Of a stretch of 54,013 nucleotides of DNA, positions 1 through 54,013 are shown piece by piece. The notes beneath the pieces are model-generated. The model saw only the letters and a list, made by a program, of their open reading frames with translations, made no database searches and was not told the DNA's origin. Origin of the DNA: Pseudomonadota bacterium (lineage in GTDB: Bacteria; Pseudomonadota; Gammaproteobacteria; Acidiferrobacterales; Acidiferrobacteraceae); assembly GCA_021794275.1 (NCBI GenBank), contig JAJYRD010000020.1, positions 1-54,013 of the forward strand, written 5' to 3'. How positions within the stretch are numbered: the stretch's first letter is position 1; the number at the start of each line of letters is the position of its first letter. A program made the translations under genes and the position numbers.

Positions 1-115
1 CCTGGTGGCCATAGCGAGCGGGAACCACCCGATCCCATTCCGAACTCGGAAGTGAAAACGCTTAGCGCCGATGATAGTATGGGGTCTCCCTATGCGAAAG
101 TAGGACACTGCCAGG
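1..115 (+). rRNA. rrf: 5S ribosomal RNA, missing a few 5' bases
   Basis: The window opens inside a 5S rRNA. The opening CCTGGTGGCC pairs with the closing CTGCCAGG at 108-115, and the conserved loop segments CCCGATCCCATTCCGAACTC and GAAGTGAAA are present at 28-56. Only about two or three bases of the 5' end lie outside the window. It implies an rRNA operon upstream. No tRNA follows before the terminator. Confidence 0.96.
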
Positions 116-129
116 CTTTTAATGCAAGG

Positions 130-162
130 CCCCGATCGCCGACGGTGATCGGGGTTTTTTTT
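130..162 (+). terminator. Intrinsic terminator of the rRNA operon
   Basis: An 8-bp GC-rich stem (CCCCGATC at 130-137 with GATCGGGG at 147-154) closes a 9-nt loop and is followed by eight T residues. It lies 15 nt after the 5S rRNA and ends the ribosomal RNA transcript. Confidence 0.93.
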
Positions 163-188
163 CGCCTGCGGCCACTCTTTGCTATGCT
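160..188 (+). promoter_or_regulatory. Candidate birA promoter with leaderless geometry
   Basis: TATGCT at 183-188 is a good -10 element. The -35 region falls in the T-run of the preceding terminator and is poor. Only six bases separate the -10 from the birA ATG, so transcription would start at or near the start codon. There is no Shine-Dalgarno sequence upstream, which fits a leaderless mRNA. Confidence 0.35.
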
Positions 189-194
189 CCCGCA

Positions 195-1142
195 ATGAGC
201 CTGATTCATCAAATCCTCCAGTTGCTTGGTGATGGGCAGCGCTACTCGGGCGTCGCGCTCGCAGAGCGGCTCGGCGTCAGTCGCGCGGCGGTATCCAAAG
301 CGGTGTCTCTCTGTCCCGATGTTCCGATCGAGGTGAGTCGCCAGGGCTATAGCCTCCCAGCACCGTTTCGCCCGCTGAATGAAGGACGTATCCGCGCCTT
401 GCTGGAGGAGATGGGCTGTCGTTTGGACAAATTTGCCATCCATGAGGATGTCGGATCCACGAACCAGATCTTGCTTGCTGCGGCGGGGGAAGGCGTGTTT
501 GCCTGTCTCGCGGAGCGCCAGAGCGCAGGACGCGGAAGACGCGGTAAGGTGTGGCGCGCCACACCTTACGGCAGCCTGCTTCTTTCGGTCGCGTGGACTC
601 TATCGGGCGCTGCGAGGCCGCTTGGCGTGTTGAGTTTGGCCGCGGGGGTAGCGGTGCTAAGGGCGTTGGAGCACCTCGGCGTACGGGATGCCGGCCTTAA
701 GTGGCCGAACGACGTGCTCTGGCAGGCCCGCAAGCTTGCCGGGATCTTGATCGAGATGCGGGGCGAGGCGGACGCGATGCGCGTCGTAGTCGGGGTCGGT
801 CTGAACGCGGCAATGAGCGCCGAGACGGCGGCGGCGATCGACCAGGATTGGGTGGATCTACGGAGTATCATTCCGCTGGTGGATCGTGACCAGGTGGCGG
901 CGCTTTTGATCGCCGAGCTCAACATCGTGATGACGGACTACCGGGAAGGGCGCGAGGCGGCTCTTCTCGATGAGTGGCGGAAGAGGCATGTCTTTACCGG
1001 CATGCGGGTGCGCATCCATGAGGGGCGGGGCGCGTGCGACGCGCGCGTCATCGATATCGACGCCGATGGGGCGCTGCTCGTGGAGACGAGTGACGGTTGT
1101 CGACGCGTGCAGTCCGGAGAAGTGAGTATGCGCCCGCTATGA
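195..1142 (+). CDS. birA: Bifunctional biotin--protein ligase / biotin operon repressor BirA
   Basis: This cytosolic enzyme activates biotin to biotinyl-5'-AMP and transfers it to the acetyl-CoA carboxylase carrier protein. Residues 1-60 form a winged helix-turn-helix (LAERLGVSRAAVSKAV), so this is the long, DNA-binding form. The ligase domain shows the adenylate loop GRGRRGKVW at 112-120, KWPNDVLW at 169-176 and KLAGILIE at 180-187. The C-terminal small domain is present, and 315 residues is usual for the family. The ATG is chosen because the HTH starts right after it. The stop overlaps the coaX start (ATGA). The birA-coaX-SPOR order upstream of tRNA genes and tuf is common in gammaproteobacteria. 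Whether it still represses biotin genes cannot be read from this window. Confidence 0.96.
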   Translation: MSLIHQILQLLGDGQRYSGVALAERLGVSRAAVSKAVSLCPDVPIEVSRQGYSLPAPFRPLNEGRIRALLEEMGCRLDKFAIHEDVGSTNQILLAAAGEGVFACLAERQSAGRGRRGKVWRATPYGSLLLSVAWTLSGAARPLGVLSLAAGVAVLRALEHLGVRDAGLKWPNDVLWQARKLAGILIEMRGEADAMRVVVGVGLNAAMSAETAAAIDQDWVDLRSIIPLVDRDQVAALLIAELNIVMTDYREGREAALLDEWRKRHVFTGMRVRIHEGRGACDARVIDIDADGALLVETSDGCRRVQSGEVSMRPL

Positions 1143-1867
1143 GACTTCTTTGCGACCTTGGTCACACCCGTATCAAGTGGGCGTGGGCCGATGGGCGGGC
1201 TTTGTCCGGCTGCGGCTCCGCCGTTTACGCGGGGAGTAGCGGGTATGCCGCGAAGCTTTCCGCGAGCGGCGTACCATCCGCGGTCATCGCGATCTCCGTG
1301 GCGCGTGAGCGCAACGAGGCCTTTGCGCGTTTCTGCAAGGAGCGCTGGGGCATTGCGCCTCTATGGCGCGGGTCGCTGCCGGAGGGGTTTGGGGTGTCGA
1401 GCTTGTACGAGCCTGCCGAGAGTCTGGGCGCGGATCGTTTCGCCGCTCTCGTCGGCGTCAGGGCGCGCCACCCAGGCAGGCCAGTTTGCGTCGTGGATTG
1501 TGGCACGGCGATCACTGTGGACGCCTTGGACGCCGGCGGCGTGTTTCGGGGCGGCGCCATTCTTCCGGGGATTACGGTCGCCGCGCGCGCCTTGCTGGAG
1601 GTCGCGCCCATTCTCGCGGCGCCCGCAGGTGATGCGAGTTACGGACCATGCGGTCGTAGTACGCGAGATGGCGTCGGCGCGGGCCTCGTATTAGGCGCCG
1701 CCGGCGCTATCGAGCGGATATTCCGTGACCAGGAGACGGTACTGGGGGCCGGTGTTTTGCTGACATTGACCGGCGGTGACGCGTCACGCATCAGTCCTTA
1801 TCTGACCTGCCCCCACGAGCGCCTGCCCCATCTTACGCTCGAGGGGCTTGCGGTGATGGCGCCATGA
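1139..1867 (+). CDS. coaX: Type III pantothenate kinase
   Basis: CoaX phosphorylates pantothenate, the first step of coenzyme A synthesis, using an ASKHA-type fold and a monovalent cation. The motifs appear in order: phosphate loop DLGHTRIKW at 6-14, GADRF at 97-101, DCGTAITVD at 120-128 with the catalytic Asp, and GGAILPG near 138-144. The protein is 242 residues, as expected. An upstream in-frame start at 1097 exists, but the ATG at 1139 puts the phosphate loop at the N terminus as in the family and makes an ATGA overlap with birA, so it is preferred. The stop overlaps the next gene by the same ATGA arrangement, implying translational coupling. Confidence 0.95.
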   Translation: MRLLCDLGHTRIKWAWADGRALSGCGSAVYAGSSGYAAKLSASGVPSAVIAISVARERNEAFARFCKERWGIAPLWRGSLPEGFGVSSLYEPAESLGADRFAALVGVRARHPGRPVCVVDCGTAITVDALDAGGVFRGGAILPGITVAARALLEVAPILAAPAGDASYGPCGRSTRDGVGAGLVLGAAGAIERIFRDQETVLGAGVLLTLTGGDASRISPYLTCPHERLPHLTLEGLAVMAP

Positions 1868-2607
1868 AGATCGTCGCGATGCTCTTGCTGTTCGCGAATC
1901 TCGCGCTCGGCCTCTGGAACTACACGCACAGACCCGTGCCGCCGACCATTCCGCGACCCGTCCACCCCGCGCGCTTGCAGGTGGTGCCGGCTGGAACACT
2001 AAAGGCTGCACCCGCGCCGCCTTCCGGGAAACCGGTGCCGCAGCTTCCGCTGCCGAAGGCAGCGAAGGCGGGACCCCAGGCGGCGGCCGACTCACTCGCA
2101 CAGAAGACGCTGGCGCCTCCCCCCGCGTCGCCCACGGCCTTCAAGAAAACCGTATTCACGGCGCATGCGCCCATGACGGCCGGCCGTCGTGGCCAGTGCT
2201 GGAAGTTGGGCCCCATGGGACAGCGGGCCACTGCCGCTGCGCTTCTTGCCAGGCTGCATCGGCCGGGGCGCGTCCTGCGCCGTCCCGGACCGCCGGCTTA
2301 CCGTCTCTACCTGCCCGCGGGCACGGCCTGGCCTGTCGCCTCGGCCCTGCATAAGCTCGGGGTCGTCGGGGCCTATGTCACGCACGGGCCTTCCGGGGGC
2401 GCGGTCTTGTCGCTTGGTGTCTTTCTGAGCAAGACCGCTGCTGTGCACGAGTGGCGGACCCTGCATGCCCATCATGTGCCCGCACGTATCGGGCCCTTTG
2501 GCGCGCCGGCGCGCTATTACGCCGAGGTCCATCTGTCGTCCCCATCCAGCGTTTTTTGGAAGCGATTGGGCTCTGTCGGGCATGCGTCTTGCGAAGGCGC
2601 GGAGTAG
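1864..2607 (+). CDS. Membrane-anchored SPOR-type protein
   Basis: The product has 247 residues. A single hydrophobic segment (about residues 3-19) would anchor it in the inner membrane. It is followed by a Pro/Ala-rich linker of roughly 80 residues and a C-terminal domain with the pattern LSLGVFLSKTAAVHEWRTL, typical of SPOR domains, which bind denuded glycan strands of peptidoglycan. The position after birA and coaX is the usual place for a SPOR-domain gene in gammaproteobacteria. The SPOR assignment rests on this pattern and on context. The precise role (cell division or wall remodelling) is not determined. It is the last gene of the unit; an accessory island starts after it. Confidence 0.75.
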   Translation: MKIVAMLLLFANLALGLWNYTHRPVPPTIPRPVHPARLQVVPAGTLKAAPAPPSGKPVPQLPLPKAAKAGPQAAADSLAQKTLAPPPASPTAFKKTVFTAHAPMTAGRRGQCWKLGPMGQRATAAALLARLHRPGRVLRRPGPPAYRLYLPAGTAWPVASALHKLGVVGAYVTHGPSGGAVLSLGVFLSKTAAVHEWRTLHAHHVPARIGPFGAPARYYAEVHLSSPSSVFWKRLGSVGHASCEGAE

Positions 2608-2838
2608 GCGAGGCCCCGTGGCGGCATTGGTGGAGCGAGTGGTGAACATGCCCCAAAAAATGCCGAGTTTACTGAGAGAGCGCGTCCCACGTTCCATTTT
2701 GTGTGGTTCGCAGTCAGTCTTGCGGTCGGCTCCCTCAAGGAATCGGGCGCCGCGCACCGTGCGCGCACAGGCGGCCGTCGGCTCTTTCCCGGGCGATTGG
2801 GGCGTTCACTGTGATGCTTGACCGGACCCGGATTGGCC

Positions 2839-3666
2839 TTATCGTTGCGCCCGTTGCCGGATTTCGAAGTCTTGAAAGTCGCTAAGTCCGCTCTCGACAA
2901 AAGCCCGGTTTATGTCTCGCCGTTTCTCGAAAATAGAAATCGCCTGTTCAACGAGTCGAGGCGGGAAAAACAGATGATCTCCCTCGCGTAGCCGCACCAG
3001 AATCCACGTATAGGCCTGCTCCGCGCGACCTGCGGCGCCTGCGGATCGAGTCAAGGTGCTCGGCCTTATCCTGTATTCGTGGAGGGGTCGAGCACATAAG
3101 TACGCGCCTTCGTTGCGGGCGATCAGGGAAAGGTTGAAAACCGCCTCCTCGGCGAAGCGCAGCGGCTCATGAAATCGCGTGTCCCCAACCAAGTCGCGCC
3201 GATAAACGGGCCAAAGACTCTCGCTCACCCGTCCATAGAAATCGAGATCGTGCCAACCCTCGGAGGGCTCCTTCCAGTAGGTCCCGCAAGCGCGGTTTTT
3301 GTGGCGGTAGCAGAAGCGGACGTTGTCGAGGGCGATACCCCGCTCGCGCGCAAGAGGGGCCAGCACGGCGAGTTTCTCCGGATACCAGACATCGTCGCTG
3401 TCGAGAAAGGTTACGAGCGGTTGTCGCGCGCGATCCAGGCCCACGTTCCGGGCCGCCGACGGACCTGCTCCGCGGCTCCTTGTGCGGAGGAAAATGATGC
3501 GAGGGTCAGCCGGGAGAAGGGGCGCATAATCCATGGTGTCGTCGGCGACCACGAGCAGCTCCCATTGCCGGTAGGTTTGGGCAATGACGGAGTCGACCGC
3601 CCCGCGGATTGTATCTGCGGCTTCGTACGCGGGCATGATGACACTCACGCACGGTGATTCCCTCAT
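2839..3666 (-). CDS. Family 2 glycosyltransferase
   Basis: A GT-A fold inverting glycosyltransferase of 275 residues, likely acting on a surface polysaccharide at the cytoplasmic face of the membrane. The N terminus shows the GT2 signature SVIMPAYEAADTIRGAVDSV, the nucleotide-binding segment ELLVVADD at about 36-43, and the metal-binding FLDSDD at 87-92. A WYPEKL segment follows directly. There is no membrane segment. Acceptor and sugar cannot be deduced. It points away from birA-coaX, stands alone, and is flanked by unexplained sequence on one side and a decayed ATPase gene on the other, so it is probably island cargo. Confidence 0.88.
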   Translation of the reverse strand: MRESPCVSVIMPAYEAADTIRGAVDSVIAQTYRQWELLVVADDTMDYAPLLPADPRIIFLRTRSRGAGPSAARNVGLDRARQPLVTFLDSDDVWYPEKLAVLAPLARERGIALDNVRFCYRHKNRACGTYWKEPSEGWHDLDFYGRVSESLWPVYRRDLVGDTRFHEPLRFAEEAVFNLSLIARNEGAYLCARPLHEYRIRPSTLTRSAGAAGRAEQAYTWILVRLREGDHLFFPPRLVEQAISIFEKRRDINRAFVESGLSDFQDFEIRQRAQR

Positions 3667-3765
3667 AGAAGCCGCCTTTCCGTTTTACCTGAAAGCGCCG
3701 TGAAGCCTCGGCCTTCGGGCCGGGGATATAAGGCGCGCTTTTTGATTTTGAGGGAGCGCGCTCAC

Positions 3766-4099
3766 CCGGTGAGCACTCGCATGCCCCTCCTTCAGGGCCT
3801 CGCCGTGGCCTGGCCGTAAGAGGGCGCTACGGAGCGCCAACGGACAGGGCGCGAGCGGACGCGCCTCTGGGGGCTTCCAGTTTGGGCTCACGATGCCTCG
3901 AGCCTCCGTGTCGTGGCGAATGCGGTTCAGCAAGACCGTTTTCCTGACCCCGCGCAATCCATATAGGATGAGGCTGCGAGCGGGCCTTGCGGCGCGAATG
4001 CGATCCAGTGCCACGGAGGGACGCTGGATCAGTTCGTCGCGTCCCGCGAGTTCGGGCGGCGGGGTGCCGGCGCCGGGCGCCTAGGGGTTTCTCCGCCAT
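3766..4099 (-). pseudogene. Decayed AAA-type ATPase gene, 5' part only
   Basis: Reading leftward from an ATG at 4099, the first codons give MAEKPL. The rest of the recognisable protein lies in another frame: APGAGTPPPELAGRDELIQ, then SVALDRIRAARPARSLILYG and the P-loop GLRGVRKT. A one-base indel near 4080 explains the shift and leaves a TAG in the downstream frame. The Walker A Gly before Lys is replaced by Arg (GVRKT instead of GVGKT). Similarity to this type of P-loop ATPase (COG1672-like, from memory) fades near 3766, so the C-terminal part is missing. Three separate defects make this a clear pseudogene. Confidence 0.7.
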
Positions 4100-4103
4100 C
4101 CAT

Positions 4104-4470
4104 GACGCGCCCGCAGCGTTTTCTGGAACGCCGACAAGGTACCATAAGATCGGCAACATACCCATGATGCGCGCTCAAGCGAGAGATGTGGCGTACGGAC
4201 GAGAAGGTGGGGCGTCCGGCCCGGATTCATCGGCGGCGCACGAGCCGCCGTCTGGGGCGCCATGATTCGGGGCTCGGACCGCCGATGGCGGGTCGGGCTC
4301 TTTCGACCCATGTGCTTTGGTGAGGGCGACGCGCGGAGCGGATTCTGGGCGCCCCGCGAGCAGGACTCTGTCGTTCACCTCCCAAGTCCTGATAAGGCGA
4401 GGACGGTGGCGCACGTGTATGTGCGCCTGATCCGTCCGGGCGGACGCCACGGCGCTCTTCGCGTGCCTCT
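4104..4470. other. Intergenic stretch of the island, no gene recognised
   Basis: This GC-rich stretch lies between the ATPase remnant and the transposase remnant. Open frames exist on both strands, but none has a ribosome binding site, a recognisable motif or a consistent start. It probably holds the left flank of the degraded insertion sequence; I could not identify the IS terminal repeat. Confidence 0.5.
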
Positions 4471-5550
4471 GTCCTCTTGGAGCGCCCACGCGCGAGGCGG
4501 GGGCTGCGCCACAGCCAGCGCTCGCTCATCGCGATCATTCTCTGTGCCGTGATCAGTGGGGCGCAGCGACCGACCGCCATCGGCGAATGGGTCAAACGCC
4601 TCCCGCCTACGATGCTGCGTTGCCGCGGGACCGCCGATGGCCACGAACCGCCCTCGGAACCTACGATCCGCCACTTGCTCCAGACTCTCGATATCACGGC
4701 GCTGGAGGAGAAGCTCGGGGGTTGGCTACACGCGCGCAGGGCGGAGGACGAGCCGGTCGCTGGGTGTGCGCGCAAGACGAGCGCTTGATGGCAAGACCCT
4801 GCGGCGGATCGCGGGACGGGGCGGCCGGCCCGGCAAGGGGTGGCAGCGCTCGGGCACACAAGCCGTGTGGTCTTGAATCAGGCCGAGGTCACGACCAGGC
4901 CTCCGAACAGCAGGCGGCGAAGCCCTTGCTCGACCCATTGACCTTGAGGGGTCGGGTGGTGACCGCCGACGCCCTGCATACCCAAACAGAGACCGCACGC
5001 TATCTGGTCGAAGAGGAGAAGAGGCGCACTACCTGCTCACGGTCAAGGACAACCAACCAATCCTGGCCGACATCGCAAGCCTCCACCGGGAGGCCTTTCC
5101 CCCTTAACCACACGACGACGCATAAGGCCCATGGGCGCGTCGAGACCCGACGCATCTGGGTGAGTGACACGTTAAACGGCTATGTGACGTTTCCCCATGC
5201 CGCCCAGGTAGCCTGTGTCGAGCGCGAGATCTTCCACGTCAGAAACCACAAGACCACCCTCGAGCGGGTCTATCTCATCACGAGCCAGCCCCGGGCAGAG
5301 GCTGGCCCCACCAGCTCTTGGCGCAGAACCGGGGCCATTGGGCTATCGAGAACCGCCTGCATCATGTGTGTACATGGCCTATGATGAGGACCGCTGTCGG
5401 GCCCGCAAGGGGCACACGCCCCGCACCCTCGCCTGCCTGCGGAACTTCGCCATCAGCTTGTTGCGTCTCTTCCGTATCTCGAACATCAAAGCGGCGCTGC
5501 GGGGCTTGGCGGCCCAGGCCGACCAGATCTTGGCGATGCGGCGTCTGTAG
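4471..5550 (+). pseudogene. ISAs1-family transposase, shattered by frameshifts
   Basis: Fragments of one DDE transposase can be read in order across all three forward frames. They are LRHSQRSLIAIILCAVISG and PPSEPTIRHLLQTLDI (from 4477), ALDGKTLRRIAGRGG (near 4785, first catalytic Asp), LLDPLTLRGRVVTADALHTQ (from 4925, second Asp), EAHYLLTVKDNQPILADIAS (near 5024), HGRVETRRIWVSD (near 5130), AQNRGHWAIENRLHHV (near 5320, catalytic Glu), and a C-terminal YDEDRCRARKGHTPRTLACL segment ending at 5550. At least five frame changes are needed to join them, so no active enzyme can be made. The order and motifs fit the ISAs1 family (DDE_Tnp_ISAs1). The last 174 coding bases recur at 6947-7120. Confidence 0.88.
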
Positions 5551-5743
5551 GGCCCGAAAGCCCAAGGACCAGACCCGCGCGGGGTCCCCCCGCCACAGCG
5601 TTCGCCTCGTTCTCGCCTCTTCAGGAGAAAATCTCCCCCCAAAGCGGTCCCTCTGCGTATTCTGGCCACCCACCCCGTCGACTGGGTCCGCCTCAGGCGT
5701 TCGATGATCGAGGCGCTGCGCTCGCGGCGCGACTTTGACGGGA
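5377..5743 (+). repeat. 367-bp direct repeat, copy A
   Basis: This stretch matches 6947-7313 base for base by eye, at a constant offset of 1570. It contains the 3' end of the transposase remnant plus 193 bp beyond its stop. The two copies enclose the zeta-toxin module. Confidence 0.95.
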
Positions 5744-5787
5744 TCGTGGGGGGCCAGAGAGCGATGGTGAGCAAGCGAAAGTCGGTT

Positions 5788-5793
5788 TATAAT
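5788..5793 (+). promoter_or_regulatory. TATAAT -10 element before the toxin module
   Basis: A perfect TATAAT lies six bases before the ATG at 5800, the same geometry as the birA -10 and start. A weak -35 (TGGTGA, 5765-5770) is 17 bp upstream. Transcription would begin at or near the start codon, so the first gene may be translated from a leaderless mRNA. Confidence 0.4.
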
Positions 5794-5799
5794 GCTTTA

Positions 5800-6027
5800 A
5801 TGAATAGTCTGCCTTTGGCGCCCCCTGCCGCTTCGTCCGGCGAAGACCAAGATGGCCTCTTGGAGGTCGATATCCAGCGTCTGGAAGCTATGGTTCCGCA
5901 GATGGCGGTCGCTGCTAAGGCTGCTCAGGCCGACGCGTATGCTCGACTGGCAACTCTCCATGCACGGATTGCGCAAGAGATTGTGGCCCTTCGGAAGAGT
6001 GAGGCGTGCGCCCCGTCCTCACGGTGA
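5800..6027 (+). CDS. Small protein paired with the zeta-like toxin (possible antitoxin)
   Basis: A 75-residue, mostly helical and acidic protein. A Pro/Ser-rich start is followed by a segment rich in Ala, Glu and Gln (about residues 20-65), likely one long helix or helical hairpin. The gene overlaps the downstream kinase gene by 22 bp, so the two are probably co-translated. Small genes immediately upstream of zeta-toxin-like kinases often encode their antitoxins; here that is inference from position only, and I recognise no known antitoxin domain. An in-frame ATG at 5764 would add 12 residues. The frame also runs back into the 367-bp repeat. The start at 5800 is preferred because of the TATAAT just before it. 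Confidence 0.6.
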   Translation: MNSLPLAPPAASSGEDQDGLLEVDIQRLEAMVPQMAVAAKAAQADAYARLATLHARIAQEIVALRKSEACAPSSR

Positions 6028-6662
6028 TTGCCGGGCCTAATGGCTCCGGCAAGTCATTTTTGACCGCTATTCTCAGGCGTCAGCCCTGGTTCTCGCGTAC
6101 ACCTTTTCTGAATCCTGATGAAATCGCCGCCCGCCTTGGGGATCCCGGTAAGCTGGAGGTCATCCTTCAGGCGGCACGTGACGCAGAGGCCCAGCGAGAG
6201 TGTTGGCTGGTGGAGCGCCGTAGTTTTGCCTTCGAGACCGTTTTTTCCGCTCCCGACAAGGTCGCATTCTTGCGGCGTGCGCAGGACGCCGGCTATCGCA
6301 TTCGGATGTTTTTCTTGAGTACCGGCAATCCGGAAATCAACGCCGCCCGTGTGGCCCGTCGTGTTATGGCGGGCGGACACGATGTCCCTATCACAAAAAT
6401 TATCAGTCGTTATGGTAAGTCCCATGTTCAGGCCGCGCAGGTGGCCCCCTGGGTGGACCGTATGTATCTCTTCGAGAACGCCGTGGATGGCGAAACCCCC
6501 GTTTTATGTGCTTGGTCCGTCGCAGGACAGTGGCAAGTGCGGCGCAACAAGACGATCCCCGTCTGGGCCACGCCGATCATTACGCGCCCTACCGTGTCCC
6601 CGCAGCCGACGGGAGCCGAGAATCACCGGGCCTTCGAGTACCCACAGGCCGGACCGCGGTGA
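6006..6662 (+). CDS. Zeta-toxin-like P-loop kinase
   Basis: A 218-residue protein opening directly with a Walker A motif, VIAGPNGSGKSFLT (residues 7-20). NPDEIAARLG near residue 37 and RRSFAFETVFSAPDK near 75 follow; the latter is a conserved block of zeta toxins and related small P-loop proteins. INAARVARRVMAGGHDVP near 115 and KIISRYGKS further on match the same family, which in characterised members phosphorylates UDP-N-acetylglucosamine and blocks cell-wall synthesis. The start is GTG at 6006, because it places the P-loop at the N terminus; it overlaps the small upstream gene. The C-terminal 40 residues look unconserved. Function as a toxin is inferred from family and from the gene pair. 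The module sits between two copies of a 367-bp repeat, suggesting it arrived with the insertion sequence. Confidence 0.8.
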   Translation: MRPVLTVIAGPNGSGKSFLTAILRRQPWFSRTPFLNPDEIAARLGDPGKLEVILQAARDAEAQRECWLVERRSFAFETVFSAPDKVAFLRRAQDAGYRIRMFFLSTGNPEINAARVARRVMAGGHDVPITKIISRYGKSHVQAAQVAPWVDRMYLFENAVDGETPVLCAWSVAGQWQVRRNKTIPVWATPIITRPTVSPQPTGAENHRAFEYPQAGPR

Positions 6663-6946
6663 TTCTCGGGCGGGAACAATGAGATGCCTCCTACGGTGTG
6701 AACATGCAGATGGTTTACGACTCCGTGGAGAAGGTGTTCCTTGCCGCTCGCGCGAACGAACCCGCCCCTGCTCATGGTAATGAACCCCCCGACAGTCGCT
6801 TTCCTGAGATCTGACGCTTTTGGATCCACGGTGATCTGTGGTCCGACCGCTCAAGCCCTAAGCATCGCGCAGTGACCTCCCGCCGGTTCGCGGCACCCTC
6901 TCGGTTGGGATTCCGGGGCAAGCGAGGGGACCACGATGTCCACCAT
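6663..6946. other. Stretch between toxin gene and repeat copy B, only a doubtful 36-codon ORF
   Basis: An ATG at 6704 opens a 36-codon frame (MQMVYDSVEKVFLAARANE at the start, stop at 6812-6814). It has no ribosome binding site and no recognised relative. Nothing else is seen before the repeat begins at 6947. Confidence 0.3.
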
Positions 6947-7120
6947 GCCTATGATGAGGACCGCTGTCGGGCCCGCAAGGGGCACACGCCCCGCACCCTC
7001 GCCTGCCTGCGGAACTTCGCCATCAGCTTGTTGCGTCTCTTCCGTATCTCGAACATCAAAGCGGCGCTGCGGGGCTTGGCGGCCCAGGCCGACCAGATCT
7101 TGGCGATGCGGCGTCTGTAG
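6947..7120 (+). pseudogene. C-terminal fragment of ISAs1-family transposase, second copy
   Basis: 57 codons identical to the last 57 of the transposase remnant ending at 5550, from AYDEDRCRARK to the stop after ILAMRRL. The 5' part is absent: the break lies at 6947, where the sequence joins unrelated DNA. It lies within the second copy of the 367-bp direct repeat. Confidence 0.9.
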
Positions 7121-7313
7121 GGCCCGAAAGCCCAAGGACCAGACCCGCGCGGGGTCCCCCCGCCACAGCGTTCGCCTCGTTCTCGCCTCTTCAGGAGAAA
7201 ATCTCCCCCCAAAGCGGTCCCTCTGCGTATTCTGGCCACCCACCCCGTCGACTGGGTCCGCCTCAGGCGTTCGATGATCGAGGCGCTGCGCTCGCGGCGC
7301 GACTTTGACGGGA
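6947..7313 (+). repeat. 367-bp direct repeat, copy B
   Basis: Identical to 5377-5743. The repeat stops at 7313, four bases before the -35 box of the tRNA-Thr promoter, so the island ends almost exactly at the start of that transcription unit. Confidence 0.95.
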
Positions 7314-7316
7314 GCC

Positions 7317-7345
7317 TTGCTGCAATGCGTGCGTTTCCCTAAAAT
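7317..7345 (+). promoter_or_regulatory. Promoter of the intron-bearing tRNA-Thr gene
   Basis: TTGCTG at 7317-7322 and TAAAAT at 7340-7345 are separated by exactly 17 bp, a strong sigma-70 pattern. The tRNA starts 17 bp after the -10. Its survival next to the island edge suggests that the tRNA gene is still transcribed. Confidence 0.8.
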
Positions 7346-7362
7346 ACTACCCCACTTCCAGT

Positions 7363-7650
7363 GCCCGCATAGCTCAGCTGGTAGAGCATCTGATTTGTAA
7401 AATTGCACCTGCGTTCGGAAACGGGCGCAGTGGAGATGGCTAAAACGGGGAAACCTTGGGGTACCAGCCTCGTGGCAATCCCGTGCTAGCCGCGATGAGC
7501 GGCGAGTGTAGAGACTTTACACCATCCACCTAAACCACGCCTTTGCGCGGCAAGGTGAAGAGAAAGTCCAGACCCCAAACCATTCGTGGGCTGCGAAAGC
7601 AGTAGTGGGTATGAATCAGAGGGTCGGGGGTTCGAATCCCTCTGCGGGCT
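7363..7650 (+). tRNA. thrU: tRNA-Thr(UGU) interrupted in the anticodon loop by a group I intron
   Basis: The exons are 7363-7398 and 7614-7650. Joined, they give a normal tRNA: acceptor GCCCGCA/TGCGGGC, D-arm AGCTCAGCTGGTAGAGC, anticodon stem TCTGA/TCAGA, loop TTTGTAA with anticodon TGT (7396-7398), and T-loop TTCGAAT. The discriminator base is T, as in the other tRNA-Thr of this window. The CCA end is not encoded (TAC follows), whereas the four tRNAs further on all encode CCA. The position upstream of tRNA-Tyr, tRNA-Gly, tRNA-Thr(GGU) and tuf is that of E. coli thrU. Without splicing, the tRNA could not read ACA codons. Confidence 0.95.
7399..7613 (+). ncRNA. Group I intron (IC3-like), 215 nt, inserted after anticodon base U36
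   Basis: The intron interrupts tRNA-Thr between positions 36 and 37. The 5' exon ends in U, the intron ends in G (7613). The guide GCA at 7405-7407 pairs with the anticodon UGU, with a U-G wobble at the splice site. P2 is a 9-bp helix (7409-7417 with 7422-7430) capped by GAAA. P3 can form from GATGG 7435-7439 with CCATC 7522-7526. The P4/P5 region holds GGGGAAACC (7447-7455). P7, with the guanosine site, is GTGTAGAGACT (7506-7516) with AGTCCAG (7565-7571). P9 is CTGC-GAAA-GCAG (7591-7602). The order and motifs closely follow the Azoarcus tRNA-Ile(CAU) intron as I remember it. There is no endonuclease ORF. Self-splicing is inferred from the complete core. Confidence 0.93.
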
Positions 7651-7706
7651 TACACCTTTTTCGGATCTTTAATTTAGAGTAGGGCGGCCGCCCCGAGTAT
7701 ACGTTC

Positions 7707-9971
7707 ATGGAAAAATTTCCCACAGACGCCGAGAACGGCGCGCTTGCCTACTATGCCGACCTCGAGGCGCGGCTCGCCAGGGTTCGGGAGCGCGTGCGCC
7801 GTCCGCTCAGTCTGGCCGAGAAGATCCTGCTCGCGCACTGGGTGGACCGTGGCGGATTGCCGGTGCCGGGGTCCAGCACGGAGGCCTTTCATCCTGATCG
7901 CGTGGCCATGCAGGACGCTACGGCCCAGATGGCCTTGCTGCAGTTCATGAGCGCGGGGCGCGCCGAGGTGGCGGTGCCCACGACCGTGCATTGCGATCAC
8001 CTGATTCGCGCCAAAGTGGGTGCGCGCGAGGATCTCGCGATCGCCGAGAGCGCGAACGAGGAGGTTTACGCCTTCCTCGCCTCGGTGTCCGCCAAGCATG
8101 GCATCGGCTTCTGGGAGCCCGGGTCTGGCATCATCCATCAGGTGGTGTTGGAGCACTACGCGTTCCCAGGTGGCCTCATGATCGGCACGGATTCGCATAC
8201 CCCGAATGCGGGGGGGCTAGGCATGCTCGCCATCGGGGTGGGGGGCGCAGACGCCGTGGATGTGCTGGTGGGCATGCCTTGGGAGTTGCAGTGGCCGAAG
8301 CGGATCGGCGTGCAGCTCGTAGGCGCCCTTTCGGGCTGGTCCAGCGGTAAGGACGTGATCCTGAAGCTCGCGGGCCTTTTGACGACGAGCGGCGGGACCG
8401 GCCACATCATCGAATACTTCGGGCCGGGCACCGCGTCTTTGAGCGCGACCGCAAAGGCCACGATCACCAATATGGGCGCTGAGCTTGGGGCGACGACTTC
8501 GGTGTTTCCCTTCGACGACCGCATGGCGGCCTATCTCGAAAGCACGGGGCGCAATCGGCTTGCCACCAAGGCCCGGGCCTTGGTGGCCCACCTGACGGCT
8601 GATCCCGAGGTGGCGGCCCACCCCGAGGACTATTTCGACCGCGTGGTGACTATTGATCTTGCTACGCTCGAGCCGCATGTGGTGGGTCCGCACACGCCGG
8701 ACCTGGCGCGGCCGATCTCGGCCTTGGGTGGCGAGGTTCGTTCCCATGGCTATCCGGAGGCTTTGCAGGCCGCGTTGATCGGTAGCTGCACGAACTCGTC
8801 TTACGAGGATATCGGGCGCGCAGCCCATGTGGCGCGCCAGGCGCGCGCTTTAGGCCTCAAGGCCAAGGTGCCGTTCCTCGTGACCCCGGGCTCTGAACAG
8901 GTGCGCGCCACGATAGAGCGGGACGGGTTACTCGCCGACCTCACGGCCATAGGCGCCACCGTGCTCGCCAACGCCTGCGGGCCCTGCATAGGCCAGTGGC
9001 AGCGCGAGGGCGTAGCGCCAGGCACACCGAACAGCATATTGACGTCCTACAACCGCAATTTCCCGCGACGCAATGATGGCAATCCCGGCACCCATGCCTT
9101 CATCGCAAGCCCTGAGGTTGTAACCGCCTATGCCTTGACAGGCAGCCTCGCCGAAAATCCACTTGCCGGGATCGAAGTGGACGGCAAGGTCGTGTCCTTG
9201 ACCGCCCCCTCCGCCGCGGAACTCCCGAGCGCGGGTTTCGTGGGCGGGACCGAGGGTTATAGGCCGCCCCGGGAAGGGGGCGTGGCCGTCCGCATCCGCG
9301 AAGACAGCGAACGTCTGAGCCTGCTCGCGCCATTTCCGGCACCGCGGCCCGAGGATTTTCAGGGGCTGCCGATCTTGCTGAAAGCGGTCGGCAAGTGCAC
9401 GACCGACCACATATCGGCGGCCGGGCCCTGGCTCAAGTACCGCGGCCATCTCGATCGGATCAGTGACAACCTTTTCCTAGGGGCCACCAACGCCTTCAGT
9501 TCGGCCGTAGGGACGGGTTTCGATGTCATGAAGGGCGAAGCCGATGTCCCGCTCGCGGCCCTCGCGCGCGCCTATAAGGCCCAGGGTCTTGGCTGGGTGG
9601 CGGTCGGCGACAGCAACTACGGGGAGGGCAGTTCGCGCGAGCACGCGGCCATGTCCCCGCGCTATCTGGGCGCGCGCCTGATTCTGGTGCGCAGTTTCGC
9701 ACGCATTCATGAGACCAATCTGAAGAAGCAGGGTGTCCTGCCACTCACATTCGCCGATCCTGGCGACTACGACCGGCTCGAGCGGGAGGACCGCGTGAGC
9801 GTGCCCGGCATAGGCGCGATCGAGCCGAACAGTTTTGTACGGCTCGTCATCACGCGCGCGGATGGCCGGACTTGGGAGATGGAGGCGCGCCATACCTTGA
9901 CGGCCGAGCAGATCAACTGGTTCTGGGCGGGCTCGGCCTTGAATCTCATGGGGGCGCGCTCACGCGCGTAA
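7707..9971 (+). CDS. Aconitate hydratase, mitochondrial-type
   Basis: This cytosolic TCA-cycle enzyme converts citrate to isocitrate through cis-aconitate on a [4Fe-4S] cluster. The 754 residues and domain order fit the shorter mitochondrial-type aconitase rather than AcnA (about 890) or AcnB (about 865). The cluster ligands are Cys361 in IGSCTNSSYED and Cys424/Cys427 in ANACGPCIGQW. The substrate-binding blocks IGTDSHTPNAGGLGM (159-173), YNRNFPRRNDGNP, and the C-terminal GDSNYGEGSSREHAA are all intact. The ATG at 7707 is the only start near the conserved N terminus; no clear ribosome binding site precedes it. The gene splits the usual tRNA-Thr / tRNA-Tyr-Gly-Thr-tuf cluster, 57 bp after tRNA-Thr, with no obvious promoter of its own, so it may be transcribed from the tRNA promoter. 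Confidence 0.95.
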   Translation: MEKFPTDAENGALAYYADLEARLARVRERVRRPLSLAEKILLAHWVDRGGLPVPGSSTEAFHPDRVAMQDATAQMALLQFMSAGRAEVAVPTTVHCDHLIRAKVGAREDLAIAESANEEVYAFLASVSAKHGIGFWEPGSGIIHQVVLEHYAFPGGLMIGTDSHTPNAGGLGMLAIGVGGADAVDVLVGMPWELQWPKRIGVQLVGALSGWSSGKDVILKLAGLLTTSGGTGHIIEYFGPGTASLSATAKATITNMGAELGATTSVFPFDDRMAAYLESTGRNRLATKARALVAHLTADPEVAAHPEDYFDRVVTIDLATLEPHVVGPHTPDLARPISALGGEVRSHGYPEALQAALIGSCTNSSYEDIGRAAHVARQARALGLKAKVPFLVTPGSEQVRATIERDGLLADLTAIGATVLANACGPCIGQWQREGVAPGTPNSILTSYNRNFPRRNDGNPGTHAFIASPEVVTAYALTGSLAENPLAGIEVDGKVVSLTAPSAAELPSAGFVGGTEGYRPPREGGVAVRIREDSERLSLLAPFPAPRPEDFQGLPILLKAVGKCTTDHISAAGPWLKYRGHLDRISDNLFLGATNAFSSAVGTGFDVMKGEADVPLAALARAYKAQGLGWVAVGDSNYGEGSSREHAAMSPRYLGARLILVRSFARIHETNLKKQGVLPLTFADPGDYDRLEREDRVSVPGIGAIEPNSFVRLVITRADGRTWEMEARHTLTAEQINWFWAGSALNLMGARSRA

Positions 9972-9984
9972 ATTACGCCGGGTG

Positions 9985-10013
9985 TTGACAAGGGCTCATC
10001 CCTTAATCACAAT
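9985..10013 (+). promoter_or_regulatory. Promoter of the tRNA-Tyr-Gly-Thr-tuf unit
   Basis: A consensus TTGACA (9985-9990) lies 17 bp before CACAAT (10008-10013), 17 bp before the tRNA-Tyr 5' end. It starts right after the aconitase stop and likely drives the tRNA cluster and the first tuf gene. Confidence 0.7.
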
Positions 10014-10029
10014 TCGCGGCTTACTGTTT

Positions 10030-10114
10030 GGAGGGGTACCCAAGCGGCCAAAGGGATCAGACTGTAAATCTGACGGCTCTGCCTTCGGAGGTTCGAATCC
10101 TCCCCCCTCCACCA
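10030..10114 (+). tRNA. tRNA-Tyr(GUA)
   Basis: An 85-nt class II tRNA: acceptor GGAGGGG with CCCCTCC, anticodon GTA at 10064-10066, a long variable arm (CGGCTCTGCCTTCG) and an encoded CCA end. It is the first member of the Tyr-Gly-Thr cluster, matching E. coli tyrU. Confidence 0.97.
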
Positions 10115-10153
10115 TCGTTACGGCGGGCAAGGCCTATCAAGCGGGCATGTTAG

Positions 10154-10227
10154 GCGGGTGTAGTTCAATGGTAGAACTTCAGCCTTCCAAGCTGATAGCG
10201 TGGGTTCGATTCCCATCACCCGCTCCA
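10154..10227 (+). tRNA. tRNA-Gly(UCC)
   Basis: A 74-nt tRNA: acceptor GCGGGTG with CACCCGC, anticodon stem TCAGC/GCTGA, anticodon TCC at 10186-10188, encoded CCA. It corresponds to E. coli glyT in position. Confidence 0.97.
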
Positions 10228-10253
10228 GTTTGAGGCATGTGTGAGAACGTTTG

Positions 10254-10329
<76 letters not shown>

Positions 10330-10382
10330 GATGCAAAACCGGGTGGCCTTGAGGCGACCCGCGAAGAACGGTTCATAAAACT

Positions 10383-11585
10383 GAGGTACCCACGGTGTCC
10401 AAGGGAAAGTTTGAACGCACGAAGCCCCATCTGAATGTGGGCACGATCGGCCACGTCGATCATGGCAAGACCACGCTCACGGCGGCTCTGACCAAGGTCC
10501 TGTCGACGAAGTTCGGGGGCGAGTTCAAGGCCTACGACCAGATCGATAACGCCCCCGAGGAGCGCGCCCGCGGCATCACGATCGCGACGGCGCACGTGGA
10601 GTATCAGACCCCGCAGCGCCATTACGCGCACGTCGACTGCCCGGGGCACGCCGACTACATCAAGAACATGATCACAGGTGCCGCCCAGATGGACGGCGCC
10701 ATCCTGGTGGTATCGGCCGCCGACGGCCCCATGCCCCAGACCCGCGAACACATCCTGTTGGCCCGCCAGGTGGGCGTGCCCTACATCGTGGTGTTTCTGA
10801 ACAAGGCCGACATGGTCGATGACAAGGAACTCCTGGAGCTGGTCGAGATGGAGGTACGTGAGCTCCTCGACCGCTACGAGTTCCCGGGCGACAAGACCCC
10901 GATCATCGTGGGCTCGGCCCTGAAGGCCCTCGAGGGTGACAGCTCCGAGATCGGCGAGCCCGCCATCCTGAAGCTCGCCGAGGCCCTGGACGCCTATATC
11001 CCCCAGCCGGAGCGCGCCATCGACGGCGCCTATCTGATGCCCGTCGAGGACGTCTTCTCGATCTCCGGGCGCGGCACCGTGGTGACCGGGCGTGTCGAGC
11101 GTGGCATCGTGAAGGTCGGCGATGAGGTCGAGATCGTGGGTCTGCGCGACACCGTGAAGACCACCGTCACCGGCGTCGAGATGTTCCGCAAGCTGCTCGA
11201 CCAGGGGCAGGCCGGCGACAACATCGGCGTCTTGCTGCGCGGCACCAAGCGCGAAGAGGTCGAGCGCGGCCAGGTGCTCTGCAAGCCCGGCTCCATCAAG
11301 CCACACACCCGTTTCGAGGCCGAGGTCTATGTCCTGAGCAAGGACGAGGGCGGCCGTCACACGGCATTCTTCCAGGGCTATCGCCCGCAGTTCTATTTCC
11401 GTACCACCGACGTCACCGGGTCCTGCGAGCTGCCGGCCGGCACCGAGATGGTGATGCCCGGGGATAACGTCAAGCTCACGATCACCCTCATCAGCCCGAT
11501 CGCCATGGAGGACGGCCTGCGTTTCGCCATCCGCGAAGGCGGCCGTACGGTGGGCGCGGGCGTGGTGTCGAAGATACTTGAGTAG
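10383..11585 (+). repeat. tuf duplication, copy 1 (1203 bp)
   Basis: Base-for-base the same as 26597-27799 as far as I can compare by eye. Identity begins 12 bp before the GTG start, at GAGGTACCCACG, and ends exactly at the stop codon. Flanks are unrelated on both sides. Confidence 0.93.
10395..11585 (+). CDS. tuf: Elongation factor Tu, copy 1
   Basis: This GTPase delivers aminoacyl-tRNA to the ribosome. It has 396 residues with the G-domain motifs GHVDHGKT (19-26), the effector segment [22 protein letters not shown] and NKAD, followed by the two beta-barrel domains. The start is GTG, with GAGG eight bases upstream as ribosome binding site. It is transcribed with the three tRNAs before it and is followed by tRNA-Trp. 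The protein is identical to that of the second copy at 26609, so both supply the same factor. Confidence 0.98.
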
Positions 11586-11615
11586 CGGTTTCAAGGTCTT
11601 CGGCGGTTCGAGTTT

Positions 11616-11691
11616 AGGCCAGTAGCTCAATTGGCAGAGCGTCGGTCTCCAAAACCGAAGGTTGGGGGTTCGATTCCCTCCTGGCCTGCCA
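11616..11691 (+). tRNA. tRNA-Trp(CCA)
   Basis: A 76-nt tRNA: acceptor AGGCCAG with CTGGCCT, anticodon stem TCGGT/ACCGA, anticodon CCA at 11649-11651, encoded CCA end. It lies between tuf and secE, as in many proteobacteria. Confidence 0.97.
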
Positions 11692-11718
11692 TCCGTTCTT
11701 TGGGATATGTAGGCAGTA

Positions 11719-12063
11719 ATGGTGGATAAGCTAAAGCTGACCGCGGCAATGATGTTGTTGGCGTCCGGCGTCGTCGGTTACTACGTTCTTTCGAACGAGC
11801 CTGAGCTTTGGCGTGTTGTGGCGCTATTGGCCGGGGCCACCCTTGCGGTGGCGACCGTCATGCAGACACCCACCGGACGTTCGGCGTGGATGTTTGTCAA
11901 AGAGGCGCGGGTCGAGTTGAGCAAGGTCATTTGGCCTACTCGCAAGGAGACGATCCAGACGACGCTCGTGGTGATCGTGCTCGTGGTGCTGGTTGCGGTG
12001 TTCTTATGGATCGTCGACCTGGGCTTGATCAAGGGCGTGAGTATATTGACCGGGAGGTCGTGA
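11719..12063 (+). CDS. secE: Protein translocase subunit SecE
   Basis: A small subunit of the SecYEG channel that clamps SecY. Its 114 residues hold three predicted membrane spans (about 5-24, 33-50 and 80-105), the longer gammaproteobacterial form. The conserved amphipathic stretch [21 protein letters not shown] precedes the last span and is the family signature. It is followed by nusG after 4 bp, the usual secE-nusG pair; SecY itself is encoded at 36851. Confidence 0.96.
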
Positions 12064-12067
12064 TCCG

Positions 12068-12601
12068 ATGGCGATGCGTTGGTACGTGGTGCATGCCTTC
12101 TCGGGGTTCGAGAAGAACGTTGAGAAGACGCTGAAGGAGCATATTGCGCGCGCCGGGATGCAGGATTTGTTCGGCGAAATTCTCGTGCCGACGGAAGAAG
12201 TCGTGGAGATGAAGAGCGGACAGCGCCGCACCAGCGAACGCAAGTTCTTTCCGGGCTATGTGTTGGTGCGCATGGAGATGACCGACGAATCCTGGCATCT
12301 CGTGAAGTCGGTGCCCAAGGTGAGCGGTTTTATCGGCGGGTCAGGTACGAAGCCTACGCCGATCAGCGACAAAGAGGCCGAAATGATCCTGCGCCAGGTC
12401 CAAGACGGTGTGGAGAAACCGAGGCCCAAGTTCTCGTTCACGAGCGGCGAGCAGGTTCGCGTTATCGACGGCCCCTTCCTCGATTTCAATGGCACGGTCG
12501 AGGATGTCAACTACGAAAAGAGCAAGCTGAAGGTGTCGGTGTCGATTTTTGGGCGCCAGACGCCGGTGGAGTTGGACTTTAGTCAGGTAGAGAAGGCGTA
12601 A
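12068..12601 (+). CDS. nusG: Transcription elongation/antitermination factor NusG
   Basis: NusG binds the RNA polymerase clamp and links it to Rho or to ribosomal protein S10. It has 177 residues. The NGN domain starts with [19 protein letters not shown] and holds the [11 protein letters not shown] segment. The C-terminal KOW domain reads [20 protein letters not shown]. It is coupled to secE upstream, and the ribosomal rplKAJL genes follow after 62 bp. Confidence 0.98.
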
Positions 12602-12663
12602 TCCGCCGGATCTCGTAAACACGCGGGGGAGCCGCAAGGCGCCAGTACCCCATAGGAGCCCAT

Positions 12664-13095
12664 ATGGCAAAGAAGATCGACGCCTACATCAAGCTGCAGG
12701 TGCCGGCGACGAAGGCGACCCCCGGGCCGCCGATCGGACCCGCGCTCGGTCAGCGCGGATTGAATATCATGGAGTTCTGTAAGGCCTTCAACGCCCGCAC
12801 TCAGGGCATGGAAGAAGGTTTGCCGATCCCGGTGGTCATTACCGCCTATAGCGACAAGAGCTTCACGTTCGTAACCAAGACTCCGCCTGCGAGCATTCTC
12901 CTGAAGAAGGCGGCGGGTATTACAAGCGGGAGCAAGACGCCCCATACCAATAAGGTCGGGAAGGTCTCGCGTGCGCAACTCGAAGAGATCGCGCGGCTCA
13001 AGATGCCGGACCTCAATACGGCGGACCTGGAGGCGGCGGTGCGCTTGATCGCGGGCAGCGCGCGCAGCATGGGTCTTGAGACGGAGGGCGTCTGA
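12664..13095 (+). CDS. rplK: 50S ribosomal protein L11
   Basis: L11 forms the GTPase-associated base of the large subunit with 23S rRNA helices 43-44. It has 143 residues. The N-terminal flexible domain carries the Pro-rich segment [20 protein letters not shown], the C-terminal domain [20 protein letters not shown] binds RNA. Its stop overlaps the rplA start (TGATG). Confidence 0.98.
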
Positions 13096-13799
13096 TGGCC
13101 GAGGTGATGAAAGGCGGCAAGCGGCTGCGCACCTTGCGCCCGCTCGTTGACCGGGCGCGGCTCTATGGGATCGACGAGGCCCTCGCGCTCGTGAAGAAGA
13201 CCGCGAATGCGAAATTCGATGAATCGGTCGAGGTGGCAGTGAATCTCGGCATCGATCCCCGCAAGTCCGAACAGAACGTGCGTGGATCCGCCGTGATGCC
13301 ACGGGGGACGGGCAAGACTGTGCGGGTTGCGGTGTTCGCCGAGGGAGAGGCCGCCGCGGCGTCGCGCAAGGCCGGTGCCGACGTGGTGGGCTTTCAGGAC
13401 TTGGCCGACCAGGTGAAGGCGGGGAATCTCAACTTCGACGTCGTCATTGCGACGCCGGAGGCGATGCGCATTGTGGGCCAATTGGGCCAGATCCTGGGAC
13501 CGCGCGGCCTCATGCCGAATCCCAAGGTCGGTACCGTGACACCGAATCCGGCCAAGGCGGTGGAGAACGCGAAGGCGGGCCAGGTGCAGTACCGCGCCGA
13601 CAAGGCCGGCATCGTGCATTGCGCGATCGGCAAGGTGTCGTTTACGGAAGAGGCGCTGAAGGAGAACTTCTTGGCGCTCGTGGCGGCCCTGCAAAAGGCA
13701 AAGCCGAGCGCATCTAAAGGGATATACGTCAAGCGCGTAACGATATCTGCGACCATGGGGCCTGGAATACGGCTGGACCAGGGGTCGCTACCGCAGTAG
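13095..13799 (+). CDS. rplA: 50S ribosomal protein L1
   Basis: L1 forms the mobile stalk at the E site and in E. coli represses its own rplK-rplA mRNA. It has 234 residues, with the signature [20 protein letters not shown] and [11 protein letters not shown] in the middle and the C-terminal RNA-binding strand [12 protein letters not shown]. The start overlaps the rplK stop, so the two are translationally coupled. Confidence 0.98.
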
Positions 13800-13936
13800 C
13801 AAGAAGGGCTGGGACTGTCCGTGGTTTGGGCAGATGTCGAAGACCGCCGGTGCGGAAACGCTTAATGTTGCCGGCGTAGATGGTGTCCGGGGCCTTTAAA
13901 GCCGCGGATCACCGTCCCCCGTGACGGGGGGAGCGA
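13800..13936 (+). promoter_or_regulatory. L10 leader, autoregulatory mRNA element before rplJ
   Basis: The 150-nt gap before rplJ contains GAAGACCGCCGG followed by CTTAATG and a partner strand TGCCGGCGTAGATGGTGTC, the usual arrangement of the proteobacterial L10 leader. In that element the L10-L12 complex binds and lowers translation of rplJ and rplL. A second hairpin, CCCCC-GTGA-CGGGGG near 13916-13930, lies just before the ribosome binding site. The assignment rests on motif order recalled from the family. Confidence 0.65.
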
Positions 13937-13949
13937 AGGAGGTGATTCG

Positions 13950-14468
13950 TTGAGTCTCAATCTAGAGCAAAAGAAGGCGGTCGTAACCGAAGTCTCGGTG
14001 GCCATCAAGGGCGCGGAGGCGGCGGTGGTGGCTGAATACCGGGGACTCACCGTGGCGCAGATGACCGCCTTGCGTGCCGAGGCGCGCAAGGCCGGTGTCT
14101 ACATCAGGGTGGTGAAGAACACGCTGGTACGGCGGGCGCTCGCCGATACGCCGTTCGCGTGCCTGGATAGCCATTTGAAAGGACCGCTTGCATTCGCGGC
14201 ATCATCGGATCCGGTGGCGGTCGCCAAGGTCTTAAGCGAGTTTGCGCGCGCGAATGACAAGCTTGTAATCAAGGTCGGCGCCATGGATGGGGCGCTCATG
14301 ACGGGCGAGCAGCTGCAGGCGCTCGCCTTGTTGCCGAGTCGAGAGGTTCTCTTGGCGACCTTGATGCGGACCATGCAGGCGCCGGTGGCGCAGTTCGTGC
14401 GGACGCTGAACGAGGTACCCGCACGTTTCGTGCGGACACTCGCCGCAGTCCGCGACAAGGCTCAGTAA
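13950..14468 (+). CDS. rplJ: 50S ribosomal protein L10
   Basis: L10 is the stalk base that carries L7/L12 dimers. It has 172 residues, with the N-terminal rRNA-binding part (EYRGLTVAQMTALRAEARKA, VVKNTLVRRAL) and a C-terminal helix (QFVRTLNEVPARFVRTLAAV) for L7/L12. The start is TTG at 13950, preceded by AAGGAGGTGA; no other start gives the conserved N terminus. A rare start codon and the leader upstream both point to tight translational control. Confidence 0.97.
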   Translation: MSLNLEQKKAVVTEVSVAIKGAEAAVVAEYRGLTVAQMTALRAEARKAGVYIRVVKNTLVRRALADTPFACLDSHLKGPLAFAASSDPVAVAKVLSEFARANDKLVIKVGAMDGALMTGEQLQALALLPSREVLLATLMRTMQAPVAQFVRTLNEVPARFVRTLAAVRDKAQ

Positions 14469-14522
14469 GGGGCGTTTTTCTAGGCTTTAAAGGTCAAGTC
14501 ACTTTTTCGAGGAGATAGCACC

Positions 14523-14906
14523 ATGGCGGTATCGAAGGAAGAAATCCTGGACACGATTGCGAACATGTCGGTTCTCGACCTGTCGACGTTGATCAAGGAG
14601 ATGGAAGAGAAGTTCGGCGTATCGGCGGCTGCCGCCGCAGTCGCCGTCGCAGCCCCGGGTGGCGTGGCCCCTGGAGCAGCTGCCGCGGCCGAAAAGGACA
14701 GCTTCGATGTTGTGTTGGCGGCGATCGGCGACAACAAGGTGGGCGTGATCAAAGCGGTGCGCGCCATCACCAACCTGGGTCTGAAGGAGGCCAAGGATTT
14801 GGTGGAGTCGGCCCCCGCAACTGTGAAGGAAGCGGTCGCCAAGGCGGATGCGCAAAACATGAAGAAGCAGCTTGAAGAGGCCGGCGCCAAGGTCGACCTG
14901 AAGTAA
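14523..14906 (+). CDS. rplL: 50S ribosomal protein L7/L12
   Basis: The multimeric stalk protein that recruits translation GTPases. It has 127 residues: an N-terminal dimerisation helix ([20 protein letters not shown]), an Ala/Pro/Gly hinge at about residues 38-55, and the C-terminal factor-binding domain with [20 protein letters not shown] and [12 protein letters not shown]. It follows rplJ after 54 bp with a good ribosome binding site (CGAGGAG). Confidence 0.98.
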
Positions 14907-14955
14907 GGATAGCTGATTGCCCGTTGAATACGCGGTGACGAGAGGGTGATCGTCG

Positions 14956-14994
14956 GGACAGGCTGGTGCGAACCGGCCTGTCCGTCTTTGTTTG
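14956..14994 (+). terminator. Attenuator hairpin between rplL and rpoB
   Basis: A 12-bp stem (GGACAGGCTGGT at 14956-14967 with ACCGGCCTGTCC at 14972-14983, one G-U pair) is closed by a GCGA tetraloop and followed by the T-rich GTCTTTGTTT. A partial terminator here is well known in E. coli and lowers rpoBC transcription relative to rplJL. The same role is inferred. Confidence 0.8.
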
Positions 14995-15033
14995 TCGTTC
15001 GGGATCGTCCGGACATCAAGAGCTGAGGAACCT

Positions 15034-18000
15034 ATGAGCTATTCATTCACTGAGAAAAAGCGCATCCGCAAGAGTTTCGGCAAGCGGCCGAGCCTTTTGC
15101 AAGTTCCGTATCTGCTCGCGACGCAGAAAGAATCCTATCAGAACTTTTTGCAAGCCGATGTCGAGCGCACCCAGCGAGTCGATCAGGGCCTGCAGGCCGC
15201 GTTCAAGTCCGTATTCCCGATCGAATCCTATAATGGGACCGCGGCGCTCGAGTTCGTGAGTTATCGGCTCGGGACACCCTTGTTCGACGTAAAGGAATGC
15301 CAACAGCGCGGATTGATCTACGCCGCGCCGCTGCGCGTCTTGTTGCGGCTCGTCGTGTTCTCGAAGGACGAGACGACAGGCGCCAAGTCAGTGCGCGACA
15401 TCAAGGAGCAGGAGGTCTATCTCGGCGAGATTCCGCTCATGACCGAGAACGGTACGTTTATCATCAACGGTACCGAGCGTGTCATAGTCTCGCAGCTGCA
15501 TAGGTCGCCCGGCGTGTTCTTTGATCACGACTACGGTAAGACGCACTCGTCCGGGAAGCTCTTGTTCTCGGCGCGCATCATCCCTTACCGCGGTTCGTGG
15601 CTCGATTTTGAGTTCGACCCCAAGGATTTCCTGTACGTGCGCATCGACCGACGCCGGAAGCTTCCGGCGACGACGCTATTGCGCGCGCTCGGCATGAGCG
15701 CCCAGGACATCCTCCAGACATTCTTCGAGATGGACACGTTTTTGTTGTCCGACGGCAATGTCCGCCTGAAGCTGATTCCGCAGCGCTTACGCGGAGAGCA
15801 GGCCGATTTCGATATCATCTCGCCTACGGGCGAGGTGATCGTAAAGAAAGATCAGCGTATCACCGCGCGTCACATCCGCGAGATCGACAAGGTCAAGATG
15901 ACCGAGCTTACGGTGCCCCCGGAGAGCGTGGTGGCGTTCCTCGCCGGCCGACCCTTGGGTGAGGACGTGATCGATGCCGGGACGGGCGAGTTGATCGCCC
16001 AGGCCAATGAGGTTGTGACCGCCGACCTGATACAAAAGCTCATGAAGGCCGGGATCGCGGAGATCCGGACCCTCTACACGAATGAGCTGGATCGGGGATC
16101 CTATATCTCCGACACGCTGCGCATCGATTCGACGCGCGACGCGATGGAAGCGCAGATCGAGATCTACCGGATGATGCGTCCAGGCGAGCCGCCGACGAAG
16201 GAGGCCGCACAGAATCTTTTCTCGAGCCTGTTCTTCAGTCTTGATCGCTATGATCTGTCGGCTGTCGGGCGAATGAAGTTCAACCGGAGGCTCGGTCGCA
16301 CGACCGACGAGGGGCCGGGAATTCTAAGCCGTGATGACATCATCGACGTGATGAGGATACTGATTGGGCTGAAAAATGGTCAGGGCGAGATCGATGACAT
16401 CGACCATTTGGGCAACCGCCGGGTGCGTTCGGTGGGGGAGCTTGCCGAGAATCAGTTCCGCATCGGCCTTGTGCGTGTCGAGCGTGCGGTCAAGGAGCGG
16501 CTGAGTCTCGCGGAGTCCGAGAACCTGATGCCGCAGGAATTGATCAACGCCAAGCCCGTGTCGGCGGTGGTCAAGGAGTTCTTCGGGTCGAGCCAGCTGT
16601 CGCAGTTCATGGATCAGACCAACCCGTTGTCCGAGGTCACGCACAAGCGACGCGTTTCGGCGCTTGGGCCTGGCGGTCTTACGCGCGAGCGTGCGGGCTT
16701 CGAGGTACGCGACGTCCATCCGACCCATTACGGGCGGGTGTGCCCGATCGAGACACCGGAAGGACCGAACATCGGGCTCATTAATTCGCTCGCGGTGTAT
16801 GCGCGGACCAATGAATACGGCTTTCTTGAGACCCCCTACCGCAAAGTGGTGGATGGGCGGGTGACCGACAAGATCGATTATTTGTCGGCCATTGAGGAAG
16901 GCAAGTTCATCATCGCGCAGGCCAACGCGGCTGTGGATGATGAGGGCTGGCTCACAGACGAGATGGTGTCGTGCCGCCACCGCAATGAGTTTACCTTGTC
17001 GGCAGTATCGAAAGTGGACTACATCGACGTGGCGCCGGCCCAGATCGTCTCAGTCGCGGCCTCTCTGATCCCGTTCCTGGAGCACGACGACGCAAACCGC
17101 GCGCTCATGGGTTCGAACATGCAGCGCCAAGCCGTCCCGACCCTGCGGTCGGAGAAGCCGCTTGTGGGCACCGGCATGGAGCGTACCGTGGCGGTCGACT
17201 CGGGTGTGGCGGTGACAGCCAAGCGCGGCGGACGCGTGGACTCGGTGGATGCGAGCCGCATCGTGGTGCGAGTGAACGACGAGGAGACCGAGGCCGACCG
17301 GGCCGGGGTCGACATCTATAACCTGATCAAGTACACGCGCTCGAACCAGAACACAAACATCAACCAGAAGCCCTTGGTGCGCGTGGGCGACATCATCGCC
17401 CGGGGCGACGTGCTGGCCGACGGGCCGTCGACCGACATGGGCGAACTTGCGCTCGGGCGTAACGTCCTGATCGCTTTCATGCCGTGGAACGGGTACAACT
17501 TCGAAGACTCGATCCTGATTTCGGAGCGGGTGGTTGAGGACGACACGTTCACTACGATCCACATCGAAGAGCTATCGACCGTTTCGCGCGATACCAAGCT
17601 CGGACCGGAGGAGATCACGCGGGACATCCCGAACGTGGGCGAGAGCGCGCTGTCCAAGCTGGACGAGTCCGGGATCATCTACATTGGTGCCGAGGTCAAT
17701 CCGGGCGACATTCTGGTCGGTAAAGTGACGCCCAAGGGTGAGACGCAGCTCACTCCCGAGGAAAAGCTCCTGCGCGCCATTTTCGGGGAAAAGGCCTCGG
17801 ATGTGAAAGACAGCTCCTTGCGGCTGCCCTCCGGCATGTCGGGGACCGTCATCGACGTGCAGGTATTCACCCGTGATGGCGTGGAGAAGGATGCGCGGGC
17901 CCGCCAGAACGAGGAGCAGACCCTGATCGGCATCCGTAAGGATCTGAACGATCAGTACCGGATTGTCGAGAATGACGCGTTCGGGCGCATCGAGAATCTG

Positions 18001-19125
18001 CTCGTGGGCAAGGTCGCGGAAGGCGGCCCGAAAGGGCTGAAGGCCGGCGACAAGGTCACGAAGACTTACCTCGAGGGGCTGAACCACGCGCAATGGTTCG
18101 AAGTCCGGATGCGCGACGAAGAGGTGAGCGAGGCCGTCGAGGCCATACGCGATCATCTGGCGCAGCAGAAAGTCGAGTTCGACGCGCGCCTCGAGGAGAA
18201 GCGCCAGAAGTTGATCGCGGGCGATGATCTGCCACCGGGCGTCCTGAAGATGGTGAAGGTCTACGTCGCCGTGAAGCGCAGGCTGCAGCCGGGGGACAAG
18301 ATGGCCGGCCGTCACGGCAACAAAGGCGTCATCTCGCGCATCGTGCCGGTGGAGGACATGCCTTACATGGCGAATGGCGACACCGTCGATATCGTGCTGA
18401 ATCCGCTTGGCGTGCCCTCGCGCATGAACGTGGGACAGGTCCTGGAGACTCACTTGGGTTGGGTGGCCCGCGGCCTTGGCAACAAGATCAATGAGATGCT
18501 GAAGCAGCAGGTGGCGGTCGCGAAGCTCCGGGATTTTCTCGACAAGGTCTACAACGGCAGCGGCCAGAAGGAGGACCTCTCCTCCTTGAATGACCAGGAG
18601 ATCGCGGCGCTCGCGGGCAACCTGGTGAAGGGCGTGCCCATGGCGACCCCGGTGTTCGATGGCGCGACCGAGGAGGAGATCATGGACCTGCTCGAACTTG
18701 CAGGTCTCCCACGCACGGGCCAGACCACCCTCTATGACGGTCGGACCGGCGAGGCCTTCGATCGCGCCATTACCGTCGGCTACATGTATATGTTGAAGCT
18801 GAACCATCTCGTCGATGACAAGATGCATGCGCGCTCAACCGGTCCGTACAGTCTCGTGACCCAGCAGCCGCTCGGGGGCAAGGCCCAGTCGGGCGGCCAG
18901 CGCTTCGGCGAAATGGAAGTGTGGGCGCTCGAGGCCTATGGGGCCGCCTATACGTTGCAAGAGATGCTCACGGTGAAGTCGGACGACGTGACGGGTCGAA
19001 CCAAGATGTTCGAAAACATTGTGAAGGGCGACCACAAGATGGAGGCTGGCATGCCCGAGTCGTTCAATGTGCTTATCAAGGAAATCCGTTCGCTCGGTAT
19101 CGATATCGAGCTCGACCAGGGATAA
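15034..19125 (+). CDS. rpoB: DNA-directed RNA polymerase subunit beta
   Basis: The large catalytic subunit, 1363 residues. The start is set at the ATG 15034 with GAGG upstream, giving the conserved [16 protein letters not shown]; an earlier TTG frame at 14992 would add an unconserved tail. The rifampicin pocket reads [20 protein letters not shown] from about residue 520, with no known resistance change visible. [14 protein letters not shown], the GYNFEDSI block and the C-terminal [20 protein letters not shown], which contacts the beta' subunit, are all intact. It is co-transcribed with rpoC, 64 bp downstream. Confidence 0.98.
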
Positions 19126-19189
19126 CCCGCTCTGCGACCTTTGACCGGAAACGACAGGCCGGTACGCCGGCTGCGTTGAGGAGATCGAC

Positions 19190-22100
19190 TTGAAAGACCT
19201 ATTCAATTTGTTTAAGCAGTCAAGCAAGACCGAGGATTTCGATTCCATCCGGATCGGTCTTGCGTCCCCGGAAAAGATACGTTCCTGGTCTTACGGGGAG
19301 GTCAAGAAGCCCGAGACGATCAACTATCGCACTTTCAAGCCCGAGCGCGATGGACTTTTCTGCGCGAAGATATTTGGTCCAATCAAGGACTATGAGTGCT
19401 TGTGCGGCAAGTACAAGCGCCTGAAGCATCGCGGCGTCATCTGCGAGAAGTGCGGTGTCGAGGTGACGCTGTCCAAGGTCCGTCGGGAGCGCATGGGGCA
19501 CATTGAGCTTGCAAGCCCGGTCGCGCATATCTGGTTCTTGAAATCCCTGCCGTCGAGGATGGGGCTCGTCCTCGATATGACGTTGCGCGACATCGAGCGC
19601 GTGTTGTACTTCGAGGCCTATGTGGTGGTCGACCCGGGAATGACTCCGCTCGAGCGTAGTCAGCTGCTGTCCGAGGATTCCTACCTCGAGGCGATCGAGC
19701 AATATGGGGACGAGTTCGACGCGCGTATGGGCGCCGAGGCCGTGCGCGACCTCCTGCGCGGCATCGACCTTGCGGGCGAGGCGACCAAGCTCCGCGAGGA
19801 ACTTGGAGGGACGACCTCCGAGACCAAGGTCAAGAAGCTTGCCAAGCGCCTCAAGGTCATAGAGGCTTTCCTGCACTCCGGGAACCGGCCGGAATGGATG
19901 GTGATCGAGATTCTGCCCGTGTTGCCGCCCGAACTGCGGCCGCTCGTGCCCCTCGATGGCGGCCGCTTTGCGACCTCGGATCTGAACGACCTCTATCGGC
20001 GCGTGATCAACCGCAACAATCGCCTAAAGCGGCTTCTCGACCTGAACGCCCCGGATATCATCGTGCGCAACGAGAAGCGCATGCTGCAGGAGGCGGTTGA
20101 CGCGCTGCTCGACAACGGTCGACGCGGCAAGGCCATAACCGGCGCCAACAAGCGCCAGCTGAAGTCGCTCGCCGACATGATCAAGGGCAAGCAAGGCCGG
20201 TTCCGCCAGAACCTGCTTGGCAAGCGCGTGGACTACTCGGGCCGCTCGGTCATCGTGGTGGGGCCGGCGCTGAAGCTGCACCAATGCGGCCTCCCGAAAA
20301 AGATGGCCCTCGAGCTTTTCAAGCCCTTCATCTTCAGTAAGCTGGAGATGCGGGGGCTTGCCACGACCATCAAGGCTGCGAAGAAGATGGTCGAGCAGGC
20401 GAGCCCGGAGGTCTGGGACATTCTGGAAGAGGTCATCCGCGAACATCCGGTGCTTTTGAATCGGGCGCCCACGCTGCATCGCCTCGGCATCCAGGCTTTC
20501 GAGCCCGTGTTGGTGGAGGGCAAGGCCATCCAGCTGCACCCGCTCGTCTGCGCACCCTATAACGCGGACTTCGACGGCGACCAGATGGCGGTGCATGTCC
20601 CGCTTTCGCTCGAGGCGCAGCTTGAGGCGCGCAGCCTCATGATGTCGTCGAACAACATCCTGTCTCCGGCGAACGGCGAGCCGATCATCGTTCCCTCCCA
20701 GGACATCGTGCTTGGGCTCTACTACATGACCCGCGCGGGCGTGAACGCGCTCGGCGAAGGCAAGGTGTTCGCGGATGTGGCCGAGGTCCATAGGGCCTAC
20801 GAGACCCGCAAGGTGGCGCTGCATGCGAAATGTCGCGTGCGGATAGCCGATGTTACCATCGACGACGCCGGCAACAAGGTCAAGACGACGAAACTTGTGG
20901 AGACCACGGTGGGCCGGGCGTTGTTGTCCGAGCTCTTGCCGGACGGGCTACCGTTTGCGCTTGTAAACCGCGACCTGAAGAAGAAGACCATCTCGGAGCT
21001 CATCAACGCCTGTTACCGGCAGGTGGGTCTGAAGGAGACCGTGATCTTCGCCGATCAGCTCATGTATACGGGCTTCGCGTTTGCCGCGCGCGCCGGAATC
21101 TCGATCGGCGTGAACGACATGGTGACGCCGGCCGAAAAGGCCAAGATCATCGGCGACGCCGAGGCGGAAGTGCGGGGCATCCAGACGCAATATGCCTCGG
21201 GGCTTTTGACCGACGGCGAGCGCTACAATAAGGTCGTTGATATCTGGACCCACACGAGTGAGCGCGTCGCGAAGTCCATGATGGACAAGCTTGGCGTCGA
21301 GGATGTGGTCGACGCCACCGGCAAGACCGTGACCCAGCCTTCGTTCAACTCCATTTACATGATGGCGGATTCCGGCGCTCGCGGAAGCGCAGCGCAGATT
21401 CGTCAGCTCGCCGGCATGCGCGGCCTCATGGCCAAGCCTGACGGGTCGATCATCGAGACACCGATCACGGCCAACTTCCGCGAAGGCTTGAACGTGCTGC
21501 AGTACTTCATCTCGACGCACGGCGCACGCAAGGGCTTGGCAGACACTGCCTTGAAGACGGCAAACTCGGGATACCTGACCCGCAGGCTCGTCGACGTGTG
21601 CCAGGATCTGGTGGTCACGGATACCGATTGCGGCACCCAGTCTGGGATCCGCAAGAGCGTGATCGTCGAAGGCGGCGAAGTGGTCGTGCCGCTGCGCGAG
21701 AGCGTGCTTGGACGCGTAGTGATAGGTGATGTCATAGACCCCGCCGACAATAGCGTCCTGGTTGAGCACAACGCCCTCCTGGACGAGCGTAAGGTGCGGC
21801 TGCTCGAGGAGCGCAATATCGATCAGGTGATCGTGCGTTCACCTGTTACTTGCGAGACACGCTACGGCATCTGTGCGCTTTGTTATGGCCGTGACTTGGG
21901 GCGTGGACACCTCGTCAATCAGGGCGAAGCGGTGGGCGTCATCGCAGCCCAGAGTATCGGGGAGCCGGGCACGCAGCTCACGATGCGCACCTTCCATATC
22001 GGTGGCGCCGCATCGCGGGCCACGGCAGTGAGTGGGATCGAGGTCAAGTCGAACGGTTCGGTGCGATTCAATAACCTGAAGCTGATCCGGCACTCGAGCG

Positions 22101-23395
22101 GCAACAACGTGGCCGTGTCGCGCTCGGGCGAGCTTGTGGTGCAGGATGACCACGGACGCGACCGCGAGCGCTACAAGGTGCCCTACGGCGCCATCCTGAA
22201 CGTGAGCGAGGGCGACAAGGTCAAGGCCGGGCGTACGGTCGCGAACTGGGACCCGCACACCCACCCGATCATCACCGAGGTGGCGGGTACGGTGGCCTTC
22301 ACTGACCTGATTGATGGCGTGACGGTCAATAAGCAGACCGATGAGATCACGGGGCTCAGCACGTATGTGGTCTTGGACCCCAAGCATCGCTCGGGGGCCA
22401 AGGACATACGGCCGATGATCGCGCTCTCGGACGATAAGGGTAAAGGGCTCTTCATACCGGGCACCGACATCCCTGCGAAATATATGTTGCCGCCCGGCGC
22501 CATCATCACGGTCGAGGATGGGCTCAAGGTGGGCGTCGGCGACGTGCTTGCGCGTATTCCGCAGGAGAGCTCCAAGACCCGCGACATCACGGGCGGCCTT
22601 CCGCGCGTGGCGGAGTTGTTCGAGGCTCGCAAGGCGAAGGACCACGCCATCCTGGCTGAGACCAGCGGTGTGGTCTCGTTCGGCAAGGACACCAAGGGCA
22701 AGCAGCGGCTGCTCATCACGGACAAGGCGGGCGAGGAGCATGAGTATCTGATCCCCAAGGGACGCCACATCATGGTGTTCGAGGGCGAGACGGTGGAGCA
22801 GGGGGAGGCGATCGTCGATGGGCCGCCGGTGTCGTCGGACATCCTGAGATTGCTGGGTGTCGAGGCGATGGCCAATTTCATCGTGGACGAGGTCCAGGAC
22901 GTCTATCGTCTACAGGGCGTGAAAATCAACGACAAGCACATCGAGGTGATCGTGCGCCAGATGTTGCGCAAAGTGCGCATCATCGATGCGGGCGACACGC
23001 AGTTCCTGCCTGGCGAACAGGTGGAGCGCGCCCGTCTACTCGACGCCAACGAGGAGGCGCAGGCCGCTGACAAGCGTCCGGCGACGGGTGAGCGCCTCCT
23101 GCTTGGTATCACCAAGGCGTCCCTTGCGACCGAGTCGTTTATTTCGGCCGCCTCCTTCCAGGAGACCACGCGCGTCCTCACGGAGGCCGCGATAAGCGGC
23201 AAGCGTGATCGGCTGCGCGGCCTAAAGGAAAACGTCATCGTGGGGCGCCTGATACCCGCTGGCAGTGGTCTCGCGCATCATCAGGAACGCAAGCGCAAGC
23301 GCGCGGACGATCGGGATGAGGCGACCGCGCTGCGGGAGGCCTTGCTGCCGACGCGCGACAAGGGCGACGGCAGCGACAAGGCCGTGTCGGCGTAA
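19190..23395 (+). CDS. rpoC: DNA-directed RNA polymerase subunit beta'
   Basis: The subunit holding the active-site magnesium, 1401 residues. The first zinc site is [20 protein letters not shown] near residue 70. The catalytic loop NADFDGDQM has Asp460, Asp462 and Asp464, the same numbering as E. coli. The second zinc site reads [16 protein letters not shown] near residue 885. The bridge helix and trigger-loop blocks ([28 protein letters not shown]) are intact. The start is TTG at 19190 preceded by GAGGAG; it gives the conserved [10 protein letters not shown] and no ATG does. Confidence 0.98.
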
Positions 23396-23402
23396 CTGGA
23401 CG

Positions 23403-23428
23403 CCCCTGTCGAGCTCTCTTGACAGGGG
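23403..23428 (+). terminator. Hairpin after rpoC, overlapping the str promoter
   Basis: CCCCTGTC (23403-23410) pairs with GACAGGGG (23421-23428) over a 10-nt loop. No T-run follows, so it would be a weak or protein-assisted terminator. The right arm contains most of the TTGACA -35 box of the next promoter. Confidence 0.5.
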
Positions 23429-23447
23429 CCTCTATAATGCCTAAAAT
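23419..23447 (+). promoter_or_regulatory. Promoter of the str operon (rpsL-rpsG-fusA-tuf)
   Basis: TTGACA (23419-23424) and TAAAAT (23442-23447) stand 17 bp apart, a near-consensus sigma-70 promoter, 70 bp before rpsL. A perfect TATAAT (23433-23438) lies inside the spacer, only 8 bp from the -35; it is unlikely to work with it. The -35 overlaps the hairpin after rpoC. Confidence 0.75.
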
Positions 23448-23516
23448 CGCGCACCTTTGGAGCCAGGCCCGTTAGTGCATAGGGGCCTCAGGCGGGTTTT
23501 TGCATCGGAGCTATGA

Positions 23517-23891
23517 ATGCCCACGATTAACCAGTTGGTCCGCAAGCCGCGCGTGCAGCCGCAGAAGAAAACGACCGTGCCGGCGCTGAATGCCTGTCCG
23601 CAGAAGCGCGGTGTGTGTACGCGCGTCTACACGACGACGCCCAAAAAGCCGAACTCGGCCCTGCGGAAGGTCGCGCGCGTGCGCCTCACGAACGGATATG
23701 AGGTCACGAGCTACATAGGTGGCGAAGGTCATAACCTTCAGGAGCACTCCGTGGTGCTCATACGCGGCGGTCGCGTGAAGGACTTGCCAGGCGTGCGTTA
23801 CCACACGGTACGCGGCTCCCTGGACACGGCAGGCGTTGCTGATCGGCGCCAGGGTCGTTCGAAGTATGGGGCCAAGCGCCCGAAGTCGTGA
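23517..23891 (+). CDS. rpsL: 30S ribosomal protein S12
   Basis: S12 sits at the decoding centre. It has 124 residues, with [20 protein letters not shown] and [17 protein letters not shown]. The lysines whose mutation gives streptomycin resistance are wild type (KKPNS and VKDLPG). It is the first gene of the str operon. A terminator-like hairpin separates it from rpsG. Confidence 0.98.
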
Positions 23892-23912
23892 GATCGGCTT
23901 GAAAGCAGGGTA

Positions 23913-23937
23913 CGCCGCACTCCGGTGCGGCGTTTTC
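23913..23937 (+). terminator. Terminator-like hairpin between rpsL and rpsG
   Basis: A perfect 8-bp stem (CGCCGCAC at 23913-23920 with GTGCGGCG at 23925-23932) with loop TCCG and a four-T tail. It is short for full termination and may attenuate the rest of the str operon or stabilise the rpsL message. Confidence 0.6.
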
Positions 23938-23965
23938 TCGTTCTAATGGTGTGAAGGTTGAGGAT

Positions 23966-24436
23966 ATGCCGAGAAGAAGAGAGGTTCCCAAGCGCCCGAC
24001 ACGTCCCGATCCCAAGTACGGGAGCGAGGTTCTCACGAAATTCATGAGCGTGGTGATGCAAAGCGGCAAGAAGTCGGTGGCCGAGAAGATCATCTACGGC
24101 GCGCTTGAGACGATTGCTTCGCGTCATAAGGGCGAGCCTTTGGCCGTGTTCCAGCAGGCCATAGACAACGCCAAGCCTCTCGTGGAAGTAAAGAGCCGTC
24201 GAGTCGGTGGCGCCACCTATCAGGTGCCGGTCGAAGTGCGCCCGGGGCGGCAGCTGGCCTTGGCCATGCGTTGGGTCGTCGACGCGGCGCGGTCGCGTGG
24301 AGAGAAGTCCATGGGTGCGCGGCTCGCCGGCGAGCTGCTCGATGCGGCCGAGCGCCGCGGCAATGCCGTGAAGAAGCGCGAGGAAGTGCACCGCATGGCG
24401 GAAGCCAACAAGGCGTTTTCGCATTATCGCTGGTAG
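23966..24436 (+). CDS. rpsG: 30S ribosomal protein S7
   Basis: S7 nucleates assembly of the 30S head; in E. coli it also represses the str operon. It has 156 residues from the ATG at 23966, which follows TGAGGAT and gives the conserved [10 protein letters not shown]. An in-frame GTG at 23951 would add only an unconserved [25 protein letters not shown] and [20 protein letters not shown] identify the family. Confidence 0.97.
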
Positions 24437-24474
24437 AAGACGCAAACTCACGAATTTAGCGTAAGGATCTGGCC

Positions 24475-26574
24475 GTGGCTCGTACGACACCAATCGACCG
24501 TTATCGCAACATCGGCATCATGGCGCATATCGATGCCGGAAAGACCACCACCACGGAACGGATCCTGTTCTACACCGGCGTCTCTCACAAGATCGGCGAG
24601 GTACATGAAGGCGCCGCTGTGATGGATTGGATGGAACAGGAGCAGGAGCGGGGCATTACCATTACCTCGGCCGCGACGACCTGTTTCTGGAAGGGGATGG
24701 CGGCGAACTATCCCGAGCATCGCATCAATATCATCGATACCCCGGGCCACGTGGATTTCACGATCGAGGTCGAGCGCTCCCTGCGCGTGCTGGACGGTGC
24801 CTGCGCGCTGTTCTGTGCGGTAGGCGGCGTCGAGCCCCAGTCAGAGACCGTGTGGCGGCAGGCGAACAAGTACGGGGTGCCGCGTATCGCGTTCGTGAAC
24901 AAGATGGATCGCGCCGGGGCGAATTTCCTGCGCGTGGTGGAACAGGTGCGTGTGCGTTTGGGTGCCACGCCGGTGCCGATCCAGTTGCCGATCGGTGCTG
25001 AGGATCGCTTCCAGGGCGTGGTCGACCTACTGAAGATGAAGGCGATTTTCTGGGACGACGCCACCCAGGGCACGAAGTTCGAGGAGCGGGAGATCCCCGC
25101 CGAGATGCGCGCGGAGTGCGAGAAGTGGCGGGAGCGCATGGTCGAGGCCGCGGCCGAGGCCAATGAGACCCTCATGGACAAGTATCTGGGCGGCGAGAAG
25201 CTCACGAACGAAGAGATCAAGGCCGGGCTGCGCGCGCGCAGCCTAGCATCACAGATCGTCGTGACCCTGTGCGGTTCGGCCTTCAAGAACAAGGGCGTGC
25301 AGTCCATGCTGGACGCCGTCATCGACTATCTGCCGTCACCGAAGGAAAAGAAGGCGATCATAGGCCATCTGGACGACAAGGCCAGTACGGAGGTCGAGTG
25401 TCCGGCTGACGATAACGCCCCATTCGCGGCGCTCGCGTTCAAGATCGCGACCGACCCATTCGTGGGCCAGCTTGTTTATTTCCGTGTGTATTCCGGTGTG
25501 CTGAAGACCGGTGACTCGATTTACAACCCCGTGAAGGGAAAGAAGGAGCGGGCGGGGCGTCTTCTGCAGATGCACGCCAATCATCGCGACGAGATCAAGG
25601 AAGTGCACGCGGGCGACATTGCGGCCGCGGTGGGCCTGAAGAACATTACTACCGGCGACACCCTTTGTGACCCCGAGCGCATCGTGACGCTGGAGCGCAT
25701 GGAGTTCCCGGAGCCCGTGATCTCGCAGGCGGTGGAGCCCAAGACCAAAGCGGACCAGGAGAAGATGGGTCTCGCGCTTGGAAGGCTCGCGCAGGAAGAT
25801 CCATCGTTCCGGGTGCGCACGGATGAGGAGTCCGGACAAACCATCATCTCGGGCATGGGTGAGTTGCATCTCGAGATCATCGTCGACCGCATGAAGCGTG
25901 AGTTCGGCGTTGAGGCGAGCGTCGGCAAGCCTCAGGTGGCTTATCGCGAGACGATCCGCAAAAAGATCGAGCAGGAACACAAGTTTGCGAAGCAAAGCGG
26001 TGGGCGTGGGCAGTACGGCCATGTGTTTCTGCGCATTGAGCCGCAGGAGGCCGGTAAGGGCTTCGAGTTTGTGGACGAGATCAAGGGCGGCGTGATCCCC
26101 CGCGAATACATTCCGGCAGTTGAGAAGGGTGTGCGCGAGGCGCTCGATCGCGGCATCCAGGCGGGATTCCCGGTGGTGGACGTCAAGGTGAGCCTTTTCT
26201 ACGGGTCCTACCATGAGGTGGACTCCTCGGAAAACGCCTTCAAGATGGCGGCGAGCATGGCGTTTCGCGAGGGCTGCCTGAAGGCCGACCCAGCCCTTCT
26301 CGAGCCCATCATGGCAGTCGAGGTGGTGACACCCGAGGACTACATGGGAAGCGTGAACGGCGATCTGAGCTCGCGCCGTGGCGTCATCCAGGCCATGGAA
26401 GACGTGCCGGCCGGCAAGGTCGTGCGAGCGGAAGTGCCGCTCGCGGAGATGTTCGGGTATGCGACGTCTCTGCGGTCCGCCACTCAGGGACGCGCGACCT
26501 ATGCGATGGAGTTCAAGCGCTATGCGATAGCGCCGAGCAATATCGCCGAACAGGTCATCAAGAAAGCCAGTTAA
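24475..26574 (+). CDS. fusA: Elongation factor G
   Basis: The translocation GTPase, 699 residues. Its G domain holds AHIDAGKT (17-24), DTPGHVDFT and NKMDR. Domains II-V follow, with the [10 protein letters not shown] and GRGQYGHV blocks of domains III and IV. The start is GTG at 24475. It lies between rpsG and the second tuf gene, the standard str order. Confidence 0.98.
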
Positions 26575-26596
26575 GAACGAAAACGATACAGTCTGC

Positions 26597-27799
26597 GAGG
26601 TACCCACGGTGTCCAAGGGAAAGTTTGAACGCACGAAGCCCCATCTGAATGTGGGCACGATCGGCCACGTCGATCATGGCAAGACCACGCTCACGGCGGC
26701 TCTGACCAAGGTCCTGTCGACGAAGTTCGGGGGCGAGTTCAAGGCCTACGACCAGATCGATAACGCCCCCGAGGAGCGCGCCCGCGGCATCACGATCGCG
26801 ACGGCGCACGTGGAGTATCAGACCCCGCAGCGCCATTACGCGCACGTCGACTGCCCGGGGCACGCCGACTACATCAAGAACATGATCACAGGTGCCGCCC
26901 AGATGGACGGCGCCATCCTGGTGGTATCGGCCGCCGACGGCCCCATGCCCCAGACCCGCGAACACATCCTGTTGGCCCGCCAGGTGGGCGTGCCCTACAT
27001 CGTGGTGTTTCTGAACAAGGCCGACATGGTCGATGACAAGGAACTCCTGGAGCTGGTCGAGATGGAGGTACGTGAGCTCCTCGACCGCTACGAGTTCCCG
27101 GGCGACAAGACCCCGATCATCGTGGGCTCGGCCCTGAAGGCCCTCGAGGGTGACAGCTCCGAGATCGGCGAGCCCGCCATCCTGAAGCTCGCCGAGGCCC
27201 TGGACGCCTATATCCCCCAGCCGGAGCGCGCCATCGACGGCGCCTATCTGATGCCCGTCGAGGACGTCTTCTCGATCTCCGGGCGCGGCACCGTGGTGAC
27301 CGGGCGTGTCGAGCGTGGCATCGTGAAGGTCGGCGATGAGGTCGAGATCGTGGGTCTGCGCGACACCGTGAAGACCACCGTCACCGGCGTCGAGATGTTC
27401 CGCAAGCTGCTCGACCAGGGGCAGGCCGGCGACAACATCGGCGTCTTGCTGCGCGGCACCAAGCGCGAAGAGGTCGAGCGCGGCCAGGTGCTCTGCAAGC
27501 CCGGCTCCATCAAGCCACACACCCGTTTCGAGGCCGAGGTCTATGTCCTGAGCAAGGACGAGGGCGGCCGTCACACGGCATTCTTCCAGGGCTATCGCCC
27601 GCAGTTCTATTTCCGTACCACCGACGTCACCGGGTCCTGCGAGCTGCCGGCCGGCACCGAGATGGTGATGCCCGGGGATAACGTCAAGCTCACGATCACC
27701 CTCATCAGCCCGATCGCCATGGAGGACGGCCTGCGTTTCGCCATCCGCGAAGGCGGCCGTACGGTGGGCGCGGGCGTGGTGTCGAAGATACTTGAGTAG
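26597..27799 (+). repeat. tuf duplication, copy 2 (1203 bp)
   Basis: The second copy of the segment at 10383-11585. It includes the 12 bp before the GTG, so the ribosome binding site is shared too. Confidence 0.93.
26609..27799 (+). CDS. tuf: Elongation factor Tu, copy 2
   Basis: Identical in protein and DNA to the gene at 10395 (396 residues, GTG start, [20 protein letters not shown]). It closes the str operon, 34 bp after fusA, and is followed after 5 bp by rpsJ, so the str and S10 operons run together with no terminator between them. Confidence 0.98.
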
Positions 27800-27804
27800 A
27801 AGCC

Positions 27805-28116
27805 ATGGCCAACCAAAAGATTAGAATTCGTTTGAAGGCGTTCGATCATCGGCTCATCGACCGGTCGGCATCGGAGATCGTCGATACCGCCAAGCGGACC
27901 GGCGCCATCGTCAAAGGGCCGATCCCGTTGCCGACCAAGATCGAGCGGTACACGTTGCTGCGTTCTCCGCACGTGGATAAGAGCTCGCGCGATCAGTTTG
28001 AGATCCGCACACACAAGCGCATCATGGATATCATCGAGCCGACTGAGAAGACGGTGGATGCGCTCTTGAAGCTCAATCTCGCGGCCGGCGTGGACGTCGA
28101 GATCAAGGTAAGCTAG
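27805..28116 (+). CDS. rpsJ: 30S ribosomal protein S10
   Basis: S10 belongs to the 30S head and is also NusE, a partner of NusG/NusA in antitermination. It has 103 residues, beginning [20 protein letters not shown]; the loop [20 protein letters not shown] and the C-terminal strand are conserved. It starts the S10 operon directly after tuf, with no long leader of the kind that carries L4 control in E. coli. Confidence 0.98.
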
Positions 28117-28124
28117 GAGCGGTC

Positions 28125-28787
28125 ATGGCACTCGGAATCGTGGGAAAGAAGGTCGGCATGAGCCGCGTGTTCGGGCCAGACGGCGTGGTAGCACCCGTGA
28201 CCGTTGTCGCGGTGGAGCGCAATCATGTCGCGCAGATCAAGGATGTGGAAAGCGACGGCTATCGGGCGGTGCAGATTGCAAGCGGGACCCGGCGGCCATC
28301 GCGGGTCACGAAGGCGCTTGCGGGGCATTTCGCGAAGGCAAAGATCGAGCCTGCGGCGAGTCTCTGGGAGTTCCGTCTGACGGGCGACGAAGGGCAGGGG
28401 CTTGAGGTCGGCGCCGAGGTGCGGGTGGACATCTTCACCGAAGGTCAGAAGGTGGACGTCCAGGGGACGACGATAGGTAAGGGCTTCGCGGGCGTCATCA
28501 AGCGGCATCACTTCGGCGGCGGTCGCGCAAGCCACGGTAACTCGCTGTCGCACCGTGCGCCAGGCTCGATCGGTCAGCGGCAGACGCCGGGGCGTGTGTT
28601 CCCGGGCAAGAAGATGGCCGGTCATCTCGGCGACAAGATCCGCACGCAGCAAAACCTGGTGATTGTGCGCGTCGATGCGGAGCGGAATCTGCTCCTGATC
28701 CGCGGCGCGGTCCCGGGATCTGCGGGCTCGGACGTCGTCGTTCGGCCGGCGGTCAAGGCCGGTAAGACGGAGGCCAAGCAATCATGA
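28125..28787 (+). CDS. rplC: 50S ribosomal protein L3
   Basis: An early assembly protein near the peptidyl-transferase centre, 220 residues. It starts [13 protein letters not shown]. The long central loop [20 protein letters not shown] continues [18 protein letters not shown] and includes the Gln that PrmB methylates in E. coli. Its stop overlaps rplD by ATGA. Confidence 0.98.
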
Positions 28788-29407
28788 AGATGACGGTGGT
28801 GAAGGCTTCCGGGGGCACCGGGGAAATCGAAGTCGCGGATGCGACCTTCGGCGTCCCGTTCAAGGAGCATCTGGTACATCAGATCGTTGTAGCCTACCAA
28901 GCGGGCGGCCGGTCGGGGACGCGCGGCCAGAAAAACCGCGCGGCTGTGAGCGGGAGCACCAAGAAGCCGTGGGCCCAAAAGGGCGGCGGCCGGGCACGGG
29001 CGGGAAATATCCGCAGCCCCATATGGCGAGGCGGCGGGAAAACCTTCCCGGCAAGCACGCAGGATTTCAGTCAGAAAGTGAACAAGAAGATGCGCAGGGT
29101 GGCCCTGCGGTCGATCCTGTCGGAGCTCGTACGTCAGGACCGAATCATCGCTATCGATGAGATGCAGGCGGCATCCAAGACCAAGGAGTTGCTGGCGCAT
29201 CTTGCCGCTTTGGGGATCACGGGCCGGTCTCCGGATGTGCTTATTGTCGCAGAAGGGGCCGAAGACGGTCTCGCCCTTGCTGCGCGCAACCTGCATCGGG
29301 TTGCCGTACGCTCGAGCGATTGGATCGACCCGGTGTCGCTGATCTCCCACGAGAAGGTGCTCATGACCGTGGGAGCCCTGAAAAAGCTTGAGGAGATGCT
29401 GGCATGA
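28784..29407 (+). CDS. rplD: 50S ribosomal protein L4
   Basis: L4 lines the exit tunnel; in E. coli it also represses the S10 operon. It has 207 residues. The tunnel loop reads [20 protein letters not shown] and is followed by [14 protein letters not shown]. It overlaps both neighbours by ATGA. The operon lacks a long leader here, so E. coli-style L4 autocontrol is not evident. Confidence 0.98.
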
Positions 29408-29694
29408 AGGACGATATCTACAGCGTTCTGCTGGCGCCGCATATCTCGGAGAAGGGTACGCGCTTGGCCGAGAAGCATAGGCAGTTCGTGTTTCGGGTCC
29501 GTAAGGACGCGACCAAGGCGACCGTGAAGGCGGCGGTCGAGAAGTTCTTTAAGGTCGAAGTGGCGAATGTGCGCATGGCGGTCTTGAAGGGCAAGGTCAA
29601 GGGTGGCAAAACCCCGGGACGGCGGTCGGACGTCAAGAAGGCCTATGTGGCCTTGAAGCCCGGTTTCGATATTCAGTTCGGAACGGGCCAGTAG
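29404..29694 (+). CDS. rplW: 50S ribosomal protein L23
   Basis: L23 forms the docking site for trigger factor and SRP at the tunnel exit. It has 96 residues, with [20 protein letters not shown] and the rRNA-binding extension [20 protein letters not shown]. It overlaps rplD by ATGA. Confidence 0.97.
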
Positions 29695-29702
29695 GGGGAG
29701 TT

Positions 29703-30530
29703 ATGCCAATCGTAAAGGTAAGACCCACGTCGGCCGGACGCCGCGGCCTCGTCAAGGTGGTTCATCCGGGCCTGCACAAGGGCGCGCCGTTTGCGGCGCT
29801 CGTGGAGAAGAAGGCCAAGATCGACGGGCGCAACAATGCCGGCCGGGTGTCGGTACGGCATCGTGGCGGCGCGCATAAGCGGCACTACCGGCTGATCGAT
29901 TTCAAGCGTGATAAGGATGGTATCGCGGCGCGTGTCGAACGCCTCGAGTACGATCCGAATCGCAGCGCGCACATTGCGCTCATGCTGTATGCCGATGGGG
30001 AGCGCCGCTACGTCATTGCACCCAAGGGTGTCGAGGTAGGCCAGGAGTTGATGTCGGGCAGCGAGGCGTCGATCCGCGCCGGTAACTGTCTCCCTTTGCG
30101 GAATATCCCGGTGGGTACGACAGTGCATTGTGTGGAGCTGAAGGTGGGCCGGGGGGCGCAGATCGGCCGGTCGGCGGGCGCCGCTTTGCAGTACGTTGCA
30201 CGGGAAGGGGAATACGCGCAGCTGCGCCTTCGTTCGGGCGAGGTACGCAAGGTGCATGTTGAATGTCGGGCTACGGTGGGCGAGGTCGGCAATGCCGAGC
30301 ATTCGCTGCGCAAGCTCGGCAAGGCCGGCGCGTCGCGTTGGCGCGGCATACGGCCGACCGTGCGCGGCGTCGCGATGAACCCGGTCGATCACCCGCATGG
30401 AGGTGGCGAGGGACGCACGTCGGGCGGCCGCCACCCCGTGAGCCCATGGGGTACTCCGACCAAGGGCTATAGGACGCGAATGAACAAGCGGACCGACGGC
30501 ATGATTGTTCGTCGGCGGTACCAGAAGTAA
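29703..30530 (+). CDS. rplB: 50S ribosomal protein L2
   Basis: L2 is needed for subunit joining and peptidyl transfer. It has 275 residues. The conserved C-terminal block [20 protein letters not shown] contains the His close to the catalytic centre. The N-terminal OB fold has [20 protein letters not shown]. Confidence 0.98.
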
Positions 30531-30553
30531 CCGAAAAAGTGTGAGGGCGCATC

Positions 30554-30832
30554 GTGCCACGTTCGATTAAGAAAGGACCGTTTATCGACGGCCATCTGGC
30601 CAAGAAAGTCGGTGAGGCGCAGAGGACCGGGAACAAGAAACCCATCAAGACGTGGTCGCGCCGCTCGACCATCATGCCGGACTTCATCGGGCTTACGATT
30701 GCCGTGCATAACGGGCGCCAGCATGTTCCGGTGCTGATTTCCGACAACATGGTCGGGCATAAGCTCGGCGAGTTCGCGGCCACGAGGACCTTTAAGGGCC
30801 ACACCGCGGACAAGAAGGCTTCGGGAGGTTGA
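30554..30832 (+). CDS. rpsS: 30S ribosomal protein S19
   Basis: A 30S head protein that contacts S13. It has 92 residues, with [18 protein letters not shown] and the C-terminal [20 protein letters not shown]. The start is GTG at 30554. Confidence 0.98.
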
Positions 30833-30834
30833 TC

Positions 30835-31176
30835 ATGGCGACCAAGGCGGTTTTGAAAAACGTGCATGTGTCGCCCCAGAAAGGGCGTCTGGTAGCGGAT
30901 TTGGTCCGCGGGATGCCCGTTGGACGCGCCCTCGAGGTGCTGGAGTTCAGCCCCAAGAAGGCGGCCCGTATTCTGAAGAAGGTGCTGGAGTCGGCCATCG
31001 CGAACGCCGAGAACAACGACGGGGCGGATGTGGACGAGCTCAAGATCTCGGAGATCCAGATCAACGGGGCGGCCTCCATGAAACGCTTCCATGCCCGGGC
31101 GAAAGGCCGCGGCGCGCGCATTCTGAAGCGCACGAGCCATATCAGCGTCACGGTCGCAGCGGCGGGGGGGAATTAA
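30835..31176 (+). CDS. rplV: 50S ribosomal protein L22
   Basis: L22 lines the exit tunnel beside L4. It has 113 residues from the ATG at 30835, which follows GGGAGGTTG; two extra in-frame codons upstream would overlap rpsS and are not needed. [20 protein letters not shown], the hairpin [20 protein letters not shown] and the C-terminal strand are conserved. Confidence 0.97.
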
Positions 31177-31177
31177 G

Positions 31178-31855
31178 ATGGGTCAGAAAATCAATCCGAT
31201 CGGGATGCGCCTTGGGATCGTCAAAGATTGGACGGCGAAATGGTACGCCCATCGTGGTGCCTATGCCGCCAATGTGCGCGCAGACGTGGAGTTGCGGGCG
31301 TGGATCAAGGCCAAACTCTCGCATGCGGCCGTGAGCTCGGTCGTCATCCAGCGTCCGGCGCAAAGCGTGACGATCACGATCCGGACGGCGCGGCCGGGCA
31401 TCGTGATCGGAAAGAAGGGTGAGGATATCGAACGGATGCGTCACGAGCTCGCGAAGCTCGCCGGCGTGCCCGTACAGCTGAACGTCGAGGAGATCCGCAA
31501 GCCCGAGCTTGATGCGGCCCTGGTCGCTGAGAACATCGCGCAACAGCTCGAGAAGCGCATCATGTTCCGTCGCGCCATGAAGCGCTCGGTGACGAACGCC
31601 ATGCGCCTCGGGGCGCTTGGGGTGAAGATCATGTGCGCGGGGCGCTTGAACGGAGCCGAGATTGCCCGTACGGAGTGGTATCGGGAAGGACGGGTGCCGC
31701 TGCACACGCTGCGGGCGGATATCGACTATGGGGTCGCCGAAGCGCATACGACCTACGGTATCATCGGTATCAAGGTGTGGATCTTCAAGGGCGAGATCTA
31801 CGGGCAGATGAACCCCGCGGACGCGGAGACGGAGGGGAAGAAGGCTACGGCCTGA
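31178..31855 (+). CDS. rpsC: 30S ribosomal protein S3
   Basis: S3 forms the mRNA entry channel with S4 and S5. It has 225 residues, with an N-terminal [17 protein letters not shown], a KH domain containing [20 protein letters not shown] and a C-terminal domain with [20 protein letters not shown]. It starts one base after the rplV stop. Confidence 0.98.
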
Positions 31856-31868
31856 TTCCGGATGAAAC

Positions 31869-32282
31869 ATGCTGCAGCCAAAGAGAACGAAGTTTCGTAA
31901 GCAACACAAGGGCCGCAACCGTGGGCTTGCGTCGCGCGGTAACAAGGTGAGTTTTGGAGAGTTCGGGCTCAAGGCCTTGGGCCGCGGGCGGCTCACCTCG
32001 CGCCAGATCGAGGCGGCGCGGCGGGCGCTCACGCGGTCGATCAAGCGTGGCGGGCGGGTCTGGATCCGCGTATTTCCGGATAAGCCGATCTCCAAGAAGC
32101 CTCTTGAGGTGCGCATGGGCAAGGGAAAGGGCAACCCTGAGTACTGGGTCGCCTTGATCCAGCCTGGCAAGGTGCTCTACGAAATGGAGGGCGTGTCTGA
32201 GGCGGTGGCGCGTGACGCCTTCCGCTTGGCGGCCGCGAAGTTGCCCGTGCAGACCACGTTCGTCGCGCGACAAGTCGCTTGA
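31869..32282 (+). CDS. rplP: 50S ribosomal protein L16
   Basis: L16 is a late assembly protein near the A site. It has 137 residues, starting [39 protein letters not shown] and [20 protein letters not shown] are conserved; the Arg in the latter region (RMGKGKG) is the type hydroxylated by YcfD in E. coli. Confidence 0.98.
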
Positions 32283-32293
32283 GAGAGGCAGTG

Positions 32294-32485
32294 ATGGATC
32301 TGAATGAGATACGGGCCGCGTCGGCCGAGGAAAAGCGCAAGGAGCTCGAAGCCCTGCGCGAGAAGCAGTTTACGCTGCGGATGCAGAAGGCCACGGGGCA
32401 GATCCGTGACACGAGCGAAATCGGGAAGGTGCGCCGGGATATTGCCCGGCTGTTGACGGTGATGCAACAGGCGGGGGGCCGATAG
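32294..32485 (+). CDS. rpmC: 50S ribosomal protein L29
   Basis: A small helical-hairpin protein beside L23, 63 residues from the ATG at 32294. That start follows a GAGAGAGG ribosome binding site; a longer frame from 32279 would overlap rpl[21 protein letters not shown] and [13 protein letters not shown] are the family pattern. Confidence 0.96.
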
Positions 32486-32488
32486 ATC

Positions 32489-32761
32489 ATGACGGAAGCG
32501 ACCTTGGAGAAGCCGGCCCGCACCGCGACCGGGCGGGTGACGAGCAACAAGATGGACAAGACGATCACCGTGCTGGTCGAGCGCAAGACGCCCCATCCGG
32601 TCTACGGGAAGTTCGTGCGCCGGAGCACCAAACTTCATGCCCATGACGAGAACAACGAGGGCCGCGAAGGGGACCTCGTGCTGGTCGAGCAGTGCCGGCC
32701 ACTGTCGAAGACCAAGACCTGGCGACTCGTGCGGGTGCTGGATCGGCCGCCCGTAGTCTAG
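32489..32761 (+). CDS. rpsQ: 30S ribosomal protein S17
   Basis: An OB-fold protein of the 30S body, 90 residues, with [20 protein letters not shown] and [20 protein letters not shown]. It is the last gene of the S10 group, three bases after rpmC. A promoter-like sequence follows its stop. Confidence 0.97.
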
Positions 32762-32767
32762 GGCTCT

Positions 32768-32795
32768 TTGGGGCCGGCTCAATCGATGTTATGAT
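32768..32795 (+). promoter_or_regulatory. Candidate spc operon promoter
   Basis: TTGGGG (32768-32773) and TATGAT (32790-32795) stand 16 bp apart, in the 72-bp gap between rpsQ and rplN. E. coli has its spc promoter at the same place. The -10 is good, the -35 moderate. Confidence 0.5.
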
Positions 32796-32833
32796 GGCGG
32801 GCTACGCAGGGCGCGCCTAAGGGAAGGAACACC

Positions 32834-33202
32834 ATGATTCAAATGCAAAGCGTGCTGTCGGTCGCGGACAACAGCGGCGCCAAAAAGGTGCAATGCATAA
32901 AGGTCCTCGGCGGCTCGAAACGGCGTTATGCCGGGATCGGGGACATCATCAAGATCAGCATAAAGGAAGCGGTGCCGCGGGGACGCGTGAAGAAGGGCGA
33001 CGTCTACGATGCCGTGATCGTGCGGACCAAGGTTGGGGTGCGGCGGTCCGATGGCTCGGTCGTGCGCTTTGACAGCAATGCAGCGGTGCTCTTGAATCCG
33101 CAGCATCAGCCGGTAGGTACGCGTATCTTTGGGCCCGTGACCCGCGAGTTGCGGGGCGAGCAGTTCATGAAGATCATCTCGCTTGCTCCCGAAGTGATAT
33201 AG
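32834..33202 (+). CDS. rplN: 50S ribosomal protein L14
   Basis: L14 forms an intersubunit bridge and is the target of the silencing factor RsfS. It has 122 residues, with [20 protein letters not shown] and [20 protein letters not shown]. It is the first gene after the candidate spc promoter. Confidence 0.98.
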
Positions 33203-33209
33203 GTGCGCC

Positions 33210-33527
33210 ATGCAGAAGATCCGGAAAGGCGATGAGGTGGTGGTGCGAGTCGGCAAGGACAAAGGGAAGCGCGGTAGCGTGCTTCGGGTCTACGCCGATG
33301 GCCGCGTGTTGGTGGAGAACGTGAACAGGGTCAAGCATCACGTGCGGCCAAATCCCAACAAGAACGTTACGGGTGGCATCGTCGAGCGCGAAGCCCCGCT
33401 ATCGGTTGCGAACGTGGCCTTATTCAACAAGGCGACAGGCAAGGGCGAGCGCGTAGGGTTTCGCACCTTGGATGACGGCCGCAAGGTGCGCGTTTTCAAG
33501 CGCAGCGGCGAAGTCGTGGATGCGTAG
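33210..33527 (+). CDS. rplX: 50S ribosomal protein L24
   Basis: An assembly initiator of the 50S subunit, 105 residues. The KOW motif reads [20 protein letters not shown], followed by [20 protein letters not shown]. It is spaced 7 bp from rplN and 9 bp from rplE. Confidence 0.98.
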
Positions 33528-33536
33528 GGGAAGGCG

Positions 33537-34079
33537 ATGACCAGCAGGCTGCAGGAGTTTTACGAAAAGACCGTTCGGCCGGAGCTCATGGCCCGTTTCG
33601 GGTATAAAAACCCGATGCAGGTGCCGCGGCTCGTGAAGGTGACGCTCAATATGGGCGTGGGCGAGGCCCTGGCGGACAAGAAGGTGATCGAGAATGCGGT
33701 GGGGGACATGCAGGCGATCGGCGGACAAAAGCCGGTCGTGACGCGCGCCCGCAAGTCGGTCGCGGCCTTCAAGGTGCGCGAGGACTGGCCGATCGGCTGC
33801 AAGGTGACGCTGCGGCGTACACGCATGTATGACTTCATGGATCGCCTCATAAGCGTGGCGCTGCCGCGCGTACGCGACTTCCGCGGCTTGCCGAGCCGGT
33901 CGTTCGACGGCCAGGGGAACTACTCACTCGGGATCAAGGAACAGATCATTTTTCCCGAGATCGAGTACGACAAGATCGATGCCGTGCGCGGCATGGACAT
34001 CACCATAACGACGACGGCCAAGACCGACGAAGAGGCGCGAGCCCTGCTGTTGGCCTTCAAGTTGCCAATTCGGGTTTAA
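33537..34079 (+). CDS. rplE: 50S ribosomal protein L5
   Basis: L5 binds 5S rRNA in the central protuberance. It has 180 residues, with [40 protein letters not shown] and the C-terminal [20 protein letters not shown]. Context and length are standard. Confidence 0.98.
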
Positions 34080-34088
34080 GGGGCGGAT

Positions 34089-34394
34089 ATGGCTAAGAAG
34101 TCGAAGATATTACGCAATCGGCAACGCGAGGCGCTGGTGGCGAAGTACGCACAGCGCCGCGCCGAACTGAAGGCGGCATCGGTGAATATGCGGCTTTCTG
34201 AAGAAGAGCGCCAGCAGGCGTTTGTCGCGCTTGCCAAGCAGCCGCGCAATGCCTGTCCCGTGCGTGTGCGTAACCGCTGCTATATGACCGGGCGGTCGCG
34301 GGGCTACTACCGGAAATTTGGTCTGGGCCGGAACAAGCTGCGTGAGATGATGATGCGTGGCGAGATCCCGGGTATCGTGAAGGCGAGCTGGTAG
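34089..34394 (+). CDS. rpsN: 30S ribosomal protein S14, zinc-free form
   Basis: S14 belongs to the 30S head. At 101 residues it is the long form. Only two cysteines occur ([16 protein letters not shown]), so the four-Cys zinc site of the short form is absent. This contrasts with S4 and L36 in the same superoperon, which do carry zinc-type Cys sets. [20 protein letters not shown] is the conserved C-terminal block. Confidence 0.97.
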
Positions 34395-34404
34395 GTAGAC
34401 GACC

Positions 34405-34794
34405 ATGATGAATGATCCCATTGCGGATATGTTGACCCGCATTCGTAACGCCCAGCGCGCCGAGAAAATCAGCGTCCGCATGGGGGCTTCCAAGCCCAAG
34501 TGCGCCCTGGCCAAGATTCTGAAGGACGAGGGCTATGTCGGTGACTTTCGTGTCATCGAGGGCGTGAAGCCCGAGCTCGAGATCGAACTCAAGTATTACG
34601 CCGGACGGCCGGTCATTGCACGCATCGATCGCGTGAGCCGCGGCGGCCGACGCGTGTATCGGTCGCACGACGATCTGCCGAGCGTGGATGGGGGCCTGGG
34701 GATTGCCGTCGTGTCGACGTCCAAAGGCATGATGACCGACCGGGCGGCACGCACCGCAGGCCTGGGCGGCGAGATCGTGTGCGTAGTGGTTTAA
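34405..34794 (+). CDS. rpsH: 30S ribosomal protein S8
   Basis: S8 organises the central domain of 16S rRNA and in E. coli represses the spc operon. It has 129 residues. [20 protein letters not shown] at the N terminus and the C-terminal [20 protein letters not shown] are signatures. The start may be the first or second of two adjacent ATG codons. Confidence 0.97.
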
Positions 34795-34804
34795 GGAGCG
34801 GGGC

Positions 34805-35338
34805 ATGTCTCGAGTTGCGAAAAATCCGGTGAGCCTGCCGTCGGGCGTTACCTTGGCCCGGAACGGCGCGGATATTACGATCAAGGGGCCAAAGGGCGAA
34901 CTTGCGCACCGCATCCATGCGCTTGTGGGCATGGAGCAGGACGGTAATGCCATGCGCTTCACGCCTGCGGATGCCTCGTCGCTTGCAAATGCCTTGTCGG
35001 GAACGACGCGCGCCCTCGTTCAAAACATGGTGAACGGCGTGACGAAAGGATTCGAGCGCAAGCTTACGATCGTGGGCGTCGGTTACCGCGCCGCGGTCCA
35101 GGGACGCAAGCTGAATCTGACGTTGGGGTTCTCGCACCCGGTGGCCTACGACATACCGCAGGGCATCACGATCGAGACCCCAAGCCAAACGGAGATCGTG
35201 ATCAAGGGGGCCGACAAGCAGCGCGTGGGCCAGGTTGCCGCCGAGGTTCGCAGCTACAGGCCGCCAGAGCCCTATAAGGGCAAGGGCGTGCGCTATAGCG
35301 ACGAAGTGGTGGTGAAGAAAGAAGCGAAGAAGAAGTAA
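34805..35338 (+). CDS. rplF: 50S ribosomal protein L6
   Basis: L6 sits near the sarcin-ricin loop. It has 177 residues with two similar alpha/beta domains. The C-terminal signature is [20 protein letters not shown]. The N-terminal part contains [15 protein letters not shown]. Confidence 0.98.
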
Positions 35339-35347
35339 GGCGACCCT

Positions 35348-35701
35348 ATGAAAGAGAAGGTGACAGCACGCAAACGGCGGGCCTTTAGGATCCGTAAGCG
35401 TATTGCGGTTCTGGGCGGCCAGAGGTTGTGTATTCATCGCACGCCGCGACACATGTACGCGCAGGTCATAGGGCCGGACAGCCGGGTTGTGGCGAGCGCA
35501 TCGACCGTCGAGGTCGAGGTCCGCAAGGACCTGAAGAGCGGTGGGAACGTGGATGCCGCGCGGCTCGTGGGCCGCAGGATCGCCGAGAAGGCGAAGGCGG
35601 CGGGGGTGGTCAAGGTGGCGTTCGACCGGTCCGGGTTCCGTTATCATGGCCGCGTGAAGGCCTTGGCGGATGCGGCACGCGAAGGCGGACTCGAGTTTTA
35701 A
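35348..35701 (+). CDS. rplR: 50S ribosomal protein L18
   Basis: L18 binds 5S rRNA with L5. It has 117 residues: a basic N terminus ([20 protein letters not shown]) and the conserved [20 protein letters not shown] and [20 protein letters not shown]. Confidence 0.98.
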
Positions 35702-35710
35702 GGAGGCATT

Positions 35711-36226
35711 GTGGCGGCAGGCGGGTCGGATTCGGACGGTTACAGCGATAACCTCCAAGAAAAGCTCATAGGCATTAATCGTGTGGCCAAGGTGGTCAAG
35801 GGCGGCCGGCAGTTCGGTTTTGCGGCGCTTACGGTCGTTGGTGACGGGGATGGGCGTGTCGGGATAGGTCAGGGCAAGGCCCGCGAAGTGCCGGTCGCCG
35901 TGCAAAAGGCGATGGACGACGCCCGGCGGAACATGGTTCGGGTGCACCTGAAAAACGGGACTCTGCACTACGGCGTTACGGCCAACCATGGTGCGTCGAA
36001 GGTGGTTATGAGACCGGCGTCTGAAGGAACCGGGATTATCGCAGGCGGTGCCATGCGCGCCTTGTTCGAGGTCGCGGGCGTGCGTAACGTGCTCGCCAAG
36101 GCTTTGGGCTCCACCAATCCCATCAATGTCGTACGCGCTACGTTGAAGGCCTTGCTCGATGTGAGCAACCCGGCGGAGGTCGCCGCGAAGCGCGGCAAGA
36201 CCGTCGAAGAGATCACAGGCGGCTAG
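35711..36226 (+). CDS. rpsE: 30S ribosomal protein S5
   Basis: S5 takes part in decoding accuracy and the mRNA entry site. It has 171 residues. The double-stranded RNA-binding part contains [20 protein letters not shown] and [20 protein letters not shown]; the C-terminal half has [17 protein letters not shown]. The start is GTG at 35711 after TAAGGAGG. Confidence 0.98.
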
Positions 36227-36234
36227 GAGCGGTC

Positions 36235-36423
36235 ATGGCAAAAAAGCAAATGAAAGTGACCTTGGTGCGCAGCATGTTCGGAACGGGCGCGCGACACCAG
36301 GCTTGCGTGAGGGGGCTCGGGCTTCGGCGGATGCACCATAGCGTGTTGGTCGAGGATAGCGCGGCCACCCGCGGCATGGTTCGCAAGGTGGCGTACATGG
36401 TTAAGTGCGAGGAGGTGGCCTGA
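36235..36423 (+). CDS. rpmD: 50S ribosomal protein L30
   Basis: A small ferredoxin-fold protein of 62 residues, beginning [20 protein letters not shown] and containing [20 protein letters not shown]. The stop overlaps the rplO start (TGATG). Confidence 0.96.
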
Positions 36424-36851
36424 TGCGTCTCAATACGATCAAGCCGGATCCGCACAGGACGGCGGCCAAACGGGTCGGGCGTGGCGGAGGCTCCGGCCTT
36501 GGCAAGACGTGCGGACGCGGTCATAAGGGTCAAAAGGCGCGCGCCGGAGGCTATCACAAGGTGGGATTCGAGGGCGGGCAGATGCCGCTCCAGCGGCGCC
36601 TGCCAAAGTTTGGTTTTCGTTCCGCCATGGCGGCAGAGACTGCCTCGGTGCGGCTTTCTGAGCTGCGCGACCTTGACGGAACGGTGGATCTGGCAGCGCT
36701 GAAGGCGGCAAACGTCATCGACGCTACGGCCACACGGGCGCGTGTCTTTTTGTCGGGGTCGATCGAGAAGGCGCTGGTGCTGAAAGGGGTTGTCGCGACG
36801 AAAGGTGCGCGGGCAGCCATCGAGGCGGCGGGCGGCAGAGTCGAGGAGTGA
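36423..36851 (+). CDS. rplO: 50S ribosomal protein L15
   Basis: L15 is a late assembly protein contacting 5S and 23S rRNA. It has 142 residues from the ATG at 36423, which overlaps the rpmD stop. The Gly-rich N terminus [20 protein letters not shown] and the block [15 protein letters not shown] are typical. Its own stop overlaps the secY start in the same TGATG arrangement. Confidence 0.97.
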
Positions 36852-38212
36852 TGGCCGCGAAGGATGCGAAACGCCAGGGGACGCTCACGCCCGGAATGCT
36901 GGGGCGGCTGAGCGATCTGAAGCAGCGAATCTTCTTTCTGCTGGGCGCCTTGGTGGTGTTTCGTATCGGCGCGCATATACCGGTGCCGGGGATCAATGGG
37001 GCCGCGCTTGCGTCATTGTTTCAGCGCGAGAGCGGCTCGATCATCGGCATGTTCAACATGTTCTCGGGCGGCGCGTTGCAGCGGTTGTCGGTGTTCGCGC
37101 TCGGGATCATGCCGTATATCTCGGCCTCGATCGTGATTCAGCTCCTGACGCCCGTGATCCCGAAGCTCGATGAGCTGCGTAAGGACGGGGGCGAGGCGGG
37201 CAGGCGCAAGCTGACCCAGTATACGCGTTACGGCACGACCGTCCTGGCGGCCTTTCAAGGGCTTGGGATCTCGATAGCTCTTGAGCACCAGACAGCGGGC
37301 GGCGTGTCGATCGTGATGCACCCCGGGGTTGGTTTTGAGCTCTTTACCATGATCACGCTCGTCGCCGGCACCATGTTTTTGATGTGGTTGGGTGAACAGA
37401 TCACGGAGCGCGGTATCGGCAACGGTATCTCCATGATCATTTTCGCAGGCATCGTGGCGGGGCTGCCGCAGGCAATAGGCGGGACCCTGGAGCTCGCGAG
37501 TAACGGCTCTTTTCAGCCCTTGTTTGTGTTGCTTTTGTTCGTGGTGGCCTTGGCGGTGACGGGCTTTGTGGTGTTTGTCGAGCGGGGCCAGCGGCGGATC
37601 ACGGTGACGTACGCCAAGCGCCAGCAAGGGCGCAAGATCTTCGGCGGCCAGACGACCCATCTGCCGCTCAAGGTGAACACAGCCGGCGTGATTCCGCCGA
37701 TATTTGCGTCGAGCATGATCTTGTTTCCGACCATGGCGGCGAATTGGTTCGGTCACGCCAAGGGTATGGGATGGCTGCAGAACGTGGCGAACGCCTTGGC
37801 GCCTGGGCAACCGGTGTACTTGATCGTCTTTTCGGTGGCGGTGATGTTTTTTTCGTTTTTCTACACCGCGATGATCATGGACCCCAAGGATACCGCGGAG
37901 AACCTAAAAAAATCGGGCGCGTTCATACCCGGGATCCGACCAGGGGAGCAGACGCGGCGCTACATCGATGACGTGATGTCGCGTTTGACCTTGTCGGGCG
38001 GGATCTATATTACGCTCGTGTCTTTGTTGCCGGAGTTTTTGATTCTGAAGTGGAACGTGCCGTTTTATTTTGGCGGGACATCGTTGCTCATCATCGTCGT
38101 GGTGAGCATGGACTTTATGGCGCAGGTGCAGGCGCATCTGATGTCGCATCAATATGAAAGTTTATTGAAGAAGGCGAACCTCACGGGCGGGGTGAGCGGG
38201 CTACCTAAGTAG
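36851..38212 (+). CDS. secY: Protein translocase subunit SecY
   Basis: The pore subunit of the Sec channel in the inner membrane, 453 residues with ten predicted spans. [14 protein letters not shown] precedes the plug region near residue 50; [34 protein letters not shown] and the cytoplasmic loop [20 protein letters not shown] are conserved. It starts at the ATG overlapping the rplO stop. Together with secE (11719) it accounts for two of the three channel subunits. Confidence 0.98.
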
Positions 38213-38220
38213 AGGGAACC

Positions 38221-38334
38221 ATGAAAGTCAGGGCGTCTGTGAAAAAGTTGTGCCGTAACTGTAAGATCGTGCGGCGAAAAGGGGTTGTCCGGATCGTGTG
38301 TAGCGAGGCGCGTCACAAGCAGCGCCAGGGCTAG
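38221..38334 (+). CDS. rpmJ: 50S ribosomal protein L36, zinc-binding form
   Basis: A 37-residue protein beginning [20 protein letters not shown] and ending HKQRQG. Cys11, Cys14, Cys27 and His32 make the zinc ribbon of the C+ form. The gene is 9 bp after secY and before rpsM, its standard place. The ribosome binding site is GAGGGAACC. Confidence 0.96.
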
Positions 38335-38336
38335 AC

Positions 38337-38365
38337 TTGCTATTCCGGTATTTCTAGGCTAGGCT
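38337..38365 (+). promoter_or_regulatory. Weak candidate alpha-operon promoter
   Basis: TTGCTA (38337-38342) lies 17 bp before TAGGCT (38360-38365) in the 77-bp gap between rpmJ and rpsM. The -10 is poor. The position fits a promoter or leader for the alpha operon, but the sequence support is thin. Confidence 0.25.
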
Positions 38366-38411
38366 TGCGCGCTTTTCGTTGGCGAAGGGCGCGTTTAGGA
38401 GAAAAGACACG

Positions 38412-38768
38412 ATGGCCCGTATTGCAGGCATCAATATCCCGAATCATAAGCATGTCGAGATCGGGCTTACGTCCATCTTTGGCATAGGCCGGCAGCGGTC
38501 TCGGCAGATCTGCGACGCAGCAGGGATTGCGACCACCGCGAAGGTGAAAGATCTTACTGATGCCGAGGTCGACAAGATCCGCGCCGAGGTCGGCAAGCTC
38601 GTGGTCGAAGGGGACCTGCGCCGTACCGTCTCCATGAACATCAAACGCCTCATGGATATCGGCAGCTATCGGGGCATGCGCCACAGGCGCGGCCTGCCGG
38701 TGCGTGGACAGCGCACGAAGACCAACGCGCGCACGCGCAAGGGCCCGCGCAAGGGCATTCGGAAGTAA
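38412..38768 (+). CDS. rpsM: 30S ribosomal protein S13
   Basis: S13 forms bridges between subunits and touches the P-site tRNA. It has 118 residues from the ATG at 38412, which follows TAGGAG and gives the conserved [20 protein letters not shown]; an earlier in-frame start at 38379 would add an unconserved tail. The basic C terminus [20 protein letters not shown] is intact. Confidence 0.98.
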
Positions 38769-38785
38769 AGGGATAAAGGATAGAC

Positions 38786-39184
38786 ATGGCGACTAACACA
38801 CCGGCAGCGGGCAAGGCCAAGAAGCGCGTCAAGAAGAACGTCGCCGAGGGCGTTGCGCACATCCAGGCATCTTTCAATAACACGATGATCACGATCACCG
38901 ACCGCCAGGGGAACGTGTTGTCGTGGGCGACGGCGGGCGGCGCGGGGTTCCGGGGTTCGCGCAAGAGCACGCCGTTCGCGGCACAGGTGGCGTCCGATAA
39001 GGCGGGGCGGGCGGCACAAGAGTTCGGTGTGAAGGCGCTTGAGATCCGGGTGAAAGGGCCGGGTCCCGGACGCGATTCTGCGGTGCGGGCCCTGCATTCG
39101 GCCGGCTTTGAGATCAGCAACATCATCGATGTAACCCCGATCCCCCATAACGGTTGTCGGCCGGCGAAGCGTCGGCGCGTCTAG
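38786..39184 (+). CDS. rpsK: 30S ribosomal protein S11
   Basis: S11 lies on the 30S platform near the Shine-Dalgarno helix. It has 132 residues, with [20 protein letters not shown] and the C-terminal [20 protein letters not shown]. Confidence 0.98.
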
Positions 39185-39203
39185 TTGACGGAGAGAGAGA
39201 AGA

Positions 39204-39833
39204 ATGGCCCGTGAGAATGCGGATGCAAAATGCCGTAAATGTCGGCGCGAGGGCGGTAAGCTCTTTCTAAAGGGGGAGAAGTGCTTTACGGACAAGTGTC
39301 CGGTTTCGAAGCGCGCCTATCCCCCGGGGCAACACGGCCAGAGGCGGAGCCGGTTGTCTGATTACGGAACGCAGCTGCGCGAGAAGCAGAAGCTTCGGCG
39401 CATCTACGGTGTGCTAGAGGCGCAGTTCTCGAATTACTACGTGGAGGCCGACAGGCGACGCGGCAATACGGGTGAAAACCTGTTGAAGCTGCTCGAATGC
39501 CGACTCGACAACGTCGTTCATAGGATGGGGTTTGGCGCGTCGCGCTCCGAAGCGCGGCAGCTCGTGCGCCACAATGGAATCCTGGTGAACGGCAAGCGGG
39601 TCAACATCCCGGCCTATCAGCTGTCGGCGCAGGACGTGATCGAGGTGAGCGGGCGCGCCAAGGAGCAGTTGCGCGTGAAAGCAGCCTTGGAGGCGGCCGA
39701 GCAGCGGGGCTTCCCGGAGTGGCTCGATGTGGATATGAAGGCCATGAAGGGAACCTTCAAGGCCGTGCCGGAGCGTCGCGAGGTGCCGGGCGAGATCAAC
39801 GAGCAGCTCGTCGTCGCCCTGTACTCGAAGTAA
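39204..39833 (+). CDS. rpsD: 30S ribosomal protein S4, four-cysteine zinc-type form
   Basis: S4 nucleates 16S assembly and in E. coli represses the alpha operon. It has 209 residues. The N terminus carries Cys10, Cys13, Cys27 and Cys32 (CRKC...CFTDKC), a zinc knuckle of the kind found in Gram-positive and Thermus S4. E. coli S4 lacks this set. The S4 RNA-binding domain follows ([35 protein letters not shown]). Confidence 0.97.
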
Positions 39834-39849
39834 GTCTCGGAGGAAGCAT

Positions 39850-40854
39850 ATGCAGAGTTCGGCAGCGGAATTTCTTAAGCCTCGCAACGTCGGGGTGCAG
39901 GCGCTCGGTCCGATGCGTGCCCGCATCACGCTTGAGCCGCTCGAGCGCGGGTTTGGGCATACTTTGGGGAACGCGCTGCGTCGGATATTGCTGTCGTCGA
40001 TGCCAGGCTGTGCCGTGACCGAGGCGCGGATCGAGGGGGTGTTGCACGAATACTCGACCATCGAGGGCGTTCAAGAGGACGTCATCGACATCCTGCTGAA
40101 CCTTAAAGGTCTTGCCATGCGGATGGAAGGCCGCGGTGAGGCGAGGTTGACGGTTGATAAGACCGGGCCTGGGGTTGTGACGGCTGCGGACGTGCGCACG
40201 GATCAGAGCGTGGAGATCGTAAACCCGGATCACGTGATCGCGACCCTTACCAAGGCGGTAGCCTTGAAGATGGAGCTCACGGTAGTGGCGGGGCGGGGCT
40301 ATGAGCCCGTTCCGGCGCGGGCGATCAATGAAGAGCGGGCGCTTGGAGGCATGCAGATCGACGCCTCCTTCAGCCCTATCCGCCGAGTGTCCTATACGGT
40401 GGAAAACGCGCGGGTGGAGCAGCGCACGGACCTCGACAAGCTGGTGCTCGATATCGAGACCAATGGGGCGATAGATCCGGAGGCGGCGGTGCGTCGTGCG
40501 GCCAATATCCTGCGGGACCAGATGGCCGTATTCGTGGACCTCGAGAGCAAGGGGGCCGAGGTGCGGATCGAAGAGGAGCCGGACATAAACCCCGTGCTTC
40601 TGCGGCCCGTCGATGATCTGGAGCTCACTGTGCGGTCCGCAAACTGCCTGAAGGCGGAGAACATTTTTTATATCGGCGATCTCGTGCAAAAGAGCGAGAT
40701 GGAGCTTCTGAAGACGCCGAATCTGGGGAAGAAGTCACTCACCGAGATCAAGGACGTCCTCGCGTCGCATGAGCTGACGCTGGACATGAAGTTGGAGAAT
40801 TGGCCGCCGGCATCGCTTCGGAACAAGGTTCCGGGCGAAGGCTTGGATCGGTAA
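39850..40854 (+). CDS. rpoA: DNA-directed RNA polymerase subunit alpha
   Basis: The assembly scaffold of RNA polymerase, 334 residues. The N-terminal dimerisation domain contains [20 protein letters not shown] and [20 protein letters not shown]. After a linker, the C-terminal domain has [20 protein letters not shown] and [20 protein letters not shown], which binds UP elements and activators. Confidence 0.98.
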
Positions 40855-40867
40855 CGGAGGGGGATCC

Positions 40868-41263
40868 ATGCGGCACGGTAATAGCGGGCGGAAGTTCAAC
40901 GTCACGAGCGCGCATCGCAAGGCGATGTTCAAAAACATGACGGTTTCCTTGTTGCGGCACGAACAGATCATGACAACCTTGCCTAAGGCCAAGGAGTTGC
41001 GTCGGATCGCGGAGCCCTTGATCACGATGGGTAAGACCGCGACCGTGGCGAACCGGCGTTTGGCCTTCGCGCGATTGGGTGATCGTGAGGTCGTGGGTAA
41101 GCTGTTCGATGAACTCGGCGCGCGGTATCAGGATCGGCCGGGCGGGTACTTGCGCATCCTGAAAATGGGATTGCGCGCGGGCGATACCGCGCCGATGGCG
41201 TTGGTGCAGTTGATGGATCGGCCGGCGCAGCCTGAGGGAGAGGAAAAGGGGGAGGCGGCATAA
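40868..41263 (+). CDS. rplQ: 50S ribosomal protein L17
   Basis: The last gene of the alpha operon, 131 residues, with [40 protein letters not shown] and the C-terminal [20 protein letters not shown]. The extra C-terminal tail ([11 protein letters not shown]) is acidic and probably disordered. Confidence 0.98.
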
Positions 41264-41300
41264 GGGCCGCGCCCTACGCTTAGAGGCGGGTGACCTCTGA

Positions 41301-41335
41301 AACGGCCGGCATTATGCCGGCCGTTTTGTTTTTGG
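41301..41335 (+). terminator. Intrinsic terminator of the ribosomal superoperon
   Basis: A 10-bp perfect stem (AACGGCCGGC 41301-41310 with GCCGGCCGTT 41316-41325), loop ATTAT, followed by a T-rich tract. It is the first strong terminator after rpoBC and ends the rpsL-to-rplQ transcription run. Confidence 0.95.
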
Positions 41336-41465
41336 GGGCAGGGAATAGCCTGCGGCATATGCGGAGGGACGCGCGGGCCGATCGGCCGGCCCCGTCCCTT
41401 CGGCTGATTGGCGCTCAAGGTCCTGGAGGCTGTAATTGACCCCGCCAAGACGAAGGGGGTTGGGC

Positions 41466-42545
41466 ATGGATGCCTTCAAAGACGCGACGCGGATACTGCT
41501 CATGAGGCTGGACAACATCGGGGACGTGGTGATGTTGTCTCCGGCGGTGCGTGCGCTGAGGCGCGCGGCGCCCAGGGCACGCATTTCGCTCATGGCCTCT
41601 GCCGCAGGCGCGGCAGTGGCAGGCTTGCTCCCGGGACTGGACGAGGTGTTCGTGCATCGGGCGCTTTGGCAGGATGCGCGCGGTGCCATGGCCTTCGATC
41701 CAAAGCGGGAGCGAGAGTCGGTGCGTGACCTTGCGGCGCGCGGGTTTGATGTGGCGGTTATCTTTACGAGTTTTTCGCAAAGCCCCTTTCCGGCCGCCTA
41801 CGCTTGTTATCTCGCCGGCATCCCCGTGCGCATCGCTCAGTCGCGTGAGTTTGGGGGCGGCGTCCTGACGCACTGGGTGCGCCCACTCCCGGATAGCGCG
41901 CACCAGGTCGACCGCAACCTGCATTTGCTTAAGGAGGTGGGGATTAGCGTGGGGGGGCCGGGCGCAAGCTCCCTCAGGCTCGCCGTGCCACGCGAGGCGC
42001 GCGGCCGCGCTGAGGCGATGCTTCGTGAGCGCGGCGTGCGCGGGGACTTCGTCGTAATCGCGCCCGGAGCCACCTGCGCGGCACGGCGTTATCCCGCAGA
42101 GCAGTACGGCCTGGTCGCAGCCGGGCTTCAGGCCTTGGGCCGCCAGGTCGTGGTGGTTGGCGGACCGAAGGATCTGGCGATCGGGGAGGCGGTGGTGGCG
42201 GCGGCGCCCGGTAGCGTGTCGCTCTGCGGCCAGACCGGGCTCGCCGAACTTGCGGCCTTGCTGCAGCGCTCACGGCTCTTGGTCGCGAACGACTCGGGTC
42301 CCATGCATATAGCAGATGCGGTGGGCTGCCCCATGGTGGTCCTCTACTCGGGCACTGAACTCGAGGAGCAGTGGCGGCCCCGCACCGCACCTGCCCGTAT
42401 CCTCCGCCGGCCAACCGCCTGTTCCCCCTGTTATCGATTTGAATGCCCCTACGATCTCGAATGCTTGCGGATTGCGCCGGGCGAGGTGGTGGCGCAAGCG
42501 CGTGCCTTGCTTGGCGAGACCCTGCGGGAGGTGGCGGATGGGTGA
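41466..42545 (+). CDS. Family 9 glycosyltransferase (heptosyltransferase-like)
   Basis: A GT-B fold enzyme of 359 residues, likely adding ADP-heptose or a related sugar to the LPS core at the inner membrane face. The N terminus shows RILLMRLDNIGDVVMLSPAV, typical of GT9, the C-terminal half VANDSGPMHIADAVGCPMVV with the conserved Asp and His. A Cys-rich tail (CSPCYRFECPYDLECL) matches the end of many heptosyltransferases. The ATG at 41466, after AGGGGGT, is preferred to an in-frame TTG at 41436. Its stop overlaps hldE, which makes the ADP-heptose precursor, supporting the substrate guess. Confidence 0.9.
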   Translation: MDAFKDATRILLMRLDNIGDVVMLSPAVRALRRAAPRARISLMASAAGAAVAGLLPGLDEVFVHRALWQDARGAMAFDPKRERESVRDLAARGFDVAVIFTSFSQSPFPAAYACYLAGIPVRIAQSREFGGGVLTHWVRPLPDSAHQVDRNLHLLKEVGISVGGPGASSLRLAVPREARGRAEAMLRERGVRGDFVVIAPGATCAARRYPAEQYGLVAAGLQALGRQVVVVGGPKDLAIGEAVVAAAPGSVSLCGQTGLAELAALLQRSRLLVANDSGPMHIADAVGCPMVVLYSGTELEEQWRPRTAPARILRRPTACSPCYRFECPYDLECLRIAPGEVVAQARALLGETLREVADG

Positions 42546-44004
42546 CGTTCAGGCATTGATAGCCGTTCTTCAGTCCTTCGCCGCGCGACGCATTGCAGTG
42601 TTTGGGGAGTCGATCCTGGATCGCTATCTCAAAGGGCGCGCGGCGGGGATTTGCCGGGAGGCCCCGGTTCCGGTGGTGGGTCTGCAGGCGGTTTTGGAGG
42701 CTCCCGGCGGAGCGGCCAATGCTGCCTGTAATATGGCGAGCCTTGGGGCGCAGGTGCGTTTCGTATCTCTGGTGGGAGCCGACCATTACGGGGAGCGACT
42801 CAAGGGACTCTTGGCGCAATGGGGCGTGGATACCGCCTCAGTTTTGAGTGATGACAGACGGCGCACGGTGGTCAAGCAGCGTCTGCGGTGCGACGACCAA
42901 TTGGTGGCGCGCTTCGATGAAGGCGATGTGGGCCCGGTGGCGCCTGAGCTCGCGGAACGGCTTGCTGAGGCCCTCCTCACTGCCGCCACGGATTGCGACG
43001 GCGTGGTGGTGTCAGATTATGATCTGGGCCTCGCGGGTCCAGCCGTCCTCGAGGCATTGAGGGGTCTGCGCGATCGTGGGATTCCAATTATCGTGGACGC
43101 GAAATGTCTGCCCCGTTATCGCCATCTGCGCCCCCTTCTGGTGAAGCCCAATTACGACGAGGCCTTGCGGCTTCTGGGCGGTGATGGCCCCGCGAAGGAT
43201 CGGGCTGGTTTTATCTCGCGGCGGGAGGGTGAGCTCCTCGAGATCACGGGAGCCCGATCAGTGATCGTGACTGTCGATAGCGAGGGGGCCGTTTTGTTGG
43301 GCCCGGACGGGCCGTACCGCACAGCAGGCCGCGCAAGCCCGGCGGCCTACGCCGCCGGGGCCGGAGACACGTTTTTGGCCACCATGGCCTTGGCTCTCGT
43401 TTCCGGGGCTACCACTACAGCCGCCATGGATCTCGCCGCAGCGGCGGCCGACATCATTCTTGCCTACGAAGGCACGGCGGTCTGCAGCCGGGACGACCTG
43501 GGGCGCGAACTTGCGGGGCAAGGCAAGTTTTTGCGCGATGAGGCCCAGGTCAGGCAGATCGTCGCGCGGGCCCGGCAGGAAGGCCGGCGCGTCGTCTTCA
43601 CCAACGGATGTTTCGATATTCTCCACCGTGGCCACATCACCTATCTTGAGCGCGCGAAGGCCCTGGGGGATGTCTTGATCGTGGGTTTGAACGACGACGA
43701 CTCCGTGCGTCGCCTGAAGGGTGCAGATCGGCCGGTCAATCCCCTCGCGGACCGTATCTCGGTGGTGGCTGCCTTGGGCTGCGTGGATCATGTGCTGGCC
43801 TTTGAAGGCGACACTGCGCATGAGCCGATACGGATGGTGCGGCCGGATCTCTTCGTGAAGGGGGGGGATTATGCGGCCAAGCCCCTGCCAGAGGTGGATC
43901 TGGTGGAGGAGTTGGGCGGCCGCGTCCGCCTTCTCGAGTACGTGGACAACAATTCCACGAGCAGCCTCATAGAGCGCATCCGCAGGGACGCGAAGGCTGG
44001 CTAG
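42538..44004 (+). CDS. hldE: Bifunctional heptose-7-phosphate kinase / heptose-1-phosphate adenylyltransferase
   Basis: HldE makes ADP-D-glycero-D-manno-heptose in the cytosol for the LPS core. The 488-residue protein is a natural fusion. The N-terminal ribokinase-like kinase (to about 320) has APGGAANAACNMASLG near 55-70 and GAGDT at 274-278 with catalytic Asp277. The C-terminal cytidylyltransferase-like domain has TNGCFDILHRGH at 355-366 with the HxGH motif, then RLKGADRPVNPLADR. The ATG at 42538 overlaps the GT9 gene by 8 bp; a frame open far upstream carries no conserved sequence. The next gene starts at the stop codon, so all three are one operon. Confidence 0.96.
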   Translation: MGDVQALIAVLQSFAARRIAVFGESILDRYLKGRAAGICREAPVPVVGLQAVLEAPGGAANAACNMASLGAQVRFVSLVGADHYGERLKGLLAQWGVDTASVLSDDRRRTVVKQRLRCDDQLVARFDEGDVGPVAPELAERLAEALLTAATDCDGVVVSDYDLGLAGPAVLEALRGLRDRGIPIIVDAKCLPRYRHLRPLLVKPNYDEALRLLGGDGPAKDRAGFISRREGELLEITGARSVIVTVDSEGAVLLGPDGPYRTAGRASPAAYAAGAGDTFLATMALALVSGATTTAAMDLAAAAADIILAYEGTAVCSRDDLGRELAGQGKFLRDEAQVRQIVARARQEGRRVVFTNGCFDILHRGHITYLERAKALGDVLIVGLNDDDSVRRLKGADRPVNPLADRISVVAALGCVDHVLAFEGDTAHEPIRMVRPDLFVKGGDYAAKPLPEVDLVEELGGRVRLLEYVDNNSTSSLIERIRRDAKAG

Positions 44005-44780
44005 TGGACATCCTGATCCCGACTTACAATCGCCCTGCGGCGCTGGCAGTGACCCTGACGAGCCTCCTTTCCCAGGGTCTGCGGCTTCGGATCGTGGTTT
44101 CCGATCAGGGCGAGGTGGAGGCGCGCATAGCCCCTGAGGTGCAGGCGGTCGCCCGCGTGCTTGAGGTGCACGGTCACGCGGTCGTCTGGCACCGTCATCT
44201 GCCACGACGCGGGCTTGCCGAACAGCGGGAGTTTCTGTTGAGTGAGGCGCATGGCCCCCACGCGCTCTTCTTGGACGATGACGTAATCTTGGGCCCTGAT
44301 GCCTTGCCTCCGCTCCAAGACACCTTGAAGGCCGAGGGCTGCGGCTTCGTCGGCTATGGTCTTATCGGCCCAAGTTTCCTGCATGACGAGCGGCCCCACG
44401 AACAGGCGATCGAGTATTGGCGGGGGCCGGTCGAGCCGGAGACGGTTACGCCCGAATCGCCATCATGGTCACGGCACCGCCTGCATAACGCCGCCAACCT
44501 CTTTCATGTGGGTCGCGATGTGAGCGGCCACCATCGCTATCGTGTTGCATGGATCGGAGGCTGTGTTCTCTATGATGTCGCGGCCTTGCGGGCGGTCGGC
44601 GGCTTTTCGTTCTGGTCGAGCCTACCCCCGGACCATTGTGGCGAGGATGTCCTGGCGCAGCTTAGGGTGATGGCGCGTTTCGGGGGCTGCGGCCTGCTCC
44701 CGTCACGCGCCTACCATCAGGAACTCGCGACCACGATCGTCGATCGGCGGGTGGATGCGCCCCGCGTGCTGGCCCTCTAG
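44004..44780 (+). CDS. Family 2 glycosyltransferase
   Basis: A GT-A fold enzyme of 258 residues. DILIPTYNRPAALAVTLTSL begins the protein; the metal-binding motif is LFLDDDVILGPDAL near residue 90; a later HCGEDV resembles the ED pair of the active site. There is no membrane segment. It starts at a GTG that overlaps the hldE stop (TAGTG), so it is translated with the heptose operon and probably acts in the same surface-sugar pathway. The donor sugar is unknown. Confidence 0.88.
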   Translation: MDILIPTYNRPAALAVTLTSLLSQGLRLRIVVSDQGEVEARIAPEVQAVARVLEVHGHAVVWHRHLPRRGLAEQREFLLSEAHGPHALFLDDDVILGPDALPPLQDTLKAEGCGFVGYGLIGPSFLHDERPHEQAIEYWRGPVEPETVTPESPSWSRHRLHNAANLFHVGRDVSGHHRYRVAWIGGCVLYDVAALRAVGGFSFWSSLPPDHCGEDVLAQLRVMARFGGCGLLPSRAYHQELATTIVDRRVDAPRVLAL

Positions 44781-44825
44781 GTCTAAGGGTTTCGCTTCGG
44801 CTCCGGCGGCGGTTAGACTGCTCCT

Positions 44826-45539
44826 ATGATCGTGCTATTGACGGATTTCGGAGTGGCGGACCCCTATGTGGGACAGGTGCATCTGCGCCTGGCCGAGGCC
44901 GCGCCCGCCGTGCGGGTCGTGGATCTCTTTCATGGGCTGCCCAATTTTGCCGTGCAGGCCTCCGCTTACCTCGTGGACGCGTACTGCCAGAGGCTGCCGC
45001 CCCACGCGGTGGTCATGGCGGTGGTGGACCCGGGAGTGGGAGGTCCCCGTCATGCCATCGCCTTGCGCGCCGGCGGCCGCTTCTACGTCGGCCCCGACAA
45101 CGGTCTTTTCGAGATGGTGGCCCGTCGCGAGCGCGTGGAGTCCTGCCAGGTCCTGACGATCCCCGCAGGGGCGGCGCCTAGCTTCCACGGCCGCGACGTG
45201 TTCGCACCCGCGGCGGCCGCCCTGGCGCAAGGATTGCCGCCGGATGCGCGGGAAGCCCCCTTCACGCGCTTCCCGGACTGGCCCGACGAGTGGGCGCGCG
45301 TGCTTTTTATCGATCACTACGGAAACGCCATCACGGGGCTCAAGGCCCATCCTGGGCGGCGCGAGATCGAGGTGGCCGGCCGTCGTCTGAGGCGCGCGCT
45401 GACCTTCTCGGACGCGCCGTCCGGCGAACCATTCTTTTATGAAAACGCCAACGGGCTCCTGGAGATCGCCGCCTACGAGGCGTCCGCCGCCGGTCTTCTC
45501 GGGCTACGCCTCGCCGACCCGCTTCTGGTCTTGGAGTAA
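44826..45539 (+). CDS. S-adenosylmethionine hydrolase-type protein (SAM hydroxide adenosyltransferase, DUF62)
   Basis: Members of this family split SAM with water or hydroxide to give adenosine and methionine; relatives use chloride or fluoride. The 237 residues hold the family blocks: [14 protein letters not shown] with Asp7, [41 protein letters not shown] and [12 protein letters not shown]. The hydrolase side reaction is more likely than halogenation, judged only by family frequency. The last 36 bp overlap the end of uvrA on the other strand, so the two genes converge and share a tail-to-tail end. Confidence 0.9.
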
Positions 45540-48383
45540 GGGGACCGACCGCTGCCGCGCGTGGCGCTCGAGGACCTGCTTTAGATAGCGCCCGGTATGC
45601 GATGAGGGGTGGGCCGCAATCTCATCGGGTGTCCCTGTGGCGACCACGCGTCCACCCCCGCTGCCCCCTTCGGGGCCGAGATCCACGAGATAGTCGGCGG
45701 TCTTTATGACATCGAGATTGTGCTCAATGACGACCACCGTGTTGCCGCGCTCCGTTAATGTCTGCAGTACGCCGATCAATTGCCGGATGTCGTGGAAGTG
45801 GAGGCCTGTCGTCGGTTCGTCGAGGATATAGAGCGTCCGCCCGGTGTCCCGTTTCGAGAGTTCGCGGGCGAGCTTGATGCGTTGCGCCTCGCCCCCCGAC
45901 AGGGTCGTAGCCGACTGGCCCAGCGTCAGATAGGACAGACCCACGTCGGTCAAGGTCTCGAGTTTGCGGCGGATCGTGGGGACCGCGTCAAAAAAGGTCA
46001 AGGCGTCCTCCACGGTCATTTGCAGCACCTCGTGGATGGTGCGGCCCTTATAGCGAACCTCGAGCGTCTCGCGATTGTAACGCATGCCCTTGCAGACATC
46101 GCAGGGGACGTACATGTCGGGCAGGAAGTGCATCTCCACCTTGACGAGACCATCGCCTTCACAGGCCTCGCAACGGCCCCCGCGCACGTTGAACGAAAAG
46201 CGCCCTGGGCCGAAGCCGCGTTCGCGTGCCTCGGCGGTGGCAGCGAAGAGATCGCGCAGGGGCGTAAAGAGGCCTGTGTAGGTGGCGGGATTGGAGCGCG
46301 GCGTGCGTCCGATCGGGCTCTGGTCGATGTCGACGACCTTGTCGAACGATTCCAGGCCGTCTATGCCTGCGTGAGCACCCACTTCCAAGCGGGTCTTGTT
46401 GAGCTGGCTCGCGGCGGCTGCATAGAGCGTGTCGTTGATCAAGGTGGACTTGCCGGATCCCGAAACCCCCGTGACGCAGGTGAGGGCCCCTATGGGGATG
46501 CTGACATCGATCCCGCGCAGATTGTTGCCGCGTGCCCCGCGGATCACGATCGACCCGTTCCCCGGCCGGCGCGTCGTCGGCACCTCGATCTCTTCGAGGC
46601 CCTTCAGGTATTTCCCGGTGAGAGAGTCCGGGTTCTCCATGATCTGTGCGGGCGTTCCCTGCGCCACTATGCGGCCGCCGTGGACCCCGGCCCCCGGGCC
46701 CACATCCACGACATGGTCGGCGGCCAGGATCGCCTCTTCGTCATGCTCGACGACGATGACGGTATTACCCATGTCCCGTAAGGTCTCGAGAGTCGAAAGC
46801 AGACGGCCGTTATCGCGTTGATGGAGGCCGATGGAGGGCTCATCCAGTACATACATGACGCCGACGAGTCCCGCGCCGATTTGCGAGGCCAGACGGATGC
46901 GTTGGGCCTCGCCGCCCGAGAGCGTCTCGGCGGATCGCGCGAGCGTCAGATAATCGAGACCCACGTTCACGAGAAACTTGAGGCGTTCGGTGATCTCGTG
47001 GATGATTTTTGCGGCGATGACCCCGCGCTGGCCGGGAAGCAGCAGATGCTGGAAGAATCCATGCGCTTCCTCAATGGAAAGGCCGGTCACTTCATGGATG
47101 GGGCGCGAGTCGATAAAGACGTTGCGTGCCTCTTCGCGCAGTCGACTTCCCGCGCAGGCCTCGCAGGTCTGGTTGCCGATGAAGCGCGCCAGCTCGTCGC
47201 GCACGCCGGCCGATTCCGTCTCCCGATAGCGGCGTTCCATGTTGGGGATCACGCCCTCGAAAGGGTGTTTGCGCCGGTGGCGCCGACCGCGATCCAGGTA
47301 GGTGAAGTTGATGGCCTCTTCGCCGCTGCCGTAGAGGATGATCTGCCGGACTTTTTTGGGTAGATCCTCGAAGGGTTTCTCGATGTCCACGCCGTAATGG
47401 CGGGCGATCGACTCCAGGAGTTGAAAATAGAAAGGGTTGCGACGATCCCAGCCGCGTATCGCGCCGGCCGGCAGACTCAAGGTCGGATCTTGTACGAGGC
47501 GTTCTGGGTCGAAAAATTGCCGCACCCCAAGGCCGTCGCAAGTCGGGCAGGCGCCGGCCGGGTTATTGAAGGAGAAGATCCGCGGCTCGAGTTCTGCGAG
47601 ACTGAAGCCACAATGTGGACAGGCGTACCGTGCCGAGAAAAGGAACTCCTGGGCCGTCTCGCCTTCGCTGGGCATAGTCACGAGGCGTACGAGCCCCTCG
47701 GAGAGGGAAAGCGCGTTTTCGAAGGATTCGGCAAGGCGCGATTCCTGGCCGGCCCTGAGGGCTAGGCGATCGACCACCGCTTCGATGGTGTGCTTCTGGG
47801 TCTTGGCAAGCGGCGGTGCCTCGCCGAGCTCGACCACCTGTCCGTCGATGCGCGCGCGCACATAGCCACGGGCCTTCAGTTCCTCGAGTTTGTTCAAGGC
47901 CTCGCCTTTGCGTCCCGATATGACGGGGGCCAGGATCATCGCCTTTGTCCCCTGGGGGAGAGTCAGGGCCTCATCGACCATCTGTGTTACCGTCTTGGCG
48001 TCCAGGGCTACCCCATGGCGCGGGCAGCGCGGTTCCCCCACCCGGGCATAGAGGAGGCGCAGGTAGTCGTAGATCTCCGTGACCGTGCCGACCGTCGAGC
48101 GCGGGTTATGGGAAGTGCTCTTTTGCTCAATGGAGATCGCGGGCGAAAGACCTTCGATCAGGTCGACATCGGGCTTGGCCATGAGGGACAGGAACTGCCG
48201 GGCATAGGCCGACAGGGATTCGACATAACGGCGTTGCCCCTCCGCGTACAGGGTGTCGAACGCAAGCGAGGATTTCCCGGAGCCCGATAGTCCTGTTATA
48301 ACCACCAGGCGGTCGCGCGGCAGATCCAGGTCGAGGTTTTTCAGGTTGTGCGTCCGCACCCCCCGCAAACGGATGAGGTCCAT
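45504..48383 (-). CDS. uvrA: Excinuclease ABC subunit A
   Basis: UvrA recognises bulky DNA lesions in nucleotide excision repair and loads UvrB. It has 959 residues. Two ABC ATPase halves are visible: GLSGSGKSS near residue 33 and GVSGSGKST in the second half, each with an LSGGEAQRI signature. Zinc-binding Cys pairs occur in CPHCGF, CPTCDG, CEACAG and in the C-terminal CEACEGDG...CDVCKG. The C-terminal lobe ends shortly after [13 protein letters not shown]. The start at 48383 gives the conserved [20 protein letters not shown]. Confidence 0.98.
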
Positions 48384-48412
48384 AGGTTTTTTCGAGTCGG
48401 AGTAAATCGGGT

Positions 48413-48442
48413 ACTATACGGCCCCCGGGCGGGAGAAGGCAA
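48413..48442 (-). promoter_or_regulatory. uvrA promoter
   Basis: On the minus strand, TTGCCT (48442-48437) lies 18 bp before TATAGT (48418-48413), 29 bp upstream of the uvrA start. No CTGT-N8-ACAG LexA box of the E. coli type is visible around it. Confidence 0.6.
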
Positions 48443-48708
48443 AGAGCGAGCGGCACGCGCGTTCAGGCTTATCCGCCCCCCCGGCTCTTTCTGCCCACTT
48501 TTGGACTGAATCGGAATTCGCGGAGGGCGGAGGCTGGTTTCAAGGGCCCGTGATGTGATGGGGGGTGGTCACCTGGGTGCCTCCCTATCCAAAGCCGAGC
48601 GGGCTGACATAAACTAGGGCCTTGCAAGGGCGCGGGGTCACGGGACGACCATTGCGTGCTTATCCGGCGGAGCCGTTTCGGGTCCGTTTCCATCCTGAGG
48701 GGGACGTT

Positions 48709-49185
48709 ATGGCGCGTGGTATCAACAAGGTCATCTTGGTGGGCAATCTTGGCAGGGACCCGGAGATCCGCTACGTGCCCAACGGCGGCGCGGTGGCCAA
48801 TCTGAATATCGCCACGTCGGAATCCTGGCGGGACAAGGGGACCGGCGAGAAGCAGGAGCGTACCGAGTGGCACCGGGTGGTGTTTTTCGGGAAACTTGCG
48901 GAGATAGCAAGCGAATACCTGAAGAAGGGTGCGCAGATCTACGTCGAGGGGCGTCTGCAGACCCGCAAGTGGCAGGATAAATCGGGCCAGGACCGTTACA
49001 CGACCGAGATTGTGGGGAGCGACCTTCAGATGCTGGGTGGTCGTGGCGGGATGGGTTCGGGCGATGGGCCGCCCATGGATATGCCCTACGAGTCGTCGGG
49101 ATCGGGTGCGGGGGCGCAGCCAACCCAATCCTCTCCACCAGCTCCAGGAGGCAAGGACGACTTCGACGACGACATCCCCTTTTAG
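48709..49185 (+). CDS. ssb: Single-stranded DNA-binding protein
   Basis: SSB coats single-stranded DNA in replication, repair and recombination. It has 158 residues: an OB fold ([60 protein letters not shown]), a Gly/Pro/Ser-rich linker and the acidic tip DDFDDDIPF that recruits partners. The ATG at 48709 after TGAGGGGG is chosen; an in-frame start at 48622 adds an unconserved tail. It is divergent from uvrA, as in many gammaproteobacteria. Confidence 0.98.
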
Positions 49186-49215
49186 ATTTTGACCAAGACG
49201 CAGTATGTAAATAAG

Positions 49216-49249
49216 ATCCCTGCAGGCCTTGCGTTTGCAGGGATTTTTT
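49216..49249 (+). terminator. Terminator after ssb
   Basis: ATCCCTGCA (49216-49224) pairs with TGCAGGGAT (49236-49244) over an 11-nt loop, followed by five T residues. It lies 30 bp after the ssb stop. Confidence 0.92.
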
Positions 49250-49796
49250 ATTCCCCCCTTTCCTTGAGCGTGTCCCCCCAGGTTCTCCTGCAGTCATCGG
49301 TTGTTCCTCGTGCCCGCCCCGCCTTGAACCGCCCGGGGCGTTACAGGAGGCGGAGCATCGCCGCTTTCTGGCGGATAAGAGGGCCATTGATGGGGCGTCT
49401 TCTGCGGGACTTTATTGTGCCTTGCGTTTGTGATTCTCCGGCTCGGCCGGGGTGTCCAGGTTCGTGTCTCTATTCCAGAAGGACGGAGCGCCCGGGTGCG
49501 TGCGGGGGCGTGTAAGCAGGGGGAGGCTTCCGGGGCTACCCCGCTGGGGCGGGGCTTACGAAGACCGGCATCGCGCCCTCATATTTCTTGGTCTACTATT
49601 CCCCAAGAGATATTGCCTTTCTGTGACGACATAAGTTCTCGCTAATGATGGCGGCCCTTGAGCGTGTCGGGCGCGCCGCTACGCAAAGCGGGGCAGGAGT
49701 GGGGCCCGAGCCGCGGTTCGAGGTTGCGATGAGGGTCTCCGCCTAGTCATCGGACCTTGGTTTATGGGCATTTCGGAACACCTTTAGGAGGGGGAT
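49250..49796. other. Non-coding stretch upstream of rusticyanin gene
   Basis: Short open frames on both strands lack ribosome binding sites and familiar motifs. A promoter-like pair, TTGGTC (49588-49593) and TATTGC (49611-49616), is spaced 17 bp and could serve the rusticyanin gene, leaving a leader of about 175 nt. Nothing else is recognised. Confidence 0.4.
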
Positions 49797-50375
49797 ATGG
49801 GAGTGGATCGCAGAGAAAAAGAGAGCTCGCGCCGGTTGCGGACCGTGATGGCTGCGGGGTTTGGAATGGGGGCGCTATTGCAGGTCGGATGGGCCTGGGC
49901 CGGGCCGCTTGTGGGTACCGGCTCGTTCAAGTGGGCCAGTTCATCGCAAGTCCATGCAATGCTCGCCAAGGATAATGGGACGGCTCACGGAACGACGGTC
50001 ACCTACAGCGGTCCGGTCGCTCGTGTCGTAATCGAGGTCCCGCAGCCCGAGTTCCCGTTCCCGAAATTTGAAATCGATCATCTGCGAAACCCGACGCTCG
50101 TGCTCCCTGCCGGGGCGACCATCAAATTCACGTTCATAAATCGCATCAAGGACTTCAGCCACAGCTTTCAGATAACCAGGAAGGCGCCTCCGTTTCCCAT
50201 GTTCCCGAAGATTCAGCCCGTTCTGACGGGCACTGAATTCTCGCCGGCATCAAGGAATGCGAAAGTCGCGTACACGAACTTCACTTGGCATCCGAGCGCG
50301 GGCCATTATTACTACCTGTGCGCTATACCTGGGCACGCCAAGATGGGGATGTTCGGGAGTATAGTCGTTCAGTAA
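49797..50375 (+). CDS. rus: Rusticyanin, periplasmic type I blue copper protein
   Basis: Rusticyanin carries electrons in the periplasm from the outer-membrane iron-oxidising cytochrome towards the terminal oxidase in acidophilic iron oxidisers. The 192 residues comprise a signal peptide ending near AWAG (about residue 36; the preceding SRRLR could suggest Tat export) and a cupredoxin domain. The copper ligands line up with those of Acidithiobacillus rusticyanin: His122 (FSHSF), Cys175, His180 and Met185 in CAIPGHAKMGMFG. VPQPEFPFPKFEID and NFTWHPSAGHYYYLC are rusticyanin-specific blocks. The ribosome binding site is GGAGGGGG. The gene stands alone; no cytochrome or oxidase genes are adjacent, unlike the rus operon of A. 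ferrooxidans. Confidence 0.95.
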   Translation: MGVDRREKESSRRLRTVMAAGFGMGALLQVGWAWAGPLVGTGSFKWASSSQVHAMLAKDNGTAHGTTVTYSGPVARVVIEVPQPEFPFPKFEIDHLRNPTLVLPAGATIKFTFINRIKDFSHSFQITRKAPPFPMFPKIQPVLTGTEFSPASRNAKVAYTNFTWHPSAGHYYYLCAIPGHAKMGMFGSIVVQ

Positions 50376-50397
50376 GGCCCCTGAAGCGGGTGGGCGT

Positions 50398-50427
50398 ACG
50401 GGGGCGTGAGCCGTTTTGCGCCCCCGT
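50398..50427 (+). terminator. Hairpin after rusticyanin gene
   Basis: ACGGGGGCG (50398-50406) pairs perfectly with CGCCCCCGT (50419-50427) over a 12-nt loop, 22 bp after the stop. There is no T-run, so it may be a weak terminator or an mRNA-stabilising stem. Confidence 0.45.
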
Positions 50428-50898
50428 TCCCGCGTGGCGTCTCCTGTCCATTATCGAAGTGGAGCGGCGTCTCGCGGCCCGCGGAGCATCACGCGCCCTT
50501 ATTTGAACGATCGGGCGTCGGCCGCAAGGCGCGGTGCGTCTGGTGTCTCTCTTTTCCGTTCGGTCCGCCCCTCTATCCTTTCCTGCATCGCCTGCCGCCA
50601 CGCTACCCCACGGAGTCGAACGGCGAGCGATAATTATCATTAATCCATAATCTTCCGAAGTACATATATAGAAAATAGTTGGGCTGCATAAAAAAACACG
50701 AGAGGACGTAACATACAACATGCGACTACACTGGTCCCACTAAGGCCGGGTACGGTGGAGATTCTGTCGAGGCTGGGCGGGACGTTATCGCAGCCATCAT
50801 GGCTGTGCTTGGGGCTCGAGTTAGACCTCCGGGTTCCTTTCGGAGCCGCGCAGGATCGATGAAGGTTTTCCTGAAAGCTGGACGGAAAGAGGGGGCTC
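50428..50898. other. Upstream region of the micropeptide gene, with an AT-rich Fur-box-like site
   Basis: No protein gene is recognised. The base composition falls sharply around 50625-50710, unlike its GC-rich surroundings. GATAATTATCATTAATC at 50629-50645 contains a perfect GATAATTATC palindrome and matches 12 of 19 positions of the E. coli Fur consensus. The region would be transcribed as a long leader of the 24-codon ORF if a promoter lies in the AT-rich part. Confidence 0.3.
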
Positions 50899-50973
50899 AT
50901 GATGCCATGGACTTCGATTGAGATTGCCGTCGCTGGTTGGGCGATCGCCGTGGCGCTGTGGTTTGCGGATTAG
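50899..50973 (+). CDS. Possible 24-residue single-span membrane peptide
   Basis: The ORF begins with two ATG codons after a strong ribosome binding site (GAAAGAGGGGG, ending 3 bp upstream). It reads MMPWTSIEIAVAG at the start and continues WAIAVALWFAD to a TAG stop. The hydrophobic core, about residues 7-21, would span a membrane once, with a short polar end on each side. Peptides of this size often act as accessory subunits of respiratory oxidases or other membrane complexes. That is analogy only; I recognise no family. A strong terminator follows at 51092 and the rusticyanin gene lies upstream. Confidence 0.5.
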   Translation: MMPWTSIEIAVAGWAIAVALWFAD

Positions 50974-51091
50974 TATGGGCGGATACGACCGACCGCCCTG
51001 AAAACGGAAGGAGGGGAAGTAGTCCAGGCCTCGGGACGGACTGCATGAAGCGCTTGTAAGGAAAAACGAAGGGCGACGGGGAGGGCATTGA

Positions 51092-51132
51092 CCCGCGGTC
51101 GGCAGTGACGCCTACCGCGGGTTTTGTTTTTT
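51092..51132 (+). terminator. Intrinsic terminator downstream of the micropeptide ORF
   Basis: CCCGCGGT (51092-51099) pairs with ACCGCGGG (51114-51121), followed by TTTTGTTTTTT. It closes a short transcription unit that contains the 24-codon ORF at 50899 and about 120 nt of 3' untranslated sequence. Confidence 0.9.
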
Positions 51133-51204
51133 GCTCGCTGCCGCGCTGCTCGTCATGGCCTTGGTGGTCAGCGCCCCAAGCCCTTGTCTGCCGGGAAAGG
51201 TTCC

Positions 51205-51234
51205 TTGACAGGAGGTGCATGCGGGCGCCATGAT
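51205..51234 (+). promoter_or_regulatory. Candidate leuA promoter
   Basis: A consensus TTGACA (51205-51210) is followed 18 bp later by CATGAT (51229-51234), a moderate -10. It implies a leader of about 255 nt before leuA. Confidence 0.45.
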
Positions 51235-51335
51235 AGGCACATGATCGGTTCTTCCTTCAATTCCCCATCCTTCCATCGCCATATCGGGCGACTGCGGACT
51301 TTTCTGTTCTCGTAATTGCCGAATTCTCGGCGGTC

Positions 51336-51449
51336 GTGCATTTCATCTTGTTGTCGTTTTTTCGGAGTAACGCGTGCATAGCGTTGATTTCCCAAGGGTT
51401 CTGCGACTGCGTCGTCCCTGCCGGGCCATGAGCAACGGTTGCCCGGCAG
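51336..51449 (+). promoter_or_regulatory. Possible leuA leader: short ORF followed by a stable hairpin
   Basis: A GTG-initiated frame of 31 codons (51336-51431) starts with residues VHFILLSFFRSN, including paired Leu codons (TTG TTG) and paired Phe codons. Its stop lies inside a 9-bp stem, CTGCCGGGC (51418-51426) with GCCCGGCAG (51441-51449), about 50 nt before the leuA start. Ribosome stalling on the leader could change that stem, as in attenuation of branched-chain amino acid operons. No T-run follows the stem, and the leader ribosome binding site is weak, so this stays tentative. Confidence 0.3.
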
Positions 51450-51497
51450 TCGCCACCGACCACGGCACGCGCAGCGCTAACTTTGGGAGACGCAACG

Positions 51498-53225
51498 ATG
51501 TTGGAGACGCCGCAACATAAATACCGGCCCTTCGCGCCAGTGGAATTGGCCGACAGGGGTTGGCCTGCCCAGACCTTGCGGAGGCCACCTGTCTGGCTAA
51601 GCACAGATCTGCGCGATGGCAATCAAGCCCTCTTCGAGCCTATGGGGGTCGCCGCCAAGCGGGAATTTTTTGATCTTCTCTGTGCCGTGGGCTTCAAGGA
51701 GATCGAGGTGGGCTTTCCATCAGCCTCGCGCCCGGAATTCGAATTTGTGCGGCATCTGATAGAGACCCAGGCGATTCCGAGCGATGTCACCGTGGGCGTC
51801 CTGACCCCGGCCCGCCCTGATCTTATTGCGCGATCGATCGAATCGCTGGCGGGCGCCAAGCGCGCCATCGTCCATGTCTATAACGCCGTAGCACCCGTGT
51901 TCCGTGAAACAGTTTTTCGCAAAACCAAGACGGAGATCATGGCTCTGGCGGTCGACGCTGTACGGTATACGCGACAATTGACAGAGCGCTGGCCGCAGAC
52001 GCAATGGATTCTCCAGTACAGCCCCGAGGCGTTCAGTGCCACGGAGCTCGATTTTTCTAAGGCGGTGTGCGACGCGGTGGTCGATGCCTTTGGGGCGACC
52101 GAGAACGATCCCGTGATCATAAATCTGCCGGCTACGGTGGAGGTCGCGACGCCCAATGTTTTTGCAGATCAGGTGGAATGGATGCATCGGCATATTGGAC
52201 GGCGGGAAGCCGTTGTCTTGAGCGTGCACCCGCATAATGACAGGGGTACGGCGGTGGCCGCGGCCGAGCTTGCGATGATGGCCGGCGCCGAACGCGTGGA
52301 GGGCTGCCTTTTCGGTAATGGCGAGCGCACCGGCAACGTCGATCTTGTGACGCTTGCCTTGAACCTCTATACACAGGGCATCGCGCCCGGACTCGACTTC
52401 TCGAGACTCGACGAGGTTGCGCGGGTCGCGGCGCGGCTCACACGGTTGCCCGTACACCCGCGCCATCCGTATGCGGGGGAGCTCGTCTACACCGCGTTTT
52501 CCGGGTCTCACCAGGACGCTATCAAGAAGGGGCTCGCGGCGCAGCAGTCCGAGGCGGTTTGGAACGTACCATATTTGCCGCTCGATCCAGCGGACGTGGG
52601 CCGCGACTACCAGGCGGTGATCCGCGTGAACAGTCAGTCGGGCAAGGGCGGTGTAGCCTACCTGTTGGAGGAGCATTACGGTCTCGTTTTGCCCAGACGC
52701 ATGCTGATCGGCCTGAGCGAAGCGGTGCAGGTTCGCGCCGAGGAGGGTGGCGGCGAGGTCTCCCCCGCGCAGGTATGGGAGGTCTTTTGCGATCGCTACC
52801 TCAAGGATCGCGAGGCGGGGACATACCAGGGTCACGAATGCGCGGTGGCTGGGGGCGACGAACAGATACGCTTGTCGGTTGGCGTTGATGGACGGGTCGT
52901 CCACTACGAAGGGTGCGGTAATGGGCCTCTCGATGCCGCTTGTCGGGCCCTGCCTGGCCCCGTTCAGCTCTGTCACTATGAAGAGCGCGCGATCAGCGCG
53001 GGCTCCGATGCGCAGGCCCTTGCGATCGTGGAGGTCGCTACTGCAGGGGGCGAGCGTACGGCAATGGCCGCCGCTGTTCATGAGAACCTTGTGACAGCTT
53101 CGATTACGGCCTTGGTGAGGGCTTGGGCGAATCTGCGCACGTCGGCGGCCCCGGCGCTAATCGAGGACCCGCGGCGGACGCGTGGCTCGGGGACTGCCTT
53201 AGGTCTCATACAGGCTCTGAAATAG
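51498..53225 (+). CDS. leuA: 2-isopropylmalate synthase, long form
   Basis: LeuA joins acetyl-CoA and 2-ketoisovalerate in the first step of leucine synthesis. The 575 residues are typical of the longer type-2 form. The catalytic TIM barrel holds STDLRDGNQALFEP with the metal-binding Asp near residue 36, the metal His pair in VLSVHPHNDRG, and GNGERTGNVDLVTLALNLYT. The C-terminal third is the allosteric leucine-binding domain. The ATG at 51498 after GGGAGA is preferred to an in-frame TTG at 51483. It has its own promoter and a long leader; no other leu genes are adjacent. Confidence 0.96.
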   Translation: MLETPQHKYRPFAPVELADRGWPAQTLRRPPVWLSTDLRDGNQALFEPMGVAAKREFFDLLCAVGFKEIEVGFPSASRPEFEFVRHLIETQAIPSDVTVGVLTPARPDLIARSIESLAGAKRAIVHVYNAVAPVFRETVFRKTKTEIMALAVDAVRYTRQLTERWPQTQWILQYSPEAFSATELDFSKAVCDAVVDAFGATENDPVIINLPATVEVATPNVFADQVEWMHRHIGRREAVVLSVHPHNDRGTAVAAAELAMMAGAERVEGCLFGNGERTGNVDLVTLALNLYTQGIAPGLDFSRLDEVARVAARLTRLPVHPRHPYAGELVYTAFSGSHQDAIKKGLAAQQSEAVWNVPYLPLDPADVGRDYQAVIRVNSQSGKGGVAYLLEEHYGLVLPRRMLIGLSEAVQVRAEEGGGEVSPAQVWEVFCDRYLKDREAGTYQGHECAVAGGDEQIRLSVGVDGRVVHYEGCGNGPLDAACRALPGPVQLCHYEERAISAGSDAQALAIVEVATAGGERTAMAAAVHENLVTASITALVRAWANLRTSAAPALIEDPRRTRGSGTALGLIQALK

Positions 53226-53275
53226 GATGCTATGGTCGGCGCCTGACAACGTGAAGCATGTAAGGAGGAGTGCCC

Positions 53276-53554
53276 ATGAGGAAACAGCTGGCAGCGGTAG
53301 GTAGTTCCCTGCTTTTGATGACCATGTTGACGGCCTGTCACCATAAGGCAAGTGGCGGCGCGAGCGGGGGTTCGGGTGCTGGCGCGCAAAGTTCCTCCAC
53401 GGGGACCTCTGGCACCGGGACCTCTGGTGGCACGGGGACCTCGGGCGGCGCTGGAAATAATGGCGGCGGAACCATGGGCCACGGCACGAGCAACGGCACG
53501 GGTGGCGCTGGTAACGGCACGGGTGGTGGGACGGGCTCCGCAGGTGGAGCCTGA
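53276..53554 (+). CDS. Small Gly/Thr/Ser-rich lipoprotein
   Basis: The 92-residue product starts with a lipoprotein signal peptide: MRKQLAAVGSSLLLMTMLTA and then Cys21, so the lipobox is LTAC. The mature part is low-complexity, almost only Gly, Thr, Ser, Ala and Asn, with repeated units such as GTSG and GTGG. It would be a flexible chain tethered to a membrane. A strong ribosome binding site (AAGGAGGAG) precedes the ATG. An in-frame GTG at 53270 overlaps that site and is less likely. Function unknown. The region may have grown by slippage of short GGCACGGG-like repeats. Confidence 0.8.
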   Translation: MRKQLAAVGSSLLLMTMLTACHHKASGGASGGSGAGAQSSSTGTSGTGTSGGTGTSGGAGNNGGGTMGHGTSNGTGGAGNGTGGGTGSAGGA

Positions 53555-53969
53555 CGTCGGCTTCGTCCAGGCGCGAAATGATGCCGCAGTGAGGCGCCCC
53601 CTGCGGCGTGTTGCGCCGCGTAAGCTGCGGCATCGATAGATGTCGGGCAGAGCGCAGGCGGTGACGGCGATAAAGCAGTAACAACTCCTGGCCGAGTATG
53701 TGCCCTCGGCCAGCGCGGACCTTAGCCTGGCGACCAGGCTTAACGGGGTCTCTGGAGGGGCGGGGGCAAGACCCCCGCCGGCCTCGCCGGGGACGGCGTG
53801 AGCACTTGTCGTCATATTTCGCGCGGTAAACGCAAGGCGTGATAGATCCAGATGTATCCCGCACGCGGATTGTGTGTCTCGTTTCGCTTCGTTCGAAACG
53901 CCGGCGCCTGGAGGCCTAGTCGCAACGCGGCGGCCACTGGTATGCTGGCCCCCGGAGAGAGGGGCGACG
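53555..53969. other. Non-coding stretch, no gene recognised
   Basis: A perfect 9-bp hairpin, CTGGCCGAG (53688-53696) with CTCGGCCAG (53705-53713), lies without a T-run on either side. Long open frames on the minus strand have no starts or motifs that convince. TATGCT at 53941-53946 may be a -10 element for the gene beginning at 53970. Confidence 0.4.
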
Positions 53970-54013
53970 ATGCGGTCAGGGGATACAGCAGCTGGAGTTC
54001 TCAAGGTTATCCG
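53970..54013 (+). CDS. Possible start of a gene cut by the window end
   Basis: An ATG follows a reasonable ribosome binding site (GAGAGAGGGG) and a -10-like TATGCT at 53941-53946. Only MRSGDTAAGVLKVI can be read before the window ends, too little to name it. Confidence 0.35.
   Translation, partial: MRSGDTAAGVLKVI

Follow-up and report, generated by a model that had tools for sequence, protein, structure and literature searches.

A small, very probably self-splicing group I intron splits the sole tRNA-Thr(UGU) gene detected in the Acidiferrobacteraceae

Results

The split tRNA gene and its surroundings

The DNA analyzed here, called the window in the following, is a stretch of 54,013 nucleotides from contig JAJYRD010000020.1 (assembly GCA_021794275.1) of a gammaproteobacterium of the family Acidiferrobacteraceae, and carries a tRNA-Thr(UGU) gene in two halves at positions 7363-7650 of its forward strand. 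The 5' exon (7363..7398) comprises the 5' strand of the acceptor stem, the D arm, the 5' strand of the anticodon stem and the loop nucleotides U32, U33, U34, G35, and U36, and the 3' exon (7614..7650) extends from A37 to the discriminator U73 and is followed by UACACC, without an encoded CCA. Between U36 (7398) and A37 (7614) lies a group I intron of 215 nt (7399..7613), identified by its match to the Rfam model RF00028, by covariation and by the uninterrupted state of the gene in sister families; host, site, length, and junctions are all as described in an initial annotation of this DNA. After removal of the intron, all four tRNA stems are paired and the anticodon is UGU in each of the 16 family loci compared, among which 68 of the 73 exon positions are invariant, as against 145 of the 215 intron positions. 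A possible promoter (TTGCTG - 17 nt - TAAAAT, 7317..7345, forward strand) was recognized by eye, of which TTGC and TANAAT recur in 12 of 12 aligned loci from the same genus; a consensus promoter scan reported none.

Further upstream, two identical direct repeats of 300 nt (5377-5676 and 6947-7246) enclose a small ORF (5704-6027), which matches no Pfam family, and a gene resembling Zeta toxins (6006-6662, Pfam E 3.9e-8); together they possibly represent a toxin-antitoxin insertion. Downstream, an aconitase gene (7707-9971, 754 aa) is placed between the split gene and the series Tyr-Gly-Thr(GGU)-tufB, so the proposed membership of a thrU-tyrU-glyT-thrT-tufB cluster holds only loosely here. In locus L108 (Gammaproteobacteria bacterium SB0678_bin_7), an intron-bearing Thr gene is directly followed by Tyr, Gly, and Thr(GGU). 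CCA is encoded by each of the 41 further distinct tRNA genes detected by ARAGORN in the retrieved loci of the window's own genome and by all 13 intron-less sister genes read, whereas the split gene lacks it in 15 of the 16 family loci. Only G015 has it, in an intron-bearing gene, and the loss of CCA therefore does not coincide with the intron. Two genes of the PolyA_pol family, which includes CCA-adding enzymes and poly(A) polymerases, are encoded in the window's own genome.

Structure of the intron

The guide triplet GCA (7405..7407) can pair with U34-G35-U36 (7396-7398) as P1, with a U·G pair at the 5' splice site, in all 16 family loci, and the UU in front of it (7403..7404) is able to form P10 with A37-A38 (7614-7615). 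These elements are followed by the P2 hairpin (7409..7430) with a GAAA loop (7418-7421), the 5' strand of P3 (7433..7439, partner 7522-7527), the region of P4 and P5 (7445..7484; P4 at 7445-7449/7480-7484, P5 at 7454-7455/7474-7475), P6 with the P6a hairpin (7485..7507), the 5' strand of P7 (7511..7518, partner 7563-7569), P8 (7528..7556), and the P9 region (7572..7610) with a GAAA-capped hairpin (7591-7602). P7 consists of GACUUU/AAAGUC plus a G-C pair over the bulged A7512 and, by analogy, would be the guanosine-binding helix. The terminal G7613 is in place, and all 16 family introns end in ATG. With its GAAA-capped P2 and P9, the intron has what we take to be an IC3-like look.

For an assessment of this fold, the expected helices were written onto an alignment of the 16 family loci (A1), and the pairs were counted. 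As many as 98.4% of the 1286 cells are paired, and 16 of the 81 pairs show changes on both sides. The real values for the percentage of pairing, the two-sided pairs and the covariation score were each matched by none of 500 shuffles, and the number of further pair types was reached by one of 500; sliding the helix partners lowered the pairing to 35-44%. Compensated changes occur in eight of the nine pairs of P2 (92.4% of cells paired), one pair of P3 (100%), three of P6a, three of the distal part of P8 (87.1% of cells paired there) and one of P9a, and the unvarying P1, P4, P5, P7, P9, and P10 cannot be judged by covariation within the family. A second alignment of 16 rows (A2) combines the family type with Leu introns, whose core sequence is similar, and other Thr introns. 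From this alignment, RNAalifold recovered P2, P4, P5, P7, P8, and P9 unaided, and 30 of its 46 pairs vary on both sides. Single-sequence folding of the intron yielded z = -2.87, with equally stable structures in 2 of 200 shuffles. The minimal ribozyme outlined in the initial annotation, with GCA guide, GAAA-capped P2, P3, P7, GAAA-capped P9, and terminal G, is present in all its helices, and the fold as a whole is backed by covariation.

The match to RF00028 covers positions 7405-7588 over the full model length with 29.4 bits (E 9.6e-6, 421 bases searched). A covariance search, which had been suggested as a check, thus gives a significant E value and a score below the curated Rfam cut-off (gathering score 50), which explains why a gathering-level Rfam scan of the window is silent at the intron. 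As judged from this match and from the count of helices and covariation, the P3-P8 core by which Rfam defines group I introns is present and no helix is lost. An RF00028 search of the contigs of the window's own genome returned no match, probably because the first look of the search drops so divergent an intron; introns were found instead by direct cmscan and by a covariance model built here from A2 (R1), whose score of 215.8 bits for this intron is circular, since the intron itself is part of the training alignment. Weak matches to RF03000 and RF01684 in the window were taken as chance.

The initial annotation had also predicted that ordinary tRNA finders would miss the gene. Indeed, ARAGORN at default settings reports four other tRNAs in the window and is silent on the split gene, and with introns allowed it calls a tRNA-Tyr(GTA) with a 213-nt intron at this locus, that is, with the wrong anticodon; the Rfam tRNA model scores 13.9 bits there. 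According to passages of the tRNAscan-SE 2.0 paper, that program is not designed for group I intron detection, and 36 genomes lack fMet or Ile2 calls owing to group I introns (PMC8450103).

Occurrence in the family and need for the gene

The precursor of 288 nt was searched in 96 genomes, including 18 of the family and 39 others of the order. Full-length matches were obtained in 16 of the 18 family genomes, with 100% identity for the window itself and 81-98% for the other 15; one of these genomes is a single contig of 99% completeness. G001 gave no precursor match and G012 an unrelated tRNA match only (assemblies of 150 and 170 contigs), and the 39 genomes from other families of the order yielded no full-length match. 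In 13 intact sister-family loci that were read, both exons directly adjoin each other. An intact tRNA-Thr(UGU) gene was detected by pattern in none of the 18 family genomes, the one-contig genome included, so the second copy that had been named as evidence against the split gene did not turn up. Note that the pattern requires GGTTCRA in the T arm and was relied on within the family only, whose T arm fits; it matches known intact genes and 26 of these 39 genomes from outside the family, gives no match in the remaining 13 and misses the intact genes in L069 and L078. In the window's own assembly, which is 92.7% complete, the genes for Thr(GGU) and Thr(CGU) are intact, and a search with R1 revealed this single intron only.

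The codon ACA accounts for 20 of the 285 Thr codons in 11 genes of the window, among them ORFs read by eye as rpoB, rpoC, and tufB. By the standard wobble rules, ACA is read by the anticodon UGU only and not by GGU or CGU. Since ACA is in use and UGU should be its sole reader, a functional tRNA is to be expected from the split gene, and its splicing in vivo is strongly implied by the sequence data.

The distances between the introns track those of 1.4 kb of downstream sequence in 15 of the 16 loci (Mantel r 0.89, 0 of 2000 permutations), G015 being left out because of its differing downstream sequence, and this agreement points to an old, vertical inheritance. The 16 family introns, at 210-223 nt, are too small to encode a homing endonuclease and contain none; they look immobile now. 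An intron of 211 nt in locus L105 is identical to that of G008, a genome of the window's own genus.

Thr(UGU) introns in other bacteria

A pattern scan of 84,980 species genomes, which demands one type of intron core and misses other types, returned 20 loci. Family-type exon 1 and intron sequences are present in 13 of them (L094-L100, L102, L105-L107, L109, L113), all from MAG records named Proteobacteria bacterium or, once, Acidiferrobacteraceae bacterium, and in a further six (L101, L103, L108, L110, L111, L112) the Thr(UGU) intron belongs to other bacteria; L104 (Actinomycetota) is an uninterrupted tRNA gene and was rejected as a false positive. The same U36/A37 site is occupied in the betaproteobacterial L101, L103, and L111, the alphaproteobacterial MAG locus L110, the gammaproteobacterial L108, L211, and L241, the Firmicutes MAG locus L112 and in L259 from Tritonibacter mobilis. 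The triplet GCA is found within the first 36 nt of all 24 distinct Thr introns, 16 from Acidiferrobacteraceae and eight others.

The split gene of T. mobilis (NZ_CP015231.1, about 65215-65552) resides on a 1.26-Mb plasmid and contains an intron of 252 nt (RF00028 34.1 bits); an identical stretch exists in a second strain of the species (NZ_CP110385.1). Part of this intron query is matched by 1,269 plasmid records, 1,262 of them at 60-80% identity and, among 13 matches listed, over query bases 184-296 in the 3' part of the intron. In pCTX-M3 (L288, NC_004464.2 61964-62072), the match is situated in a gap without annotation, close to an AAC(3)-IId gene, and possibly represents what is left of an intron. 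In L112 (100-789, minus strand), a Thr(UGU) gene with a 617-nt intron is located between tRNA-Val and tRNA-Tyr; this intron holds an HNH-like ORF of 137 aa (Pfam HNH E 3.4e-4, just under the cut-off) and gives no RF00028 match even when trimmed to 421 bases. At L110 (4034-4425, minus strand), the split gene is preceded, at a distance of about 180 nt, by another Thr-like 5' half of partial similarity. A pattern scan of viral contigs and a phage search for the Thr intron found nothing.

Host genes of related introns

R1 matched 45 of the 57 genomes searched from the order, 72 of the 369 from the class and, at E 1e-6, 41 of the 398 from the phylum. Host genes were assigned by a split-cloverleaf script, which gave no call for 10 of the loci L114-L247 and an ambiguous one for 14; ambiguous junctions were set by hand for L110, L111, L202, L210, L211, and L234, and by score for the rest. 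The census does not include the class matches in G112, G161, G241, G301, and G340 and the order matches in G026 and G030. A host call is available for 64 of the 72 class genomes (G004, among the eight left, was combined with a Thr intron identical to its own), and the hosts are Leu(UAA) in 25 cases, CAU-type tRNAs in 24, Arg(UCU) in 16-17, Thr(UGU) in three (four with G004), Arg(CCU) and Lys(UUU) in two each, Lys(CUU) and Ser(UGA) in one each, plus one Leu whose junction is doubtful. The 27 phylum loci that were read comprise one without a call, L263 as a doubtful Arg and otherwise Leu(UAA) or Arg(CCU) genes, with no Thr among them. As indicated by these numbers from class and phylum, Thr is a rare host.

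Among the other hosts, Arg(UCU) genes split after U34 (L139, L141, L143, L168, L172-L175, L195, L196, L199, L203, L204, L206, and others) appear to be common in Gammaproteobacteria, and their introns form one clade of 16 (SH-aLRT 100); the introns L177 and L221, recorded as "*(UUA)", are most likely Arg(UCU) as well. We know of no report of tRNA-Arg(UCU) as a group I intron host. Introns in Lys(UUU), Lys(CUU), and Ser(UGA) are single or paired cases (L202, L210, L234, L159), with an RF00028 match in L234 only. A tRNA-fMet-type gene in G039 (L136) is split after U33 by an intron of 657 nt, the 3' part of which recurs in G048 (L086), and in L079 the stretch preceding the core is ORF-like by eye.

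When RF00028 was applied to 15 of these loci, eight scored 49.7-91.1 bits (L241, L217, L211, L234, L101, L110, L089, L160) and L156 29.1 bits, and no match at E 0.01 was obtained in the other six (L108, L112, L202, L210, L159, L139). The same model gave no match at E 0.01 in L053, L061, and L064 scanned with long flanks; trimmed to 421 bases, L108 scored 28.2 bits, L053 31.5 and L064 21.4 (E 0.0024). Every score of an Acidiferrobacteraceae-type intron tested is below the curated cut-off. The assignment of L112, L202, L210, L159, and L139, which lack a match, is based on R1 or motifs in common, together with the position and the split tRNA gene.

Guide triplets and intron tree

A guide triplet matching the host is present in the first 36 nt of 118 of 122 tRNA introns from eight host/position classes, compared with a mean of 75 and a maximum of 88 when the hosts were permuted; the permutation was used because the triplet test is loose, and the related introns it counts are not independent. 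Within one set of closely similar introns, those of Thr, Lys, and CAU have different guides (GCA, GAG, and GUG, respectively), as re-aiming would predict.

An intron tree was calculated by a quick method from 224 columns for 108 of 130 introns, with 44 of its 105 inner branches drawn open; L177, L221, one Leu row with a doubtful junction, all introns longer than 335 nt, L112, and L259 are not on it. The host labels require 11 changes on this tree, compared with a mean of 59.9 after shuffling, and these counts cannot separate gain from loss or give the direction of a switch. The 16 family introns and that of L108 form a clade of 17 (SH-aLRT 99), the beta- and alphaproteobacterial Thr introns group together (93), and those of G291 and G234 form a third group (98), for which a position nested inside the CAU introns was rejected, as the tree shows it as sister to the Lys(CUU) and CAU group (98 for the whole set of 39). 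Thr introns are thus found in three places, which needs three changes, two of them forced by starred branches.

Discussion

The best explanation of the locus is a group I intron of small size that very probably splices itself and has become fixed within the anticodon loop of the one tRNA-Thr(UGU) gene detected in Acidiferrobacteraceae, and a probability of roughly 93% is assigned to this reading. At the level of sequence, it is borne out by the split cloverleaf, the conserved fold, the exact insertion relative to the sister families, the failure to find a second copy and an inheritance that tracks the neighboring DNA. After transcription, the guide GCA would pair with the anticodon UGU to form P1, and a guanosine bound by P7 would attack the chain after U36. 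The freed U36 would then attack after the terminal G, by which A37 would be joined to U36, and the spliced tRNA-Thr(UGU) would receive its CCA from a nucleotidyltransferase and read ACA codons.

The lack of CCA, which sets the gene apart from 41 other tRNA genes of the genome, might also be read as decay of a dead, intron-disrupted gene, with ACA being read by another tRNA. Such a decay is very improbable for a gene whose exons are invariant at 68 of 73 positions and paired in every stem in 16 of 16 genomes, whose ribozyme core is kept as well and for which none of the 18 family genomes has an intact substitute; moreover, ACA occurs in long housekeeping ORFs and would not be read by the GGU or CGU anticodons. 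A more serious, albeit unlikely, possibility is that the intron requires a host protein in vivo and is not truly self-splicing. The core is complete with no helix lost, and P2 and P9 carry the GAAA caps also known from the self-splicing Azoarcus tRNA-Ile intron, which argues against such a requirement, while the modest RF00028 score would be compatible with it, as would the dependence of some group I introns on proteins such as CYT-18, mentioned in parts of a review (Hausner et al., PMC3984707).

Many of the family genomes are MAGs, as are by title all 13 records with family-type loci from the scan, and an insert created by assembly or binning might be suspected for this reason. The chance of such an artefact is nevertheless negligible in view of the same insertion in 16 genomes, where 15 copies differ from that of the window at 81-98% identity and one is part of a single-contig genome, and of an intron divergence that follows the flanking region. 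Equally far-fetched would be an enzymatically spliced insert of the archaeal (BHB) type or another non-ribozyme element: the anticodon loop is a site where BHB introns also lie, as stated in a section of PMC4033280, but the group I core, the terminal G, the U·G pair at the 5' splice site, the RF00028 match, and the bacterial host all speak against it.

Among the known systems, the self-splicing tRNA-Ile intron of Azoarcus, with GAAA loops on P2 and P9 and an insertion between U36 and A37, is a close counterpart. The Azoarcus tRNA-Ile(CAU) intron and its Ile2 relatives share with the Thr intron the small size, the U36/A37 site and a three-base guide against the anticodon; they differ from it in the host and in the guide, which is GUG in the Azoarcus type and GCA in the Thr(UGU) intron. 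Ile2 introns are listed for Acidovorax and Burkholderia in the tRNAscan-SE 2.0 paper, as far as its relevant passages go (PMC8450103). The tRNA-Leu introns have a similar core, and the Acidiferrobacteraceae-type clade is placed beside the Leu intron L153, although weakly (SH-aLRT 63), whereas they are inserted after U34 and carry the guide GAG instead of an insertion after U36 and the guide GCA. Cyanobacterial tRNA-fMet introns with an endonuclease ORF, similar to L136 in this study, are likewise group I introns of the anticodon loop; unlike the Thr intron, L136 is split after U33 and is 657 nt long, with ORF-like sequence recognized by eye only. Of the Thr introns outside the family, that of L108 belongs to the Acidiferrobacteraceae type, whereas L112 differs from the family introns by its HNH-like ORF.

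A section of PMC4033280 gives cyanobacteria, alpha- and betaproteobacteria as hosts of group I introns. The insertions in cyanobacterial Arg(ACG), Gly, and Lys genes that parts of PMC5733544 refer to as group I introns were not accepted as precedents, as their 22-49 nt were judged too short for a ribozyme. Among the matches listed from the open-access full-text literature, none describes a bacterial tRNA-Thr gene with a group I intron, and the portions considered of PMC3984707, PMC5733544, PMC6341768, PMC2813288, and PMC6125680 do not name a Thr host; an earlier mention is possible in subscription journals, which were outside this scope. As far as this literature goes, tRNA-Thr(UGU) is a new host gene for a known class of ribozymes.

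The family introns probably derive from a pool of tRNA anticodon-loop introns that change their host via the guide triplet. Going further, it appears slightly favored that these group I introns generally constitute such a host-switching pool, in which two guide bases re-aim the intron at another anticodon, that the U36/A37 site of Thr(UGU) was entered at least twice, or three times by parsimony (by the Acidiferrobacteraceae type, the beta/alpha type and the sister type of the Lys(CUU)/CAU introns), and that the reading of ACA in Acidiferrobacteraceae depends on a ribozyme and on the post-transcriptional addition of CCA.

With these introns, tRNA-Thr(UGU) joins the short list of bacterial tRNAs known as hosts of group I introns, and the split gene, which the annotation tools tried here miss or mis-type, explains a tRNA that is apparently missing from the genomes of one acidophile family. 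The guide of three bases goes with the host tRNA in a natural series of related ribozymes, in which the movement of introns between tRNA genes becomes testable, and such tests extend to a named and completely sequenced species, Tritonibacter mobilis. In the Acidiferrobacteraceae themselves, ACA codons can be read only if the intron is spliced out.
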